Assembly (NCBI GenBank): GCA_903833215.1 | Contig: CAILEM010000012.1 | Span: forward strand, 1 to 64,000 | Origin: an uncultured Armatimonadota bacterium | GTDB lineage: Bacteria; Armatimonadota; Fimbriimonadia; Fimbriimonadales; Fimbriimonadaceae | DNA: 64,000 nt | Direction: 5' to 3' | In this document: one piece after another, positions 1 to 64,000 of the stretch | How positions within the stretch are numbered: position 1 is the first letter of the stretch | Layout of the letters: every line of letters begins with the position of its first letter | Program-made: the position numbers and the translations under genes | The notes under the pieces: generated by a model | Seen by the model: the letters and a program-made list of their open reading frames with translations, nothing else | The model's database searches: none | Told to the model about the DNA's origin: nothing

Positions 1-22
1 CCCGAGAGCAGGAGGACTCACA

Positions 23-237
23 GCCTCCAGGCTCCGCTATCGCTTCGGCTGGAGGCATCATCGCTAGTGGTGCTCCTTCGGACCCACCTCCGATGGCTGG
101 TCGGTCTCTTAGCCTCACGGCTTCGGCTTTGCCTCAGGCGTGAGGCATCATCGCGACTCGTGCCCCGAAGTGCGACACCGAAAGGAGGCGGTTCGAGCCT
201 CCAGACTCCGCGATCGCTCCGGCTGGAGGCATCATCG
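23..237 (+). repeat. three REP-like hairpins 3' of glgB
   Basis: Three imperfect hairpins in the same orientation lie at 23-56, 112-146 and 197-230. The outer pair has the stem GCCTCCAG/CTGGAGGC; the middle one has GCCTCACG/CGTGAGGC. Each is followed by the same tail, ATCATCG. They sit just beyond the 3' end of the minus-strand branching enzyme gene. The same family recurs at 47306-47433 beyond thrC, and once in reverse at 33139-33173. I see no gene in 1-261. Confidence 0.75.
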
Positions 238-261
238 ATGGCCACATCTAGAACCGATTGG

Positions 262-2316
262 TCACTTCATCAGCCCAAGGGGTGCTAGGACTTGGGCACT
301 TCGGGCGGGGAGATAGATTTGTAGTGACTGCTTTTTTCCGTACATCGGGACGTCTTGCCATGGATAGATCAGAGGCGTGGCGAGCAGACCATGCCCTCCG
401 AAGGCGACCGAGTCGGTATCGAGGATAACTTTGTAGTCCGTCGGATCCGGAGCCGGGATTCGCAAACCGACATACGATTCGCTGGCACGGAAGTTGAACG
501 CGAAGACCAGGGGCCCGCGTCGGAAGACCACCTGCCTCGTGTCCTCGTGCAGAGCAAGTTGCTCAATCAACGGATCGCTGAGGAGGTTGTACGCGGGGTC
601 GAGTGCCAACATCGCCGCGTCGAAATCACGAAGCTCATGGTAATGCAGATGAGGCTGCTCAATAAGAGACCATTGCCTTCGAGCGTAGTGGTGCGAGTAA
701 CCGTTGTCGGGTCTTGGGAAGTCGACCCACTCGGGATGCCCGAACTCGTTGCCGATGAAGTTCAGATACGCCTCACCCGCGAGAGCGAATGTCACGAGGC
801 GAATCATCTTGTGGAGGGCAATGCCACGATCGATGACCGGATCCTGAGTGAACTTGCTCATGTTCGAGTACATCTTGCTGTCCATCAGCCAGAAGGCCAG
901 CGTCTTGTCTCCAACCAGAGCTTGGTCGTGCGACTCGACATAGCCGATATGCTTCTCGTTCGGCCGCCGGTTCAGCAGCACCGAGTAGAGGTCAGCCAAC
1001 GGCCAGTCCTCATCTTTTTTCTCCTTAAGGAGCTTGATCCAGAAATCAGGAACGCCCATGGCGAGGCGATAGTCGAATCCCAAACCACCCTCTTCAACGG
1101 GACGGCAGGTGCCAGCCATCCCCGAAACATCTTCGGCAATGGTGATTGCTTCTGGATTTAGGAGATGCGAAAGCTGGTTTGCGAGCTTGAGGTAACCGAC
1201 TGCGTCTTCGTCGACGTTGCCACCGAAGTAGTCGTCATAGCTTGAAAAAGACCGGCCTAGACCATGATCGAGATACATCATGCTCGTCACGCCGTCAAAC
1301 CGCAGGCCATCAAACCGAAACTCCTCCAACCAGTAGCGCACGTTGGACAGCAGGAATCTCAATACTTCGGGTTTGCCGTAATCGAACAGCATCGAATCCC
1401 ACGCAGCGTGTTGCCCACGACCACCCGCGTGAAAGTACTGGTGGTCGGTCCCGTCAAACTTGCTTAGCCCCTCTTCCGTGTTCTTGACAGCGTGCGAGTG
1501 AACGATGTCCATGATCACGCGGATTCCTAGCCCGTGGGCGACGTCAATCAGTTCTTTTAGTTCTTCCGGGGTTCCGAACCGCGAGGAGACAGCAAAGAAA
1601 TTCGAGACGAGGTACCCGAATGAGCCGTAATACGGGTGCTCCATTACCGCCATGAGTTGGATCGCGTTGTAGCCGATCTCAGCGATTTTAGGAAGAGTGT
1701 TCTGAGTGAACTCGCGAAAGCTCCCGACCTTGCCTTCCTCCTGAGCCATTCCCACGTGAGCTTCGTAGATCCTAAGTCCACCTTTGATCACTGGGACCGG
1801 GTTTTGCCAAACGTATGGCGTCTCCGGGTTCCAGTACTGGCCTGAGAAGGCGTGCGATTGCGGATCCTGAACAGCTCTGCGAATGTAAGCAGGGATCCGA
1901 TCGAACCGTCCAGCGCGAGTCGAAACGTTGACTTTGACCTTGGAACCGTGCACAAGCCCTTCCCCATATTCAGTGTCGGGGAGGAAGATCGACCAAACAC
2001 CCCATTCATCGCGTGTCATTGGGTTTGCGTCTCGAATCCAGCCGTTAAAATCTCCGACTAGAGAGAGGGCAGATGCCTCTGGTGCCCACTCTCGGTACCA
2101 CACGCCAGCCGCACCATCTTTCTCGCCTCGGTTCAGGCCGAAATAGTGGTGTCCGAGGCTCGCAGGCCCCAAAAGGTCGTCAGAAGGGAGCGACGACAGC
2201 ATCCACTTATAGTGGTCTGTCCTTTCTTTCAGGCGCTCGCGGTAGGGTTCCAGCCATGGATCAATGGCGATAAGCCCAGTTCCGTCCGACTCGAAATCTC
2301 CGTTCCGTTTTGACAT
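262..2316 (-). CDS. glgB: 1,4-alpha-glucan branching enzyme, eukaryotic-type (GH13_8)
   Basis: Makes alpha-1,6 branches in glycogen in the cytoplasm. The 684 residues begin with a CBM48-like domain (about 60-170), followed by a GH13 barrel and an all-beta C-terminus. The catalytic residues are recognisable: nucleophile D341 in RFDGVTSMMY, acid/base E395 in AEDVSGM, and D464 in ESHDQALVGDK. The VESHDQALVGDK and AEDVSGM forms, and the start near DPWLEPY, are those of plant and animal branching enzymes rather than the Escherichia coli GlgB type. It is the last gene of a minus-strand run (moaC-moaB-tatD-glgB), 34 bases after tatD. No other glycogen gene lies nearby. Family assignment is secure. 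Confidence 0.95.
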   Translation of the reverse strand: MSKRNGDFESDGTGLIAIDPWLEPYRERLKERTDHYKWMLSSLPSDDLLGPASLGHHYFGLNRGEKDGAAGVWYREWAPEASALSLVGDFNGWIRDANPMTRDEWGVWSIFLPDTEYGEGLVHGSKVKVNVSTRAGRFDRIPAYIRRAVQDPQSHAFSGQYWNPETPYVWQNPVPVIKGGLRIYEAHVGMAQEEGKVGSFREFTQNTLPKIAEIGYNAIQLMAVMEHPYYGSFGYLVSNFFAVSSRFGTPEELKELIDVAHGLGIRVIMDIVHSHAVKNTEEGLSKFDGTDHQYFHAGGRGQHAAWDSMLFDYGKPEVLRFLLSNVRYWLEEFRFDGLRFDGVTSMMYLDHGLGRSFSSYDDYFGGNVDEDAVGYLKLANQLSHLLNPEAITIAEDVSGMAGTCRPVEEGGLGFDYRLAMGVPDFWIKLLKEKKDEDWPLADLYSVLLNRRPNEKHIGYVESHDQALVGDKTLAFWLMDSKMYSNMSKFTQDPVIDRGIALHKMIRLVTFALAGEAYLNFIGNEFGHPEWVDFPRPDNGYSHHYARRQWSLIEQPHLHYHELRDFDAAMLALDPAYNLLSDPLIEQLALHEDTRQVVFRRGPLVFAFNFRASESYVGLRIPAPDPTDYKVILDTDSVAFGGHGLLATPLIYPWQDVPMYGKKQSLQIYLPARSAQVLAPLGLMK

Positions 2317-2350
2317 GGGGTCACTCGCAGTATAGGTTGAAACAGAGTTT

Positions 2351-3115
2351 CTAACCGTCGATTCGGAAAAACCGAAGTGCGTTTTGTGTCGTTAGGTCAG
2401 CGCATTCCTCCGCCGTGATCCCAAGAACGGTGGCAAGTCCATCGTTGACGTACTTCACGTAAGCAGGCTGATTCGGTTGTCCACGAAAAGGCACGGGGGG
2501 CATATAGGGGCTGTCGGTTTCGATGACCAGTCTGTCGTGGGGAATTTGGCCAATCACCTCTCGCAAGGTATTCGAATTCTTGTAAGTGATCGGACCATCG
2601 ACGCCGATCATGCAGCCGAGGTCAAGAGATCGCTTTGCGTCGGTGGCATCGCCAGCAAAGCAGTGAAATAGATATGGATGCGGCGGGCGCTTTTCGAGGA
2701 TATCAAGAAGCTGCGGATAGGCCTCACGGCAGTGAAACACCACCGGCATTTGCGTGCGGACAGCGAGGTCGAGTTGATCGAAGAGAGCGACGCGCTGTTG
2801 CTCCGGTGTCGCGTAATCCCAGTGGAAATCCAGTCCAATCTCGCCAATCGCGACGACCTTCGGATGCGAAAGCATTTCCTCGATTTCGTCCAACGATTCT
2901 GTGGTGTAGTCCTTCGTGTAGGTAGGGTGCCAACCGACGACCGCGTATACATCGGCAAACTGTTCGGCCACCGCAATCGCTTGCCGGCTTGATTCAGGAT
3001 CGCAACCCACCGTAATGAGCTTGCCAACGCCAGCGCGCTTGGCTATCTCGACGGTTTCACTTGGATTGGGAAACTTGTCAGGAAAGTTGATGTGGCAGTG
3101 GGTGTCGATCAGCAT
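2351..3115 (-). CDS. tatD: TatD family metal-dependent hydrolase / DNase
   Basis: A TIM-barrel amidohydrolase-fold enzyme, known in the family as a 3'-5' DNase acting in DNA repair or RNA quality control. The start MLIDTHCHINF supplies the HxH metal pair. AIGEIGLDFHWD, VVFHCREAYP, LFHCFAG and VIETDSPYMPP are the other classical TatD motifs, so all metal ligands appear present. About 254 residues is the usual family length. A start 15 bases upstream (3130) would add five residues and overlap moaB by 22 bases; I prefer the ATG directly before the conserved IDTHCH, a 7-base overlap. Either way the overlap implies translation coupled to moaB. Confidence 0.93.
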   Translation of the reverse strand: MLIDTHCHINFPDKFPNPSETVEIAKRAGVGKLITVGCDPESSRQAIAVAEQFADVYAVVGWHPTYTKDYTTESLDEIEEMLSHPKVVAIGEIGLDFHWDYATPEQQRVALFDQLDLAVRTQMPVVFHCREAYPQLLDILEKRPPHPYLFHCFAGDATDAKRSLDLGCMIGVDGPITYKNSNTLREVIGQIPHDRLVIETDSPYMPPVPFRGQPNQPAYVKYVNDGLATVLGITAEECADLTTQNALRFFRIDG

Positions 3116-3591
3116 TCGTTCGCTGGACAATGCCCCTCGTGCAGGTTCGTCAGAATCGGATCAAGCAGCTTTCCAATCGCTCGAATCCCTTGCAATACTG
3201 CTTTCGGCGAACCAGGCAGATTTACAACGAGCGCGCCGTGGCACACCCCCGCGATGCCGCGAGAGAGGTGGCTAAATTCTGTGTGGGCCGCTCCGCGTTG
3301 GCGCATCAGTTCACATAGCGAGTCGGCTCGCTTCTCCAGCAAAGGAGCAGTGGCTTCGGGTGTGACATCCCGAGGTGCGAATCCGGTACCTCCGGTGGTG
3401 AAGACAGCATGACAGGTGGCGCAAAGCTCAAGAATCGCGGCCTGAATCTGGTCGACTTCATCTTGTACAAGGCGATAGTCGAAATCCTTGTATCCAAATT
3501 CTTCAAGAGTTGCACGCGCCATCGGGCCGCTTTGGTCGGTCGATGGGTTCCGTGAGTCACTCACGGTGATGATGCCTATTCGCGCAGCCAA
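3109..3591 (-). CDS. moaB: molybdenum cofactor protein MoaB/MogA family
   Basis: A MoCF_biosynth-domain protein of 160 residues that adenylylates molybdopterin before metal insertion, or is its close paralogue. It opens with RIGIITVSDSR, and the family nucleotide/MPT-binding signatures TTGGTGFAPRDVTPEA and LPGSPKAV are intact. It overlaps moaC by 16 bases upstream and tatD downstream, so moaC-moaB-tatD is clearly one transcript. The motifs fit MoaB or MogA equally well; the coupling to moaC favours MoaB. No other cofactor genes (moaA, moaE, moeA) lie in the window. Confidence 0.92.
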   Translation of the reverse strand: MAARIGIITVSDSRNPSTDQSGPMARATLEEFGYKDFDYRLVQDEVDQIQAAILELCATCHAVFTTGGTGFAPRDVTPEATAPLLEKRADSLCELMRQRGAAHTEFSHLSRGIAGVCHGALVVNLPGSPKAVLQGIRAIGKLLDPILTNLHEGHCPANEC

Positions 3592-4037
3592 TCGGCTTTT
3601 CCTCCCGTTTTTTCCATGAGCATGACATCGGTGAGAATGAGGTCTGGGCTCACGCCTTTGAGCATGTCTATGAGCGTGATTCCCGCAGTGACCACTGCCG
3701 CATAGGCCTCCATCTCGACGCCGGTTGCAGCATCCGTACGCGCGGTTGCTTCGATGGCAATGCCGTCATCAGTCAACCGGATAGCCACGTCAAGATGCGA
3801 AAGCGGGATCTGATGGCAGAGCGGGATGAGGTCGGAACACTTCTTTCCGCCTTGAATGCCTGCGATCTGGGCGATCGTGAGGGCGTCACCTTTAGGCAAT
3901 TTGTGGATAGCGTCGCGGTGGGTCTCCGTGATCTTCAGCAACCCAGCGACCTTCGCCTGGCGGAACGTGGAGGTCTTGCCAGACACATCAACCATCCTCA
4001 CCGACCCATCAGGAGCCACATGGCTCAGTTCACTCAT
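3576..4037 (-). CDS. moaC: cyclic pyranopterin monophosphate synthase MoaC
   Basis: Converts the MoaA product into cyclic pyranopterin monophosphate, the first dedicated step of molybdenum cofactor synthesis. The signature segments are visible: RMVDVSGK near the start, KKCSDLIPLCHQIPLSH (catalytic Lys and His region), and GVEMEAYAAVVTAGITLIDM near the C-terminus. The start chosen is the ATG of MSELSHVAP, giving about 153 residues, the usual length; the open frame extends nine codons further. It overlaps moaB by 16 bases. The preceding antitoxin gene lies about 126 bases upstream on the same strand. Confidence 0.95.
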   Translation of the reverse strand: MSELSHVAPDGSVRMVDVSGKTSTFRQAKVAGLLKITETHRDAIHKLPKGDALTIAQIAGIQGGKKCSDLIPLCHQIPLSHLDVAIRLTDDGIAIEATARTDAATGVEMEAYAAVVTAGITLIDMLKGVSPDLILTDVMLMEKTGGKADWLRE

Positions 4038-4163
4038 GCGCTTATTATCGTAGATGCGATGCACTGCCTGCTGGCAAGGCGAGACGTTCAGTGGACAAAC
4101 CCCAAGAAACCTCCAAGTTCCAGACGTCCCAACGATCGCGGCCAGGCCCGCGGTGTTGACACT

Positions 4164-4544
4164 CTATCTGACGTGGCCGAGGCCATGCCGCTCGATAAGC
4201 GAAAGAAGCCGAAGCGCTGGTCCGTCTGGCTTGCGCGCACCACGCTCCCACTGAGATAGGGTTGCCGTGGCCACTCCTAGATGCATTGCCAAAACGGCTT
4301 GGCTGGCACCGACCAGCTCCCGAATTTCTTTGATGTGCTCTGGAGGGATTGCTGGCGTAGGTGTTATCACGCTCGAATCAAATGTATCTCGCTGGAGGCG
4401 AAGGGGCTTCGCACCCACTTCAGCGTGGAGAGCCTCGGCCTCCTGAGCTCGCTCATCACTCATGAACCCATGACGATAGAGAGACTCTGCAACCTCTCTC
4501 ATGCCGTCGAACATGTCAAGCTCGATTTCTCTTTCAGTTCTCAT
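4164..4544 (-). CDS. helix-turn-helix antitoxin (HigA/NadS-like)
   Basis: A DNA-binding protein of about 126 residues with an Xre-type helix-turn-helix near the C-terminus (IRELVGASQAVLAMHLGVAT followed by TLSQWERGARKP). It is predicted to neutralise the toxin encoded immediately upstream and to repress their shared promoter. A start at 4559 is also open and would overlap the toxin gene by 26 bases; the ATG at 4544 gives 11. Toxin-first gene order with a HigA-like partner is typical of higBA or relBE-like modules. The overlap and the domain pairing make the assignment good; the exact family is uncertain. Confidence 0.82.
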   Translation of the reverse strand: MRTEREIELDMFDGMREVAESLYRHGFMSDERAQEAEALHAEVGAKPLRLQRDTFDSSVITPTPAIPPEHIKEIRELVGASQAVLAMHLGVATATLSQWERGARKPDGPALRLLSLIERHGLGHVR

Positions 4545-4938
4545 CTTTGGTCTTTTCACCTTGCGGTCGCTTGATTTCCCTCAGCTCTTCACATGCGAGA
4601 AGAATCTCCACCTGCTCGTCCGCCAAAGCCATCAAATCTGAGGCGATCTTCCGAAATCCCTTTAGCGCGTTTGGGGTTATGTTGTCAGCTTCATTCTTGG
4701 GGAATCCATAAAGAAAGAACGCCCGAAATTCAGAGCGAAATCCGATTATCGTGCGAAACCCCTTGATGGCAGGTTCGTTGGGTCTTCCTACCGCCTGCTT
4801 GATTACTTCTTCACCCAAATCGGCATAGATCAGTCCATTGTCAGCCCGATCCACTGCGTCTATCAGCCGTTCGTCGCCTATTCGCGCCTTCCGAGCAAAC
4901 TTGTCGAATGCTGGAATCGCAAATATCCGCGACGACAT
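4534..4938 (-). CDS. RelE/HigB-like toxin
   Basis: About 134 residues with the layout of the RelE-like toxins that often accompany HigA-type antitoxins: SRIFAIPAFDKFARKARI at the start, GGF-like KGFRTIIGFRSEFRAFFLYGF in the middle, and a helical C-terminus. Family members usually cut mRNA at the ribosome. It appears complete. The start used is the ATG before SSRIFAIP; an upstream in-frame ATG at 4953 adds five residues. It overlaps the antitoxin downstream. Of the toxin-antitoxin loci in this window, this one and the one at 28.4-29.1 kb look intact. Confidence 0.8.
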   Translation of the reverse strand: MSSRIFAIPAFDKFARKARIGDERLIDAVDRADNGLIYADLGEEVIKQAVGRPNEPAIKGFRTIIGFRSEFRAFFLYGFPKNEADNITPNALKGFRKIASDLMALADEQVEILLACEELREIKRPQGEKTKDEN

Positions 4939-5104
4939 GATCCATCGTACCAACTCAATGATCTATCCGTCAATGAGTGGTTCTTGGTCTCCACTTTGAG
5001 TTAACCGAGCCTCCGCATCGCGTTGAAGGCGCATGAAGACGGCCTGACAGTAGGTCGCATCAAACTCTGGTCGTGGAAACCAAGCCTGAACCGGGTGCTG
5101 GATT

Positions 5105-5234
5105 TCATCGCGCAAAGGACGCGGAGGGACGCAAAGGGGAAGGGTTTGGCTCTAGATTAGATGTTTGCGGATTGTCCTCTGAGTGATGAATCAAACGCAT
5201 GCCTTAGCGAACCTTAGAGTCCTTTGCGTGATGA
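5105..5234. repeat. 130-bp inverted-repeat element, copy 1
   Basis: A left arm rich in GCAAAGGACGC (5105-5138) is answered by an imperfect inverted right arm, ending GTCCTTTGCGTGATGA, at 5202-5234. The middle is not conserved. A second element of the same length with the same arms lies at 55168-55297. The rest of 4939-5281 shows no gene. An open frame starting at 5183 begins inside this element, which argues for the later start of the next gene. Confidence 0.7.
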
Positions 5235-5281
5235 AGTCCGGACCGAAACCCATTCGGCGGCTACGGCGTCCCATAGGTGGG

Positions 5282-6046
5282 ATGTCTGAGCGTCGTTACG
5301 ATGAAGCCGAGCTTGCTGCGATTTTACGATCGGCGGCTGAGGCTCAAGCTGAGGATTTTTCTGGCAACGGAGAATCTGCGGGGCTGACGTTGCGTGAAAT
5401 CGAGCGATTAGCATCCGAAGTAGGCATCGATCCAAAACGCATTGCATCTGCCGCAGCTTCCTTGGATGTCCGGCCGAAAAAGGTCAGGAAATTCCAGATG
5501 TTCGGGCCTCCTGCGACAGAAACCTTTGAGCGGTCTTTTGACGGCGAACTGGATGAAGCCGGCTGGGAAGAAGTCATTGCCGACTTGCGGCAGACCTACG
5601 GGATGGCGGGCGAAATCAGTCGCGTCGGATCGACACAGGAGTGGAAGGCCAGTAGCGACACTCTTTCCGTTCATCTATCGGCGACTATCCGAAACGGCCG
5701 GACTCGGTTTCGACTGAATATCAATCAGTCGGGTGCGTTGACTGCAGGCTGGATGTTTGGGTTTGTGACGTCGTTTATGTCGATGATGGGCTTTATCGCG
5801 ATATGCAAGAAGGCACACGTCGATCCTTTGATGGGTTTCATCATCTTTGGGTTTGTCCTCACGGCGCTCTACTTCATTACTCACCGGCTGATATGCCGAT
5901 GGGCGGAAAATATTGAGTCGAGAAGCGAGGCTATATTGGGGCGTTTGGGTGAGATTATCGAAGCGGGCAGGTCAATCTCGAAACCGTTACCTGTTTCCTC
6001 ATCCGTTCAAAACGACCTCGAACAACGATTGACAGGTAACGCCTAA
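5282..6046 (+). CDS. membrane protein with N-terminal helical domain, unknown function
   Basis: A protein of 254 residues. The N-terminal 60 residues (start MSERRYDEAELAAILRSAAE, then GLTLREIERLASEVGIDP) resemble a short helical module seen at the head of many bacterial membrane proteins of unknown role. A middle segment of about 90 residues follows, then two membrane helices (about residues 160-182 and 190-210) separated by a short polar loop. The frame is open upstream to 5183, but that extension lies in the 130-bp repeat, so the ATG at 5282 is preferred. A strong terminator follows directly. I cannot assign a function. Confidence 0.7.
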   Translation: MSERRYDEAELAAILRSAAEAQAEDFSGNGESAGLTLREIERLASEVGIDPKRIASAAASLDVRPKKVRKFQMFGPPATETFERSFDGELDEAGWEEVIADLRQTYGMAGEISRVGSTQEWKASSDTLSVHLSATIRNGRTRFRLNINQSGALTAGWMFGFVTSFMSMMGFIAICKKAHVDPLMGFIIFGFVLTALYFITHRLICRWAENIESRSEAILGRLGEIIEAGRSISKPLPVSSSVQNDLEQRLTGNA

Positions 6047-6078
6047 CTCCCCCGCCAAGCGTGATTGGCAGGGGAGTT
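6045..6078. terminator. bidirectional hairpin terminator
   Basis: AACTCCCC (6045-6052) pairs with GGGGAGTT (6071-6078). After one mismatch, GCCAA pairs with TTGGC around a six-base loop. A short T-run follows on the plus strand (CTTTT). It sits between convergent genes and overlaps the stop codon of the upstream one, so it could serve both. Confidence 0.8.
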
Positions 6079-6089
6079 TAGGGCTTTTC

Positions 6090-7139
6090 CTAGACTCGCT
6101 TCAGAAGGGTTACGCGGCCGATGGGAACCCATTCCGCCACTAGAATGTCGCCATTGCGAAGGAAGATCGCGTCGTGCGGGTGGATGAACTTTCCAGGAAT
6201 GAACTGATCGCGCGGTGCGTCTCGAAGATCCTTCTGGTGCCCGTCAGAGTCGCCGTCGCCGAGCATTGTGATGACCTTGTTGTCCTTATCCAGCAACGTG
6301 ATCACGCTGTCGAGGTCCGGGACAAGCATCTCGCCGTGGCGAAGGTGGAAGTTACACGGAAGTCGCATACCGTCAGTTACAAAGCTGACGTGCTTGCCGT
6401 CGAGGCTGAAGTATTGGATTCGGCGATTCGAACGGTCGGCAACCGCGAGGAGAGGCTCGTGACCGCGATCGTCAAGCCAGAGACCGTGCGGACAGTTAAC
6501 CTTGCCCTTCTCTGAGCCTCGCCCACCAAATGTGCGCACCCAGTTCGCTTTCGCGTCGTACTGGTGGATCCAACTGGATCCGTAACCATCTGCGATGTAG
6601 AAGCCGCCGTCTGGAGCAAATGCGATATTGGTAGGCACAAATGCGTTCTTATCGTTGTAGACGCCAGGCTCTTGGGGCACACCTTTAACCCAAACTACGT
6701 CTCCATCAAGGGTTGTCTTTACCACTTCTCGATGGGAAGTATCGCAGTGATAGAGGAATTCCTGATGGCCCTCTTTTCGGATGTCAATTCCATGTGCGCC
6801 ACCTTTGAATCGGGCACCCCATGACTTGATGAATTTGCCATGCTGGTCGTAAACCACCACTGCGTCATCACTTGGGCTCGTCGAATGAACGGTTTGAGCA
6901 AGATAGATATGCCCCTTCGCATCTTGGATCACTCCATGGGTATCGCCGAACTTAATGTTCGGTGGAGGTGTTAACCAGTCGTGGTAACACTCGTATTTGT
7001 GGTGGCCAGACCCTAGGATGATCGGAGTTCCGTCTCTCCTGCGCAAGGCACCGATACCAGGAATCCCGCCAAGCGTCAAAGCTGCTGCCGCTGCACCCGT
7101 CTGTTGAATGAATTGTCTTCGTGTTACATCGTTCGCCAT
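6090..7139 (-). CDS. Tat-exported NHL/six-bladed beta-propeller protein
   Basis: A protein of 349 residues starting with a clear twin-arginine signal (TRRQFIQQTGAAAAALTLGG), so it should be folded before export across the cytoplasmic membrane. The mature part has repeated NHL-type blades: GVIQDAKGHIYLAQT, NIAFAPDGGFYIADGYGSS, CPHGLWLDDRG with LLAVADRSNRRIQYFS, and PHDAIFLRNGDILVAEW. Similar propellers occur in peptidylglycine lyase-like and 6-phosphogluconolactonase-like proteins, but no catalytic residue can be assigned here. It is convergent with the preceding gene and divergent from the secretin gene at 7310. Confidence 0.85.
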   Translation of the reverse strand: MANDVTRRQFIQQTGAAAAALTLGGIPGIGALRRRDGTPIILGSGHHKYECYHDWLTPPPNIKFGDTHGVIQDAKGHIYLAQTVHSTSPSDDAVVVYDQHGKFIKSWGARFKGGAHGIDIRKEGHQEFLYHCDTSHREVVKTTLDGDVVWVKGVPQEPGVYNDKNAFVPTNIAFAPDGGFYIADGYGSSWIHQYDAKANWVRTFGGRGSEKGKVNCPHGLWLDDRGHEPLLAVADRSNRRIQYFSLDGKHVSFVTDGMRLPCNFHLRHGEMLVPDLDSVITLLDKDNKVITMLGDGDSDGHQKDLRDAPRDQFIPGKFIHPHDAIFLRNGDILVAEWVPIGRVTLLKRV

Positions 7140-7309
7140 CGTTCGATTTCCTCTTCTTGAAAAGTCGCCAAGCGCAGTCGCAACCCCGCAACGTCGCCAG
7201 TCTTTTGATAGTAAGTCTTAACTAACCAATAATTCGTCTGCCATTTTTGCTGAAATGGACGTCGTTCATTTGAAAACCCGCGTACTGAGCAAGGAACTTC
7301 CGAGATCTG

Positions 7310-9787
7310 ATGCCGAGCCCACACAAATCCCTAAAATTCTTGTCGCTCTCCTTAGTGTTGCTGCCACTCATAGCGGCCACCCAACAAGGTCCTGCTGGAA
7401 GCCCTCCCGCGGGAAACCCTCCTGCTGGTCAGCAGGGAAATCCCCCAGCCAACAAGCAGGAATCGAAAACCACTCCTTCAAAGACTTCGCAGAGTGGCAT
7501 TATAGGCCCAAGTAAGCCTGCACAGGGAGGACCTGCCGCACAAAATCATCCTGGTGGCGGAAAACCGGTTGAAGTAGGCGATCCTTGGGACTCGCTAAAG
7601 CTCGATTCCAAGGCCAGGATCAAGCTCAGTTTTCGCAGTGCAAACATCGACAATGTCATCGCGATGATTCAGCAGGCCTCGCACGTGACGATTGTAAAGG
7701 ATCCTGCTTTGGTCGGACCCATCACCGTTACAACTGCCGATCCTGTGGGGCTTTCTGAGGCGTTTCACGTCTTCAACTCAGTTCTTAAGCTCAAAGGTTT
7801 CGAGATCACCCGAGATCGAAAGTTGCTCGTGATCACGCGGATCAAGCCGCCTGAACAGCCGGCTCCTGTACAAATGGTGATGCCGGCGATGCCGATGACG
7901 GACCCGAATGCGACCGTGGTGAAGTACTACCAACTCATGTTTGCCAATGCGAGTCAAGTTGCGCGGGCGATTAACGAGGTATTTACTTCGGGAGGGGCGA
8001 ACCCAAACCAGGGGCAACAGTTTGCAATGATGTTTGCAGGGCCGGGTGGTCAGCCGAAACCTCCTGGTTCGGGCCCCTCGGTGAAGGCATCCTACGAAGA
8101 GTTCAGCAATCTCGTCATTGTTAATGCTCCAGAGGCCCAGCAGAAAGAGGTTGAGGCGCTGATCAAAGAGATTGACAAGCGTCAGACGGAACCGCAGCAC
8201 TCGAAGACCTACAAGCTGATTTATGCCACCGCAACCGAGGTTGTTAGCTCCGTACAGAACGTCCTGCAGTCTAACATGGGCAAAGGTAAAGGCGCAAAGC
8301 AGAATGACAGCAATCCGTTTGCCTTTTTCTTCTTCGGATCCAGTTCTCAAAACCAGAACCTGGCCGTCGCCGATTCACGCACCAACTCAATCATCGTGAC
8401 GGGAACCGACGATTTGATCGCTGTCGCCGATAAGGTGATCGCCGATCTCGACCAGAAGATGCCGTTCACAGGCACGACTTTCGTGTTCAAACTGCAAAAC
8501 GCCCGTGCTGATACCGTCGCAAATCTCCTTACGGCCGCTTTTGGTCAGAGGCAGGGTGTTCAGAACAACAATAACAATCGGCCAATTACCCCGACGAACA
8601 ACACTTTCTCGAACTCATCTCGAAATTCGAGTTCGGCAAGAGCAGGTGCGGCTCGCAAGCCCGACGCAAAGAACCTGCCCATCGCGCTTCAGGACCCGAA
8701 TGCCGATAGCGGCAATTTGGAGACCTCGGTCGGAGTGACACAGGCGTTCTTTGGAGTCTTTGGCCAGGAAGGTGGTGGAAACGGCCGAGGGAATCGAAAC
8801 GGCAACTCGGTTGGCCACGACCAAGATGGGCGAGTCATTGGTGTGCATGACCTTACGGGCCAAGTCACTGCCATAGCCGATCCTAATACGAACTCGGTCA
8901 TCGTTGTGACAGCCCCCGACAACGTTGACCTTATCAAAGATGTCCTTGACCAAATTGACAAGATTCCAGAGCAGGTGATGATTCAAACCATTATCGTCGA
9001 GGCGAATTTGGACAAGTCCAAGCAGTTCGGCCTCGAATGGAAGTTCGCACAATCCAAGGCATTTGGGAATAAAGGCACGACCGGGTCAGCGGGAGCAAAC
9101 TTCGGCCTGCAAAATGCGAATCCACCTTTGCAAGGCTTCAATTACACGTTGACTGGCGGTGATTTGTCGGCCTTCTTCAATATGCTCCAAACCGATACGA
9201 AGTTCCAAGTCCTGTCGACACCACGAATCTTCACCTCGAACAACATGGAAGCTCAGATCAACATCAGCCAGAGCATTCCTTACATCGTGAGCACTATTGA
9301 GAACCAGAACGGCACGACAAGCTTTAACTACGCATTCCAAGATGTAGGCATGGTTCTTACCGTCACTCCTCACATCACCAGTAATGGTTATGTGACGATG
9401 GACGTGACGCAGACGGCGAACGACCTCCAGGGATACACGACCTTCAACGCGCCGATCGTTAATCAGCGCGAAGCGGAGACAACCGTTTCGGTCAAAGACG
9501 GAGAGACGATCATCCTTGGTGGCATGATCCGGAATCAGGTGACTTCAACCGTCAACAAGATTCCACTCCTGGGAGATATCCCGCTTCTTGGCGAATTGTT
9601 CAAGCAGAAGAACAATGATAACCAGAAGACAGAGCTTCTCGTCTTCCTGACGCCAAAGGTCGTCCGAGATCCCGCTGAGGCCAAGAAGATTCGGGAAGAA
9701 ACCCAATCCGAACTGAGCCCCGCCATGCAGAAGATCCTGAAAGAACAGGAAAGACGACAAGGATCGAAGACGAAAGCGGGTGGATAA
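7310..9787 (+). CDS. gspD: type II/IV secretion system secretin
   Basis: The outer-membrane gated channel of a type II secretion system or type IV pilus, 825 residues. After a signal peptide (about 1-24) comes a Pro/Gly/Gln-rich linker (25-85). Next are an N0/STN-like domain (about 95-180) and three ring-forming secretin N domains, two of them with Asn/Gln-rich inserts (about 400-460, 480-500). The C-terminal secretin domain ends with VPLLGDIP-type text (KIPLLGDIPLLGELFK) and LVFLTPKVV. The domain order with three N repeats is closer to GspD than PilQ. No other secretion gene is adjacent, but prepilin-like proteins occur at 26.4 and 44.1 kb. Confidence 0.92.
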   Translation: MPSPHKSLKFLSLSLVLLPLIAATQQGPAGSPPAGNPPAGQQGNPPANKQESKTTPSKTSQSGIIGPSKPAQGGPAAQNHPGGGKPVEVGDPWDSLKLDSKARIKLSFRSANIDNVIAMIQQASHVTIVKDPALVGPITVTTADPVGLSEAFHVFNSVLKLKGFEITRDRKLLVITRIKPPEQPAPVQMVMPAMPMTDPNATVVKYYQLMFANASQVARAINEVFTSGGANPNQGQQFAMMFAGPGGQPKPPGSGPSVKASYEEFSNLVIVNAPEAQQKEVEALIKEIDKRQTEPQHSKTYKLIYATATEVVSSVQNVLQSNMGKGKGAKQNDSNPFAFFFFGSSSQNQNLAVADSRTNSIIVTGTDDLIAVADKVIADLDQKMPFTGTTFVFKLQNARADTVANLLTAAFGQRQGVQNNNNNRPITPTNNTFSNSSRNSSSARAGAARKPDAKNLPIALQDPNADSGNLETSVGVTQAFFGVFGQEGGGNGRGNRNGNSVGHDQDGRVIGVHDLTGQVTAIADPNTNSVIVVTAPDNVDLIKDVLDQIDKIPEQVMIQTIIVEANLDKSKQFGLEWKFAQSKAFGNKGTTGSAGANFGLQNANPPLQGFNYTLTGGDLSAFFNMLQTDTKFQVLSTPRIFTSNNMEAQINISQSIPYIVSTIENQNGTTSFNYAFQDVGMVLTVTPHITSNGYVTMDVTQTANDLQGYTTFNAPIVNQREAETTVSVKDGETIILGGMIRNQVTSTVNKIPLLGDIPLLGELFKQKNNDNQKTELLVFLTPKVVRDPAEAKKIREETQSELSPAMQKILKEQERRQGSKTKAGG

Positions 9788-9957
9788 CTTACTGAGAACG
9801 CGCCTATCGTGAAAACTAAACCGGAAATTGCAGGGTGCTCTGACTTCTCATGATTGTGGTCTCATCGGACCTGTCGTTCGACGAAGAAAGCGAATTGGTA
9901 AGTCGCTATCAATAGATACTACAGTGTTTTGCGGTTAATCCCAGTTAAAATATGCAG

Positions 9958-9979
9958 GTTTCTAGTTTTATTTAGAAAC
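9958..9979. promoter_or_regulatory. inverted repeat upstream of unknown membrane gene
   Basis: GTTTCTA and TAGAAAC form a perfect 7-bp inverted repeat with an 8-base spacer, 21 bases before the ATG of the next gene. Size and place fit a protein-binding operator better than a terminator, since it lacks a GC-rich stem. No other feature is seen in 9788-10000. Confidence 0.4.
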
Positions 9980-10000
9980 AAGTGATAAACTGCCTGTGCA

Positions 10001-11116
10001 ATGAAGCCGCTGAAGCGAGTTTTCCTGTGGATATCTCTAGTAGTCTACGTCATAGTAGCCGTGGCTGGCACAGTCGCATTCGTTAGGACAACCAGCCTGT
10101 CGACTGTCTCTCGGGGATTGATCGTAATTTGTTCAGGATTTTTCCTCATTTTTCCAATTGGGTTACTCGTCTTTGCTTTAGTCGCAAAGGTCGAAGTTTG
10201 GGCATATGGGACTCGTTTCTTACGACAACAGCGTCAGCATATGCGTGCTCGCATCGGTGGTTGGAACGAGGCATTCAAGAAGAATCTGGCGATTCAATTG
10301 GTTGTCTTCCTAACTCTCGTCTTCTGCCAGTTCTGCATGTACCTGGGATATAACGAGGAAGGTGTGTCGCTTGCTCGCCGAATGAAGTGGGATATGGTCT
10401 GGTTAACAAAGGGTGCTATCTGGCTCCCAGCCGTCCTTTGTTTTCCGGTCTGCATGGCTGCTTTGAGGAGGGGCTTGGAAATGGCGGAAATCAACAATGA
10501 CGCTGTCATCCGCGGAGTTTTGGAAGTAATTGCAGGCGCCAGGATGCGGTGTGCCAGCCACCTCGCCTACCTCGTAGAACTAGATACATCTAGGGGGCGA
10601 AAATCGAGCAGGAAGGAACTTCTTCAAGACGGCATGGGTCACATTGCTGATCACATACATCATGTTTTCACTACGATGGCTTCGAAGACCGGGGTTGAAA
10701 TAAAGGTGACAATCCTGTCAGTCGAAGACGGTAAGATTGATTCTCGGGTAGCAGCTGCGCCGCGAAAGCGCGGCATTGAGTCCCGAATTGAAGATATTCG
10801 TAATCCAAATTCCGCGGCCTCCCACGGTTTGCGGGACGATTTGTTTCTAATCGAAGACGTCGCACTAGAGATTCTGAAGGGAGAAGCGAGCCACTTTGTT
10901 AAATCACAGTCAAATCCAAAAGGCGCAACCGGTTGCCTTCTCGTCTATCCTATTAGAAGCACCCTGGACGGAAAGCCACTTTACGTCGTCTGTGTGCATG
11001 CGAACGAGCCAAATGTATTTTTGGAAGGAAATAAGGCCCGTTACCGAGCAGAATTTGATTTATTTGGAGCCCATGCTCTTCAGTTGGGTGCCTACGCAGC
11101 CGAGGTTACAATATGA
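10001..11116 (+). CDS. four-helix membrane protein with soluble C-terminal domain, unknown
   Basis: A protein of 371 residues that I do not recognise. Four membrane helices are visible at about residues 7-27, 37-62, 97-117 and 136-156. A cytoplasmic part of about 210 residues follows, with short strands alternating with helices (GVEIKVTILSVEDGKI, GCLLVYPIRS, PLYVVCVHANEP). This is loosely reminiscent of a GAF-like sensor fold, but that is a guess. The gene ends ATGA, where its stop overlaps the start of the next gene, so the two are translated together. An inverted repeat lies before the start. Confidence 0.6.
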   Translation: MKPLKRVFLWISLVVYVIVAVAGTVAFVRTTSLSTVSRGLIVICSGFFLIFPIGLLVFALVAKVEVWAYGTRFLRQQRQHMRARIGGWNEAFKKNLAIQLVVFLTLVFCQFCMYLGYNEEGVSLARRMKWDMVWLTKGAIWLPAVLCFPVCMAALRRGLEMAEINNDAVIRGVLEVIAGARMRCASHLAYLVELDTSRGRKSSRKELLQDGMGHIADHIHHVFTTMASKTGVEIKVTILSVEDGKIDSRVAAAPRKRGIESRIEDIRNPNSAASHGLRDDLFLIEDVALEILKGEASHFVKSQSNPKGATGCLLVYPIRSTLDGKPLYVVCVHANEPNVFLEGNKARYRAEFDLFGAHALQLGAYAAEVTI

Positions 11117-11670
11117 ACTTCGATAAGTACTCGCGTCCTGAAACACAGGCCGATCTTGAAGCTCGGCGTAAGCTAATTACATTGGAAGCTCTTCGAGCGC
11201 CGCTCCTGTCCCCTTCTGAACTAAGCACATCCACGAGGGTTAACGTTACAGCCTTTCGTCTCATGTCTGAGATCTGGCTCGAGGCCATGGCTCGATCCCA
11301 ACTCGAGAAAAACGCCGGAGACGATTTGCCGACGGTTCCGTCCGACGCTGTGGTGGGAAGACTTGACGATCCGTTTAATCGAGCATTCGCAATCGAAGCC
11401 AGTGGTGAGCAGCTATTTCTTTCTCTGCTGGATGGACGAGGTTGGTCGTGGAAGCGAGTGGCTCGCGAGGATTTCCAGTGGCAACTAGATGCGTTATTAT
11501 TGCCTGTTACTGATCACACGGCAGTCACGTGCGGTCACATGACCGTCCGGCGTGACGCGGGCACAGTACGTTTCGAAGTTGATGGAGACTATTTCGGCAA
11601 TGCATCTACTGACCGATTTCGTAGCATGCTGCATCATCTCACCCAAGAGCACGACCGCCAACGTTCATAG
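11113..11670 (+). CDS. hypothetical soluble protein coupled to the membrane gene
   Basis: A protein of 185 residues with no signal peptide or membrane helix and no motif I recognise. The N-terminal half is charged and probably helical; the C-terminal half looks like alternating strands (AVTCGHMTVRRD, TVRFEVDGDYFG). Its ATG shares four bases with the stop codon of the preceding membrane gene, so the pair is presumably one functional unit. No homologous pair is known to me. Confidence 0.6.
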   Translation: MNFDKYSRPETQADLEARRKLITLEALRAPLLSPSELSTSTRVNVTAFRLMSEIWLEAMARSQLEKNAGDDLPTVPSDAVVGRLDDPFNRAFAIEASGEQLFLSLLDGRGWSWKRVAREDFQWQLDALLLPVTDHTAVTCGHMTVRRDAGTVRFEVDGDYFGNASTDRFRSMLHHLTQEHDRQRS

Positions 11671-11982
11671 TCGGCGGGGTCTCCTCGAGTCACTTGGAAG
11701 GTCGCTAGACGCATTTCTGCACGTAGCACTGTGAAAATGGGTAGTTGTGACGTGTTTCTTCGATTTGAGCTCCTTGGATATCCCAAGCCAAATGAGTGAA
11801 GGTACTGCGTGCCAGTCGCTAAGCTACTGGCGTTCTACTCAGATTATTAAGCATAGGATATTCCATCAGATATTTACAGAGCGATGAACTTTGACCGAGC
11901 GGAAGCACATCTTGCCGTAGGACATCGAATAACTACGAGGTCCTAGTGCCAATGAAGCCTGCCCGAGAAGTCGGATTGACCG

Positions 11983-12007
11983 CCCTGCGGGTATCTGCCA
12001 CGCAGGG
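11983..12007. terminator. possible hairpin in gene-poor stretch
   Basis: CCCTGCG and CGCAGGG form a perfect 7-bp stem with an 11-base loop, followed by ATTTTA. It lies between the end of the unknown pair and the convergent ATPase gene. The rest of 11671-12052 shows nothing I can support. Confidence 0.4.
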
Positions 12008-12052
12008 ATTTTACGGCTCATGGCTGAGCAACTTACCTATCTCTGGCCGATG

Positions 12053-13273
12053 TCATGCCCACAGGGCGCTGATAGGAACCCCTACGATTTTCGCATCGAG
12101 GGGCTGAATCGTGGTCCCGTTGTACAGCACGATCCCACGCACGAACTTCTCGGCGGCGAGGTCTCGCAGGAAGCGTAGACCCTCGGCGTCGTCTTCGTGG
12201 AGGGAGGTACCGGACTTCACCTGAATCCCAACCACTTCACCCCGTCGTGATTCCAAAACGAAATCAACACTTAGGTGACGAATCGTGCGGAGGTGAAGCA
12301 GCCAAGGTCGTACGTCTCCGAGGCGGCACTGCTTTTGAAGTTCTAGAGCTACGAAGTTTTCAAGGAGAGGTTTGAGGCGGAGCGGATCTTCAGAAAGAGA
12401 CTTAGCACTCAAATTCGCCAAATAACAGAGGAGGCCAGAGTCCACGATATATGCCTTCGGTGCCTTCGTCAGGATTCGGCTTCGGTCGTGAGACCAAGTA
12501 TTGACCAGTTGGAGCAGAAAGATGGTCTCCAGGAGAGACAGGTATCGCTTAAGCGAGGTGTAGGGAATGCCCGTCTCCGTCGCGAGCCCAGCCGCATTCA
12601 GGGTGCTTCCTGCACGGGAGGCGAGAAGTCGAAGGAGCAACGGCATTTGTGAGAGTCCGTCGATGTTAGCGACATCTTTCACGTCCCGTTCGAGGAGTGT
12701 TCGCACATAGTTTGCAAACCAAGCATCTCGACGAGCCTGAGAACTCCTGAGACTAGGTTCGGGGAAGCCACCCCGCACAATTCGATCGACCAAGTCTTTC
12801 AAGTCTTCGTTCTCAAATGCGGGATTGAATTGCTCCTCAAAGGAGGCATCGACGAAATTCGATGTCCGGGCTTCCAACTCTGTTTGGGAAAAAGGAAGGA
12901 GGTCAACGATCTCCATTCGCCCCGCCAACGAGTCGGCCAGCTTGGGTAGGTTCATGACGTTCGCCGAACCCGTAAGCAAGAACTTTCCAGGGGATCGATC
13001 ACGGTCGACATTCAGCTTGATGGCTAAAAACAGTTCAGGGGCACGTTGGACCTCATCGATCATCACTGGGCCAGGATATGCCTCTAGGAACGCTTTGGGG
13101 TCCCGCCGCGCGAGAGCCAAAGCAATCGGGTCGTCAAGGGTGACGTAGCGTCGGTTGGGTTCCAGAAATTGGCCAAGGGTGCTCTTCCCGGATTGACGGG
13201 GACCGTGGATCAACACGACCGGTGTATCCGAAAGGGCATCAAGAAGCGGTTGCCTCGCCAGTCGTTCAATCAT
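12053..13273 (-). CDS. AAA+ ATPase with DUF4143 domain
   Basis: A protein of 406 residues of the common AAA_14/DUF4143 family. The Walker A motif is GPRQSGKST and the Walker B-like motif is PVMIDEVQRAP. A winged-helix middle part (GIPYTSLKRYLSLLETIFLL) and a nuclease-like C-terminal domain follow, with SVDFVLESRRGEVVGIQVKSG, where an E and the QVK resemble PD-(D/E)xK elements. The cellular role of these proteins is unsettled; they are frequent, often laterally acquired and scattered in accessory DNA. It is 49 bases from the neighbouring peptidase gene on the same strand. Confidence 0.88.
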   Translation of the reverse strand: MIERLARQPLLDALSDTPVVLIHGPRQSGKSTLGQFLEPNRRYVTLDDPIALALARRDPKAFLEAYPGPVMIDEVQRAPELFLAIKLNVDRDRSPGKFLLTGSANVMNLPKLADSLAGRMEIVDLLPFSQTELEARTSNFVDASFEEQFNPAFENEDLKDLVDRIVRGGFPEPSLRSSQARRDAWFANYVRTLLERDVKDVANIDGLSQMPLLLRLLASRAGSTLNAAGLATETGIPYTSLKRYLSLLETIFLLQLVNTWSHDRSRILTKAPKAYIVDSGLLCYLANLSAKSLSEDPLRLKPLLENFVALELQKQCRLGDVRPWLLHLRTIRHLSVDFVLESRRGEVVGIQVKSGTSLHEDDAEGLRFLRDLAAEKFVRGIVLYNGTTIQPLDAKIVGVPISALWA

Positions 13274-13322
13274 GGAACGAGAATAGCAGAAAAATCACCA
13301 TCGTGTGGAGATTTTTTCTCCA

Positions 13323-14033
13323 CTAGCGACGTGCGGCGACGAGCATCTTTCGCCATCCGGCAGTAAGGTAATCGGTCGAAACCCCACCCTTGCCATGCGA
13401 GGAGTGGATGAACTGGCCGTTGCCCAAATAAATCCCGGTGTGGCTGATGCGCGACTCAGATTTCATCTTGAAGTACAAGCGATCGCCTGGTTGTAGCTCT
13501 TCCATTCGGTAGATCGGAGTTCCAACATGGGCCTGCTCCGCCGCTGTTCTGGGCAAATCCAGATTTCCGATGGCGCCTTCAAGCTTCTTAACGAATCCGG
13601 AACAATCGATCCCGTTCGCGAGATCGTTACCGCCCCATTTGTATGGAGTGCCTTGGAACATCAGTGCTGCGTCGGCAACGGGGTCACCGGTGCGGTTGGG
13701 AATTCGACTCCGAGATGACAAGACTTCGGAAACCCGACGCTTGGGCATGTATGCCGTGTAGGGCAGCACCGTAAACGCAGCAGCGGGCGCATAAGCGTAC
13801 CGATAGTCTCGAAGAAGAACGAGATCCCAATTTGGGTTGGACGACTTCTTGACGACCAGTCGATCTCCCGGAGCAACGCTATAGAGCACTCGTGCTTTTC
13901 GGCTGGCGGAAACGTAGACCGCCGTTGGTTCGGTCGCTTCGCCCAGCTTGCCAACCGCTACTTTGTCCTCCGCGAACGACAGTGCGCAGAGTGCGATAAG
14001 TGAAATGGCTGTGATCGCCCGACGAGTTCTCAT
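13323..14033 (-). CDS. secreted NlpC/P60 peptidase with SH3 domain
   Basis: A cell-wall endopeptidase of 236 residues. A signal peptide (1-21) is followed by an SH3-like domain (about 25-95, strands AVYVSASRKARVLYSVAPGDRL). The C-terminal NlpC/P60 domain has the catalytic Cys in NGIDCSGFV, the His in SRISHTGIYLG and the third residue region FIHSS. Family members cut stem peptides of peptidoglycan. It lies 36 bases downstream of purQ on the same strand and may be co-transcribed, though the functions are unrelated. Confidence 0.92.
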   Translation of the reverse strand: MRTRRAITAISLIALCALSFAEDKVAVGKLGEATEPTAVYVSASRKARVLYSVAPGDRLVVKKSSNPNWDLVLLRDYRYAYAPAAAFTVLPYTAYMPKRRVSEVLSSRSRIPNRTGDPVADAALMFQGTPYKWGGNDLANGIDCSGFVKKLEGAIGNLDLPRTAAEQAHVGTPIYRMEELQPGDRLYFKMKSESRISHTGIYLGNGQFIHSSHGKGGVSTDYLTAGWRKMLVAARR

Positions 14034-14069
14034 TCTAAAGCGCTTTATTATATGTCTTTGCCGGAAAAC

Positions 14070-14759
14070 TTATCGGTTAGAAGCTACTAGGTGGAAGGCA
14101 TTCATAATAGCGAGTCCATCCGTGGAGCCTAAAAGCGCTTTCGTCGCCCGCTCTGGGTGTGGCATCAGACCGAGGACATTGCCCTTGGTGTTGAGTACTC
14201 CCGCAATCGCATGGGCGGATCCGTTGACATTGGATTCGTCCGTTCTTGCGCCAGAAGCGTCAACATACCGAAAGGCGATTTGGCCATTGTCTTCCAACCT
14301 GGCAACAGCGTCCTCATCCGCAATATATCGACCTTCACCGTGAGCAATAGGAAGTCTCAATATCTTGTCGACGCCTCGAGTCCACAACGAAGTTCTATTC
14401 TCAACTGCCAAGTAAACGTCTTTACACAGGAATTTCTGTCCAGCATTGAGTAGCAACGCACCAGGCAAGAGTCCAGCTTCGCACAGAACCTGAAATCCAT
14501 TGCACGCGCCGATGACGGGTCGGCCTTCTTCGGCGAATCGCCGAACCTCAGCCATGATCGGTGCTCGCGAAGCCATCGCACCGCAACGCAGATAGTCGCC
14601 GTACGAAAAACCTCCGGGGAGGAACACGGCATCGAAGCCTTCAAGAGAGTGATCTTCGTGCCAGACATACTCCGCTTGGATCCCAAGATCCTCTCGAAGC
14701 GAGAAATAGGCGTCTTGATCGCAGTTGGCACCGGGGAAGCGAATGACGGCTACTTTCAT
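14070..14759 (-). CDS. purQ: phosphoribosylformylglycinamidine synthase glutaminase subunit
   Basis: The class I glutamine amidotransferase subunit that feeds ammonia to PurL in step four of purine synthesis. About 230 residues, starting MKVAVIRFPGANCDQD. The nucleophile Cys is in VIGACNGFQVL and the His/Glu pair in LMPHPERA. The open frame continues 19 codons upstream, but the ATG at 14759 overlaps the purS stop codon by four bases, the usual arrangement. purL is not in the window, so the complex partner is encoded elsewhere. Confidence 0.96.
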   Translation of the reverse strand: MKVAVIRFPGANCDQDAYFSLREDLGIQAEYVWHEDHSLEGFDAVFLPGGFSYGDYLRCGAMASRAPIMAEVRRFAEEGRPVIGACNGFQVLCEAGLLPGALLLNAGQKFLCKDVYLAVENRTSLWTRGVDKILRLPIAHGEGRYIADEDAVARLEDNGQIAFRYVDASGARTDESNVNGSAHAIAGVLNTKGNVLGLMPHPERATKALLGSTDGLAIMNAFHLVASNR

Positions 14760-14989
14760 CGTGGGACCTCGATTGTGTAATCCTCGATCACCGGGTTGGC
14801 GAGCAGCTTGTCGCACATCTCTTTGATTCGGACCTCATCGTACTCTTCCACCTGAAGCTCGATGAGTTTGCCAATTCGCGCTTGGTGAAGCTCGTTGTAT
14901 CCCAGCTTTTGGAGGGCTCCAGCCACAGTCCGTCCGGCGGAGTCGAGCAAAGAAGGTTTCAACGTGACATATACGCGGACGGTGGTCAT
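14756..14989 (-). CDS. purS: phosphoribosylformylglycinamidine synthase subunit PurS
   Basis: The small bridging subunit of the three-part PurL-PurQ-PurS complex, about 77 residues. TVRVYVTLKPSLLDSAGRTV and the end YTIEVPR are typical. I prefer the ATG before TTVRVYV; a start five codons upstream (15004) is possible. The stop shares four bases with the purQ start. Having PurS means the organism uses the small PurL type. It is divergent from the exopeptidase gene, and the two starts lie close together. Confidence 0.94.
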   Translation of the reverse strand: MTTVRVYVTLKPSLLDSAGRTVAGALQKLGYNELHQARIGKLIELQVEEYDEVRIKEMCDKLLANPVIEDYTIEVPR

Positions 14990-15012
14990 GCTCAATTTTG
15001 GCATACGTGCGC

Positions 15013-17256
15013 ATGGGTTCTGCTTTGGAGTTTAAGGATCGGCGGTGTAGACTCTCCCGCGTGCTGTGCTTGCTGTCTGCCATTGCCCTTGCTTCCTTCG
15101 GTTCTTCGGATGATCCGCTCATGGGATTTTCGCCTGAAGCAGCGAAACAACAACTCGCTACTGAAGAGAAATTCGATTCGCTTATCGTTCAGTCCGACCT
15201 TCCGATCTGGCTGAAGCAGTTTTCAGCAAAGCCGCACCACGTCGGTTCCCCTTATGGTTTGAAGAACGCTGAGTATGCTCTGAGCCTCTTCAAGCAATGG
15301 GGCTTCGATGCCGAGATCGAGCGCTTCTATGTTCTTTTTCCAAGCCCGAAAGAGCGAGTACTTGAGATGGCCGGTTACCGCGCGAAACTTCAAGAGCCAG
15401 CACTCAAAGAAGATTCCACTTCGCGGGCTCCCGGTGGATTGCAGCCATATAACGCCTATTCGCCAGATGGCGATGTGACAGCAAAGCTGGTGTATGTGAA
15501 TTACGGCATGCCCAAGGACTACGAAGTACTTGAGAGCGAGGGCATTAGCGTCAAAGGCAAGATCGTTATCAGTCGCTATGGCGGCGGATGGCGAGGGATC
15601 AAGCCGAAGGTCGCGGCGGAGCACGGCGCGATTGGCTGCCTGATCTACTCCGATCCTCGGGATGACGGATTCTATCGTGGAGATGTGTATCCCGTCGGGG
15701 GCTATCGGAATGAGAATGGTGTGCAGCGCGGATCGATTGCCGACATGCCGTTGTTCCCTGGCGATCCGCTGACTCCGGGAGAGGGTGCCTCAAAGGAAGC
15801 CAAGCGTTTGGCACTCAAGGATGCCCCAACGATTGCGAAGATACCGACGCTGCCCATCTCTTACGGCGATGCCCTCCCGCTTCTGAAGACGCTCAGAGGT
15901 CCGGTAGCTCCAGATGACTGGAGAGGTGCGTTGCCGATCACCTACCACATCGGACCTGGAGATACCGACGTCCACCTCAAACTGAAGTTCAATTGGCAGA
16001 CTGTCGAGGCCCGAGACGTTATCGCGAAAGTGAAGGGGAGCGAGTTGCCTGACGAATGGATTATTCGCGGCAACCACTACGACGGTTGGGTTCTTGGCGC
16101 CGAAGATCCTTTGAGCGGCGCCGTCGCTTTGATGGAGGAAGCAAAGGGAATTGGAGGTCTCCTCAAGACCGGTTGGCGACCCAAACGCACGATGATTTAC
16201 TGCCTGTGGGACGGCGAAGAGCCCGGCTTGCTCGGTTCGACGGAATGGGTTGAGACCCACGCCGAGGAGCTATCCAAGAAGGCAGTCGCCTACCTCAACA
16301 CCGATAGTATCGGACGAGGGTTCTTCAATGTCGGCGGTTCGCACAGCCTAGAGAAGTTCGTGAACCAAGTCGAGCGCTATGTCATCGACCCAGAGACGCA
16401 TCTCACTATCGCCGAGCGTGCGAGAGCTCAAAAGTTGGTTGGGGCATCTGCGGCTGACCGAAAGGAACTGCGCGCTAAACCCGATATGCCGATCGGAGCC
16501 CTTGGTTCTGGGTCTGACTTCAGCTCCTTCCTGCAGCATATCGGAATCGCATCATTCGATATGGGATTTGGAGGCGAGGGTGGCGGCGGTGTTTACCACT
16601 CCACTTACGACTCTTATGATTGGTACACACGTTTTGCGGACCCTAAGCTTCAGTACGGCTTTACCACCGCTCAAGTCGGTGCTCGCATCATGACTCGATT
16701 GGCCGACGCAGATGTGCTACCGTTCGAATTTTCGAACCTGGCAGAAACCATCGACAAGTACGCCAAAGAACTGCCGAAGCTCGTCGACACGATGCGCGAC
16801 GAGACCGCCGAGAAGAACCGTGAGATCCTCGATGGAACCCTGAAGGCCACTTTCGATCCACTTTTGCCAAAGGCAATGCCGAAGATCAAGGATGCTGTTC
16901 CAACCGTCGACTTCACTGTGCTAACAAAGGCTGTCGAGCGCCTGTTGTCTTCGGCCAAGAAGTATTCCGCAGTGGCAGGAAAAGCAAAGGCCTCAGTTGC
17001 TCTCGACGAAGCGTTGATGCAAACCGAGCGGTCCCTGCTGGGCTCAGGTCTTCCTCGACGCCCGTGGTATCGCCATGCGATCTATGCCCCCGGCTTCTAC
17101 ACTGGCTACGGAGTGAAGACTCTCCCCGCCATCCGCGAAGCCCTCGAAGAGCGCAATTGGTCAGAAGCAACTCAGCAGATCCCTCTGGTCGCTGCGACTT
17201 TGGATCATTTGGCCGATGCCATTGAAAAGGCCACCGCCATAGCGGCAAGAATGTAG
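15013..17256 (+). CDS. M28 glutamate carboxypeptidase II-like exported peptidase
   Basis: A large exopeptidase of about 747 residues built like human glutamate carboxypeptidase II and the transferrin receptor: a hydrophobic export segment (LCLLSAIALASFG), a protease-associated domain (about 120-320), the M28 zinc domain, and a C-terminal dimerisation domain. Both zinc sites are intact: NHYDGWVLGAEDPLSG, WDGEEPGLLGSTEW, YLNTDS, and YHSTYDSYDWY. The catalytic Glu is the first of the GEEPG pair. The frame is open from 14998 (TTG). I use the ATG at 15013; a GTG at 15061, just before the hydrophobic stretch, is also reasonable. It is likely periplasmic or surface-bound and used for peptide scavenging. 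Confidence 0.9.
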   Translation: MGSALEFKDRRCRLSRVLCLLSAIALASFGSSDDPLMGFSPEAAKQQLATEEKFDSLIVQSDLPIWLKQFSAKPHHVGSPYGLKNAEYALSLFKQWGFDAEIERFYVLFPSPKERVLEMAGYRAKLQEPALKEDSTSRAPGGLQPYNAYSPDGDVTAKLVYVNYGMPKDYEVLESEGISVKGKIVISRYGGGWRGIKPKVAAEHGAIGCLIYSDPRDDGFYRGDVYPVGGYRNENGVQRGSIADMPLFPGDPLTPGEGASKEAKRLALKDAPTIAKIPTLPISYGDALPLLKTLRGPVAPDDWRGALPITYHIGPGDTDVHLKLKFNWQTVEARDVIAKVKGSELPDEWIIRGNHYDGWVLGAEDPLSGAVALMEEAKGIGGLLKTGWRPKRTMIYCLWDGEEPGLLGSTEWVETHAEELSKKAVAYLNTDSIGRGFFNVGGSHSLEKFVNQVERYVIDPETHLTIAERARAQKLVGASAADRKELRAKPDMPIGALGSGSDFSSFLQHIGIASFDMGFGGEGGGGVYHSTYDSYDWYTRFADPKLQYGFTTAQVGARIMTRLADADVLPFEFSNLAETIDKYAKELPKLVDTMRDETAEKNREILDGTLKATFDPLLPKAMPKIKDAVPTVDFTVLTKAVERLLSSAKKYSAVAGKAKASVALDEALMQTERSLLGSGLPRRPWYRHAIYAPGFYTGYGVKTLPAIREALEERNWSEATQQIPLVAATLDHLADAIEKATAIAARM

Positions 17257-17259
17257 GGG

Positions 17260-17275
17260 CGACGCGTGCGTCGCT
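17260..17275. terminator. hairpin after M28 peptidase gene
   Basis: GCGACGC and GCGTCGC pair around a two-base GT centre four bases after the stop codon, followed by T-rich TTCTTGCTT. It is a plausible factor-independent terminator, though the loop is tight. Confidence 0.45.
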
Positions 17276-17313
17276 TCTTGCTTCCGTTGAAATTAACCAG
17301 CGTTGGGTTAGCA

Positions 17314-17508
17314 AGGCACGCCTTAATGTCAAACAGTTTTGGTATCTCAACAGCCGCCGTAGCCGCCGGATGGCATGTGCCGGCGTTCGGACCGTTCGCC
17401 AAGACCAAAAATGGGTTCAAGCCGCGAGCTGGGTGCGCGGCCAAAAACCATGCCGCGGCTACAGAACAAGACCATTCTGCCAAAACTGTTTGACATTAAG
17501 GCACGCCT
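17314..17508. mobile_element. 195-bp terminal-inverted-repeat element, copy 1
   Basis: The ends are TAATGTCAAACAGTTTTGG at the left and its exact inverse at the right. Outside these, both flanks read AGGCACGCCT in the same direction, as expected of a target-site duplication. The inside has no transposase-sized gene. A second copy at 57064-57213 is nearly identical but lacks about 45 bp near the right end, and has AGGCGTGCCT at both flanks. This is a miniature, presumably non-autonomous, element. Confidence 0.8.
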
Positions 17509-17538
17509 TTCCCCTATATCGGACCGAATATTTCTCTT

Positions 17539-17591
17539 ATTTCGCTATTTATCGAAATGTATGCTATTCTCATTTCGATGAACGGCGAAAT
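17539..17591 (+). promoter_or_regulatory. twin operator-like inverted repeats before acr3
   Basis: Two identical-format inverted repeats, ATTTCG-N8-CGAAAT, lie at 17539-17558 and 17572-17591. Their starts are 33 bases apart, about three helical turns. The arms are identical while the spacers differ. The form and position upstream of an arsenite exporter suit binding by an ArsR-family metalloregulator. No arsR gene is adjacent. Confidence 0.6.
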
Positions 17592-17651
17592 AACCCTCGT
17601 TGCCGCAATCGGTAAACGCTGGAATTCAGATAGAGCCTTTAGGAGCCACTC

Positions 17652-18713
17652 GTGAGCGAATCTGCGGCCCCACGAAAGGCACTGTCCTTTCTCGATCGAT
17701 TCCTGACACTTTGGATATTTCTGGCTATGGCGGTCGGTGTGCTCATCGGCCGATTTATTCCTGGCGTTGAGGGTGCATTGGGAAAAATGTCGGTCGGAAC
17801 AACCAACATTCCCCTCGCGATCGGCCTCATCTTGATGATGTATCCACCGCTCGCGAAGGTGCGGTACGAGCGACTTCCAGAGGTGTTTCGAAACAAGAAG
17901 CTGCTGGGGATTTCGCTTCTTCAGAACTGGGTCGTTGGCCCGGTCCTAATGTTCACGCTTGCCGTGCTGTTACTCCCCGACAAGCCTGAATACATGGCGG
18001 GTCTCATCCTTGTCGGATTGGCGCGCTGCATCGCCATGGTGCTCGTGTGGAATAACCTCGCCGATGGTGACAATGACTACGCGGCCGGTCTGGTCGCCTT
18101 CAACAGCATTTTCCAGGTCCTCTTCTTCGGCGTCTATGCATGGTTCTTCATGACGGTGCTGCCTCCACTGTTTGGCCTCACTTCTACCGCGGTGCACGTT
18201 TCCGTTGGTGAGATATTCAAGAGCGTGATGGTCTACCTTGGCATCCCGTTCTTCGGTGGGATGTTCACGCGTATCATCGCGCTACGCACCAAGGGCGCGG
18301 ATTGGTACGAAAAGGAGTTTCTGCCTCGAATTGGGCCAATCACGCTCATTGCTTTGCTCGCCACGATCGTTGTGATGTTTAGCCTTCAGGGCCGTGTGAT
18401 CGTGGGCCAGCCACTCGATGTTATTCGAATCGCGATCCCGCTTTGTATCTATTTCGCCGTGATGTTCTTTACGAGCATGGCGATGGCAAAACGAGCCGGC
18501 TCCGACTACGAACGTGCGGCGACACTTGCCTTTACTGCCTCTGGCAACAACTTCGAGCTCGCAATCGCTGTCGCCGTCGCCGTGTTTGGCATCAAGTCCG
18601 GCCAAGCACTCGCCGCCGTCGTCGGCCCTCTCGTCGAGGTCCCTGCTTTGATTACGCTCGTGACCGTGTCGTTGACTCTCGGCAGGAAATGGTGGGGACG
18701 GGAAAGGGCCTAA
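17652..18713 (+). CDS. acr3: ACR3-family arsenite efflux transporter
   Basis: An inner-membrane arsenite/H+ exporter of 353 residues with about ten membrane helices, the usual size. Conserved ACR3 text includes [32 protein letters not shown] (with the essential Cys of the family), [16 protein letters not shown], and [17 protein letters not shown]. The start is a GTG with AGGAG six bases ahead. Twin inverted repeats upstream suggest arsenic-responsive repression. No arsR, arsC or arsM gene is next to it. metG follows 39 bases later and may have its own promoter. Confidence 0.95.
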
Positions 18714-18752
18714 GAGTTAGTTGAGATCGCATCCCAAGTAAACTCTAGGCTC

Positions 18753-20687
18753 ATGTCTAAGAAGTACACGATCACTACGCCGATCTATTACGTGAACTCT
18801 GTGCCGCATATCGGTACGGCACTCACGACGCTGGCCGCGGACGTCACGTCCCGCTACCAGAAGATACGTGGACGCGATGTGTTCTTCCTCACCGGCACCG
18901 ACGAGAACGGACTCAAGGTGAAAGAGGCTGCCGAGAAGGCGGGCAAGAGCCCGATGGACTTCGTCGACGAGATTTCCAGCAAATTCAAGGAGATTTGGCC
19001 CGGGCTGTACATCGAGTTTGATGACTTCATCCGTACGACGGAACCACGTCACCGCGAGGCAGTGCAGGCGTTTTTCAGCATTCTTCAGGAGAAGGGGCAC
19101 ATCTATTCAGGCTCATATGAGGGATGGTACGACGTCTCGAGTGAGACCTTTTTCAAAGAGTCCGACCTCGTGGATGGACTGAGTCCGGACGGCAACGAAG
19201 TGCGTTGGGTGAAGGAAGACAACTACTTCTTCCGCATGAGCGCCTTCCAGGAGCCGTTGCTGGCCCATATCGAGGCGAACCCGAACTTCATCCTGCCCGA
19301 GAGCCGTAAGAATGAGGTCCTATCCTTCATCAAACAGGGCCTTCGAGATGTCTGCATTTCGCGTGCCAATCCCGGCTGGGGCATTCCCGTTCCCGGCGAT
19401 GACAGCCAGGTCGTCTATGTGTGGTTCGATGCGCTGATCAACTATGTCGCTGCAACGGGTTGGCCGAATCCAGGGTGGGAGAGCCGATGGCCTGCTGAAG
19501 TGCAGTGGATGGGCAAGGACATACTCACTCGCTTCCATGCGACGCTGTGGCCCGCCATGTTGATGGGGGTTGAACTGCCATTGCCAGAAGCTCTCGTCGG
19601 CCACGCATGGCTGATGTCCGGTACCGAAAAGATCTCCAAGTCGAAGGGTAACGTCGTGGCTCCGCTCGACGTTGCCACCAGCCTTGCCACACGGGCAGGT
19701 TGCACACCCGAGGTCGCCATCGATGCCGTTCGCTATTACATGGCATCGGTGATGCCGATGGATACCGACGCGACTTACACCCACGACGAGTTTGACCGGC
19801 TGTACAACACTGACCTCGCCAATGATCTTGGCAATGCCCTCAACCGAAGTTTGGCGATGAGCCATAAGTTCGTGGATGGCGTGATTCCGGGTGGAGTGGT
19901 AGAAACTGACGCAGCTCAGGCCATCGACGACGCCAAAGCCAAGTTTGACAAGGCGATGGTAACGTTCCGCGTCGATCATGCTGCCGATGCCGCGCTAAGC
20001 GTGGTTCGGTTCCTCAACAAGTACATCGACACCCGAGCACCCTGGGCACTCGCCAAGAACAGCGACCCTGCACTGCACGCGGTGCTTCGCTCAATGCTGC
20101 TGTGCCTGCGGACTGCCGAGGGCCTGATTCGTCCGATCATGCCGAAGACTGCCGATGCGATTGCCGCACAACTTGGGTTGCCTAGTCTCACCATTTGGGA
20201 TGCCATTGGCTCGGAAGAGTCACTGCCTGCTGGCGTCAAGGTGTCGCTGCCTCAGCCCATTTTCCCCCGCCTCGATTTAACCAAGAAACAAGAACCGAAA
20301 AAGATGGATACCCCTAAGCCTCAACCCGCCCCAACCCCCGCCCCAGCACCAGAAGTACCGACCGAAATCACGATCGATGATTTCGCGAAAGTGAAGCTGA
20401 AGGTCGGACGCGTTTTGGAGGCCGAGCCACTTGAAGGTTCCGACAAGTTGATGAAGCTCCAGGTGGTCATCGGCGAAGAGAAGCGACAGATCGTCGCTGG
20501 CATTCGAAAGAATTACACCGCTGAAGACCTCATCGGTCGCCAGGTCATTGTCTGCGTCAACCTCAAGCCTGCCAAGCTCCGAGGCACCGAGAGCCAAGGC
20601 ATGCTCCTCGCCGCCACCGATACCGACGGAGGCGCAATCCTACTCCAACCCGACCGCGAAGCCCCCGAAGGCACCGGCGTCCGCTAG
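18753..20687 (+). CDS. metG: methionyl-tRNA synthetase with C-terminal tRNA-binding domain
   Basis: Charges tRNA-Met with methionine; 644 residues. The class I signatures are PHIGTA (18-23) and KISKSKG (293-299). The connective region lacks the four-cysteine zinc knuckle, so it is the short-insert type found in many bacteria and mitochondria. After the anticodon-binding helices comes a Lys/Pro/Ala-rich linker (about 505-535), then a Trbp111/EMAPII-like domain (about 537-644: DFAKVKLKVGRVLEAEPLEG, RQIVAGIRKNY) that supports dimerisation and tRNA binding. Nothing looks damaged. Confidence 0.97.
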   Translation: MSKKYTITTPIYYVNSVPHIGTALTTLAADVTSRYQKIRGRDVFFLTGTDENGLKVKEAAEKAGKSPMDFVDEISSKFKEIWPGLYIEFDDFIRTTEPRHREAVQAFFSILQEKGHIYSGSYEGWYDVSSETFFKESDLVDGLSPDGNEVRWVKEDNYFFRMSAFQEPLLAHIEANPNFILPESRKNEVLSFIKQGLRDVCISRANPGWGIPVPGDDSQVVYVWFDALINYVAATGWPNPGWESRWPAEVQWMGKDILTRFHATLWPAMLMGVELPLPEALVGHAWLMSGTEKISKSKGNVVAPLDVATSLATRAGCTPEVAIDAVRYYMASVMPMDTDATYTHDEFDRLYNTDLANDLGNALNRSLAMSHKFVDGVIPGGVVETDAAQAIDDAKAKFDKAMVTFRVDHAADAALSVVRFLNKYIDTRAPWALAKNSDPALHAVLRSMLLCLRTAEGLIRPIMPKTADAIAAQLGLPSLTIWDAIGSEESLPAGVKVSLPQPIFPRLDLTKKQEPKKMDTPKPQPAPTPAPAPEVPTEITIDDFAKVKLKVGRVLEAEPLEGSDKLMKLQVVIGEEKRQIVAGIRKNYTAEDLIGRQVIVCVNLKPAKLRGTESQGMLLAATDTDGGAILLQPDREAPEGTGVR

Positions 20688-20691
20688 GCCG

Positions 20692-20874
20692 GCGCCCACA
20701 ATGCACCCTGTAGTCGGCGGTGATCGTACCGACGAACGGCAGGACGAACTCGACTGAAACTTGCATCTATCGACAAGAAAACCCACAGACGGGTGTTAGG
20801 CTCGCGCCCACACTGCACCCTGTAGCCGGCGGTGATCGTACCGACGAACGGCAGGACGGATTTGACTGAAACTT
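20692..20874. repeat. two 71-bp direct repeats behind metG
   Basis: 20692-20762 is repeated at 20804-20874, a 112-bp period, with only a few differences. Each copy holds a short inverted pair (TCGG or CCGG to CCGA around GTGATCGTA). The first begins within five bases of the metG stop. A fragment of another dispersed family, CTCCCCTTGCAGGGG, occurs at 21057-21095. I see no real gene in 20688-21417. Confidence 0.7.
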
Positions 20875-21417
20875 CGGTGCGACACGTGCCAATTCTGGTC
20901 GGCAACCGCCCACGGAGATGCTGGAATTTCGATTCCACAGGAGCATTGCGCCGATGGTCCCCTCGCTCACGCTCATGTGATAGAGTGTCGGATGCAATAC
21001 GGATCACTCAGTGTCTTTTACCTCAGCTTATGACAGCCGAAATGGCGGATTGGGTTCCTTCTCCCCTTGCAGGGGCAGAAGGTCAGGATGAGGGGTCAGC
21101 GATGAACGGTGTCGACGCAGTCGGCACGTCCTTGTTGCATTCGGCATCACAGTCAAAGTCTGACTTTCGTCTTTCAGGTTCTCACCAAAACTTTGGAGTT
21201 CTTCCATCCGTTGAATCGAAAGGGTTGAGGATAACGCATAGGCGAGAACTTCAATTCGAGTTGTTTTCCGGAAGAGACTATGGAGGCTGAAATCACCTTG
21301 GATCCTGCAGAACAAAGCAAAGCCGAAAGTCCAAGAAGCAACTGAGCCACAGGCACGTGAAGTGAGCCCATAACCCCACACCGTTAGATGGCTTTAGGCT
21401 GTCAGAATTGACGATGG

Positions 21418-21690
21418 TCACGACTCCGTGGCCACTAGGATGGAAGCACCGACGACGTTGGCGTATCGAAAAAGTAGCATGTACCCAGGCTTGCGGGTGC
21501 CATTTTCAATTTGGGCAATGTACGGTTGTGAGACGTGTAGCGCTTCCGCAACTTCTTTTTGTGTAAGGTTCGCGTTTTGGCGGGCGCGAACCAACGCCAA
21601 CAGCGCTGATTCCGCTTCGTAAGCTGCCTTGAATTCAGGCGATCTCTCGCATTCGATCGCAATATGTCGGTCTAGATCATCCATTCTCAT
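21418..21690 (-). CDS. Xre-family antitoxin
   Basis: A protein of 90 residues with an Xre helix-turn-helix (NLTQKEVAEALHVSQPYIAQ then ENGTRKPGYMLLFRYANVVG). The N-terminal 35 residues (DLDRHIAIECERSPEFKAAYEAE) match the head of antitoxins that pair with RelE/HigB toxins. The gene is complete. It overlaps by 14 bases the 3' end of what looks like a broken toxin gene, so it may now be an orphan regulator or antitoxin. Confidence 0.82.
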   Translation of the reverse strand: MRMDDLDRHIAIECERSPEFKAAYEAESALLALVRARQNANLTQKEVAEALHVSQPYIAQIENGTRKPGYMLLFRYANVVGASILVATES

Positions 21691-21951
21691 CTTTCCTACG
21701 CTTGTATTCAGTCATTCTCGTTCGCGCCCGTTCCAAAACACTTTGGGGCACGTTCTGGCTTTCCTTCTTGTATACGGTCAGCACTACCAGCCGTTCGAAG
21801 CCTGCCGCCCGCTCGACGGCAAAGAATATCAGTCGCCCCTGATAGGCGGGTTTGATGTGTCGCAGATCGACACAGGCACTCATGGAATGTACAGGCCCTT
21901 CCGTGCCAGGACCATGACGACGTCTCTGCCCCAATATAAGGTGAAGTTCAA
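21677..21951 (-). pseudogene. frameshifted RelE/HigB-like toxin remnant
   Basis: The downstream frame, beginning at an ATG at 21883, encodes the C-terminal part of a PF05973-type toxin: DLRHIKPAYQGRLIFFAVER, then VVLTVYKKESQNVP and RARTRMTEY. The upstream part of the family pattern is in another frame (from about 21951: YWGRDVVMVLARKGLYIP), which ends in TGA at 21882-21880. A single frame change within CCATGAG would join them. As it stands the toxin lacks its N-terminal half. The frame of the C-terminal part is also open back to 21934, but those residues do not fit the family. Confidence 0.55.
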
Positions 21952-22049
21952 AACGAAGATCGAGCTAAATATGTGATGAGTGTTGAATGCTCACTACCCT
22001 TAGGAAATCGGAAACGCGAGAATGAATTGAACTGTCAGAAAGGAACACC

Positions 22050-22331
22050 ATGCGGCTTGAAGTGACAATTCCCGATCAGCTATACAGCGGGGCCCAACGC
22101 GCCGTTGCCGCTAGTGGATTCGACAGCATAGATTCTTACCTCACTGACCTCATTAGCCATGACGTGCAGCCAGGAACCGACAATCATGATTGCGTCTTCA
22201 CCGGTGAGGTAGCCGCAGACCTGCACGTGGCTGCAGCAGCTGCCCGGACCGGCAAAAACGTCAGCATTGATGAGTTCAGGGCTGAAGCCAAACTAAAAAA
22301 CGAAGCATGGCAAGCAAACCACCCAGGCTAA
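22050..22331 (+). CDS. ParD/VapB-like antitoxin
   Basis: A protein of 93 residues. The N-terminus has a ribbon-helix-helix-like pattern (MRLEVTIPDQLYSGAQRAVA, then FDSIDSYLTDLI). The C-terminus (TGKNVSIDEFRAEAKLKNEA) resembles the toxin-binding tail of antitoxins partnered with ParE. A good AGGAAC ribosome site precedes it. The short frame that overlaps its end by 25 bases appears to be an internally deleted ParE, so this may be an orphan antitoxin. Confidence 0.65.
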   Translation: MRLEVTIPDQLYSGAQRAVAASGFDSIDSYLTDLISHDVQPGTDNHDCVFTGEVAADLHVAAAAARTGKNVSIDEFRAEAKLKNEAWQANHPG

Positions 22332-22480
22332 AAGTTAGCCTTCGCCCACGCCCGGTCCCACGTGCAAGCCAGTATCAGTACATCACTGCCAAAAAGTCGA
22401 GTGGCGGCCATGGTCATTACGTGATTTATCAAGTTCACATCAACGTCGTAGAAATCTTGCGCCTGCTTCATACGCGCTGA
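22307..22480 (+). pseudogene. internally deleted ParE-like toxin
   Basis: A 57-residue frame overlapping the antitoxin gene. Its start (LKVSLRPRPVPRASQYQYIT) fits the first strand and helix of ParE toxins. Its end (HYVIYQVHINVVEILRLLHTR) fits their last strands, where full-length members read close to YLIFYR...VEILRVLHGAR. About 40 central residues that form the helical hairpin and core strands are missing, so the toxin is very probably inactive. It could still bind the antitoxin, but that is speculation. Nothing else is visible in 22481-22888. Confidence 0.55.
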
Positions 22481-22888
22481 GACTGGCAGAATAGGTTTTT
22501 GAAGGGCGAACAGTGACCACGTCCGCCAAAAACTCAGCAGACCCCAGAACACAGTGGCATTCTATTTGTCAACGAAATGTGGGATCCACGTAGGAACAGA
22601 TGAGCATAGTCCTAAACGGGTGTCCAATCTGCCACCACCAACGAATAAAGTGCCCAAGTAGCACCTGACCGCGGTCGAACCATTTCGAGATAGTCACGTG
22701 TATTTGGCATTTTTCACCATAGGCACGCGCCTCAGAATGCGCCTCACATCACTTCTGAAGGTGAAAGAATCCGTCAAGATCCACCTATCCCAGCAATACT
22801 ACCGCTTCGCGTACCATCTAGAAGTCTGTAACATGAATCGCAGTGCACATGGCAAATTATAAGTGCCTGCTGCCTCAGGAAAAATCCC

Positions 22889-23167
22889 ATGAAGAGTCAA
22901 TTTGCTCGACTAATCGCCCTTTGCTCAAGCTTAGCGTTTGCTGCCACGGCAGCCGTGGCTGCAGCTCCCTTTCTCACGGCAGCCAATTGGCCGCCCTGTT
23001 CAATTTCCAACCCTAACAATTGTGGTTTGACACCAGGTGCCAGTGGTCCTACGCAGTGCTATAACTGTTGTGCTACCCAATGCGGCGGTAGTGCGGCATG
23101 CCGGTCCTGCTGCACTCAACGTGGCGTAAAGGGCGCGCCGCTGTGCGCAATGCCAACTGTACGCTAG
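22889..23167 (+). CDS. secreted cysteine-rich small protein
   Basis: A precursor of 92 residues with a signal peptide (charged start, hydrophobic core 8-25, Ala-rich cleavage region near 26). The mature part, about 66 residues, holds ten cysteines spaced C-x7-C-x11-C-x2-CC-x3-C-x5-C-x2-CC-x10-C, enough for five disulfides, and a single tyrosine between Cys3 and Cys4. The two CxxCC blocks look like an internal duplication. AGGAAAA precedes the ATG. I do not recognise the family. It heads a closely spaced gene row with a membrane protein and a DsbA-like oxidoreductase. A metal-binding role is the main alternative to a disulfide-rich peptide. Confidence 0.65.
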   Translation: MKSQFARLIALCSSLAFAATAAVAAAPFLTAANWPPCSISNPNNCGLTPGASGPTQCYNCCATQCGGSAACRSCCTQRGVKGAPLCAMPTVR

Positions 23168-23200
23168 GCAAGTCAGAGCCTGCAGACAGTCAGACTCGGG

Positions 23201-23713
23201 ATGATGAAACGAATAGCTACTATCGCAATCGTACTCGCCTCGTCAATACTTAGCGGGTACGTTGCGTGGCGTATTTTTGGTCCCAAGCCTAAAGTGCTTG
23301 ACACTTACGGCGACATGGGGGCAGATATGGGCTTTGACCGTGTGTGGTTTCGGAAGGTAGGAGACATTATTCATCGTGCAAGTACAGATCAATGCCGCGA
23401 GATCTCGTCTAGCGACTATGATGACGTATACAAGCTTCTCAAGTCCGATCATGAACTCGCGCAGTTGCAGGCGCTGTTGATTCTTGGGAGCTGCCCTCCA
23501 TCCGATAAGGCCACTTGGTATCCCAGAATTCATACCCTCAATCGAAAGACGCTTGATCCGGGATTAAAATTGAGCACCTTCGGCACCCTCTGGAACTTGG
23601 ACTTAAGCAAACACGGCGAGATACGTGAGGAGGCAAGGGCTAGCAATCTGCCTGGAGTTGCGGATGCGGTAACCCGCTGGCCTGACAGACGGCTCACGAA
23701 TAACGATCACTAG
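23201..23713 (+). CDS. membrane-anchored protein, unknown function
   Basis: A protein of 170 residues with an N-terminal hydrophobic anchor (about 5-25) and no lipobox, so probably held in the inner membrane facing outward. The rest is soluble, with three cysteines, and mainly helical (YDDVYKLLKSDHELAQLQALLILG, then SCPPSDKATWYPRIHTL), loosely like a HEAT-type helical pair. It begins 33 bases after the cysteine-rich gene and ends 39 bases before the oxidoreductase gene, which suggests one transcript. No function can be assigned. Confidence 0.6.
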   Translation: MMKRIATIAIVLASSILSGYVAWRIFGPKPKVLDTYGDMGADMGFDRVWFRKVGDIIHRASTDQCREISSSDYDDVYKLLKSDHELAQLQALLILGSCPPSDKATWYPRIHTLNRKTLDPGLKLSTFGTLWNLDLSKHGEIREEARASNLPGVADAVTRWPDRRLTNNDH

Positions 23714-23752
23714 GGAGATGAAAAACGCCTGTACCCTAATCAGGAGCCTGCA

Positions 23753-24445
23753 ATGGCGTCCGATCAAGTCATCGGGCGACTGGCTGGTATTCATCCTATG
23801 AGCTCAGACCTCGTTCCTGAACTGAAGTTCAAAAAACTTCAGTGGTGGCTTATTGGAACTACCGTTGCGATAGTGTGTGCTGTGTACATTCGTGAGATTG
23901 GCAGGTTAAGGTCTGAAACTGAGCCCGTTCTTGTCGCAGGTGTAGACTACAGAACTGCACTCTCAGGAGCGCGCCTTGTCTGCGGCGCTAGCACGGCACG
24001 TTACAGTGTTGTTGAATTCTTCGATTACGAATGCCCTCCTTGTAGGTTGGTTTCGCCCCGTCTCTACGATCTCGTCGATCGCTCGAAGGCTAAAGCTTCA
24101 CTTGCTCTTCAGAACTTTCCCCTCGTCATCCATCGCCACGCTCACGAATTGGCATTAATTGCATGTGCATTGGGTCCGGCTCAGTTTGCCGAGTTCCATA
24201 GCAGAGCTCTCGACGTCAAGGGCCCAGATGTAGATGGATTTATGAAGAGCTGGAGGCTAAGCCTCGATAAATCCAAACCAGGGTGGATGACTTCGGCATT
24301 AGGGAAGTTAGATGCCGAAGTTAGGATCGCTCACCAATTATCGATAGATGGTACGCCGTCCATTTTCGTAATTGACAAGGCCAAGAGGGCGATTTACCGT
24401 TGCAGGAATCTCGCGACAGTGTGGCGAGTACTCAACGAGACCTGA
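23753..24445 (+). CDS. membrane-anchored DsbA-like thiol oxidoreductase
   Basis: A protein of 230 residues with an N-terminal membrane helix (about 31-46) and a periplasmic thioredoxin-fold domain of the Thioredoxin_4/DsbA type. The active site is CPPC (94-97) in FFDYECPPCRLV, and the cis-proline loop is GTPSIFVI. A helical insert separates the two, as in DsbA and DsbG relatives. Such enzymes make or rearrange disulfides in exported proteins. AGGAG lies seven bases before the ATG. The ten-cysteine secreted protein encoded two genes upstream is an obvious candidate substrate, an inference from context only. Confidence 0.82.
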   Translation: MASDQVIGRLAGIHPMSSDLVPELKFKKLQWWLIGTTVAIVCAVYIREIGRLRSETEPVLVAGVDYRTALSGARLVCGASTARYSVVEFFDYECPPCRLVSPRLYDLVDRSKAKASLALQNFPLVIHRHAHELALIACALGPAQFAEFHSRALDVKGPDVDGFMKSWRLSLDKSKPGWMTSALGKLDAEVRIAHQLSIDGTPSIFVIDKAKRAIYRCRNLATVWRVLNET

Positions 24446-24478
24446 TTTGACTCAGATGAGTAGTTTGTTAGGACAAGC

Positions 24479-24754
24479 ATGCAACCATCCAGGGTAGTTC
24501 TGTCAGCAACGCGCAACGTCGGTCTTGTACTAGGATCGCTGATATTATGTTTTGACCGAAAGAATACGACTGGCTTGTTAATGCTCGGAACGGCAAAGGT
24601 GGTTAGGGGTGACTACGAGCAAGCCGAGAAGACATTCAATCGTTTACTGGCAGAAGATCCGGGCAGCCTGCACGCCCGCCTCTGGCTTAGCCGGCTTTTC
24701 GTTAAAACCGGGCGCATCGCTGAGGCGAAGAAGCTTGCACTTGAAGCGATCTAG
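24479..24754 (+). CDS. TPR N-terminal part of an interrupted TPR-sulfotransferase
   Basis: 91 codons ending in TAG. The text covers one TPR motif and part of another (GLLMLGTAKVVRGDYEQAEKTF, then HARLWLSRLFVKTGRIAEAKKL). The frame continues directly after the stop into the next coding segment, which starts with GTG at 24755 in the same phase. Without the stop it would be one protein of 611 codons with TPRs leading into a sulfotransferase domain. A TTAGGA ribosome site precedes this ATG. So this is either the 5' part of a gene broken by one nonsense mutation, a readthrough case, or a base-call error. Confidence 0.6.
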   Translation: MQPSRVVLSATRNVGLVLGSLILCFDRKNTTGLLMLGTAKVVRGDYEQAEKTFNRLLAEDPGSLHARLWLSRLFVKTGRIAEAKKLALEAI

Positions 24755-26314
24755 GTGGACGGAGCTAGCTCACTAGCGCAAGCCCAATTGGTGGAGTGCA
24801 ATTGGGCTGCAGACAACCAGTTGCCCCATGCAGTATGCGAACAAGTCGCGGAAGCGTCCCAAATGCCGGCGACTACCTATTACGGATTTGGCATCGCTTT
24901 ATGGGGAATGGGGCGCTCACGTGAAGCAGTGAGTATGTTGGAAAAAGCTCTTGTACACAACCCCAAGCATATGTCGGCGATTCAAGAGCTACTTAACATC
25001 TACAACCGATTGGGTGATGGGCCAAATGAGTTACGTCTCGCGCGTTTAGCCGTCGAAGCTAACTCGGACTTTTCATACCAAGCGACGTTGACCCTCGCGT
25101 TGATCAGAAACGGTCAGGTTGGTGATGCCGAAGACCGGTTTAAAGAATTAGCAGCTAGGCAGCAAAAAGACTCGGGCACTTTATCTCAATTGGGGCTTAT
25201 ATGCGAAATTATGGGCCGCACCGACGAGGCGAATAGCTACTTCTTGTCTTCGATAGAATATCGCCCGGACCAGGGCTTTTCCTACTATTGGATAACTCAA
25301 AACAAGAAAATGACAAGTGAAGACCTTGAGTTCATAGCTAAGATGAAGCAGGTCTTTCTCAGTGATGACCTTGACCTAACCCAAAGGGAGAGTCTTGCGT
25401 TTGCTATAGGAAAGTCTCTTGAGGATCTTGAAGAATATGAAGAGGCCATACGGTATTTTGAAGAGGGAAATGCTTGCGGCTATCGGTCCCATTTTGGAGA
25501 AGAGTACAGCAATAAGAGCGCTATTCCGACAATGGATAGGCAGTTCATGGACGCTCAAGTCCGCCTTTTGGAGAACAGCTATGTCAGCCACTCGCCCATG
25601 CCCATATTCATTGTTGGAATGATTCGATCAGGCACTTCGCTAATGGAGCAAATGCTCTCATCGCATCCGGAAATTGGCGCAGCAGGAGAGCTTGGATTTT
25701 GGGATATAAGTTGGGATGAAATCCAAAAGATTGGCGAGTCTGATTCAGACAGACTCAACGAAATGTGTACTGAATATTGCGAGTTATTGAGAAGCTATGG
25801 CGAGGGTAAGCGGTGTGTCACAGACAAGCGTCCCGACAATTTCCTTCGACTGGGGTTGCTGTGCCGTGCCTTTCCGACCGGCAAAATCATACATATGAAG
25901 AGGCACCCAGCCGATAACTGTGTCTCCATATTAACCACATTGAACGCCACACCTGCGCCGTGGGCTTTCCAGAAAGACACGATAGCACAGTTTTACGAAT
26001 TCTATTCGGATGTCATGGCAGAGTGGCAGTCGCTTCTATCTCCCGGACGCGTGCTAGACGTTCACTACGAAGACCTGATAAATAATCCTGAGATCGTCCT
26101 TCAGCGGGTATGTGAATTCTGCGAACTAGAGTGGGATCCCGCAGTTCTTACGCCCGAGAAGAATCCGCGAGCCGTGGTTACGCCAAGTGTGGCTCAGGTA
26201 AGAAGGCCAGTTTACAGTTCCTCAATCGCGAGGTGGAGAAGGTTCGAGCCATGGTTAGGAGCGATTTCAAACCTTATCGCCGACGAGGAACGAGGCAAAA
26301 CGGTGTCCTCTTGA
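24755..26314 (+). CDS. TPR-sulfotransferase (PF13469 type), C-terminal part
   Basis: 519 codons. TPR repeats occupy about residues 1-240. The sulfotransferase domain has the 5'-phosphosulfate loop in FIVGMIRSGTSLMEQMLSSHP (split here for length: FIVGMIRSGTS, LMEQMLSSHP) and the 3'-phosphate loop in HMKRHPADNCVS. It then runs through VLDVHYEDLINNPE to the C-terminus. This arrangement matches bacterial TPR-linked sulfotransferases related to tyrosylprotein sulfotransferases, which move sulfate from PAPS to a peptide or sugar acceptor in the cytoplasm. The immediate GTG has no clear ribosome site, so independent translation is doubtful unless the TAG at 24752 is bypassed. Confidence 0.75.
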   Translation: MDGASSLAQAQLVECNWAADNQLPHAVCEQVAEASQMPATTYYGFGIALWGMGRSREAVSMLEKALVHNPKHMSAIQELLNIYNRLGDGPNELRLARLAVEANSDFSYQATLTLALIRNGQVGDAEDRFKELAARQQKDSGTLSQLGLICEIMGRTDEANSYFLSSIEYRPDQGFSYYWITQNKKMTSEDLEFIAKMKQVFLSDDLDLTQRESLAFAIGKSLEDLEEYEEAIRYFEEGNACGYRSHFGEEYSNKSAIPTMDRQFMDAQVRLLENSYVSHSPMPIFIVGMIRSGTSLMEQMLSSHPEIGAAGELGFWDISWDEIQKIGESDSDRLNEMCTEYCELLRSYGEGKRCVTDKRPDNFLRLGLLCRAFPTGKIIHMKRHPADNCVSILTTLNATPAPWAFQKDTIAQFYEFYSDVMAEWQSLLSPGRVLDVHYEDLINNPEIVLQRVCEFCELEWDPAVLTPEKNPRAVVTPSVAQVRRPVYSSSIARWRRFEPWLGAISNLIADEERGKTVSS

Positions 26315-26414
26315 CTACGAACCGCTCTAGTAAAGCAGCGATTAAGTCCGCCGACACTATGGTTGCCCGAGGACTGCAGCCAAGTTCCGTGGGCTTGAGG
26401 GTGGCGGATGAAAG

Positions 26415-27053
26415 ATGACATATAGAAGGCTTGCAAGGCACGCGTTTCGCACCAGAGCCTTTACTCTTTTGGAAATGCTGATTGTAATCGGCATAATTGC
26501 TGTCTTGGCAGCGATGCTATTTCCTGTTTTTGATGCAGCGAAAAAATCCTCCAAGGGCTCGGTCTGCCTATCGAATCTACATCAGATTGGTGCCGCAACG
26601 GCGCTGTATATGGGAAACTATGACGGCCGATATCCGGTGATCGTAAACGGCTTCGAAAGAACCGACACATCATTTACTTTGCTGGGGCGAAGTCAGAGCG
26701 ATGACCCATTGATGTTCCCAGACCTTACCGAAGCCTTGCGGCCCTACGCAAAGTCCGACGGCATTTTCGTCTGTCCGCTAGACGTAGGAGCACAGATCGC
26801 CTTGAACATGTTCAAACCCTCCTTCGCCGTCAACAACTTCGGCACCAGCTATATTGTCGCGGAGCTGTTCAACGGTCAAACGGAGAGCACTTGGAGAGAT
26901 CCCTCAAAGGCAACGTGGGTTTGCGATGGCAGTCCGTCGTGGCATGCGCCGAGCTTTGATCCCGATGACATAAAAACCAACAGAGTGACCGCCGTTTTTT
27001 ATGATTGGCATGTGGCGCTAAAATCGGGCAATGCCCCAACCTTCCTCCCATAG
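26415..27053 (+). CDS. prepilin-type pseudopilin (GspG/H-like)
   Basis: A protein of 212 residues with a type III prepilin signal: a basic leader, then the cleavage context AFTLLEMLIVIGIIAVLAAML, with Glu at mature position 5. The globular part has CLSNLHQIGAATALYMGNYDGRYP and a C-terminal VFYDWHVALKSG, the pattern of the large DUF1559-like pseudopilin families. It is processed by a prepilin peptidase and assembled by a type II/IV machine; the secretin at 7.3 kb is a possible partner. It lies 100 bases after the sulfotransferase gene and is probably in the same accessory unit. Confidence 0.85.
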   Translation: MTYRRLARHAFRTRAFTLLEMLIVIGIIAVLAAMLFPVFDAAKKSSKGSVCLSNLHQIGAATALYMGNYDGRYPVIVNGFERTDTSFTLLGRSQSDDPLMFPDLTEALRPYAKSDGIFVCPLDVGAQIALNMFKPSFAVNNFGTSYIVAELFNGQTESTWRDPSKATWVCDGSPSWHAPSFDPDDIKTNRVTAVFYDWHVALKSGNAPTFLP

Positions 27054-27182
27054 GCTAGTAAAGAGACTGGAACTTGTCGCGTTGGGCGCTTGCGCATATG
27101 ACTGCTAATAGACCGGTATTTTGGGATGAGTGCGTACCCAGTTTTGAGGTGAACTTGGGTTTGGGTCCTTGTCAGTGGCGGG

Positions 27183-27491
27183 GTGGCGTTGGCCCTCTTG
27201 GCAGCATTAGGAAGTGATTATTCAAAGTTGTTGCCTGTGCGTAATGCTATGGACACTGTCCTGGTGATGCCGCAGATCCGCTTGGAATGCGAATCAGACA
27301 GGGGCATCGTTCATATGCGCGAGTCGATTGTATATCGTGCCGGCATTTCGCCAAAGGCCCTTGCTCAAACTCTCAAACACTTCATGCTGGCGAGTCAAGA
27401 ACCAATAGGTGACGGAGATTGTCTTGGGAGTTTATGGCCTTTTGTGCAAAGCGCCCGGATAGTGGGGACATTCAAGATGAAACACGACTAG
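27183..27491 (+). CDS. small hypothetical protein with hydrophobic start
   Basis: 102 residues from a GTG start. The frame is open a further ten codons upstream (to 27153), where it encodes more of a hydrophobic stretch (WVWVLVSGGVALALLAALG) but offers no conventional start codon. This suggests either a missed start or a frameshift near 27150. The body has a few recognisable secondary-structure elements but no motif I know. Confidence that it is a real gene is modest. Confidence 0.35.
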   Translation: MALALLAALGSDYSKLLPVRNAMDTVLVMPQIRLECESDRGIVHMRESIVYRAGISPKALAQTLKHFMLASQEPIGDGDCLGSLWPFVQSARIVGTFKMKHD

Positions 27492-27526
27492 AGAAGCTGA
27501 AAGGAGTGGTATATACTTCCATTAGG

Positions 27527-27910
27527 ATGCGAAATAACTTATGTAGATGGGGCATGGCAATGATATTGCCGTGCCTTTTGGTTGTTGCTTCTGGCCAGGA
27601 CAAAGGTGTAAAGCCCACACCAGAACAAATCACACCGAAGATGATAAAGATGCGAAGTGCCGCGGACCTCAATGCCAGAGCTCTGGCCACCGCAGTCCAG
27701 GCTGAAGCGATCAGGTCGGGCAAATACGACAGTGTCTTGTCCGACTACGCCAAAGACCTTGGTGGAATCCTTCCAATGAATCCCTGCACCGGCACCCGGA
27801 CAGGCTTCACTATCGTGGTGTTGCCTGGTGGCAACAAGGCAAACGTCGCAGCAAGTTCCGGCACCAAATGCGGAAAATGGACTCCAAAGGTCTTTAAACT
27901 CGTATTGTGA
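27527..27910 (+). CDS. secreted protein with pseudopilin-like globular domain
   Basis: About 127 residues from the ATG at 27527, though the frame is open back to 27419. A signal peptide (CRWGMAMILPCLLVVASG) replaces the prepilin leader. The body (NARALATAVQAEAIRSGKYD, DLGGILPMNPCTGT, CGKWTPKVFKLVL) resembles the C-terminal globular domain of pseudopilins, including two cysteines placed as for a disulfide. It may be a soluble companion of the prepilin at 26.4 kb. Beyond it, 27911-28396 holds nothing I can support. Confidence 0.5.
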   Translation: MRNNLCRWGMAMILPCLLVVASGQDKGVKPTPEQITPKMIKMRSAADLNARALATAVQAEAIRSGKYDSVLSDYAKDLGGILPMNPCTGTRTGFTIVVLPGGNKANVAASSGTKCGKWTPKVFKLVL

Positions 27911-28396
27911 AGCGCGGAGCGCAGGCGGGCCGTTGATCTGGAATCGCTATGCGATGCCAGGGATGCTGCTTGGCACCCTCGATTTCAGTGTCTGGAACAT
28001 TCGACAACTTATTTATAGCGTGGGTGTTGGTTAATCCCGTAGCTAAATTGGGAGTGGGCCAAATGACGCGGAGTTGTCAATCAACTACGTAGCGACAAAA
28101 ACTATTAATGTTAAACGAGCCCAAATCGCCTGAGATAACCATCGCTCCGTAGTTGAGGTTGGCATCATGTTGTGGAGTGTAACGAACAGGCCATCGAGGC
28201 CAAGCTATCAAGGTCAGTAACCAGCAGAGTCGCGTCACAGGGCCGATGTTGAGACCGGTTGTTAACTTGGATCTATTACCGAATTCTGCTCGAATAGTGC
28301 CTGGCTAATGTAGGTCTCTTCGTCTATCGGTCAACGAGACGAGGAGTACCGCTCCCATGTGGCGTGCGTCTATTCAGTCCCTCCGAATCGCATGGA

Positions 28397-28747
28397 TCAA
28401 AGGCCGTGTGACAGCGAGATTGAAAGATGGCCGGGGCCCTCATCCTTTGCGGATTTTGGTGCAATGAAAATCACGACATCCTGGCCCAACAGAGTCAAGA
28501 ACTGCATGAGCCGATCGCTGGAATAGCCACGGAACTGCCCACTCAACAGCTGAGAGACCTTCGGCTGATCGATGCCCATCAGTTTCGCTGCCGCTGACTG
28601 TGTCAGCTTTTTCTCGCGGATCGTGTGACCTATTGCCCTGACCAGCTTAGCTTTGCCAAGCATTTCCTCTGCGTCTGGGAATCCAAGATCGGCATAGACG
28701 TTGCCGCTACTGGGTGTTACTTGATTCTCTTCTGTTGGGCCTGCCAT
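28397..28747 (-). CDS. HigA-like antitoxin
   Basis: A protein of 116 residues. The segment FPDAEEMLGKAKLVRAIGHT, followed by LTQSAAAKLMGIDQPKVSQL and LSGQFRGYSSDRLMQFLTLLG, is the standard helix-turn-helix of the HigA/XRE antitoxins that accompany Gp49-like toxins. It overlaps the toxin gene by 31 bases on the same strand, toxin first. Both partners look complete, so this is an apparently active module at the right edge of the accessory island. Confidence 0.88.
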   Translation of the reverse strand: MAGPTEENQVTPSSGNVYADLGFPDAEEMLGKAKLVRAIGHTIREKKLTQSAAAKLMGIDQPKVSQLLSGQFRGYSSDRLMQFLTLLGQDVVIFIAPKSAKDEGPGHLSISLSHGL

Positions 28748-29085
28748 TGGGTGTACTCCTGTTCCGCTGCTCTCAAACGTGTTCTAACCAAATCCATGTC
28801 TTGTTTTGACGTTGCGATCCCAGATTTGGATTTCTTCTGAAAGACATGCAGCACATAGACCGCATCTCCAAACCTAACGGTGTAAATCGCGCGATATGTG
28901 TCGCCATCATCATTTGCTACGACCTCCAAAACGCCTGCGCCACCGAAGCCTCTAAGCGGCTTCGCATTATGCGGCTTTTCATCACACTGCGCCAGATACA
29001 ACGAAAAGCCAAAGTTGCTTTGCACCGCCTCTGGCATTGAAATCAAGTCTTTGTGGCTGGATGCGACCCAGAATAGTGGCTTCAT
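28717..29085 (-). CDS. RelE/Gp49-like toxin
   Basis: A protein of 122 residues with the PF05973-type pattern: KPLFWVASSHKDLISMPEAV at the start, KPLRGFGGAGVLEVVAND, then DTYRAIYTVRFGDAVYVLHV and FQKKSKSGIATSKQDMDLV. Family members inhibit translation by mRNA cleavage. The antitoxin gene follows with overlap. Unlike the toxin frames at 21.7 and 22.3 kb, nothing is missing. Confidence 0.88.
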   Translation of the reverse strand: MKPLFWVASSHKDLISMPEAVQSNFGFSLYLAQCDEKPHNAKPLRGFGGAGVLEVVANDDGDTYRAIYTVRFGDAVYVLHVFQKKSKSGIATSKQDMDLVRTRLRAAEQEYTQWQAQQKRIK

Positions 29086-29218
29086 ATCGTCATTTAAGAC
29101 ATGCTACTTCTAGCATAGCACGTTGAAGCATTAAGGGCGTTTTGTCCACCCGTTAACGAGCCTCCACATAACACGCCGCGGCATACGTGGAGGCATCGGT
29201 TGCCTAATTCCGAATCCC

Positions 29219-30910
29219 CTAGCGCAACGGCTTGCGGGGGAGCATTTCGTCTCGCATGGCGGTGTTGTAGAGGAACGCGGCCATGATGACGGCGGACTGA
29301 CGGAGGTCGTCGCCTTGGATGCGGTCGAACACGTCTTGGTTCGAGTGGTGGGTTCGGGTGTTGTACTCAATCGTGTCTTGGATGAACTGGAATCCGGGAA
29401 TTCCGATCGCATCAAAAGACACGTGGTCGGTGCTGCCGGTGTTCCGAATCGTCACCGTGGTCGCCCCGAGATCTTTGAACGGCGCGAGCCAGTCTGAGAA
29501 GAGCGACATGACCTTGTCGTTGCCCTGGCAATAGACGCCACGGATCTTCCCAGTGCCGTTATCCAGATTGAAATAGGCGCTGATCTTGTCGTACTCGGGG
29601 AGCTTGGTCAACGGTCCGCGATTGGCGTTTTGGCCACCACCGCCTCCACCGAATGGTGCACCACCGGCTGGCGCAGGATAACTGCCGAAGTGCTGGCTGA
29701 CATAGTTACGTGAACCAAAGAGACCTTGCTCCTCACCGCTCCACAGGGCCACCCGTAGGGTGCGGCGAGGATGGAGGTTGAGCGCCTTCAGGATTCGCAT
29801 GGCTTCCATCGCCACTGCAACTCCAGCACCGTTATCGGTAGCGCCGGTTCCCGAATGCCAGGAGTCCATGTGACCGCCGCACATCACGATCTGGTCTTTG
29901 AGGTCGGTGCCGGGAAGCTCGGCGACAGTGTTGTAAACGTTTAGGTCCTTGTCAAAGAAACTCGCTTTGAGGTCCAGTTGGATTTTGAGCTTTTCGCCCA
30001 GCCGAACCATGCGAACTATCCGGTTGTATTGCTCCGAGGAAACCGTGACCTGGGGAAGGGTTTTCGGACCACTCTTATCCCACACCGAGATGCCTCTTGC
30101 TGGGGGCGCAACCGGTGCGGCACCGGGCGTGGCCGATGGACTCGCAGGCGGTGCGACGGGAGCAGCAGCGAGTGCGGCGGGAGGTACAGATGCAGACTGC
30201 ACAAACACGGTGCCGTCGTCACTACGAGATGCATCGAAAACGGCAACGGCACCCTCCTCCATAAAGAAGCGGAGCTTTGCACCGTTCAATGCGGCGGCTG
30301 CGCGGAAGTTGCCCGGGCGTCCACCGGGGCCGCCGCCACGACCACCTTCGGCTTGGGGTTCCGTCATCTCCTTGAGTTCAGCTTCGGTGTAGCGCGTGCC
30401 CTGTGGAGTGAACCGAGCGGGAATGGGGGTGTCTCCACCGTTGAGCACGATCTTTCCACGAAGTTTGCCTTTGAGGGCTTTCAAGCCTGCTTCGTCGGTG
30501 ACATCCACCAGCACGACGTCGGCATTCACGGCACCACGAAGGCTGGGTGACCAGGCTTTGGGATAGGCGATCAGCGGAATCGCCTGAGGAGAGCTGACCT
30601 GAGCCGAAAAGCGATCAAGCTGCCAACCACGACCGAAAGGTCCCCAAGATTCCAAGTGGGCATTGGAAAGACCCCAGGTCGTCATCGTGTCGCGAGTCCA
30701 CTCGTTGGCGCGCTTCAAGCTTGGAGAACCGGTAAGGCGTTGGCCGATGACGTCAGTGAGATAGCTGAGGGTTGGCATCAATTGCGAGTGATTCAACCCC
30801 TCCTCGCGAATTCGAGCCATGACGGAAGAGTCGGGAATCTGCTGATTCGGGATGCCCGATGGAAGTATCAGCAGCATGAGGCCAGAGCAAGCAAAAAACG
30901 GCATGCGCAC
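29219..30910 (-). CDS. exported M28 family metallopeptidase
   Basis: A protein of 563 residues with a signal peptide (about 1-21). A helical start and a protease-associated-like domain carry a Pro/Ala-rich insert (about 240-275). The M28 zinc domain has GGHMDSWHSGTGATDNGAG (first His and bridging Asp), WSGEEQGLFGSRNY (catalytic Glu pair), FNLDNGTGK, and near the end HHSNQDVFDRI. It resembles bacterial aminopeptidase/carboxypeptidase Q-like enzymes. Together with the enzymes at 15 and 38.4 kb it points to extracellular peptide use. It is divergent from the possible thioester protein gene at 31020. Confidence 0.9.
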   Translation of the reverse strand: MRMPFFACSGLMLLILPSGIPNQQIPDSSVMARIREEGLNHSQLMPTLSYLTDVIGQRLTGSPSLKRANEWTRDTMTTWGLSNAHLESWGPFGRGWQLDRFSAQVSSPQAIPLIAYPKAWSPSLRGAVNADVVLVDVTDEAGLKALKGKLRGKIVLNGGDTPIPARFTPQGTRYTEAELKEMTEPQAEGGRGGGPGGRPGNFRAAAALNGAKLRFFMEEGAVAVFDASRSDDGTVFVQSASVPPAALAAAPVAPPASPSATPGAAPVAPPARGISVWDKSGPKTLPQVTVSSEQYNRIVRMVRLGEKLKIQLDLKASFFDKDLNVYNTVAELPGTDLKDQIVMCGGHMDSWHSGTGATDNGAGVAVAMEAMRILKALNLHPRRTLRVALWSGEEQGLFGSRNYVSQHFGSYPAPAGGAPFGGGGGGQNANRGPLTKLPEYDKISAYFNLDNGTGKIRGVYCQGNDKVMSLFSDWLAPFKDLGATTVTIRNTGSTDHVSFDAIGIPGFQFIQDTIEYNTRTHHSNQDVFDRIQGDDLRQSAVIMAAFLYNTAMRDEMLPRKPLR

Positions 30911-31019
30911 ATCTTAACACGGCTTGGGGAAGGTGACAGCTATCACTTCTTGGCTAATCGGGTTAGAGAACTTTTACGTAATTGAAACTCTCGTGTTATC
31001 CTGTAAGCGAGGTGGCTTT

Positions 31020-31580
31020 GTGAATCCGATTTTCTTTGTGGTTTTTGTTCTTTCGAATTGGACGAGAGCGCAGCTCCCGTTTCAAGTTCAGTTTGGTCAA
31101 TCAGCGATGGGTCGCAACGTCACCATTTGTATTGATGGCCGTCAAGTCAAGCAAACCTTCGCTGGCAAGCTCAACTTCCAAGACGAACGCCACAGTTGGC
31201 AATCGGTTTGCGCAGATGTTCGAACACCTGTCCGCAGTGGGCAGGTCTTTACGGCTCGAGTCGTCAATAGCCTCGAATACGGTGGCAACATCGCCAAGGC
31301 AGGCAATATCGTTGCCAAGTATTTCAAGTTCGCGCAGACGCCCGATCAGTGCGCCGGCCTCCAGATTGCAGTTTGGAAAGCTTTGGAAGATGGTTCCAGT
31401 CAGCCCGATTTTGGCTCGGGACATTTCCAAGTGAGAGCGAGCCAAACCGTCATCGCGTACGCTCAGCAGTACTACCAGGCGATCAATGAGCCAGGTCAGG
31501 CGGCTTACATTCAGAACGTTCCTGGCCCCTCGACGAACGTCGCATTTCCCGCCGCCCAGAGCCAACTTTCGACGAACTAA
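31020..31580 (+). CDS. secreted protein with thioester-domain-like motif
   Basis: About 186 residues from a GTG with GAGG ahead; the frame is open further to 30924. A signal peptide (IFFVVFVLSNWTRAQ) is followed by one domain. SVCADVRTPVRSGQVFTARV and later DQCAGLQIAVWKALEDG match the two conserved blocks of bacterial thioester domains, in which a Cys in a [YFLV]C motif bonds with the Gln of QxAVW. Related proteins occur in surface adhesins and in PEP-CTERM-type secreted proteins. No sorting signal is visible at its C-terminus. A strong terminator follows. Confidence 0.6.
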   Translation: MNPIFFVVFVLSNWTRAQLPFQVQFGQSAMGRNVTICIDGRQVKQTFAGKLNFQDERHSWQSVCADVRTPVRSGQVFTARVVNSLEYGGNIAKAGNIVAKYFKFAQTPDQCAGLQIAVWKALEDGSSQPDFGSGHFQVRASQTVIAYAQQYYQAINEPGQAAYIQNVPGPSTNVAFPAAQSQLSTN

Positions 31581-31602
31581 TCACCTAGACAAAGAGCCAC
31601 TC

Positions 31603-31644
31603 AACAGGCTGTCGTGCAAAGTCACGACAGCCTGTTCTCGTTCT
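31603..31644 (+). terminator. strong intrinsic terminator
   Basis: A perfect 14-bp stem, AACAGGCTGTCGTG (31603-31616) with its inverse (31623-31636), a six-base loop, and a T-containing tail CTCGTTCT. It lies 23 bases after the stop of the secreted protein gene and isolates it from fumC. Confidence 0.9.
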
Positions 31645-31687
31645 AGGAGGTCGTTCATGAGGTGCTGAAAGGTAACCTCTTTGCGTC

Positions 31688-33076
31688 ATGAGCACTCGCA
31701 TCGAAAAAGATACGATGGGTGAAATTGCGGTCGACTCCAGCCGCTATTGGGGCGCCCAAACGCAGCGATCCATTCAGAATTTTCCGATCGGACAGGAGCG
31801 TTATAAAATGCTCGATTCGATCGTCCGCGCTATGGGCATCTTGAAAAAGGGTGCGGCCGAAGCAAACCGCGACCTAGGTGAACTAGCACCTGACATCGCT
31901 GCACTGGTCATTCAAGCCGCGCAAGAAGTGATTGACGGCAAGCTAAACGATCATTTTCCGTTGGTCGTTTTCCAAACCGGGTCGGGAACCCAGAGCAACA
32001 TGAATGGCAACGAGGTCATCTCGAACCGCGCGATCGAGATCGCGGGTGGCGAGATGGGCAGCAAGAAGCCCGTCCACCCGAACGACCACGTGAACCGAGG
32101 ACAAAGCAGCAACGACACCTTCCCAACCGCCATGCATATCGCCGTGGTTGAGGAGCTACACCGGCAGTTCTATCCGAAAGTCAAAGTGCTCCGCGATACG
32201 TTAGCCGCCAAGTCCGACGAGTTCAAAGACATCGTCAAGGTCGGCCGAACGCACCTCCAGGACGCCACGCCAATCACGCTTGGTCAGGAGATTGGCGGCT
32301 GGGTTGCCCAGATCGACTTCTGTCTCGAACAGGTTCACTTCGCCGAGAAAGGACTCTACGAACTCGCCATCGGTGGAACCGCTGTTGGCACGGGGCTCAA
32401 CGCGCATCCGAAGTTCGGCGAACTCGCCGCACAATATTTCGCAAAAGAAACCGGCTTCCCATTCGTTTCGGCACCAAACAAATTCGCCGCTCTTTCCGGC
32501 CATGAGGCGTTGGTTGCCGTTTCCGGATCGTTGCGAACGCTCGCCGGTGCGCTGATGAAGATGGCCAACGACGTCCGCTGGCTCGCCTCAGGACCACGTA
32601 ACGGTATTGGCGAAATCATGATCCCCGAGAATGAACCAGGTAGTTCGATCATGCCGGGCAAGGTGAATCCAACCCAGTGTGAAGCGATGACGATGGTTGC
32701 CGTTCAGGTTTTCGGCAACGATGCCGCCGTCGCATTTGGTGGTTCACAAGGAAACTTCGAACTCAACGTGTTCAAGCCAGTGATGGTGCACAACGTTCTG
32801 TCGTCGATCCAGTTGCTAGGTGATACCTGCCTCGCGTTCAACGATAACTGCGCCGTCGGAATCAAACCCGACATCGCTAAAATCGAAGCCAACCTCAACT
32901 CGAACCTCATGCAGGTCACCGCGTTGAACCCGCATATCGGATACGACCGAGCCGCTGCGATTGCGAAGAAAGCGCTGAAAGAGGGCACCACCCTCAAAGC
33001 CTCCGCCCTCGCCCTCGGAGTCACCGAAGACGAGTTCGCCAAGTGGGTTGTGCCGATCGATATGACACACAACTAG
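31688..33076 (+). CDS. fumC: class II fumarate hydratase
   Basis: Interconverts fumarate and malate in the TCA cycle; 462 residues, the normal length for the iron-independent class II enzyme. [54 protein letters not shown] and the signature [15 protein letters not shown] are all present, including the catalytic Ser of the SS loop. It stands alone, with a terminator before it and a structured inverted repeat after it. Confidence 0.97.
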
Positions 33077-33081
33077 TCGGG

Positions 33082-33213
33082 GAAGCGTTTCCCTCGTACA
33101 CTTCCAGAATCCGAGGGTAGCCTTCTGATCTCCGCACACGATGATGCCTCCAGCACGGAGCGCATGCGGAGGTCTGAAGGCTACTAACTGACCAGCCCAC
33201 GATGAAACGCTTC
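33082..33213. repeat. nested inverted repeat after fumC containing a REP-like unit
   Basis: The outer arms GAAGCGTTTC (33082-33091) and GAAACGCTTC (33204-33213) are perfectly inverted. Inside, 33117-33136 and 33165-33184 form a 20-bp stem with two mismatches, bounded by GTAGCCTTC/GAAGGCTAC. The loop carries a reversed member of the GGCATCATCG hairpin family (33139-33173). It may act as a terminator for fumC. A small frame at 33215-33415 looks non-coding, so 33077-33418 has no supported gene. Confidence 0.6.
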
Positions 33214-33418
33214 TTTGGCACCTGCATGGATTTATTCAGACGAAATGCAGGAAAGCAGTGAGGCTACGGGATGTCAGCGTCTGAAGCTCAGACCTATGGG
33301 CTCGTGGACAAAAGAATCGATCCAAAGAAGTCAGCGAATCCAAGAACACTCGGAACAGATTAAGGATTCGAAGCTGATGAAACTATTGGGGAGGTTGTGG
33401 TGTACTACCTCCTAACGC

Positions 33419-33976
33419 ATGGTTGTTCTGATCGCTGCATTACACGCGCTTTGCCTTACTGGTAGCCAGCTACCAGCGGTGCTAGGCGTCGATGGTAAGC
33501 GGCATCAACCACTGATCGAAGCCCAGGGAAAACCATCGATCTTCGTATTCATTAGCCACGATTGCCCAGTCTGTAATGTGTACGCACCAGAGTTAGGGCG
33601 GATCGAAGCTCGCTTCGGATCAAAGTTCGCGTTTCACCTTGTGTATTCGGAACCGAGGATCACCGCGGATGTTGCCAAGCAGCACGCCAAGTCCTACAAG
33701 ATCGACCACGCAAAGCTTCTCCTCGATAATGACTGCCGTTTTGCGGCGGCATCCGGCGCTAAGGTCACCCCGGAAGTCGTAATCTTTAATGCACAAGGGC
33801 GGTCCGTCTACAAGGGCAGGATTGATGACCGCTATTACGGCATTGGTCAGCAACGTCCAGTCGCCACGAAACACGATACAATCGAAGCCCTTGAGGCAGT
33901 CCTTTCCAATCAGTCTCCGAAGCCTGCGGCAGGATTGCCCGTCGGCTGTTTCATCCTTCCACCCACAAAATCATGA
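33419..33976 (+). CDS. secreted redoxin (thioredoxin-fold) protein
   Basis: A protein of 185 residues with a short hydrophobic start and an AhpC/TSA-redoxin fold. The active-site motif is SHDCPVCNVYAPEL (CPVC), later TPEVVIFNAQGRSVYKGRIDD with the cis-Pro, and a conserved end PVGCFI. This redoxin type is regularly encoded beside copper-type ascorbate-dependent monooxygenase-like proteins. That is the case here: the stop overlaps the start of the next gene by four bases. It probably works outside the cytoplasmic membrane, perhaps in copper or haem maturation of its partner. Confidence 0.82.
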   Translation: MVVLIAALHALCLTGSQLPAVLGVDGKRHQPLIEAQGKPSIFVFISHDCPVCNVYAPELGRIEARFGSKFAFHLVYSEPRITADVAKQHAKSYKIDHAKLLLDNDCRFAAASGAKVTPEVVIFNAQGRSVYKGRIDDRYYGIGQQRPVATKHDTIEALEAVLSNQSPKPAAGLPVGCFILPPTKS

Positions 33977-35529
33977 AGCTCATCCGTTATTCGCTTGCCG
34001 CGTCGACCGCTATGGTGCTGATCTCAGCTGCAGTACCTGCCGCTCACTCACCTAAGGATCACAAGACCCCGAAGCGAACACCAACGTTTGCGAGAGATGT
34101 TGCACCAATCATCTACTCGAAGTGTGCTCCATGTCACCACGCGGGTGAGGTCGCGCCGTTCAATCTTACAAGCTATGAAGACGCCCGTGACAAGGCACCG
34201 ACTCTAGCTGCTGCCGTTAAGCGGAAGTTCATGCCACCGTGGCAAGCAGTCTCTCATGGCGAGTTTGCCAACGACCGTACCCTCACTGCAACCGAAATTG
34301 AGACGCTCGATACGTGGGCCAAAGCGGGGGCTCCGAAAGGCAATATGGCTTCCGCACCCAAGTCTCCAACCTTCACTCCTGGGTGGGCGATGGGCAAGCC
34401 CGACTTCGTTGGCAAGCCCGCTCAACCTTACACGGTAGATGCGGAAGGTGCCGATGACTACCGCTGTTTCGTTATTCCGACCAACTTTGCGGAGGGGCGT
34501 TTTGTCACCGGGGTCGAGCTTAGGCCGGGGAATCGGCAAGTTGCTCACCACGTTCTCGTTTATCTCGACACAAGTGGAGTGGCGCGCAAGAAGGAAGGAA
34601 AAGACGGAAAGCCAGGCTATGTATCGTTCGGTGGACCCGGCTTTGTGCCTGCCGGAGCCCTAGGCGGATGGGCACCTGGTCTTCAGTATCAAAAGTTGCC
34701 GGCCGGTAATGGAATGTGGCTGCCAAAGGGCGCCGATATCGTCATCCAGATGCACTACCACAAGGATGGAAAGCCAGAGCAGGACCTTACTCAAATCGGC
34801 TTGCAGTTCGCGAAGGGACCGATTGATAAGCATGTTCGCTGGGAATCCGTCGACAACGAACTCATCTCAATCAAGCCAGGAGACGCGAATTACGAGGTCA
34901 AGGCGAGCTTGGATCTTCCCCAGGCGGTGACGTTGTTGGATGTGATCCCGCACATGCACTTACTCGGCCACGACATGAAGGTGACGGCGACTCTTCCTGA
35001 TGGTAAGAAGCGCCAGCTGATTCATGTTGAGCCTTACGACTTCAACTGGCAGACCCGCTACATCTACAAGGAGCCTGTTCATTTGCCGAAAGGCACCCAC
35101 ATCGACTTGGTCGCCCACTACGACAACTCGTCTGCCAACCCTCACAATCCGAACAACCCACCCAAGAAGGTGACGTTCGGAGAGCAGACGACGAACGAGA
35201 TGTGCTTTGCGTTCTTCACCTACACGTTCGACAACGAGCACATTTCGAAGGGTCAAACCGTGAGTGATGCAAACGGCTTTGAGGCGAACAAGGCGAAATT
35301 CACGATCAAAAAGATCTTTGATCACTTTGACGCCAACCATGATGGGGCCTTGGATGTCGATGAACTGGCCGACGTTATTGCGTTCTTTCAGTCCGCAGCG
35401 GATGAGCCAAAAGGGAAACCTCAAGACCCCAAAGCTGCTGCCAAGTTCGTCATCTCGATGTACGGCAAGACCACAAAGGGCAAGCTCAGTGTCGAAGAGT
35501 TCGGAAAGATGGCAAAGCAAATGAACTAG
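33973..35529 (+). CDS. cytochrome c / copper monooxygenase / EF-hand protein
   Basis: A protein of 518 residues with a signal peptide (1-24). Three parts follow. A c-type haem site, CAPCHHAG, lies in a short cytochrome-like domain (about 35-115). Next is a type II copper, ascorbate-dependent monooxygenase-like double beta-sandwich (about 150-420) with histidine clusters VAHHVLVYLD, IQMHYHKDGK and PHMHLLGHDMK, as in peptidylglycine hydroxylase relatives. The C-terminal calcium-binding EF-hands include DANHDGALDVDE. The substrate is unknown. It is translationally coupled to the redoxin gene. Its 3' end overlaps the convergent lipoprotein gene by 44 bases. Confidence 0.85.
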   Translation: MKLIRYSLAASTAMVLISAAVPAAHSPKDHKTPKRTPTFARDVAPIIYSKCAPCHHAGEVAPFNLTSYEDARDKAPTLAAAVKRKFMPPWQAVSHGEFANDRTLTATEIETLDTWAKAGAPKGNMASAPKSPTFTPGWAMGKPDFVGKPAQPYTVDAEGADDYRCFVIPTNFAEGRFVTGVELRPGNRQVAHHVLVYLDTSGVARKKEGKDGKPGYVSFGGPGFVPAGALGGWAPGLQYQKLPAGNGMWLPKGADIVIQMHYHKDGKPEQDLTQIGLQFAKGPIDKHVRWESVDNELISIKPGDANYEVKASLDLPQAVTLLDVIPHMHLLGHDMKVTATLPDGKKRQLIHVEPYDFNWQTRYIYKEPVHLPKGTHIDLVAHYDNSSANPHNPNNPPKKVTFGEQTTNEMCFAFFTYTFDNEHISKGQTVSDANGFEANKAKFTIKKIFDHFDANHDGALDVDELADVIAFFQSAADEPKGKPQDPKAAAKFVISMYGKTTKGKLSVEEFGKMAKQMN

Positions 35530-36229
35530 GTCGGGCAAGGGGTGTCGGGTTTACCCCTTTTGGAGGCGGAGGAGTAACGATCGAAGTCAGGCTGGCGACG
35601 TAGGTATATCCAGTGCCATCTGGATTCACCGTCCTGTCGGAAATCTTAACGTAACCTCCGATTTCCGGTGCGACCCACATCGTGAACCTGTCGATCGTTC
35701 CGTCGGAACTGATGACGGTCTGAGCGACGACCCAGCAGTCAAAGGTGCCCGCTTTGGTCGCAACCTTCTCGGTGCCAACGACTCGATAAGTCTCCGTGAG
35801 AGTCGTACCATTCGACAGGGTGATAACACCTGCCGTTCGAGTCGACCCGTCAATTGTTCGTCCCACCGTGAAGGTGTCGCTGATTACGTCGTACAACTTG
35901 GCATTGACCATCGTGGCCAGCAAGACTCCTTTCAACGAAATCTCTGAGTAGCTCGTGATTGTCGCAGGGCCCGTTTTGAGGGTCAGATAGAAAGTCCGAG
36001 TGTCGCGAATCGTGGATTGTCCACTATAAGTATCAGCGGTGAGCGCCTCGACTATCGTGCCCTTATAGGCACCGAACTGGCCAAAGTTGATTGAGACGTC
36101 GTAATTCCAACTATCACCGATGTTGTTGGCCCGAAAAGAATTTTGAGGTCGAACCGCAGACCCTCCGCCGCCACCACAAGAAATGAGGAGAAAGGCCGCT
36201 ATCGGAAGTAATGCGATCCTGCGATTCAC
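35486..36229 (-). CDS. lipoprotein, unknown function
   Basis: About 247 residues from a GTG start at 36229; the open frame reaches 36313 but the extension lacks signal character. The signal ends in the lipobox LISC followed by a glycine run (GGGGGS), typical of surface lipoproteins. The body is beta-rich (NIGDSWNYDVSINFGQFG, GTFDCWVVAQTV, YVKISDRTVNPDGTGYTYVA) and resembles DUF3108-like or outer-membrane lipoprotein-carrier-like beta sheets. The C-terminal 14 residues are antisense to the end of the copper protein gene. It is divergent from the GH44 gene. Confidence 0.72.
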   Translation of the reverse strand: MNRRIALLPIAAFLLISCGGGGGSAVRPQNSFRANNIGDSWNYDVSINFGQFGAYKGTIVEALTADTYSGQSTIRDTRTFYLTLKTGPATITSYSEISLKGVLLATMVNAKLYDVISDTFTVGRTIDGSTRTAGVITLSNGTTLTETYRVVGTEKVATKAGTFDCWVVAQTVISSDGTIDRFTMWVAPEIGGYVKISDRTVNPDGTGYTYVASLTSIVTPPPPKGVNPTPLARPSSFALPSFRTLRH

Positions 36230-36302
36230 AAATGTCAGCTTATCACGACTCTGTCTGTCGTAAACTGAAGGTGGGTGGATTTTAGTTTTGGCGCGACATA
36301 CC

Positions 36303-38387
36303 ATGAATAACACAAAGGCATCAGTTCAGGCTCTCGCGGGAGCTTTAGTGGCGGCGGCTCTGGGGCTTAGTGCAACCGCAGGGGCGCAAACGACGATCAC
36401 GGTTAATGCTGCGGCAAATCGTCATGTGATCAACCCAAATATCTATGGTGTATCGAACCTGACCCAGCAGCAGATGGCTGACCTTCATTCGCCGCTGGTT
36501 CGCTACGGTGGGAACAACTCAAGTCGATACAACTGGCTGCTTAATGCCGATAACCGCGGCGCTGATTGGTACTTTGAGAGCATCGGAGACGCCAGCGCCA
36601 CCGCGGGTGAGCGGGTGGACACCTTCATTCAGAGTTCCAAGACGGCGGGCGCGAAGCCTATGGTCACGATTCCTCTGTTGCCGTACGTTGCGAAGCTCGG
36701 CACAAACCGTTCCTACCTATGGTCGTTTTCCATCAACAAATACGGTGCCCAAACCGGAGCGGATCCTTACCGCAATGACGCAGGCAACGGGATTAGTGCC
36801 TTCTACCAAAACGCCTATATCACCGGCAACAATCCGCTCGACGCCAATGTCGCCAGCACTGCAACCACTCAGCTTGCCTGGATTCAACATATCATCACAA
36901 AGTGGGGCAAGGCAACAAGCGGGGGACTGAACTACTACCTGATGGACAATGAGCCGTCTATCTGGCATTCAACCCATCGTGATGTCCACCCCGCTGGCGC
37001 GACGATGACGGAAATCTACAACGACTATGTCGCCTATGCTGGCAACATCCGAACTGCTGATCCAGGCGCCGTGATCGTGGGGCCTGAAGAGTGGGGCTGG
37101 ACCGGATACTTCTACAGTGGGGCCGATCAGCAGTACGGTGCCACTCACGGCTGGAGCGGACCCTTTCCCGACAAAAAGGCACACAACAACATGGATTACG
37201 TGCCGTGGCTCCTTCAGCAACTGGCCACCTACCAAAAGACTAAAGGCAAGAAGCTTCTCGACGTTTTCAGCCTGCACTATTACCCGCAGCAGGGCGAATT
37301 TGGTAGCGATGATTCCGCGTCGATGCAGGCGATCCGCAATCGATCAACCCGGTCGCTGTGGGACCCCAATTACACCGACACGTCTTGGATTAACTCGAAG
37401 ATCCAACTTATTCCTCGAATGAAGACTTGGGTGTCGACGTACTACCCTGGGCTTCAGACCGGCATTACCGAGTACAACTGGGGCGACGACACGAAGATGA
37501 ACGGAGCCACGACCCAAGCCGATATCTTTGGTATCTTCGGACGAGAAGGGCTCGATATGGCAAGTCGATGGGGAACACCTCCAACAAACTCGCCGACGTA
37601 CCTGGCGATGAAAATGTTCCGGAACTACGACGGCCTCAAGTCGTGCTTTGGTGACACCAGTGTGTCCTGTTCCGCTCCAAGTCCGGACGCCGTTTCTGCG
37701 TTTGCCGCTCTTCGAACCACCGATGGCGCCCTGACTGTGATGGTGATCAACAAAACGACCAGCAGCCAAGCAGCGACGATTAATCTATCTGGATTCAGTG
37801 CCAACGGCACCGCGCAGGCTTACCAGATCTCGTCTCCCACCCAAAGCACCATTACCTACCTGGGCAACGGCACTGTAAAGAGCAACGCCCTCACCGCGAC
37901 ATATCCCAAGCAGAGCATTACGCTATGGATCATCCTGCCGACCGCAGTGGGTCCGCAGTACGATTTTGAGACCGGGACCCAGGCATGGGCATTTGGCGGC
38001 ACACCCATCTCCTCGATTGCAAGCTCGACTGTTCAGCATTTCTCCGGTTCGAAGTCGCTAGCCGTGAATTTCGCTGGAACAGGAACCGCAAGCACCTATG
38101 TGATGGCACCGACCACTCCTGCCGGCAAGGCGGTCACTTACCGAGTGTGGATTCCATACACGAACAAGATCGCTTCCGTCACTTGTTACGTGATGCAGGG
38201 CGCTTTGGGTGGGTGGACCTATTCTTCGATGCAAAAGCTGAAGAGTCAGCTTACGCAGGGAGGGTGGAGCACCTTCACGGTGACGGTGCCTCCCAACGCC
38301 ACGACTCCGCTGTACCAACTGGGCGTTCAGTTCTCAACGTCCGGCACCTGGACCGGCACCTGCTATGTCGATTCGATTGCTTGGTAG
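36303..38387 (+). CDS. secreted GH44 endoglucanase/xyloglucanase
   Basis: About 694 residues with a signal peptide (cleaved near TAGAQ). The GH44 barrel has the acid/base Glu in LMDNEPSIWHST (about E217) and the nucleophile in TGITEYNWGDD (about E390). A beta-sandwich that wraps the barrel follows to about 550, then a C-terminal carbohydrate-binding-type module of about 140 residues (YDFETGTQAWAFGG to the end). Family members cut beta-1,4-glucans, often xyloglucan or carboxymethylcellulose. A TTG 15 bases upstream (36288) is also open. The gene converges with the aminopeptidase gene, with stop codons one base apart. Confidence 0.93.
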   Translation: MNNTKASVQALAGALVAAALGLSATAGAQTTITVNAAANRHVINPNIYGVSNLTQQQMADLHSPLVRYGGNNSSRYNWLLNADNRGADWYFESIGDASATAGERVDTFIQSSKTAGAKPMVTIPLLPYVAKLGTNRSYLWSFSINKYGAQTGADPYRNDAGNGISAFYQNAYITGNNPLDANVASTATTQLAWIQHIITKWGKATSGGLNYYLMDNEPSIWHSTHRDVHPAGATMTEIYNDYVAYAGNIRTADPGAVIVGPEEWGWTGYFYSGADQQYGATHGWSGPFPDKKAHNNMDYVPWLLQQLATYQKTKGKKLLDVFSLHYYPQQGEFGSDDSASMQAIRNRSTRSLWDPNYTDTSWINSKIQLIPRMKTWVSTYYPGLQTGITEYNWGDDTKMNGATTQADIFGIFGREGLDMASRWGTPPTNSPTYLAMKMFRNYDGLKSCFGDTSVSCSAPSPDAVSAFAALRTTDGALTVMVINKTTSSQAATINLSGFSANGTAQAYQISSPTQSTITYLGNGTVKSNALTATYPKQSITLWIILPTAVGPQYDFETGTQAWAFGGTPISSIASSTVQHFSGSKSLAVNFAGTGTASTYVMAPTTPAGKAVTYRVWIPYTNKIASVTCYVMQGALGGWTYSSMQKLKSQLTQGGWSTFTVTVPPNATTPLYQLGVQFSTSGTWTGTCYVDSIAW

Positions 38388-38388
38388 C

Positions 38389-40728
38389 TTAAGGCAGTTT
38401 GCTGAGACCTGCCACTGCGGCTGAAGCTGTGCCTCGGACGCCACCGGGGCCATGCGTCATGAACGGAGTCAGAATCGGGATTGCGGCCTTGTTGCCAAGC
38501 TGACCGAGGGAGTTGATCGCCGCAACCCGAGCCGCGTACGAGGTCTCCTGAGCAACCTTGATCAGGGCTTGGTACACGCTGGTGTCCTCTCCTTTCTCCT
38601 TGACCCGACCCAAAACACGAATAGCGGCAACCCGCAGTGGTTCTGAGTCCGGTTTCTTTAGGATCTCCAAACACTTCTGTCGAGCCAAAGCCGGATCGTG
38701 GGTGCCCCACCACTCGATAGCCATCACGCGGAATCCATCGTCAAACGCCCTCGAGTTCCAAGCATTTTGGGCAAGGCTCGCATCGGTGGCTCCGTTGAGC
38801 AGAGACTGGACGGCATGCTCCTTAACCGCCTCATTTGGATACGTGTTGGCAATCTGCTTGAGCCGGGTGACGATAGTATCCGTCGGTTGAACCCGACCCA
38901 GTACGACAACGGCAGAGTTCACGACTCGGACATCTGATTTTCGAGTCAGCTCCAATAGAAACGGCGTGCCTTCTTGACCGACTTTATTGGCAATCAGATC
39001 GAGAAGAGAAGCATTGGTTTCCTTCATTCCGATTGCTACTCGCTGCAACACAGACATCGAATCGAACATGGCCACGATGATTCGTGCCTTCTGGGCGACG
39101 TTTGGGGCGTGCCGATACAACTCGGTGATCTCCTGCTCCGAGGAGGGAATCGCGTACTTCAACTCCATCGGGGTCCAGACCTCAGGATCAATGAGCAAAG
39201 GCTTTGCCGCGAGTGCACCTAGCTTTAGCTTGGACTCGGCGCCTTCTACGTGGATCGACTTCTTGACCCAGCCTTTGGTGTCCAGAATCCAAACCGGGAG
39301 ATCCAGTGTGTAATACGGCTCCAACTGGTCGATCACAAGATTGCCATCGGAAACCGTGGCACTGAGGGAAGGAGTGGCCGATGTGTGGAACCACTGGCGG
39401 AAGAATGGCTTAAGGTCTTTGCCAGACACCTTCTCCATGACGGCGATGAGATCATCGGTAGTTGCTGGCTGAAACTTATATTTATCTAGGAATGCGTGAA
39501 TGCCTTTCCAGAACGTCGGTTCGCCAAGGTCGTGCATCAACATCAAGATTCGGGAGGCACCACCTGCATAGGGTGAGCCCATACCGACGGTTGGCACCGA
39601 TCCAACAAGCCCGGGAACAGCGCCTCGGTTCCGCGACCCGATCGTGTCTACTGCGCCCTCAAAGTTGTGGTATCGGTCAATATCAAAAGCATCTTGACCT
39701 CGTGTTGCTCTCGTGTAAAACATCGGCAGAAACGTTGCAAAGCCTTCGTTAAGCCACGTATGCTCCCAAGTCTTGCAGGTGATCAAGTCACCAAACCAGT
39801 GATGAGCTAACTCATGGGCGACCAAGCCGCTTGGATCGTAGATGGGTTCGGTACCCGTTGCATGGAGTGTTCGGATGGTTTGGGTGACGGCAGTAACGTT
39901 CTCCATGCCCCCAAACATGAAGTCACCGACGACCTCTTGCGCGAATTTGTCGTAAGGATATGCGACACCGGTGATCTTGGAAAACAGATCGACCATCTTT
40001 GGTGTTTCCGCAAATGAGGCTTTGCCTTGCGCTTCCAGTCCGGGAGGCACGTAGTAGTCCACCGGTATGCCGTGCCATGAACCCTTCCCTTTGACGTACT
40101 CTCCGGCAACGAGGGAGATGAGATAGGTGGAAAATGGTTGGTCCATTCGCCAGTGAAACACGCGAGTTTTCGGCGCTTCCGCGATTCCGATCAGCTTGCC
40201 GTTTGTAATTGCTGTCCAGGTCTTGGGGACGGTAATAAAGCACTCGGTTGTCGCCTTGTCGTCCGGGTAGTCGTAGGTCGGCAGCCAGTAGTGGTTGTCC
40301 TCGCCTTCTCCTTGGGTGTAGACCATTCCCGTCTTTGCGGGAAAGGCACGAGAGGCTGGCACAAAGTAGAAACCGTTAACGGGCAATCCTGTATAAATCG
40401 TCCGGATACGCAGGGTTTGACCGGCACGGCCCATCTGCGGCAGATCGATCTTGAGCTTATCATCCTCGACCAGAAACGTGGCTGCCCTACCATCAACGAA
40501 AACCCTGGATATCGCCAACTCTGAGGAGTGAAGCTGCACGGATTTGGAGTCTTCGTTGAGTGTGAGGGTATTGGTCACATCTCCCGCAATCGAGCCTTTT
40601 TCCATTGAGAAAAACAATCTCCACAGTACGTTCTTGAGGTCGTAGTTGTGGACGATCGGTGAAGCAAAACCGAAAGAGGCGATCGCTAGGGAACCAGCGA
40701 TCGCCAACTTGCGCATGAATGAGCCCAT
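38389..40728 (-). CDS. exported M1 family aminopeptidase with HEAT-like C-terminus
   Basis: About 779 residues with a signal peptide (KLAIAGSLAIASFGFAS). The M1 core contains the exopeptidase motif GGMENVTAVTQ, the zinc site HELAHHWFGD and the third ligand Glu in WLNEGFATF. The last 230 residues are helical repeats (VVNSAVVVLGRVQPTDTI, VAAIRVLGRVKEKG, VAAINSLGQLGNKAAIPILT), HEAT-like units that may bind substrate or partners. Starts at 40743, 40728 and 40716 are in frame; the signal peptide fits the later two. It would remove N-terminal residues from peptides outside the cell membrane. Confidence 0.93.
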   Translation of the reverse strand: MGSFMRKLAIAGSLAIASFGFASPIVHNYDLKNVLWRLFFSMEKGSIAGDVTNTLTLNEDSKSVQLHSSELAISRVFVDGRAATFLVEDDKLKIDLPQMGRAGQTLRIRTIYTGLPVNGFYFVPASRAFPAKTGMVYTQGEGEDNHYWLPTYDYPDDKATTECFITVPKTWTAITNGKLIGIAEAPKTRVFHWRMDQPFSTYLISLVAGEYVKGKGSWHGIPVDYYVPPGLEAQGKASFAETPKMVDLFSKITGVAYPYDKFAQEVVGDFMFGGMENVTAVTQTIRTLHATGTEPIYDPSGLVAHELAHHWFGDLITCKTWEHTWLNEGFATFLPMFYTRATRGQDAFDIDRYHNFEGAVDTIGSRNRGAVPGLVGSVPTVGMGSPYAGGASRILMLMHDLGEPTFWKGIHAFLDKYKFQPATTDDLIAVMEKVSGKDLKPFFRQWFHTSATPSLSATVSDGNLVIDQLEPYYTLDLPVWILDTKGWVKKSIHVEGAESKLKLGALAAKPLLIDPEVWTPMELKYAIPSSEQEITELYRHAPNVAQKARIIVAMFDSMSVLQRVAIGMKETNASLLDLIANKVGQEGTPFLLELTRKSDVRVVNSAVVVLGRVQPTDTIVTRLKQIANTYPNEAVKEHAVQSLLNGATDASLAQNAWNSRAFDDGFRVMAIEWWGTHDPALARQKCLEILKKPDSEPLRVAAIRVLGRVKEKGEDTSVYQALIKVAQETSYAARVAAINSLGQLGNKAAIPILTPFMTHGPGGVRGTASAAVAGLSKLP

Positions 40729-40764
40729 GGCTTCATTCTGCACGCTTCAGGGGAGGAGATGGAC

Positions 40765-41142
40765 TTATCGGCCCTTGCTGGCAGCTCGGACCAATCGGTC
40801 CTCGTCGGTGATGTCGTTGAGGCGAGTCAAACCACCGGCATGAGATGGGAAAGCAATGTATGGCTTTGGACCACTCTTGATAATGCCTTCGCCCTCATAC
40901 TGAGCCCAAGGGGATTCGAACACGAATCGAAACGTCTGGTTGCATCCTTTGAGGAACTCCTGGAACTTCTCTTCGTCTACCTTTGGGATCGTAAATTGGA
41001 TTCTCCATTCAACGATGGGGAACTCTTCTGTCGCAGGTCGGAGATAGATAACTGGTCTCAGGACGGTGAACTCAACGTCCTTACCCCCTGGTTTGTAGAT
41101 CCATAGAATCTTGTTTTTGAACTCTTGCGCACCGGGGAACAT
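40765..41142 (-). CDS. hypothetical soluble protein
   Basis: About 125 residues from the ATG before FPGAQEFKNKILWIYKPG. The frame extends 26 codons upstream, but that part is basic and cysteine-rich and does not read like protein. The predicted fold is beta-rich at the start (KILWIYKPGGKDVEFTVLRP, VEWRIQFTIPKVDEEKFQEF) and I know no family for it. It lies just upstream of the aminopeptidase on the same strand, 36 bases away, possibly in one transcript. Confidence 0.6.
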   Translation of the reverse strand: MFPGAQEFKNKILWIYKPGGKDVEFTVLRPVIYLRPATEEFPIVEWRIQFTIPKVDEEKFQEFLKGCNQTFRFVFESPWAQYEGEGIIKSGPKPYIAFPSHAGGLTRLNDITDEDRLVRAASKGR

Positions 41143-41265
41143 GTCTTTACTATAGCGCTTTGGCCGTTTTTCGTGCTTAGTAGCTATGCAAGTGCAAAAA
41201 CATAACGGTCGAAATTCCAAATTTTGCGGTGAAATTAGCTCATCTGGGGCCCTTGACCTGCCGGT

Positions 41266-41640
41266 TCAGCCCGCTGTTGTCGAGCCCGCGCTTCCACCTT
41301 CGTCACTTGATGGGTTAGAGGAATGAAGCGGTTTTGGCATGGTGTCTTCACCATTTTGAACTGGGGTGGAAGGCTTTTTCCGGCGACGACGAGGGGCACT
41401 TGCATGAGTCGTCGCCTCAACCTTTACGTCGACGTCTGGGCCAGCAGCGTTCGCTGCCTTGGGTGGGGCAGGGGGATCGGCGTTAACGGGTCCACCGTCG
41501 GCACTTTCGTGCGCCGAGTCTGCTTTAGGATCTACTTGACCGATCCGTGGGCCGATAACAAAATAGCCAAGGAGCAATAGTAAAAGGGGAGCCACCACCC
41601 ACTTCCCAATTACCCCGGCCGGGGTTAGCTTGGCCACCAT
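41266..41640 (-). CDS. single-pass membrane protein with disordered tail
   Basis: A protein of 124 residues. One membrane helix (about 12-30: IGKWVVAPLLLLLLGYFVIG) is followed by a low-complexity tail rich in Ala, Pro, Asp, Ser and Gly with a short Arg/Lys patch (APRRRRKKPS). The tail should be disordered and exposed. Function unknown; its weak sequence complexity makes homology searches difficult. It is divergent from the DUF5107 gene, 46 bases away. Confidence 0.55.
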   Translation of the reverse strand: MVAKLTPAGVIGKWVVAPLLLLLLGYFVIGPRIGQVDPKADSAHESADGGPVNADPPAPPKAANAAGPDVDVKVEATTHASAPRRRRKKPSTPVQNGEDTMPKPLHSSNPSSDEGGSAGSTTAG

Positions 41641-41686
41641 GAACCTATTGTAGCTTAGGTAACCTCAGACCCGCTTTCTATACACT

Positions 41687-43423
41687 ATGGCTAACCTTAC
41701 CGCCGAGGCTTTTGAAGATGGGATCGAACTGCAGATTGGCTTGCTGGAAGCCTTCATTCCGGACAACCTTGCAAGTTGGCAAGCTTATCCATTCCTGCCG
41801 TTAAAGCCCTCTGGCGACGAGGAGATGCGCACGTTTCGGACGATCCTTCTTGAGAATCCGTACCTACGCGTAACGATTCTGCCCGGCCTGGGTGGCCGGA
41901 TCATCAGCATCATCGACAAAAGAAGTGGTCAAGAGATTTTGCGGCGACACCCGATGCTCGAACCCCAGCTCGGCGGCAAGCGCGGCGCTTTCGTCCGCGA
42001 GGGTGTTCAGCTTCTTCTGGACGGCCAGGAGCGTTTGAATTCTCTCGGCAATGTTAGTAGCCAATTTGACCAGCCTGCCGAAGAAGAATCCGAAGCCGCG
42101 GTATGGCTTGCCGAGACCTTCACCGGAACCGGTTTGGCGTTTCATCAGCGCCTCAGCGTGCCACCCGATAGAGCGGAGATTCGCATCGAGGTTCGCGTTT
42201 CGAATCGGTCGCTCCGGTCTGAAATCTACAACGGCGGATTGAGCCTCTACCTTGGGGCGGGCAGCTTTGATGGGTCGGTTTTCTATAGCGATGAGCGTGA
42301 TGCTGGAATCGCCTTCATTTCCGAGGATCAGCTTTTTGAAGGTTCGAGGCTTGCGGATGGCGTCCTTCAGGTATCGCGTTTTTGCTCCCCCAAATTGTTG
42401 GCCCCTCGGCAGACGGACAATTGGAGCGTGACGCTCGTTCCGCTCTCGGGATTGACTGGCTGCGTAGGGGGCTCGCGTGAAGCCGCCGCTGCCATCGTTG
42501 ACCAAACCTTGAAAGTTCAGGTGACCGAGCAGCGGCTTGGACATAAGCTACTTATGCTTACCGAGGATGGCCAAACCCTTGAGGCGGTTGTCGACCTGTA
42601 TCCCGAGCATCTGCTTGAAATCCCCCTTGAAGGGCTTAAACCGATTGAGTTCGTGCTCCGTGATCGCAGCAAAGCGGAGATCCTCCGTGTCGGGGCGTCT
42701 ATGCAATCCTGGGGCCCAACGGGGTCGGGTGCGACTGAGTCGGTGGACGTGCTTGAAATATCTGGACTTTCCACTTCCACATCAGAGGTCGACCTTAAGC
42801 GTGCAACATTCGACATTGGCAAGCGTCACCTTGCCCACACCCTTTTGGGGATGCGGGCTCTTGCCCAACAGCGAAATGCTGATGCAGGCCTTGCCTTTGA
42901 GCATGCACTTGGCTTCAACGCCGATGACCCACTGCTATGGTGGGCCAAAGCTGTTGCCGCTCGGCTTGATGGGCAAGATAACCAAGACGAGCTACTTAAC
43001 GCTCACTTCCTTGCTCCCCTCGAGCCCGCGCTCCGCGCCGAGAGTTTTCTGAGTCAGCCGATCAACACCGACCCCGAGCCCAATCGACTCCTCGTCGCCC
43101 TCGAAGAGAACCCCGAAGAGTTCATCGACGTCGCGTGCCTTCTCATCGAATCCGGCCTCTTCGACCAAGCCGTGCGGTGGATTGACGAAGCGATTCGTCA
43201 CCGCGACCTGCCGATGCTGCGGTACTTGATGGCCTACTGCTTCCTCATCAAAACCCCTCACAACGCCGAGGCCTTCGACCACATGCGAACCGCCGCCAAA
43301 TCCCCCATCGCTCCCCCGTTCCCTTTCCGAGAAGTCGAGAAACAAGCGATCCAACGACTCACCGAAACCTTCCCCACCGACCGAAATCTAGCCACCTTCG
43401 CGAGCTACATAGCCGCTCGGTAA
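41687..43423 (+). CDS. DUF5107 / TPR protein
   Basis: A protein of 578 residues without a signal peptide. The N-terminal 340 residues are a galactose-mutarotase-like beta-sandwich of the DUF5107 type (RTILLENPYLRVTILPGLGG then RIISIIDKRSGQEIL). TPR-like helices follow (LAQQRNADAGLAFEHALGF, LFDQAVRWIDEAIRHRD). DUF5107 proteins often act on sugars or accompany glycosidases, but no catalytic residue can be named here. It appears monocistronic. Repetitive DNA begins directly after the stop codon. Confidence 0.8.
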   Translation: MANLTAEAFEDGIELQIGLLEAFIPDNLASWQAYPFLPLKPSGDEEMRTFRTILLENPYLRVTILPGLGGRIISIIDKRSGQEILRRHPMLEPQLGGKRGAFVREGVQLLLDGQERLNSLGNVSSQFDQPAEEESEAAVWLAETFTGTGLAFHQRLSVPPDRAEIRIEVRVSNRSLRSEIYNGGLSLYLGAGSFDGSVFYSDERDAGIAFISEDQLFEGSRLADGVLQVSRFCSPKLLAPRQTDNWSVTLVPLSGLTGCVGGSREAAAAIVDQTLKVQVTEQRLGHKLLMLTEDGQTLEAVVDLYPEHLLEIPLEGLKPIEFVLRDRSKAEILRVGASMQSWGPTGSGATESVDVLEISGLSTSTSEVDLKRATFDIGKRHLAHTLLGMRALAQQRNADAGLAFEHALGFNADDPLLWWAKAVAARLDGQDNQDELLNAHFLAPLEPALRAESFLSQPINTDPEPNRLLVALEENPEEFIDVACLLIESGLFDQAVRWIDEAIRHRDLPMLRYLMAYCFLIKTPHNAEAFDHMRTAAKSPIAPPFPFREVEKQAIQRLTETFPTDRNLATFASYIAAR

Positions 43424-44035
43424 GCACCAAAGGTGCGCACCAACAATAGCCTAGGGCATCGCCCTAGGAACGGTGAACCGCCATGGACAAGGCGAGACCA
43501 GCCCTTCCGGTTTGCCAAAGGCAATCGTCTACAAAAAGCGAAGGGTTGGGCCGCCGACGGCCCTACCCTGGTATCGCGCCCGCAAACGCCACCTATGCCA
43601 AAGGCATTGCGTCACCGATCGGTGGGAGTAACTTTGGAAATCGTCAACCGGTTTCTTCTCCCTCGCAGGGGCAGAAGGCCAGGATTAGGGGTAAGCCATC
43701 CCAACGGTCCGGACGCAGGCGGGACAAACCAAATCGCCTTGGGTCCTTCGTGCGAACGCTGTAAGTGTTCGGTCCCCAAAGCCCAGTGTTGCGTCACCTG
43801 CCCGTGGATTACGAGTTCACCGGCGACCGACAAAGAACCCAAATAGGAAAATCCCAACCTTTCCCAGACGCAACACCTTCAGCGTTGAAGGAGATGCCGC
43901 CGATGACCCCAGGGTAGCGCCGTCGACGGCCCAACCCTGGGCTTTGAGGACAAAACACCTTCGGCGTTTTGGAAAAGCCAGGTCGTCAGCGGCCTGGGTA
44001 ATTGCAATAAAAGCCGTAACGGACGCTGTCACGAG
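43424..44035. repeat. mosaic of short hairpin repeats, block 1
   Basis: No gene is supported between 43424 and 44146. Recognisable pieces are: a GCACCAAAGGTGC hairpin at the stop codon; CCTAGGGC-ATC-GCCCTAGG at 43450-43468; a GGGTTGGGCCG/CGGCCCTACCC hairpin near 43543-43570; a 140-base unit (43656-43795) repeated at 45434-45574; CCCAGGGT/ACCCTGGG near 43912-43945; and CACCTTCGGCGTTTTGG near 43959, repeated at about 45716. The first piece recurs inverted near 47032-47085. Confidence 0.7.
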
Positions 44036-44146
44036 TCGTTGTTTTAAACATGACTAGTGATGTCATTTACGTACGCCATCACTATTTCTAGAGTGCTGAC
44101 ATGAGATCATTGGCAAATCCCCATTTACGAAGATACGAGGTTCATC

Positions 44147-44773
44147 ATGCCCAATAGACAAGTCCCATTCAAGCACCCGGGGCGCTGTCGACGCGGCATC
44201 ACCCTGATTGAAGTTGTGGTGGTGATCACGATCTCGGCGATCCTACTCGCCATCATGTTTGCCCTTTCCGGACCCATGCGCGAGAAGGCGACAGAGACGG
44301 CATGTATCTCCAATTTGAAGCAACTCTATCAGGCGAATATCTTGTATGCCGAAGCGTCCGACTTGGGCAGTGCTTTCCCAGAACTTCATGGCATGTCTTA
44401 CGTTCACGGGCTCGAAGCGCAGAAGTTGGCGTTCCCGGACCGCAGTATTTTGTTGTGCGCCAGTGTGCCAGAGGTATATCGCCGCAAAGATGCCATCTCT
44501 TATGCGTCCGCTCTTTGGTTTGATCCCAAGAATGAGAGCGGAGACATTTCGTCATCCAGGTCTCATGTGATTGAACGAGAAAAGGAGCAAGGGGCTGCAA
44601 CGACGATTGTGGAATGCACCGCGCACGACGAGTTCTATTACGCGCCTCAGGAGAAGGATGTCGATAACTATGTCGCAAGCCCGTTCAGGGTCTACCTCCA
44701 CGTTGACGGGTCCGTTGTCGCCCACAGATTCCAAACCTTTCGGGACTTTCCCATTACGGGGGCTACGAAGTGA
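44147..44773 (+). CDS. prepilin-type pseudopilin
   Basis: A protein of 208 residues. A basic leader ends in RCRRG, then the prepilin core ITLIEVVVVITISAILLAI with Glu at mature position 5. The globular part has CISNLKQLYQANILYAEASD, VYRRKDAISYASALWF and a late YLHVDGSVVAHRFQT, where the HVDGS resembles the DG motif of the DUF1559-type pseudopilins. The stop overlaps the GTG start of the lipoprotein gene, so the two are coupled. The pair sits between related repeat blocks. Confidence 0.85.
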   Translation: MPNRQVPFKHPGRCRRGITLIEVVVVITISAILLAIMFALSGPMREKATETACISNLKQLYQANILYAEASDLGSAFPELHGMSYVHGLEAQKLAFPDRSILLCASVPEVYRRKDAISYASALWFDPKNESGDISSSRSHVIEREKEQGAATTIVECTAHDEFYYAPQEKDVDNYVASPFRVYLHVDGSVVAHRFQTFRDFPITGATK

Positions 44774-45381
44774 CGACACGGTTCGTTTTGCTTGCGTTGA
44801 GCGCAGCGACGTGTGTTGGTCTCTTCGGGTGCAATCAGGCCCGAAATGAAGCTCGGGAGCGGTTGAATCTACTTACGAAAACGCTCGTCGCGGGCAGGTG
44901 GAAGGATCTAGGCCCGTTCATTGCCCCCGCAGATTCTGAGGGATCGGCGATGAACCCTTACGAACTTGCCCAGTTCCTACAAGAGTACGCCGATTGCGAA
45001 TCTCGCCACGTAACTCTCCATCCCTACTTCCCAGGCCACATCTCTTCGGCAGATCAGGATTCGCCATCGAAGGTCTCCGTTTATGTTCGCGCTGACGGTC
45101 CGGGTCTTCCTTCCATCACCGTAGCTCTTGTCGCACGCCACGCGGGCGGTGGAGTGTGGCTCATTCGGGAACGAGACATAGAAGGAGCTTTTCTTGGCGT
45201 GCTTCACCCTGATTTCAACGAGCGGTACAGATGTATGAGGGTCGCATTGTTGAAGACTCATCTCCCCCGCTACGGAACCCGCGGCCACTACACCACCCCC
45301 GATAGGATCGAAGCATTCTTAGATCACAAACTAGAAAGAACCCGCCTCTACTCCGCCGACCCCGACGCCAATCCAATCTAG
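44770..45381 (+). CDS. lipoprotein coupled to pseudopilin gene
   Basis: A protein of 203 residues starting at GTG (GTGA overlap with the previous stop). The signal has the lipobox LFGC, so it should be lipid-anchored. The mature part starts with a long helix (NEARERLNLLTKTLVAGRW), then an alpha/beta domain reminiscent of NTF2-like folds (VSVYVRADGPGLPSITVALV). No precise family. The coupling suggests a role with the pseudopilin, for instance in assembly or surface display, an inference from position only. Confidence 0.65.
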   Translation: MTTRFVLLALSAATCVGLFGCNQARNEARERLNLLTKTLVAGRWKDLGPFIAPADSEGSAMNPYELAQFLQEYADCESRHVTLHPYFPGHISSADQDSPSKVSVYVRADGPGLPSITVALVARHAGGGVWLIRERDIEGAFLGVLHPDFNERYRCMRVALLKTHLPRYGTRGHYTTPDRIEAFLDHKLERTRLYSADPDANPI

Positions 45382-45790
45382 TTTAGGTCCCTACCATCTC
45401 GGCTAGGAACATCGAAGACGTGGTACAGGTCCCTTCTCCCCTCGCAGGGGGACAAGGCCAGGATGAGGGGTAAGCCATCCCAACGGTCCCGACGCAGGCG
45501 CGACAAACCAAATCGCCTTGGGTCCTTCGTTCGAACGCTGTAAGTGTTCGGTCCCCAAAGCCCAGTGTTGCGTCGCAAAGCGAGGCTACGCTGGGATGGC
45601 AGACCACGATCCTATCAACGCTGAAAGTGTTGCGTCACCGGCCGGTGGAGTACGCACAAATTGGAGTCCCTTGTTGAACCAAGTGCAGCCGGTCCCAACC
45701 GTTCCCAGACGCAACACCTTCGGCGTTTTGGGAAAGCCAGGTCGCCCTCGTCATAGCCAATTGCATGAAATCCCTCAAAAAGGCACTTAG
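45382..45790. repeat. mosaic of short hairpin repeats, block 2
   Basis: Contains 45434-45574, about 93% like 43656-43795 by eye; GTTCCCAGACGCAACACCTT near 45700 (also at about 43865); and CACCTTCGGCGTTTTGGGAAAG near 45716. These share order with block 1, but the stretches between differ. No gene is supported in 45382-46015. Confidence 0.65.
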
Positions 45791-46015
45791 CCATTCGATC
45801 ATGAACAGTCCTGTCGCGCATCTAGGTCCAGAGTCAGTATCCAATTCCAGGTTGGAAATTCGTTGACGTTACGAACATAGATAACCATGACACACGAGGC
45901 ATTCGGGTTGATGGTCGCGTCGATTTGCTGCGAGGGTATAAGGGGTGGGATGGGTATTTGCCAAGAACATGCCTGCATTCCTGACCGGGCGTTTGGAGGC
46001 TCTACCTAACTCGCT

Positions 46016-46717
46016 ATGTTCGAATACTACTGGTTTGTCGTTGATTGTGCTGACCCTTCAGATGAAGGGTTACCTTCCACGCGGCACAAGCGGGCAGTTT
46101 TCTCCTCTCTCGAACGTACGGTTATTCATTCGAGAGAAGGTGTCTTCGCTGCCCTCTTTCCGACGGATGGCGAACCACCTGAGGAGCAAGAACGGTTGCT
46201 CAACTTCTTCGACTCCCTTGCGGGCGGACGAAAGTGGATTTGTGCGGAGATGCTGTATGGCACCTCGGCGAACTCTCCTCAATATCGGAAACTACTGGGT
46301 AATACGGTCGTCGCTCGTGAGACGCCTAGAGCATGGGACAGTACCGTTGTTCAATGGACCCGAGAGCCTGGGACTGCCCTTTATCATTGGTATCCGTTTC
46401 TAGGGCACGAGTCGACTTGGCTGGCGGCTTTGCCCTTTCCAGTGAACCAAGCGGACAGCATGGGAACCGAAGGTCAACCAGATCTTCTGGCGGCGGTTCA
46501 AGCTTTGGAATCGGAGACTCCCGCCTATTTCGACTCGTTCGAGCTAACGGCGCAAGCGGTTGGTACGAAGTCAGCAGAATTCCTGTGCCTGACCGGCAGT
46601 GCCGAAGCGATAGGTCGGTGCATTGATGCAGGATCCGTCGCCTTCGGTGAGCAGCAGGTGTTCGAGTGTGACTGGGCGTCGGTCATGCAGGTTTTTGACG
46701 GCGCATGGCCTTTCTAG
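46016..46717 (+). CDS. orphan hypothetical protein
   Basis: A protein of 233 residues, soluble, with no signal peptide or helix. Acidic overall, rich in Trp and Phe (KWICAEMLYG, TALYHWYPFLGHESTWLAAL, FECDWASVMQVFDGAWPF). I know no motif. A GGAGG lies about 20 bases before the ATG, too far for a strong site, so a slightly different start is possible. It is surrounded on both sides by repetitive intergenic DNA and has no functional neighbours. 46718-47305 has no supported gene. Confidence 0.55.
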   Translation: MFEYYWFVVDCADPSDEGLPSTRHKRAVFSSLERTVIHSREGVFAALFPTDGEPPEEQERLLNFFDSLAGGRKWICAEMLYGTSANSPQYRKLLGNTVVARETPRAWDSTVVQWTREPGTALYHWYPFLGHESTWLAALPFPVNQADSMGTEGQPDLLAAVQALESETPAYFDSFELTAQAVGTKSAEFLCLTGSAEAIGRCIDAGSVAFGEQQVFECDWASVMQVFDGAWPF

Positions 46718-47031
46718 ATGCGCAGGTTAGCGGTCTGTTCTTTCCGAATGACACAGGAACCTCCCAACGTCGCCCTTTCTTTCCATAACATTGAAGAAGA
46801 GGGTAGGGTGAGGATGATTTTCGTCCAAAAAAACGGACGGTCCAGACGGGTTCGAAGGGCGTTTCGTTAAGAGTCAACGTTGGCTGCCTTAACCAAGGTT
46901 CCAGCGTTTTCCGGCATTGAGCGGTCCCCGACGGGTTAGTGTAGCGGACTTGCGGCGAAGGACGCGGGTCGATGGGTGATACCCACCGACAAGATGGGGT
47001 GCGCTTACAGCGCTCTTGGGTTTGGTGGTTG

Positions 47032-47433
47032 CCGTTACCAGGGCGATGCCCTTCGCTACTATGGGGCGCACCCTTGGTGCTCTCGGATGGATACGCAGAT
47101 CGTTTTGATCACCCAGACTCAGCCAGCCGCATTGTTCTGGAAAGGGGGAGACAGCACCCGGGCGGTGTAAGTGTCCTTTCCAGACATCGAAGAGAACAAC
47201 GAAGAAATGGAACCGAGAGCCATTCGGAGGGGGAAATCAGACAAAACTGTGATCAAAGGGGCGCGATGGATAAGTCATTTTCCTGCGAGGGCTGGTCGAT
47301 TTTTAGCCTCCAGGCTCCGCTATCGCTTCGGCTGGAGGCATCACCGGTCGAGGTATCTGATCGGTTTTCCTACCTAAGCAGGTGGTTGGAAGAGCCTCCC
47401 GGCTCCACATCGTTCCGGCTGGAGGCATCATCG
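47032..47433. repeat. dispersed repeats 3' of thrC
   Basis: At about 47032-47085 a unit CCAGGGCGATGCCCTT, then GGGGCGCACC and CTTGGTGC, is the inverse of the one at 43424-43475. At 47306-47339 and 47394-47426 are two REP-like hairpins (GCCTCC.../CTGGAGGC), one followed by ATCACCG, the other by ATCATCG, in the same relation to thrC as the first three copies to glgB. Confidence 0.65.
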
Positions 47434-47462
47434 GGCGAGATGACTGAGCGCACGCCTTCACG

Positions 47463-48602
47463 CTACACAAACGCTTCCAAGTACTTCAAGCCCGACCCGG
47501 TGTTGAACAGGACGACGGTGTCGGTCGACGAGAGGAAGCCGGAGTCGCGGAGTTTTTGGGCGGCGGCTAGGGTGGCGCCGCCTTCGGGGGCCGCGAAGAC
47601 GCCGGTGGCGGAAGAGAGTTCGCGAGTGGCGGCGACCATCTCGGCGTCGGTGACAGTAATCGCGGTGCCTCCGGACGCGCGGATGAGGTCGAGCATGATG
47701 AAGTCGGCGATCGCCTTGGGCACGCGTAGACCCGACGCGGAGGTGTGCGCGTTCGGGAACTCATCGGCGAAGCGTTCGCCTTTGGCAAAGGCATTCGCGA
47801 TCGGTGCGCAACCCTCGGCTTGCACGCTTATCATCTTAGGGCGGTCGGACCCGATCCATCCCATGCGCTCCATCTCGTCGAACGCTTTCCACATCCCAAC
47901 GAGCCCGGTGCCACCCCCGGTTGGGTACACGATGGCGTCGGGCAGTCGCCACTGCATCTGCTCGGCCAACTCATAGCCCATCGTCTTTTTACCTTCCGCA
48001 CGATACGGTTCCTTCAACGTGCTGAGGTCGAAGATAGGTGGATTGCTCGGATGGCTGTCGATGAATTTTCTAACTTCAAGTCCACAAACATTAATCAATC
48101 CATCGATGAGGTTGACGTGAGCTCCGAGGTAGTCGCACTCGACGATGAACGCTTTTGGCGTGTCACGGGGCATGAACACATGCGCCTCTAGACTAGCTTT
48201 GGCCGAGTACGCTGCCATGGCTCCGGCCGCATTTCCTGCGCTCGGTGCCGCCACGACTTTGACTCCCAAGTGCTTCGCCATCGACACAGCAGCACTCATG
48301 CCTCGCGCCTTAAAACTCGCGGTTGGGTTCACGCCCTCGTCTTTGACGTACCAGCGCTCGCCAAGACGTGGGGCGTGGTGAAGGGGAGTGAAACCTTCTC
48401 CGAGCGAGATGGCCTCGCATGGGGGCAAAACTTCGCGATAGCGCCACATGGTGGGCTCGCGGTCGGCAAGGGCTTTGCGGTCAAGGGTACTCGGCGACAG
48501 ATCGTATTGCGCGAGCAACGGCTTTCCGCAGGTACAGGTGTTGATCACCTGGTTCCAGTCGTAAGTCTTTCCGCAAAGTGAGCAAGCCAGATGTGTGAGC
48601 AC
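47463..48602 (-). CDS. thrC: threonine synthase
   Basis: A PLP enzyme that converts O-phosphohomoserine to threonine; 379 residues. The N-terminal zinc-ribbon-like part has CSLC and CTCG. The PLP lysine is in NPTASFKARGMS. SAGNAAGAMAAY and PTGGGTGLVGMWKAF are the cofactor loops, and PEGGATLAAAQKL lies near the end. It matches the class with a zinc ribbon found in many non-enteric bacteria and archaea. It is the last gene of a minus-strand row, nine bases after the DUF1611 gene, so those three genes are likely co-transcribed. Confidence 0.95.
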   Translation of the reverse strand: MLTHLACSLCGKTYDWNQVINTCTCGKPLLAQYDLSPSTLDRKALADREPTMWRYREVLPPCEAISLGEGFTPLHHAPRLGERWYVKDEGVNPTASFKARGMSAAVSMAKHLGVKVVAAPSAGNAAGAMAAYSAKASLEAHVFMPRDTPKAFIVECDYLGAHVNLIDGLINVCGLEVRKFIDSHPSNPPIFDLSTLKEPYRAEGKKTMGYELAEQMQWRLPDAIVYPTGGGTGLVGMWKAFDEMERMGWIGSDRPKMISVQAEGCAPIANAFAKGERFADEFPNAHTSASGLRVPKAIADFIMLDLIRASGGTAITVTDAEMVAATRELSSATGVFAAPEGGATLAAAQKLRDSGFLSSTDTVVLFNTGSGLKYLEAFV

Positions 48603-48611
48603 ACCAGAAAG

Positions 48612-49646
48612 TTACCCGGCGAGAAGGCCGTCGACCAGCCGATCGGGGCCATGGCGAACGGGGTCCACGCAAGGAAGACCTAATTCCTGTTCAATTTCTT
48701 CGCAGGCATCTAGTGCTAGTTGATCGCTGGGTAGATGCGAAGTGTTCAACGCGACACCTACCGTTGTCGGATGGGGAAACAGACCGCAGCAGGTGGCAAG
48801 GTCTTCGTACAACCGAATGTAGTCTCCAAGGGGAGCAAGAGGCACATGCGGCATTGTCGTCAGATGGGCTTGACCCGCGCGATGACAGAGCACGAAGTGG
48901 GTTGGCATCGATCCGCGTAGCAGGGGCATTGTTGCCGTGCTTGCCGGATGCCCCAGCGCACCCTGACCTTCTACAATTACAAGCTCTGCGGTTCGATAGC
49001 GCAGAACCTCGCGCTCCACCGCTCCCGCCGAAAAATCCACTCGGATCGCATCGAGGGGGATCCCGGCACCGGTGATGGTGATGCCAATCTGACCGGTCGC
49101 GACAAACTCCGCTTGCACTCCACGTTCGCGGGCGACACGATAGATTTCGAGTCCGGCCGTCATCTTGCCAACCGCCATATCGGTCCCGATCAACAGAGCG
49201 CGGCGATTTTGCAGGTTAGCGGCCGCTCCACTTCCTGGGGCCAAACCTTCGGGTTCCATTCGGATATCCCAGATCCACTGGCCAGCGGGCACGTTCTTGT
49301 ATCGAGGACCGACGAGATCGTGAAGCCCGTTGATGATGCTCATTCCCAGTTCAACGGCTCGGTCAATGACGGGATACCATGCGGCAGGAATGAGGCCGCC
49401 AGGAGGAGCGATTCCGAGGACTAGGACCTGAGCGCCAAGTGCCAAAGCCTGTTCGACTGAGGCAACGATTGGGCACGAGCGCGGCATTCCTGCCTCCTCG
49501 CGCATGTCTTTGCCCGCCGTCTGACTGTCGATCACGCAGGCAATTTCATTGGGCGAGTACCGAATGACGCCAAAACCCATCTTGCCGCCATAGCTGTGGA
49601 CGGCCCCTTCCATATAGATAGCGAGCTTTTGGTCTCGCCTAAGCAT
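48612..49646 (-). CDS. dgcN: DUF1611 protein, DgcN-like acyltransferase candidate
   Basis: A protein of 344 residues with a P-loop-like fold. The N-terminal domain contains ACVIDSQTAGKDM and LVLGIAPPGGLIP. The P-loop region reads ALLIGTDMAVGKMTAGLEI, and VIVEGQGALGHPAS is another family block. DUF1611 includes DgcN, reported to acylate D-glutamate, with the enolase-superfamily DgcA then racemising the product. The next gene encodes exactly such a partner and overlaps it by eight bases. The DgcN name is therefore by family and context; residue-level proof is not possible here. Confidence 0.8.
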   Translation of the reverse strand: MLRRDQKLAIYMEGAVHSYGGKMGFGVIRYSPNEIACVIDSQTAGKDMREEAGMPRSCPIVASVEQALALGAQVLVLGIAPPGGLIPAAWYPVIDRAVELGMSIINGLHDLVGPRYKNVPAGQWIWDIRMEPEGLAPGSGAAANLQNRRALLIGTDMAVGKMTAGLEIYRVARERGVQAEFVATGQIGITITGAGIPLDAIRVDFSAGAVEREVLRYRTAELVIVEGQGALGHPASTATMPLLRGSMPTHFVLCHRAGQAHLTTMPHVPLAPLGDYIRLYEDLATCCGLFPHPTTVGVALNTSHLPSDQLALDACEEIEQELGLPCVDPVRHGPDRLVDGLLAG

Positions 49647-50673
49647 TCAGGACAGCTCCGTGTCCTGGGTTGTCAGTGGGAACGATCACGCCATTGACAA
49701 TCGGGGCGCCGGAAGCTGGATCTGGACTGAGGTTCAGGTGGCTGTCGAGATCGATGTAGTCAAACAGGCCACCAATGGCGGCTCCAGCCGCGATCGCAAT
49801 ACTGGTCTCGCTCATGCAACCAATCATCGTCTGTAGGCCACAAGCTCTCGCCGTTGCCGCAATGCGGATGGCTTCGGTAATTCCGCCGCACTTCATCAGC
49901 TTGAGATTGATTCCATCCGCTCTGTCCGCAACCGTAAGCACGTCGGGGGCAAATCGGATCGTCTCATCGATGAAGATGGGGAGGGGCCGGTTGGTAAAAA
50001 TGTCCGGGAGTCCGTCTTCTTGCCCCTCGGCAAGCGGTTGCTCAACGTAGTCGACACCCTGATCGGCGAGCCATGCGCACATCGAGATCGCCTCTGAGAC
50101 GGTCCATCCCCCGTTGGCATCGACGCGGAGATTGGCTCCAAACGGCTTTGCAGCAGAGGCAGCAGCAAGGAAGTGCTCCTTATCGTGATCACGACCCTCA
50201 GGAGAGCCAAGCTTGATCTTGAGGCATTTGGCACCGGTGGAGCTAAGAATGGCGGGCACACGCTCTTTGGTGACTTCGGGAGGGTTGATGCCGATCGTGA
50301 CGCTGGTCGGATGCTCCGACTTAGGCAAGCCCAGCATCTTGTACAGCGGCATATTTGCCTTTTTGGCGAGCAGATCCCACAGGGCGATATCCAACGCCGC
50401 CATGGCGGGAGGGTCAATGTACGCCCGGCGCATTCGGATGTAGTTTTCGTAGGGATTCGCGGAGATATCTTCGGTGGCAAACGCTTCGAGTTGCTCTTGG
50501 CCACGTTCTGCGGTCCATGCCGAGCCGGTCGCCGGCGACAGCTCGCCGATGCCGGTATGCGTCCCATCTGTCACGGAAACAAAGAGGTTTTCCGACGACG
50601 TCATCACCCCGCGACTGATCATCAACGGGTAGAGCTTCTGAATCTGCAGGGTTTGAAAAGAGACGCGAATCAC
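49639..50673 (-). CDS. dgcA: enolase-superfamily epimerase/racemase, DgcA-like
   Basis: A protein of 344 residues of the muconate-lactonising subgroup. The KxK base motif is CLKIKLGS (K152, K154). The metal ligands are D185 (LRVDANGGW), E211 (VEQPL) and D236 (FIDETI). The opposite base lies in NLKLMKCGG. L-Ala-D/L-Glu epimerases share these positions, so dipeptide epimerisation in murein recycling is a real alternative to N-acyl-D-glutamate racemisation. The overlap with a DUF1611 gene tips the balance toward the latter. Confidence 0.82.
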   Translation of the reverse strand: MIRVSFQTLQIQKLYPLMISRGVMTSSENLFVSVTDGTHTGIGELSPATGSAWTAERGQEQLEAFATEDISANPYENYIRMRRAYIDPPAMAALDIALWDLLAKKANMPLYKMLGLPKSEHPTSVTIGINPPEVTKERVPAILSSTGAKCLKIKLGSPEGRDHDKEHFLAAASAAKPFGANLRVDANGGWTVSEAISMCAWLADQGVDYVEQPLAEGQEDGLPDIFTNRPLPIFIDETIRFAPDVLTVADRADGINLKLMKCGGITEAIRIAATARACGLQTMIGCMSETSIAIAAGAAIGGLFDYIDLDSHLNLSPDPASGAPIVNGVIVPTDNPGHGAVLNA

Positions 50674-50716
50674 GCAAGAAGACTACCCCGCCAACCTATG
50701 ACGGGGTAGTAGCGAT

Positions 50717-51244
50717 CTACAGGTGACAGGAGCGCTTGCCGCGCTTTTCCAGGTACTGCTGGTGATAGTCCTCAGCGATATAGAAAGTCTCTGTTGGAAC
50801 GATTTGGGTTGCGATCGGCTTGCGGTGTTTGCCGGATGCCTCAAGCGCTGCCTTGGATGCTTCGGCGGCCGCTTTTTGCTCGGGCGAGTGATAGAAGATT
50901 ACGGTGCGATACTGGTCGCCGAAATCGGGGCCTTGTCGATTGACCTGGGTGGGATCGTGGTTCTCCCAGAACACCTTGAGCAGGTCGTCATACGAAACTT
51001 TGGTAGGGTCGAATTCGACACGAACGACTTCCGCGTGACCGGTGGTGTGCGAGCACACGTCTTCGTAGGTTGGGTTCAGCTTGGTGCCGCCCTCATAGCC
51101 AACCGCAGTGGCGAGGACGCCATGGACCTGACGGAAATCGGCCTCTACGCCCCAAAAGCAACCGGCGCCGAAGGTTGCGAACTCAGATGTTGTTTCACTT
51201 GGCATGGATGGTTCTACGTCTCCTGAGTCCATTTTATCGGACAT
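50717..51244 (-). CDS. msrA: peptide-methionine (S)-S-oxide reductase
   Basis: Repairs oxidised methionine in proteins; about 175 residues from the longest start. The catalytic motif is [13 protein letters not shown], and [12 protein letters not shown] and [10 protein letters not shown] complete the core. The end KRSCHL could supply a resolving cysteine. There is no clear signal peptide, so it is probably cytoplasmic. It overlaps the upstream hydrolase gene by 11 bases. An in-frame ATG five codons in is also possible as a start. Confidence 0.95.
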
Positions 51245-51986
51245 GTTTTGCTAACCAATCTAACACCCATTGCGCCACTTCGGGTGCATGCTTTCCAAGC
51301 AGGGGGCCAACATGGCTCATTCCCGAATAGATCCTAAGGTCTCCGTGGAAGTTTTTTGCCATTGTTTTGCCGACTTCGTTGGGAACGTCAGTATCTTGGT
51401 CGCCGAGCACAACCAGTAGGGGGCATGCTGGCTTCTTTACTGGAATGCCTTTGGATATCTCGCTCAAAACTGCGCCGGATTCATCGCGCCAATGCTTGAA
51501 GGCAAACTGAATCGTCGCCTCGTCGCTATCCGGCATCGAATCCTGGGTTTCTTTGAGGGTGCCTTTGCTCCACTCGATCACTGGCGGATACGTCTTGCCG
51601 TTGTGAGATCCAATTCCGGCGGGGCCGACGCTGTTGACGAGTACCAAGGCATCTGGGTTGAGCGATTCACATGCCTTGAGTGCGAGAATTCCACCCATGC
51701 TTGCTCCGATGAGCACCATCTTGCCATTTCGATGGACTTGGCCAAGCTGTTCCACCTGCCTCAAGTAGTCGGAGAATCGCGTTTCGGCGACGCCCGATTT
51801 TGCCGGCAAGAGGTCTTCGTTGACGCAAAGCCAACCTGCTTTTTCAAATACAGGACGCCATGCATTCCATTCCCAACCACCCCCACCGGCACCGTGGATG
51901 AACACAGCGACGTTTGCTTTGAGTTCAGGCTTGGGCGGTGTCGTTCCAGTCATAGCCAGAGTTAGGGCGAGGATGGAGCTGAGCAT
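51234..51986 (-). CDS. exported alpha/beta hydrolase
   Basis: About 250 residues starting at the ATG of [14 protein letters not shown], which reads as a signal peptide. An alpha/beta-hydrolase fold is shown by [12 protein letters not shown] (oxyanion region), the nucleophile elbow [12 protein letters not shown], an acidic residue in LGDQDTDVP, and the His in [10 protein letters not shown]. The family includes esterases and lipases, and the substrate is unknown. The frame reaches 52019. It lies between msrA and ubiD on the same strand with almost no spacing. Confidence 0.82.
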
Positions 51987-51997
51987 GGAAGCAATTC

Positions 51998-53539
51998 CTA
52001 AAGGCCGAGGCGGTCCCACATGCCATCGATCTTGCTCTTCACGTCATCGCTCATCTTGATGAGCTTGGGATAATGTCGGTCAAATCCATTTTCACCAGGC
52101 AGTTTGTGGGTGCAATCGAAGCCCAATTTGCCACCGAAGCCCATGGATTGGCTTGCGTGATCGAGCTGATCGACAGGGCCCTTCGAGTGAAGCGTATCGC
52201 GGCCAGGGTCGCAATTCGCTCCGATTCGGAAGAGCACCTCGTCCAGGTTTTGGACATCACAGTCTTCGTCGAAGATGTAAACGAACTTGGTGAATGAGAG
52301 CCCGCCGAGTCCCCAGATTGCGTTCATCACCTTGTAGGCGTGGCCGGGGTATTTCTTTTTGATCGACACGAAGGCGACGTTGTGGAAGCACGATTCCACA
52401 GGAAGGTTCATGTCCACAAGCTCAGGAACCGTGAGTTGGATCATCGGAAGGAAGATCCGTTCAACCGCCTTGCCCATCCAGCCATCTTCCATGGGCGGAA
52501 TGCCCACGATCGTGGCGGGATAGACGGCCTTTTGGCGCATCGTTACGGCAGTCACATGCAGAACAGGGAACGGGTCGGCGAGTGAATAGTATCCGGTGTG
52601 GTCGCCAAACGGACCCTCGAGGCGACGTTCGGATGGGTCGACGTATCCCTCGATAACGATCTCGGCTTCGGCGGGAACGAGAATGTCGTTGGTTTTCGCT
52701 TTCACCATACGAACGCTCTCGCGGCGCAGAAATCCAGCAAACAGCATCTCGTCGATACCGGGCGGAAGGGGAGAAATCGCGCTGAAGGTGATGGCGGGGT
52801 CACCGCCGAGTACGACGCATACTTCGAGGTTCTTGCCGCGATCGCCGGCGTCTTCCATCTGCCGCATGCCCGTCTTGTGCATCTGCCAGTGCATGCCGCA
52901 GGTGTTTCGGTCGTAGAGCTGAACCCGATACATACCGACGTTGCGCTTGCCGGTGTTTGGATCGTGGGTGAACACCAGGGGGAGCGTGACAAACGGTCCG
53001 CCGTCTTCCGGCCAGCAAGTGAGGACGGGCAGCTTCGTGAGATCCACGTCGTTGCCCTGCATCACGATTTCTTGCGAGATTCCGCTGGAAACAGTTTTGG
53101 GTGGGACGCCTTTGAGCTCGCTCAATAGCCACGGCAGTTTTTTTAGTGCCTCAACCGGTCCCTTCGGGATTTCAGGCTTAAGCAATGCCCCGATGCGCTG
53201 AGCATGCTCCTCAAAGTCATCGCAGCTAAGGGCTAGCGACATCCTCTTTCGGCTACCCATCGTGTTGATGGCAACCGGGAAGTCAAACTTCACCGGCTTC
53301 TCTTGGGACGGCTTGTGAATCGATGGGTGCCCCATCACCGCGCTCATCGGGTCCGGTGTGGTCAGGCGGTGAGGAATGCCGACGGGATTATCAAAAAGTA
53401 ACGCAGGGCCATTCTTTTTCATCACCCGGTCGGCAATCTCTGTGATCTCCAAAGTGGGGCTCACAGGTTCAGAAATTCGCTTCAGCTCCCCTTTTTCAGA
53501 GAGTACGTCGAGAAAATGTTGGAAATCGCGATACGCCAT
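51998..53539 (-). CDS. ubiD: UbiD-family decarboxylase
   Basis: About 513 residues from the ATG of MAYRDFQHFLDVL; the frame extends 22 codons upstream to 53605. Prenylated-FMN-dependent decarboxylases of this family act in ubiquinone or menaquinone (futalosine route) synthesis or on aromatic acids. Typical blocks are GPALLFDNP, CGMHWQMHKTG, EIVIEGYVDPSERRLEGPFG, TVPELVDMNLPVESC, and FVYIFDEDCDVQN. The UbiX partner that makes the cofactor is not in the window. It is divergent from the 6-phosphogluconate dehydrogenase gene. Confidence 0.92.
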   Translation of the reverse strand: MAYRDFQHFLDVLSEKGELKRISEPVSPTLEITEIADRVMKKNGPALLFDNPVGIPHRLTTPDPMSAVMGHPSIHKPSQEKPVKFDFPVAINTMGSRKRMSLALSCDDFEEHAQRIGALLKPEIPKGPVEALKKLPWLLSELKGVPPKTVSSGISQEIVMQGNDVDLTKLPVLTCWPEDGGPFVTLPLVFTHDPNTGKRNVGMYRVQLYDRNTCGMHWQMHKTGMRQMEDAGDRGKNLEVCVVLGGDPAITFSAISPLPPGIDEMLFAGFLRRESVRMVKAKTNDILVPAEAEIVIEGYVDPSERRLEGPFGDHTGYYSLADPFPVLHVTAVTMRQKAVYPATIVGIPPMEDGWMGKAVERIFLPMIQLTVPELVDMNLPVESCFHNVAFVSIKKKYPGHAYKVMNAIWGLGGLSFTKFVYIFDEDCDVQNLDEVLFRIGANCDPGRDTLHSKGPVDQLDHASQSMGFGGKLGFDCTHKLPGENGFDRHYPKLIKMSDDVKSKIDGMWDRLGL

Positions 53540-53599
53540 GCGCAATAAGAGTCTACGCGGTTCGCATGTCAGACGGTCCAGATTGGGTAAACGTGTGAG

Positions 53600-54568
53600 A
53601 TGCAACTCGAATTTGGCGTGATAGGTCTCGGCAGGATGGGCGGAGGTCTGGCATACCAGGCGCTGAACAAGGGAATGCGGGTCGTGGGCAGAGATGTCGC
53701 CCCGGCATCCGAAGAGCTAAAAGGGCTCGGAATCGTCGAATCGTCTAGTCTGGCCGATTTGGTTGCAAAGCTAGAACCTCCGCGGGTGATCTTCCTCTAC
53801 ATCCATGCGGGGCCGCCGATTGACGATATGTTGGAGGAGCTTTCCAAACTCGTAAGCCCTGGTGACGTTCTTGTCGATGGTGGAAATTCGTATTGGGGAG
53901 ACTCCATCCGACGTCAGAAACGGTTGCACGACAAGGGCATTCACCTCGTCGATCTTGGAACCAGCGGAGGCATCGGTGGGGCGCGAAACGGGGCTTGCTT
54001 CATGGCTGGCGGGTTGGAAATGGCCGTCGCTGAGATTGAGCCGATCCTCCAAGAGCTATGCATCGAAGGCGGATATGTTTATGCAGGAGGACCTGGCTCG
54101 GGACATTACGTCAAGCTTGTACACAACGGAATTGAGTTCGGAATGCTCCAAGCGATTGGTGAGGGCATCGACCTTCTTGAGAAATTCGACTCGCCCTTGC
54201 CGGTTGCGGATGTGATTTCCTGCTGGCGTAACGGCTCGGTCATTCGTTCGTGGCTCGTCGATTTGATGCACGAAGCGTATCTTGAGAAGGATGGCCTTGA
54301 GTCCGTTCCTGCGTACATTGAGGATACGGGCGAGGTCAACTGGCTTGTGGGTGATGCAATGCGAATGGAGGTCCCGATTCCGGTGATCGCCCAGTCGGTG
54401 ATGCAGCTCTTCGCCTCGCGCGACAACAAGAAAGATTGGGCCAAGGCGATTGCGATGATGCGTCACGGCTTTGGTGGCCACCCGTACGGACCAAACGCTT
54501 CGATCGAGCATGAGCGTGTGACCAGTCGGGTTGGCGACATCTATCGGCCCTCTGCCGATGAGTGCTGA
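53600..54568 (+). CDS. gnd: 6-phosphogluconate dehydrogenase (decarboxylating), short form
   Basis: 322 residues, the short GndA/YqeC-like type. The NAD(P) loop is FGVIGLGRMGGGLA. LVDGGNSYWGDSIRR and DLGTSGGIGGARNGACFMAGG are the substrate signatures, and HYVKLVHNGIEFGMLQAIGEG contains the catalytic Lys. It oxidises 6-phosphogluconate to ribulose 5-phosphate in the pentose phosphate pathway. The 3' end overlaps the DNA glycosylase gene by 11 bases. Confidence 0.94.
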   Translation: MQLEFGVIGLGRMGGGLAYQALNKGMRVVGRDVAPASEELKGLGIVESSSLADLVAKLEPPRVIFLYIHAGPPIDDMLEELSKLVSPGDVLVDGGNSYWGDSIRRQKRLHDKGIHLVDLGTSGGIGGARNGACFMAGGLEMAVAEIEPILQELCIEGGYVYAGGPGSGHYVKLVHNGIEFGMLQAIGEGIDLLEKFDSPLPVADVISCWRNGSVIRSWLVDLMHEAYLEKDGLESVPAYIEDTGEVNWLVGDAMRMEVPIPVIAQSVMQLFASRDNKKDWAKAIAMMRHGFGGHPYGPNASIEHERVTSRVGDIYRPSADEC

Positions 54569-55148
54569 AGACCTTCTTGAGGCTTTGCGGGCAGACGTCG
54601 TAGCGGCAGCGCCGATGCTGCTCGGGGCCACCCTTGTGCGTGGTTCGATGCGAGCAAAAATCGTTGAGGTCGAGGCGTACCGAAGCGATGATCCTGCCTG
54701 TCATGCCTTCAACCATCGTCGAACCGCGCGCACCGAGGTGATGTTCGGCCGTCCCGGCATCGCCTATGTGTATTTCAATTACGGCGTGCACTGGATGCTA
54801 AACGTCGTCGCCCACGAACCTGGCGACCCCGCCGCAATCTTGGTCCGCGCCGCCGTGCCGCTCGAGGGGTTGGAACAGATGCGGACTAACCGTGGTGTGT
54901 CCAAAGATAGTCAGCTACTATCCGGCCCAGGAAAGCTTGCCAAAGCATTCGGCATCACCGGAGCCGATAACGGGGTGGATCTATTCGCGGAGTCGGATGA
55001 TGGTTTGCATCTGATCCCGCCGACGCAGTTGGTGACGAATGTCGTCGCCGGCCCAAGAATCGGAATCGCCGAAGGTAAATGGCACGACGTGCCTTGGCGA
55101 TTTGTGGACGGGGATTCGGAGAAGTGGATATCTGGGCCTGTGAGGTGA
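54558..55148 (+). CDS. mpg: DNA-3-methyladenine glycosylase (AAG/MPG type)
   Basis: About 196 residues from the ATG of MSAEDLLEALRAD; a start nine codons upstream also exists. An alkyladenine glycosylase of the AAG family excises 3-methyladenine and hypoxanthine from DNA. Conserved pieces: VEVEAYRSDDPACHAFN with the catalytic Glu, RTEVMFGRPGIAYVYFNYGVHWMLNVV (split here as RTEVMFGRPGIAYVYF and NYGVHWMLNVV), LLSGPGKLAKAFGI, and PRIGIAEG. It overlaps the end of gnd by 11 bases. Confidence 0.94.
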   Translation: MSAEDLLEALRADVVAAAPMLLGATLVRGSMRAKIVEVEAYRSDDPACHAFNHRRTARTEVMFGRPGIAYVYFNYGVHWMLNVVAHEPGDPAAILVRAAVPLEGLEQMRTNRGVSKDSQLLSGPGKLAKAFGITGADNGVDLFAESDDGLHLIPPTQLVTNVVAGPRIGIAEGKWHDVPWRFVDGDSEKWISGPVR

Positions 55149-55167
55149 TGCTGTTTGTGGGTCTAGA

Positions 55168-55297
55168 TCATCGCGCAGAGGACGCTAAGGGGGCGCAAAG
55201 GAATGCTTTTTGGGAATTAAGATTGAAATGCTTGAATAATTGCTGGAGAGCAATCCAATCAATCCACCCTTTGCGTGCCCCTGCGTCCTTCGCGTGA
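55168..55297. repeat. 130-bp inverted-repeat element, copy 2
   Basis: The left arm, CGCAGAGGACGC followed by GGGGGCGCAAAGG, at 55168-55201 is matched by an imperfect inverted right arm, CCTTTGCGTGCCCCTGCGTC then CTTCGCGTGA, at 55268-55297. Same length and arms as 5105-5234; the centre is unrelated. It fills the gap between the glycosylase and the channel genes. Confidence 0.7.
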
Positions 55298-55311
55298 GTT
55301 CATCCAGCGAG

Positions 55312-56430
55312 CTAAAAGTGCTTCGCACCCTCCCAGGCGCTGGTTTGCCAGTTGTCGATCATGTCCTCGGCGGGGATCCAGGTGGGGAGATCGACGATGA
55401 GGTCTTCGGCGAGGCCAAAGGCGTACGGTTCGTACATTTCGACAAAGTCGCGAATCTGTTGGATTCGCTCGGGGGTCATCTCGCATGTGAGGCCAAGGGC
55501 TTTTACCGTCGTCACAATATGTTCGAGTTGGCGATCAGTCAAGCGGCTGGCCATCTCAGTTTTGGGAGTTGCGTCGATGACATAAGAGAGATCGACGAGG
55601 AGATGCCGCCCCATCACAAAGGTGGACTTTGCTTGAAACGCTAGTTGTCGACTGGTGGGATCAGTCCCTGTCGAAACTGTTTTAACGAGAACGCACGCGT
55701 CCATCACGGCTGTGAGCGATCGAAGCCACGACTGATCGTCATGTTGCGAGCGATAGTAGGCGAGGATCGGATAGCTTAAGTAGCTCTCCAGAAGCTGTGC
55801 CGAGAAGTCCTCCCATTCTTTAAGAAGCGGAATCAATGCTTCCATGACTCCGGCTTGGGCATGGCGCCTTACAATCTCAAGTGCGGATGGCTCGCTTCCC
55901 GCTTTACTGTCGAGTTTCAGCATCGTCGCTTCACGTCGGGAGAACGCACTGTAGATGACGGGGACGTAGCCGATGACAAGGGCAAGGAAGCCAAATCCAA
56001 GTCCTGCTTCAAGGATTGCGAGTCCGCGTCCAATGCCTTGAAGCGGCACGACATCCCCATAGCCGAGGGTGAAGAAGGTTACGCCTGAGAAATAAAGGTA
56101 GCTGGCGAATTGTCCGTTCTCAGCCGGATTTACCAACGGAGTCGCGAAGCCCCAATGAATCAGCGTAAAGCCGATAATCATCAGGCATGCCCAGGCGATG
56201 ATCAGCGTAAGGAAGTTGATCGGTGCGAACGCAACGAGAAGCGCCTGACGGATCTTGAATCTTTTCGGAATTCGGCCAGTCGCCACGTAGACAACCGAGC
56301 TGAAGTAATAGAAGACGGTTCGGAGCCGAATCGAGCGCTGCACAGTACGCGGCAACACGACCGACTCGAACGCGTCGAGAAGCGCCAGGAAGACGCAAAA
56401 TACACCTAGGACAATTGCGGGAACGCTCAT
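55312..56430 (-). CDS. two-TM-pore potassium channel family protein
   Basis: A protein of 372 residues with about four membrane helices near the N-terminus. The pore carries the potassium selectivity filter GYGD in FTLGYGDVVPL (about 120-131), followed by an inner helix with glycines (GLGFGFLALVIGYVPVIYSAF). The C-terminal 210 residues are helical and cytoplasmic, not a RCK/TrkA-N domain as far as I can see. Family members are prokaryotic ion channels; permeability is inferred from the filter. Confidence 0.85.
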   Translation of the reverse strand: MSVPAIVLGVFCVFLALLDAFESVVLPRTVQRSIRLRTVFYYFSSVVYVATGRIPKRFKIRQALLVAFAPINFLTLIIAWACLMIIGFTLIHWGFATPLVNPAENGQFASYLYFSGVTFFTLGYGDVVPLQGIGRGLAILEAGLGFGFLALVIGYVPVIYSAFSRREATMLKLDSKAGSEPSALEIVRRHAQAGVMEALIPLLKEWEDFSAQLLESYLSYPILAYYRSQHDDQSWLRSLTAVMDACVLVKTVSTGTDPTSRQLAFQAKSTFVMGRHLLVDLSYVIDATPKTEMASRLTDRQLEHIVTTVKALGLTCEMTPERIQQIRDFVEMYEPYAFGLAEDLIVDLPTWIPAEDMIDNWQTSAWEGAKHF

Positions 56431-56472
56431 AACGGAAAACCGCTATGAGCGTAGCACCCGCGAAGCGTTTTC

Positions 56473-56955
56473 TTACGCCTCAATCGATGGTTGAACCTCA
56501 GGGGTTGGCTGAGCCTCTACCGCACGAACGTTCACTTTGATGCTTTTCGGCTTCTCTTCCGGAACGCGCGGCAGTGAGATGGTGACGAGACCGTTCTTGA
56601 ATTCCGCATCGACGGCATCAAGGTTGAGCCCTTCAGGAAGTCGGACCGAGCGCGAGAACGAGCCGTAGCTCACCTCACGACGATAGACCTTCTCCTCTTT
56701 CGACTCTTCCTCATGGCGTGTTTCACCACGGATCATGAGGACGTTGTTTTCGATCTGAATTTCAAGGTCGTTAGGATCGATGCCTGGAACGGAAGCTTTG
56801 AGCATTAGCTTTCCTTCGCGCTCATAGATGTCCAAAGGCAAAGTGGAGACAGGGGTCGTGGTCGGGCGGACGGGGGAACCAAAGAGTCGGTCGAACATAT
56901 CTTCGATGGCGCGAGCTTCGGCAGTTGGGTTCATGTTTACAAGTGTTCTGATCAT
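56473..56955 (-). CDS. hsp20: small heat-shock protein, Hsp20 family
   Basis: About 160 residues from the ATG with GGAGG six bases ahead; a TTG at 56967 is an alternative. An alpha-crystallin domain (about 45-135) is shown by PLDIYEREGKLMLKASVPGI, YGSFSRSVRLPEGLNLDAVD and FKNGLVTISLPRV. ATP-independent holdase chaperone. The C-terminal extension lacks an obvious I-x-I motif apart from KSIKVNVR. A good sigma-70-type promoter stands upstream and a small mobile element lies just beyond. Confidence 0.94.
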   Translation of the reverse strand: MIRTLVNMNPTAEARAIEDMFDRLFGSPVRPTTTPVSTLPLDIYEREGKLMLKASVPGIDPNDLEIQIENNVLMIRGETRHEEESKEEKVYRREVSYGSFSRSVRLPEGLNLDAVDAEFKNGLVTISLPRVPEEKPKSIKVNVRAVEAQPTPEVQPSIEA

Positions 56956-56992
56956 TTCATCCTCCAAAACTAGGCGGGTTCACACCGCTATA

Positions 56993-57021
56993 GCTATATA
57001 ACGTGAGTGTTAGACTATCAA
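56993..57021 (-). promoter_or_regulatory. sigma-70-like promoter of hsp20
   Basis: On the minus strand, TTGATA (57021-57016) and TATAGC (56998-56993) are separated by 17 bases, about 38 bases before the start codon. No CIRCE or HAIR operator is visible. Confidence 0.5.
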
Positions 57022-57063
57022 GTTCCAAATTTCAGAAGTTTTTTCGATAATTTTTGTAGGGGG

Positions 57064-57213
57064 AGGCGTGCCTTAATGTCAAACAGTTTTGGTATTTCAA
57101 CAGCCGCCGTAGCCGCCGGATGGCATGTGCCGGCGTTCGGACCGTTCGCCAAGACCAAAAATGGGTTCAAGCCGCGAGCCGGGTGCGCGGCTGTTTGACA
57201 TTAAGGCGTGCCT
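57064..57213. mobile_element. terminal-inverted-repeat element, copy 2 (150 bp)
   Basis: Same ends as 17314-17508 (TAATGTCAAACAG and its inverse) and an almost identical interior, but the right-hand 45 bases of the interior are absent, shortening the matched ends to 13 bases. Both flanks read AGGCGTGCCT in the same direction. It lies 43 bases beyond the -35 box of hsp20. Confidence 0.8.
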
Positions 57214-57358
57214 CGCTTCTTGTTGTTGTGGTGACAACCCATAGCTGGGTCAGCAGGGCTCGCCCAGCCCCAACACCGGAGGGAAGACGTCACCCAAAAC
57301 CGGTACCCACTTATGGCGACTTGAGCGGACAACCGTCCCAACCCACACTCTGATCATT

Positions 57359-57420
57359 GAAGGCCGGGCGAGGCCCAAGCGAACAGACCTCTCCCTGGTC
57401 GCCGGCTTCGCTCGGCCTTC
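57359..57420. repeat. inverted repeat before the SDR gene
   Basis: GAAGGCCGGGCGA and TCGCTCGGCCTTC form an inverted pair with one mismatch around about 36 bases, ending 60 bases before the SDR start. It may be a terminator-like or REP-like structure. Otherwise 57214-57480 shows no gene. Confidence 0.5.
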
Positions 57421-57480
57421 GATATTTCTAAGGTTATCTTTAGCAGGAAAACGGCACTTCATCACGAACGGAGATGGACC

Positions 57481-58314
57481 ATGTCCACCCAGGCCGAAAT
57501 CGTTGCATTGTATCCCTACAAGCCTCTTGCAGGCCAAAAAGCGCTCGTAACCGGCGCAAACTCAGGCATTGGTGAGGCAGTAGCGCGTCACCTCGCTGCT
57601 GCCGGAGCAGCCGTAGCCGTCAACTACGTTGTCCAGCCAGAAGCCGCACAAGCCATCGTCGACGACATCGTGGCCAACGGCGGAGAGGCGATGAAGACCT
57701 GCGCCAATGTCGGAAGTGAGGCGGAAGTCCTAGCAATGTTTGACGAAGTCCTTGGGCATTTTGGCACCCTCGATATTCTCGTTAACAATGCGGGTCTCCA
57801 GCGAGATGCACCCCTGACCGAGATGACCATTGATCAGTGGAACCTGGTCATCAACGTAAACCTCACTGGCGAATTCCTCTGTTCGCGTTCTGCCGTGCGT
57901 GAGTTCCTCCGTCGTGGTCCGACGACTGTTTCGTCAGCTCTTGGAAAGATCATTCACATGAGTAGCGTCCACGAGGTGATTCCATGGGCAGGTCACGTGA
58001 ACTATGCCGCTTCAAAGGGTGGAGTGAACATGCTGATGAAGTCGATCGCCCAAGAGGTGGGAAAACACAAGATCCGCGTGAACTCGATTGCCCCAGGAGC
58101 CATCAAGACCCCGATCAACACTGGCGCATGGGCAACGCCCTCCGCCGAAGCCAAATTGCTAGATCTCATCCCCTATGATCGTGTCGGTGTGGCAGACGAC
58201 ATTGGAAAAGCCGCTGTTTGGCTCTCTTCCGATGCAAGCGACTACGTTACGGGGACCTCACTTTACGTAGATGGCGGTATGACCTTGTACGAAGGCTTTG
58301 CTACTAACGGATAA
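57481..58314 (+). CDS. short-chain dehydrogenase (glucose 1-dehydrogenase-like)
   Basis: 277 residues of the classical SDR family. The cofactor loop is ALVTGANSGIGEAVARHLAA, NNAG is in LDILVNNAGLQ, the catalytic Ser is in KIIHMSSVHEV, and the YxxxK is YAASK. The long length and LYVDGGMTLYEGF end fit the glucose 1-dehydrogenase-like subgroup. It is 13 bases before the GH63-like gene, so it may oxidise the sugar that enzyme releases; this is inference. Confidence 0.9.
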   Translation: MSTQAEIVALYPYKPLAGQKALVTGANSGIGEAVARHLAAAGAAVAVNYVVQPEAAQAIVDDIVANGGEAMKTCANVGSEAEVLAMFDEVLGHFGTLDILVNNAGLQRDAPLTEMTIDQWNLVINVNLTGEFLCSRSAVREFLRRGPTTVSSALGKIIHMSSVHEVIPWAGHVNYAASKGGVNMLMKSIAQEVGKHKIRVNSIAPGAIKTPINTGAWATPSAEAKLLDLIPYDRVGVADDIGKAAVWLSSDASDYVTGTSLYVDGGMTLYEGFATNG

Positions 58315-58327
58315 GGATGATCGAAAG

Positions 58328-60943
58328 ATGAGTGAACAACAGCGCCTCCAGGAAAACCAAGCAACCGGATCCAAGTGGCACCGGTGGGGACCGTACCTCA
58401 GCGAACGTCAGTGGGGAACGGTACGCGAGGATTACTCACCGAATGGCACAGCGTGGGACTACTTCACTCATGACGAATCTCGCTCACGTGCGTATCGGTG
58501 GGGAGAGGATGGCCTTCTCGGGATCAGTGACCGCCACGGACTGCTAAATGTCGGAATTGCCTTGTGGAACGGTCAAGATCCGATTCTGAAGGAACGTCTG
58601 TTTGGGTTGACGAATAGTGAAGGCAATCATGGCGAAGACGTGAAGGAGTGCTATTGGTTCCTAGAGAATACGCCGACGCATTCCTACATGAAGGCGTTGT
58701 ACAAATATCCGCAGCAATGTTATCCGTACGAGCAACTGATAGAAAGAAATCGAATTGCAGGCAAAATTCAGCCCGAGTTTGAGCTGTTCGACACCGGTGT
58801 TTTCGACGGCAATCGATACTTCGATGTCTTCGTCGAGTACGCAAAAACCCATGCGAACGAGATATTGGGCCGGGTAACCATTCACAACCGAGGCGCAGAA
58901 GATGCTCCAATTTGGTTTCTCCCTACGATCTGGTTTCGCAATAACTGGATTTGGAAATCTGGCAGCTTGAGGCCCGGCCTATTTGCGTCCAGTAATACCT
59001 GTATCAACGTTGGTCATCCGCGCTACGACGACATGTGGTTCGTGGTGGATGAAGGCGCCGAGCTTGTGTTTACAGAAAATGAAACCAATCAAGAGCGGCT
59101 CTTTGGAAGTCCGAATGCATCTCCCCACGTCAAAGATGCTTTCCACCGGTACGTCGTCAACCAGGAGCTGAGCGCTATCAACCCAGCAAACGCTGGCACC
59201 AAGGCGGCCGCAATCTTCCATGCAGTCATCCCAGCTGAGGGAAGCACCACGTTTAGGTTCATGCTTTCCGACACCCGCAAAGCGTTGCCCAACGAATTCG
59301 ATGAAACTTTTGCATTGCGTATTGAGGAATGCGATGCCTTCTATGATTCCCTAGCTCCTGGTTTGGATCCGGACGTAAGGTCTGTGCAACGACAGGCCTT
59401 TGCCGGAATGCTGTGGAGCAAGCAGTTCTATCACTACGATGTTGGGACATGGATGAAGGGAGACCCGGGACAACCGCCACCCCCAGCCGGCAGAAAACGG
59501 AACGATACTTGGAAACATGTTCATTGCGCCGAAGTCCTTTCAATGCCGGATACATGGGAGTATCCGTGGTTTGCTTCTTGGGACCTGGCTTTTCACACGA
59601 TTCCGTTTGCGCTTATTGATCCTAAGTTCGCGAAGAACCAGTTGCTGTTACTACTACGAGAATGGTTTCAGCATCCAAATGGACAAATACCAGCTTACGA
59701 ATGGTCATTCAGCGATGTGAATCCTCCTGTTCACGCGTGGGCGGCCTGGCGTGTTTACACTATCGAACGAAGGCAAACCGGCGTGGGAGACGTGCAATTT
59801 CTCAAGAAAGTTTTTCACAAGCTACTGCTTAATTTCACGTGGTGGGTGAATCGGAAGGACGAGTACGGAAACAACGTTTTCGAAGGTGGCTTTCTAGGTC
59901 TCGATAATGTAGGCGTTTTCGACCGGAACAGCAGTTTGCCGGAAGGATACGCCCTTGAGCAATCTGACGGTACGAGTTGGATGGCGATGTTTTGCCTAAA
60001 CATGCTCGAAATCGCTTTGGAGCTTGCTTCGGTGGATATGGCCTACGAGGATGTGGCTTCGAAGTTCTTCGAGCATTTCATGTACATCTCCACCGCAATG
60101 AACGCGCGTGGACCCGACGGCGTGGAGCTTTGGGATGAAGAGGATGGCCTATTCTACGACGTGCTTCGCCATGGCGATGGAAATACTGAGCGTGTGAAAG
60201 TTCGGTCCGTCGTTGGACTGATTTCTCTATTTGCGGTGACAGTATTGGAACCCTCCGTCGTCGAGAAATTCCCAGGTTTTCGTAAGCGGATGCTGTGGTT
60301 CCTGGAGAACAGGCCCGACCTCACGGCGAACGTTGCCAGCCTTCAGTGCCCAGGACAAGCAGAGCGCCTGCTGCTCAGCGTCGTACGCAAAGAGCGCTTG
60401 GAGAGGGTCCTGGAGAAATTCCTTTCCGAAGACGAGTTTCTATCCGACCACGGTTTGAGGAGCGTTTCGAAGTATCACAAAGATCACCCTTATTCCATCG
60501 TTTTGTGCGGTGAGACATTCAGAATTGACTATCAACCAGGGGAGTCGACGACGGGTGCATTCGGTGGCAATTCCAATTGGCGAGGTCCCATTTGGTTTCC
60601 GTTGAACTACCTGATGATCGAGTCGCTTCAGAAGTACGACTACTATTACGGCAATAGCTTCAAGGCCAATATGCCCGCACAAACGGGACCGAGTTTGTCG
60701 TTGGCGGAGATTTCAGCAGATCTGGAACGACGCTTACTGGGAATCTTTTTGCCCGGTGATGCAGGGCGACCAGTAAACGGTGGAAATCGAGTGTTCGATT
60801 CCGACCCTTTTTGGAAAGACCTGATTACCTTCAACGAATACTTCCACGGTGACACTGGAAAGGGACTCGGCGCGAGTCACCAAACCGGTTGGACGGGAGT
60901 CATCGCGAAGGTAATTCAGCAGTTGTACGTTACAAACGTTTAG
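58328..60943 (+). CDS. GH63-like / MGH1-like glycosidase
   Basis: About 871 residues from the ATG of MSEQQRLQENQATGSKWHR with AAGGA ahead. An (alpha/alpha)6-barrel glycosidase of the GH63/mannosyl-oligosaccharide glucosidase superfamily. EYPWFASWDLAFHTIPFALI, QIPAYEWSFSDVNPPVHAWA and WRGPIWFPLNYLMIESL are the recognisable substrate and catalytic blocks. No signal peptide, so cytoplasmic. In bacteria, relatives hydrolyse small glucosides such as glucosylglycerate; the substrate here is open. Coupled to the upstream SDR gene. Confidence 0.88.
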   Translation: MSEQQRLQENQATGSKWHRWGPYLSERQWGTVREDYSPNGTAWDYFTHDESRSRAYRWGEDGLLGISDRHGLLNVGIALWNGQDPILKERLFGLTNSEGNHGEDVKECYWFLENTPTHSYMKALYKYPQQCYPYEQLIERNRIAGKIQPEFELFDTGVFDGNRYFDVFVEYAKTHANEILGRVTIHNRGAEDAPIWFLPTIWFRNNWIWKSGSLRPGLFASSNTCINVGHPRYDDMWFVVDEGAELVFTENETNQERLFGSPNASPHVKDAFHRYVVNQELSAINPANAGTKAAAIFHAVIPAEGSTTFRFMLSDTRKALPNEFDETFALRIEECDAFYDSLAPGLDPDVRSVQRQAFAGMLWSKQFYHYDVGTWMKGDPGQPPPPAGRKRNDTWKHVHCAEVLSMPDTWEYPWFASWDLAFHTIPFALIDPKFAKNQLLLLLREWFQHPNGQIPAYEWSFSDVNPPVHAWAAWRVYTIERRQTGVGDVQFLKKVFHKLLLNFTWWVNRKDEYGNNVFEGGFLGLDNVGVFDRNSSLPEGYALEQSDGTSWMAMFCLNMLEIALELASVDMAYEDVASKFFEHFMYISTAMNARGPDGVELWDEEDGLFYDVLRHGDGNTERVKVRSVVGLISLFAVTVLEPSVVEKFPGFRKRMLWFLENRPDLTANVASLQCPGQAERLLLSVVRKERLERVLEKFLSEDEFLSDHGLRSVSKYHKDHPYSIVLCGETFRIDYQPGESTTGAFGGNSNWRGPIWFPLNYLMIESLQKYDYYYGNSFKANMPAQTGPSLSLAEISADLERRLLGIFLPGDAGRPVNGGNRVFDSDPFWKDLITFNEYFHGDTGKGLGASHQTGWTGVIAKVIQQLYVTNV

Positions 60944-60961
60944 TGGGCAAAGGTGAGGAGG

Positions 60962-62131
60962 TCAATCGACTTCCTCACTCACTCTGATATGAATGCCTCG
61001 CCGCTTTATCTGCTCACAGAACTCGGTACCGGCCAACGCGGTTTCATATCGTAAGCAGCCTGGCTGGAAGCTACCAGCAGCAATGGCTTGGGCATGGATG
61101 GCGATTGAGAAGCCAGTGGTTCGCTCCATGCTGGTAAAGCCGGTTTTTTCGCACTGCTTGTCGAAGATATCTACCTGCAGCCGAGTCTGTTGACCCTGAC
61201 GCGTACCCACACCGACACCTCGGACAACGCATTGGTCGAGATCTTGAATCTTGCCGAGGCTCTCGCCAAAGACGTTGCAGAAGACGTCTCGTGGCTTGAC
61301 CATCTGCCCACGCACATCAACGGTTTCCTCGTTCCAGAATCCGAAATCGCGGAAGATGCGCATGCGTTCGCAATGCCCTGGCCACCGGATGGTCTTGTAC
61401 TGATAGTTCTTCACACGGCCCCGGAGAGTGTACGGCGCTGTGCTTGTCCCACCGGAAGTGTTAAATGCTTCCATCTGGCCAAGCTGCTCGATTTGAATCT
61501 GCTCAACTTCTGCGAGCGTGTCGAGCAACACGATTTCTCCATCGCGAAGGGCAACGGCTTGGTACATGTACTCCGTGACGAGTCCCTCAACGTTGAAGGT
61601 GAGTTTGTAGTTGAAGGGAGGTTTCGGGTGTTGGGGAAGCACTCCACAGTAAAGGTTTATAGAATGGGCCTCATCCAAGTGCTCGATCAAGTACAGCCCT
61701 ATGCTGTTCACGAGACCGGGGGCAAGTCCGGTGTCCGGAATCAATGTGACGCCTGCTTCCTTGGCCGCAGAGTCCATGGCTAGGGTCTGCAGTGTGACTT
61801 CGGTGTTGCCACCCAGATCGCACATATTCGTCTGCGTTTCGATAGCGACTGCCGCAATCTTCGGGTGCATCCAGTAAGGAACGCAGCTTAGGAGAACATC
61901 AACTGGCTTGAGAAACGCGGCTAGCGACCCTGGGTCCAATGCGTTGACCTGTATCGGGCGGCAGGCATCTCTGCCTAACAATCGGTTGACGCGATCGGCG
62001 CTCTTGGTTGCTTGCTCGAGGTTAGCGTCGGCGAGAAGCAGACACTCGGGTTCGGCAAACTTTGCGATGTCATATGCAGCGGCCGTACCCTGCATGCCGG
62101 CTCCAAGCACGGCAAAACACTTATTCATCAT
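60962..62131 (-). CDS. saccharopine dehydrogenase-like oxidoreductase
   Basis: A protein of 389 residues. The N-terminal Rossmann domain starts KCFAVLGAGMQGTAAAYDIAKF. The second domain follows from about 125 (DTGLAPGLVNSIGLYLIEHL). This layout fits saccharopine reductase-like enzymes, including L-lysine 6-dehydrogenase, which share LGAGMQG and the length. NAD-dependent amino acid oxidation or synthesis is therefore likely, but the substrate cannot be read from sequence alone. It is convergent with the glycosidase gene, 18 bases apart. Confidence 0.83.
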   Translation of the reverse strand: MMNKCFAVLGAGMQGTAAAYDIAKFAEPECLLLADANLEQATKSADRVNRLLGRDACRPIQVNALDPGSLAAFLKPVDVLLSCVPYWMHPKIAAVAIETQTNMCDLGGNTEVTLQTLAMDSAAKEAGVTLIPDTGLAPGLVNSIGLYLIEHLDEAHSINLYCGVLPQHPKPPFNYKLTFNVEGLVTEYMYQAVALRDGEIVLLDTLAEVEQIQIEQLGQMEAFNTSGGTSTAPYTLRGRVKNYQYKTIRWPGHCERMRIFRDFGFWNEETVDVRGQMVKPRDVFCNVFGESLGKIQDLDQCVVRGVGVGTRQGQQTRLQVDIFDKQCEKTGFTSMERTTGFSIAIHAQAIAAGSFQPGCLRYETALAGTEFCEQIKRRGIHIRVSEEVD

Positions 62132-62222
62132 CTCCTGAAACTCCTTTGTTCCTGGTGAAACAGATACAGTGATTTTACCTGGGTGGGCTATCGGTTCCTC
62201 TAGGACTGCCCAACCGGAAACT

Positions 62223-64000
62223 CTACAAATGCCCGAGTAGATATTCCGCCAAGAAGTCGCGGTAGCAGGGCACGCGGAATCTTAGAGCCCCACCCGTTGT
62301 GCGACTTAGCATCCCACCCGCAATGAGCCTCAGGGGTGTCTTTGGGTCAGTGAAAGATTCTCCCTTGAGGAAGCGAACTACTTCACTCTTGGTTTGGGGA
62401 TCTCGTGAGGCTACGTGCAGCAAGCGCCGCAAATGTTCGCCGAACGGGCCATCCTGGCTCGCAAGAGTCGATTTCAAATGCTTGAGGTCGGCACCGTCAT
62501 GGACGATGGCATCGAACGCTTTTCGAGTCAAGAAAGGTTGTCCGGCGGTTAGTTCCCAAATGCCTCGCACCTCTGCGTGTGACAATTTCGCACCATATCG
62601 ATGCCCTAGTTCCCGTGTCTGGGCCTCATCGAAGTCTCGCACAGAAATTCTTAGGCCAACATTGAAGGGAGATTGGTTAATGTCCTGGATAAAGAGGTGT
62701 GCCTCGGTTGCGTACGAGATGATAAGCGTCAGTCGACTAAAGGGACCGCTTGCATCCATTGCCCGAAGATTGAACCAACTTCGGATGAGGCCAAAGAAGT
62801 CGTCGGCAAAATCGACGCCAAACATTCGATCGGCCTCGTCGATCGCCCACACAACCGGACCCTGGATCTGCTTCAACACGCTCTCCACCATTGCGTGTAG
62901 GTTCATGTTGGGGCCAATCCACTCATTCCAAGCGGCTCCGATATCGAGAGGAACTCCTAGCTGGGTGGCAAACCCGTATGCCAATGCTCGTGAGAAGGCA
63001 TTAGGATCCTCTAGGTGCGACCGGCTGAGGACTTGAAAATCGGTAACGGCTACAGAGAGACCGTGGGATTTTGCTTCATTCAACACCCGGCTCAACAGCG
63101 AAGTCTTTCCAACTTGTCTCGCACCGTGAACCAGAACAGTTCCTTCAGAAGACTCGATTGCTGCTTTGAGTAATTGATCGCAATCTCGCGTGATGTAGAA
63201 CGGAGAGACGATGGGCATTGCACCCCCGGTCGTTTCACGCTTCTGGGATTCTTGAGCAGGCAGGAACGTCGGTTTGGAGTCACCAGTGGCATGCCAAAGC
63301 GACTCGAATACCTCCACGCTCCTTGCGGACGGAGTTGCGCCCCAATGATCGCTAAGGAGCGTTTCAAGCTCTTCAAATTGGCGAATTGCCTCGGAGCGGA
63401 GGCCCGCAGATGCGTACGCGCGCATCAGTGCAAGATGCACATCTTCGCGCATTGGGGCGGCAATCACGGCTTGCCTCCCTATCCGTAGTGCTTCATCGAA
63501 TCTCTCGGCACTCAAGAGAAGAGCGATCAGTTGTTCGACGGCCTGGGCAAATCGTTCTTCCAGCTCCATTCGATGGACTTGGAGCCATGGGTCCTCTTGC
63601 TCGGCTAGAAGTGGACCGCCGTAAGTAAGGATCGCCTCTTTGAGATGTGCTTCAGGGTGGCTATTCTCTAATCCAGCATCCGTAAGTTGCCGAAAGGTGT
63701 CGACATCCGTATGCACTAACTCGGAATCCAGCCACAAGCGGTCCCCTTGGGACCGTACTACCATTGCCGATCGGGAGTCCACTTCGAGCACATGGCGGAT
63801 GTCTGACAGGGCCCGTCGCAAATTCTGTGACTGTCGATCTCCATCGCTATCTGGCCAGAGTCCCTCAAATAGTTCTGATTTGTGGACCGAGTGCTTAAGC
63901 CTCAGAGCGAGCGATGCGAGTAATCGCTCCGCCGTGCGCGAGCGAAACTTGATGGGACGATCCGGCTGAGAAGACAGGACGACGTGGAATTGCCCAAGCA
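62223..64000 (-). CDS. SARP/BTAD regulator with ATPase domain (partial)
   Basis: The frame is open from 62223 through the right edge, so the first few residues are missing. It begins with a winged-helix region (LGQFHVVLSSQPDRPIKFRS, then RTAERLLASLALRL and SELFEGLWPD). A bacterial transcriptional activation domain follows (QNLRRALSDIRHVL onward, about 60-220). Then comes an AAA_14-type ATPase with Walker A GARQVGKTS and Walker B-like VVWAIDEADRMFG, ending in a winged C-terminal part. AfsR-like regulators combine these modules. It would be a transcription factor with NTP control; its targets are unknown. Confidence 0.88.
   Translation of the reverse strand, partial: LGQFHVVLSSQPDRPIKFRSRTAERLLASLALRLKHSVHKSELFEGLWPDSDGDRQSQNLRRALSDIRHVLEVDSRSAMVVRSQGDRLWLDSELVHTDVDTFRQLTDAGLENSHPEAHLKEAILTYGGPLLAEQEDPWLQVHRMELEERFAQAVEQLIALLLSAERFDEALRIGRQAVIAAPMREDVHLALMRAYASAGLRSEAIRQFEELETLLSDHWGATPSARSVEVFESLWHATGDSKPTFLPAQESQKRETTGGAMPIVSPFYITRDCDQLLKAAIESSEGTVLVHGARQVGKTSLLSRVLNEAKSHGLSVAVTDFQVLSRSHLEDPNAFSRALAYGFATQLGVPLDIGAAWNEWIGPNMNLHAMVESVLKQIQGPVVWAIDEADRMFGVDFADDFFGLIRSWFNLRAMDASGPFSRLTLIISYATEAHLFIQDINQSPFNVGLRISVRDFDEAQTRELGHRYGAKLSHAEVRGIWELTAGQPFLTRKAFDAIVHDGADLKHLKSTLASQDGPFGEHLRRLLHVASRDPQTKSEVVRFLKGESFTDPKTPLRLIAGGMLSRTTGGALRFRVPCYRDFLAEYLLGHL

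Follow-up and report, generated by a model that had tools for sequence, protein, structure and literature searches.

A family of putatively exported ten-cysteine mini-proteins recurrently encoded with a DsbA-like oxidoreductase and a pseudopilin in Armatimonadota

Introduction

Small exported peptides are in some bacteria encoded beside an oxidoreductase of their own, as is the case for sublancin with BdbA/BdbB and pediocin with PedC. In the RaxX-RaxSTAB system of Xanthomonas a short exported peptide gene lies near a sulfotransferase gene, and the sulfotyrosine of RaxX is both essential and conserved. The disulfide of the peptide TMcin is formed by a dedicated DsbA-like protein, TmcD (PMC13252029), and the same source cites, as its reference 33, a requirement for DsbA of the pseudopilin ComGC in Staphylococcus aureus. 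Within Armatimonadota, an expansion of PulG-like pseudopilins has been reported for Fimbriimonas (79 genes; PMC4072686).

The locus described here resembles each of these systems in part. As with TMcin/TmcD, sublancin BdbA/BdbB and pediocin PedC, a small exported peptide is encoded beside its own DsbA- or thioredoxin-like enzyme. It differs from them in that the precursor carries a signal peptide and ten cysteines, and in that a pseudopilin and a predicted solenoid protein are found instead of an ABC transporter and leader peptidase, neither of which was present in the cassettes read. The combination of a pseudopilin with a DsbA-type enzyme in the envelope is shared with ComGC and BdbDC/DsbA, but ComGC-type pilus and competence systems have no separate cysteine-rich peptide. 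Unlike type IV pilus and competence systems, the cassette also lacks an ATPase, a secretin and a prepilin peptidase; these would have to be supplied by other loci. Likeness to RaxX-RaxSTAB is confined to the present locus and one relative; in the cassettes the tyrosine varies among relatives, a RaxA/RaxB transporter is absent and most copies have no sulfotransferase. The genome in question shares with Fimbriimonas, a member of the same phylum, a large stock of N-methyl prepilins, whereas the available text of the Fimbriimonas paper (PMC4072686) mentions neither a sulfotransferase nor a peptide/DsbA link.

Organization of the cassette

The analyzed stretch of 64,000 nucleotides (the window) belongs to contig C12 of the 6.2-Mb genome G000 (Armatimonadota). 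Features of the cassette are summarized in Table 1. Open reading frames and domain calls bear out the gene order and placement given in the first-pass annotation, and its intergenic gaps of 33, 39, 33 and 100 bases are correct. The exception is the sulfotransferase, which had been taken for one open gene; its frame is split by an in-frame TAG codon.

Table 1. Coordinates of the cassette genes and of exemplary sulfotransferase/prepilin neighbourhoods
Feature	Position	Strand	Evidence
Precursor of exported ten-cysteine mini-protein, 92 aa	22889..23167	+	ORF
Gene 2, 170 aa, N-terminal TM helix and predicted HEAT/ARM-like alpha-solenoid	23201..23713	+	profile, AlphaFold2, VIA-align
DsbA-like thiol oxidoreductase, 230 aa, membrane-anchored, CPPC, cis-Pro TPS	23753..24445	+	Pfam DSBA/Thioredoxin_4
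Sulfotransferase frame, N-terminal TPR part, 91-aa ORF, ends at TAG 24752-24754	24479..24754	+	ORF; G111 homologue
Sulfotransferase frame, remaining TPR and Sulfotransfer_3 part, 519 aa from GTG 24755	24755..26314	+	PF13469 3.8e-43
Pseudopilin, prepilin N-methylation signal AFTLLEMLIVIGIIAVLAAMLFPVFDAAK	26415..27053	+	PF07963 N_methyl 4e-6
Secreted relative of type IV pilin globular domain, ATG 27527, without N-methylation motif	27527..27910	+	51% identity/82 aa to pilin
Examples of a sulfotransferase near a prepilin gene in G000	L176 4719-9520; L182 699-3611; window 24479-27053

The oxidoreductase matched Pfam families DSBA (2.7e-6) and Thioredoxin_4 (4.7e-6), both over the cut-off, and contains a transmembrane segment. 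A profile built on its family matched the structures of ScsC, BdbD and DsbA (best value 3e-14). In the alignment of the DsbA-like proteins the CPPC motif and the TP dipeptide are invariant; the protein of genome G111 (locus L152) has CAPC. Judged by the profile match, the CxxC active site and the presence of a cis-Pro loop, the protein is a member of the DsbA family. The N-methylation signal of the pseudopilin (PF07963) was likewise recognized in the gene of a related cassette of genome G012 (2.9e-6).

The pilin-like secreted protein previously noted after the cassette is indeed present and may be associated with the cassette. The product resembles the globular part of a true pilin encoded elsewhere in the genome (G000:C58, L177), with an ordinary signal-like N-terminus in place of the N-methylation motif.

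The GC content is about 0.51 in the cassette segment and about 0.55 in its flanks. HigB/HigA-like toxin-antitoxin pairs (Gp49 plus HTH) are located on both sides (21418-21934 and 28397-29085), and together with the low GC content they suggest that the segment was acquired. Promoter- and terminator-like sites occurred at or near the level of shuffled sequence, and were uninformative on operon structure.

Distribution and gene content of related cassettes

Relatives of the peptide alone were searched for by sequence in 85 genomes of the family, with a profile in 291 genomes of the phylum, and with a degenerate DNA pattern of the cysteine framework. The sequence search with the 92-residue peptide identified relatives at G000:C25, G012:C42 and G012:C30. 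The same contigs were among the best matches of the DsbA-like protein used alone, which also retrieved G000:C24 and G079:C6. The profile added genomes G054 and G111, and the DNA pattern added G068 and recovered all of the others. Further matches to the pattern lay only in low-complexity DNA, and those in G085, G110 and G247 were discarded. Weak peptide matches in G211, G094 and G027 were judged to be chance. A viral origin was rejected, as the cysteine pattern gave only two in-frame matches in viral contigs, both of them cysteine-dense chance ORFs. Among 80 loci from a DsbA-guided scan of genome contigs, no peptide cassette was found outside Armatimonadota.

Nine strict peptide loci were distinguished in six genomes of two GTDB families, all of them Armatimonadota, with three loci in G000. 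Genome G111 represents another family of the phylum; its cassette is on a 4.2-kb contig of a 78% complete MAG, so mis-binning is possible. The common gene order at the relatives is peptide, gene 2, pseudopilin, DsbA. Gene 2 directly follows the peptide at every locus (9/9; fragmented in G079), and a pseudopilin is encoded in the same gene run at eight (missing at G068). The proposed check of whether the two enzymes recur beside the peptide gave opposite answers: a CPPC/CAPC DsbA-like gene does, at seven of the nine loci (missing at G054 and G068), but a sulfotransferase only at two, lying between DsbA and pilin in the window and after DsbA in G111. The genes flanking the cassettes vary from locus to locus, so shared descent of a single syntenic site does not account for the linkage. 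The first-pass annotation had allowed that the adjacency might be accidental; the independent homologous cassettes elsewhere indicate that it is not chance. On this sequence evidence the module of peptide and oxidoreductase is recurrent and real, which supports the suggested link of a disulfide-rich exported peptide to a dedicated DsbA-like enzyme.

The constant partners of the peptide are gene 2 and the pseudopilin, both of which had been missed as such. The pseudopilin, previously treated as peripheral, is, by its presence at 8/9 loci, a core member of the cassette. G000 carries 107 prepilin genes, and a prepilin is expected by chance in about 18% of 11-kb stretches; pilin abundance therefore does not explain this frequency.

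A diverged version of the cassette was found at G022:C58 (L055 5044-9442), where two tandem peptide/gene 2/pilin units are accompanied by one DsbA gene. Other cysteine-rich exported proteins with 9-10 cysteines in a different framework are encoded beside DsbA-like genes at L058 3887-7833 and L059 5931-7736; one of these sister loci contains a MauE-DsbA fusion and one a pilin.

The ten-cysteine peptides and gene 2

The window peptide consists of a hydrophobic signal followed by a mature part with ten cysteines and one tyrosine. The framework of the family is a signal peptide followed by WP and C...C...CxxCCxxxC...CxxCC...C, with WP-x-C at its start in the window peptide. Exactly ten cysteines are present at all nine strict loci, and in all nine peptides WP is located near the mature N-terminus. 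Compared with the window peptide, the other eight show 27-37% identity and retain WP, all ten cysteines and the signal peptide. No sequence match to the peptide was obtained in Pfam, NCBIfam, PADLOC or PDB. Its AlphaFold2 model, of low confidence as a whole (mean pLDDT 58), contains two short helices bearing the CxxCC motifs, with pLDDT of about 75 there, and a Foldseek search with this model found no chain. The peptides apparently constitute an undescribed family of disulfide-rich bacterial mini-proteins.

The profile of gene 2 gave strong matches at peptide cassettes only. The AlphaFold2 model of the encoded protein (mean pLDDT 91) shows one N-terminal transmembrane helix and a short helical-repeat solenoid. 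In VIA-align the best match was to designed Armadillo repeats with a Z score of 10.3, which is generic for helical repeats (13 is advised for such folds), and Foldseek returned no match under 0.001. The modelled protein thus appears most similar to HEAT/ARM proteins, the likeness being generic. Solenoid folds of helical repeats often bind peptides, and the predicted fold of gene 2 is compatible with peptide escort or immunity.

Proposed role of the cassette

We propose, with a probability of roughly 55%, that these genes form a self-contained cassette for the oxidative folding and export of a disulfide-locked mini-protein that works with a pseudopilin. The precursor would cross the inner membrane by means of its signal peptide, whereupon the membrane-anchored DsbA-like enzyme would introduce the bonds of the ten cysteines. 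The product of gene 2 may hold or escort the peptide at the membrane. The pseudopilin would be the envelope partner, either carrying the peptide outward or displaying it on a pilus-like fibre. We infer peptide oxidation, escort and the part of the pseudopilin from the gene partnership and the predicted protein features. Neither the DsbA-like gene nor the pseudopilin is strictly needed at each site, since G068 has neither and G054 lacks the former; their part there could be taken by other DsbAs or pilins. Adhesion, signalling and antimicrobial use are possible roles of the peptide outside the cell.

Sulfotransferase genes and pseudopilins

The sulfotransferase frame of the window has TPRs upstream of the Sulfotransfer_3 domain. 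Its homologue in G111 is continuous across the point of the TAG codon, with 50% (residues 1-90) and 44% identity on either side, and loses its end only at the end of the contig. It is the closest of the compared sequences (44-50% identity; no sampled paralogue exceeds 35%). A GTG codon directly follows the TAG, which may represent a nonsense interruption, a sequencing error or the break in a re-initiated two-part gene. The 519 further open codons suggest that the interruption is recent or tolerated. The sulfotransferase is an optional add-on, not a core gene, and is interrupted in the window copy.

PF13469 has 17 matches in G000, most of them in long TPR-type frames, and relatives within the genus encode from 0 to 34 similar TPR-sulfotransferases. 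Each of the 17 sulfotransferases of G000 has a prepilin gene no more than 5 kb away, which holds for 8 of 70 ABC ATPases (Fisher 2e-12). Counted by cluster, the figure is 14/14 against 18% expected for each (binomial p 3e-11), and two other species show the same trend (at least 9/10 clusters in G020 and at least 11/17 in G022). A cysteine-rich exported ORF other than the present peptide was found in one of 20 sulfotransferase neighbourhoods, and a general link between the two was rejected on this ground. As a separate observation, L191 of genome G018 contains such an ORF with nine cysteines (2492-2866) near a TPR-sulfotransferase at the contig start.

With all 17 genes near prepilins, a pilin-linked role fits better than sulfation of the peptide, and this gene neighbourhood suggests that the family goes with pseudopilins rather than cysteine-rich peptides. 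It is possible, at less than even odds, that the enzyme acts without involvement of the peptide and has as its substrate either the pseudopilin next to it or a surface glycan borne by the pilus; this would be compatible with the folding and export role proposed above. The association is one of proximity only, often over 1-4 kb and not always on a shared strand. In other clusters the neighbours include flavin halogenase-like proteins or a PhyH oxygenase, which would fit a small molecule as the substrate. No literature on a link between sulfotransferases and prepilins in Armatimonadetes was found.

Two loci conserved in two species (L179 676-8876 and L186 695-8937) comprise a TPR-sulfotransferase, three tryptophan-halogenase-like flavoproteins, a small lipoprotein-like ORF and a prepilin, and possibly constitute a halogenation/sulfation cluster.

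Alternative functions of the peptide

The peptide might be a bacteriocin-like antimicrobial, with gene 2 as its immunity protein and the DsbA-like enzyme maturing it as BdbA/B do sublancin. It is small, exported, disulfide-rich and rapidly diverging, it has a dedicated oxidoreductase, and several cassettes occur per genome; gene 2 is a constant membrane partner that also diverges fast (13-37% identity). However, seven of the nine peptides are acidic (net charge -1 to -4), the cassette lacks an exporter, a peptidase and a regulator, and an immunity role would leave the pseudopilin unexplained. We regard this function as unlikely.

The first-pass annotation had suggested that the sulfotransferase perhaps sulfates the single tyrosine of the peptide, giving a sulfated disulfide-rich signal peptide like that of RaxX/RaxST. 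A homologous TPR-sulfotransferase directly after DsbA in G111 argues against a single accident, and the only basic peptides are those of the window and G111, which have a sulfotransferase beside them. Nevertheless, the enzyme is absent from 7/9 cassettes and carries an in-frame stop in the window, and the TPR-sulfotransferases of G000 are hardly ever found near cysteine-rich peptides. The tyrosine is not conserved either: at this position the nine peptides have Y,Y,E,Y,V,T,V,S,Q, with serine in G111, the other sulfotransferase cassette, and tyrosine in two cassettes that have no sulfotransferase, and one relative contains no tyrosine at all. Tyrosine sulfation of the peptide is therefore unsupported and very unlikely.

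A cytoplasmic, metallothionein-like metal-binding peptide with accidental neighbours, which ten cysteines and CxxCC motifs might suggest, was rejected as highly improbable given the signal peptide conserved in all relatives, the linked DsbA and the oxidising envelope.

Significance

The oxidative-folding and export role remains our preferred explanation of the cassette. A bolder version, which we advance tentatively and consider rather less probable, is that the cassettes encode an envelope system of a new type. A family of diversifying ten-cysteine mini-proteins would here be folded by its own DsbA, held by a solenoid protein in the membrane, and exported or displayed by a pseudopilin dedicated to it. 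If this is true, disulfide-rich peptides would be delivered by way of pilus-type machinery. The analysis also brought out a second, independent association, that of pseudopilins with sulfotransferases. It provides a mini-protein family of a little-studied phylum with a consistent set of genomic partners. Pseudopilin genes without an explanation number about a hundred in genomes of this phylum, and the cassette gives some of them a testable job, namely peptide display or export.
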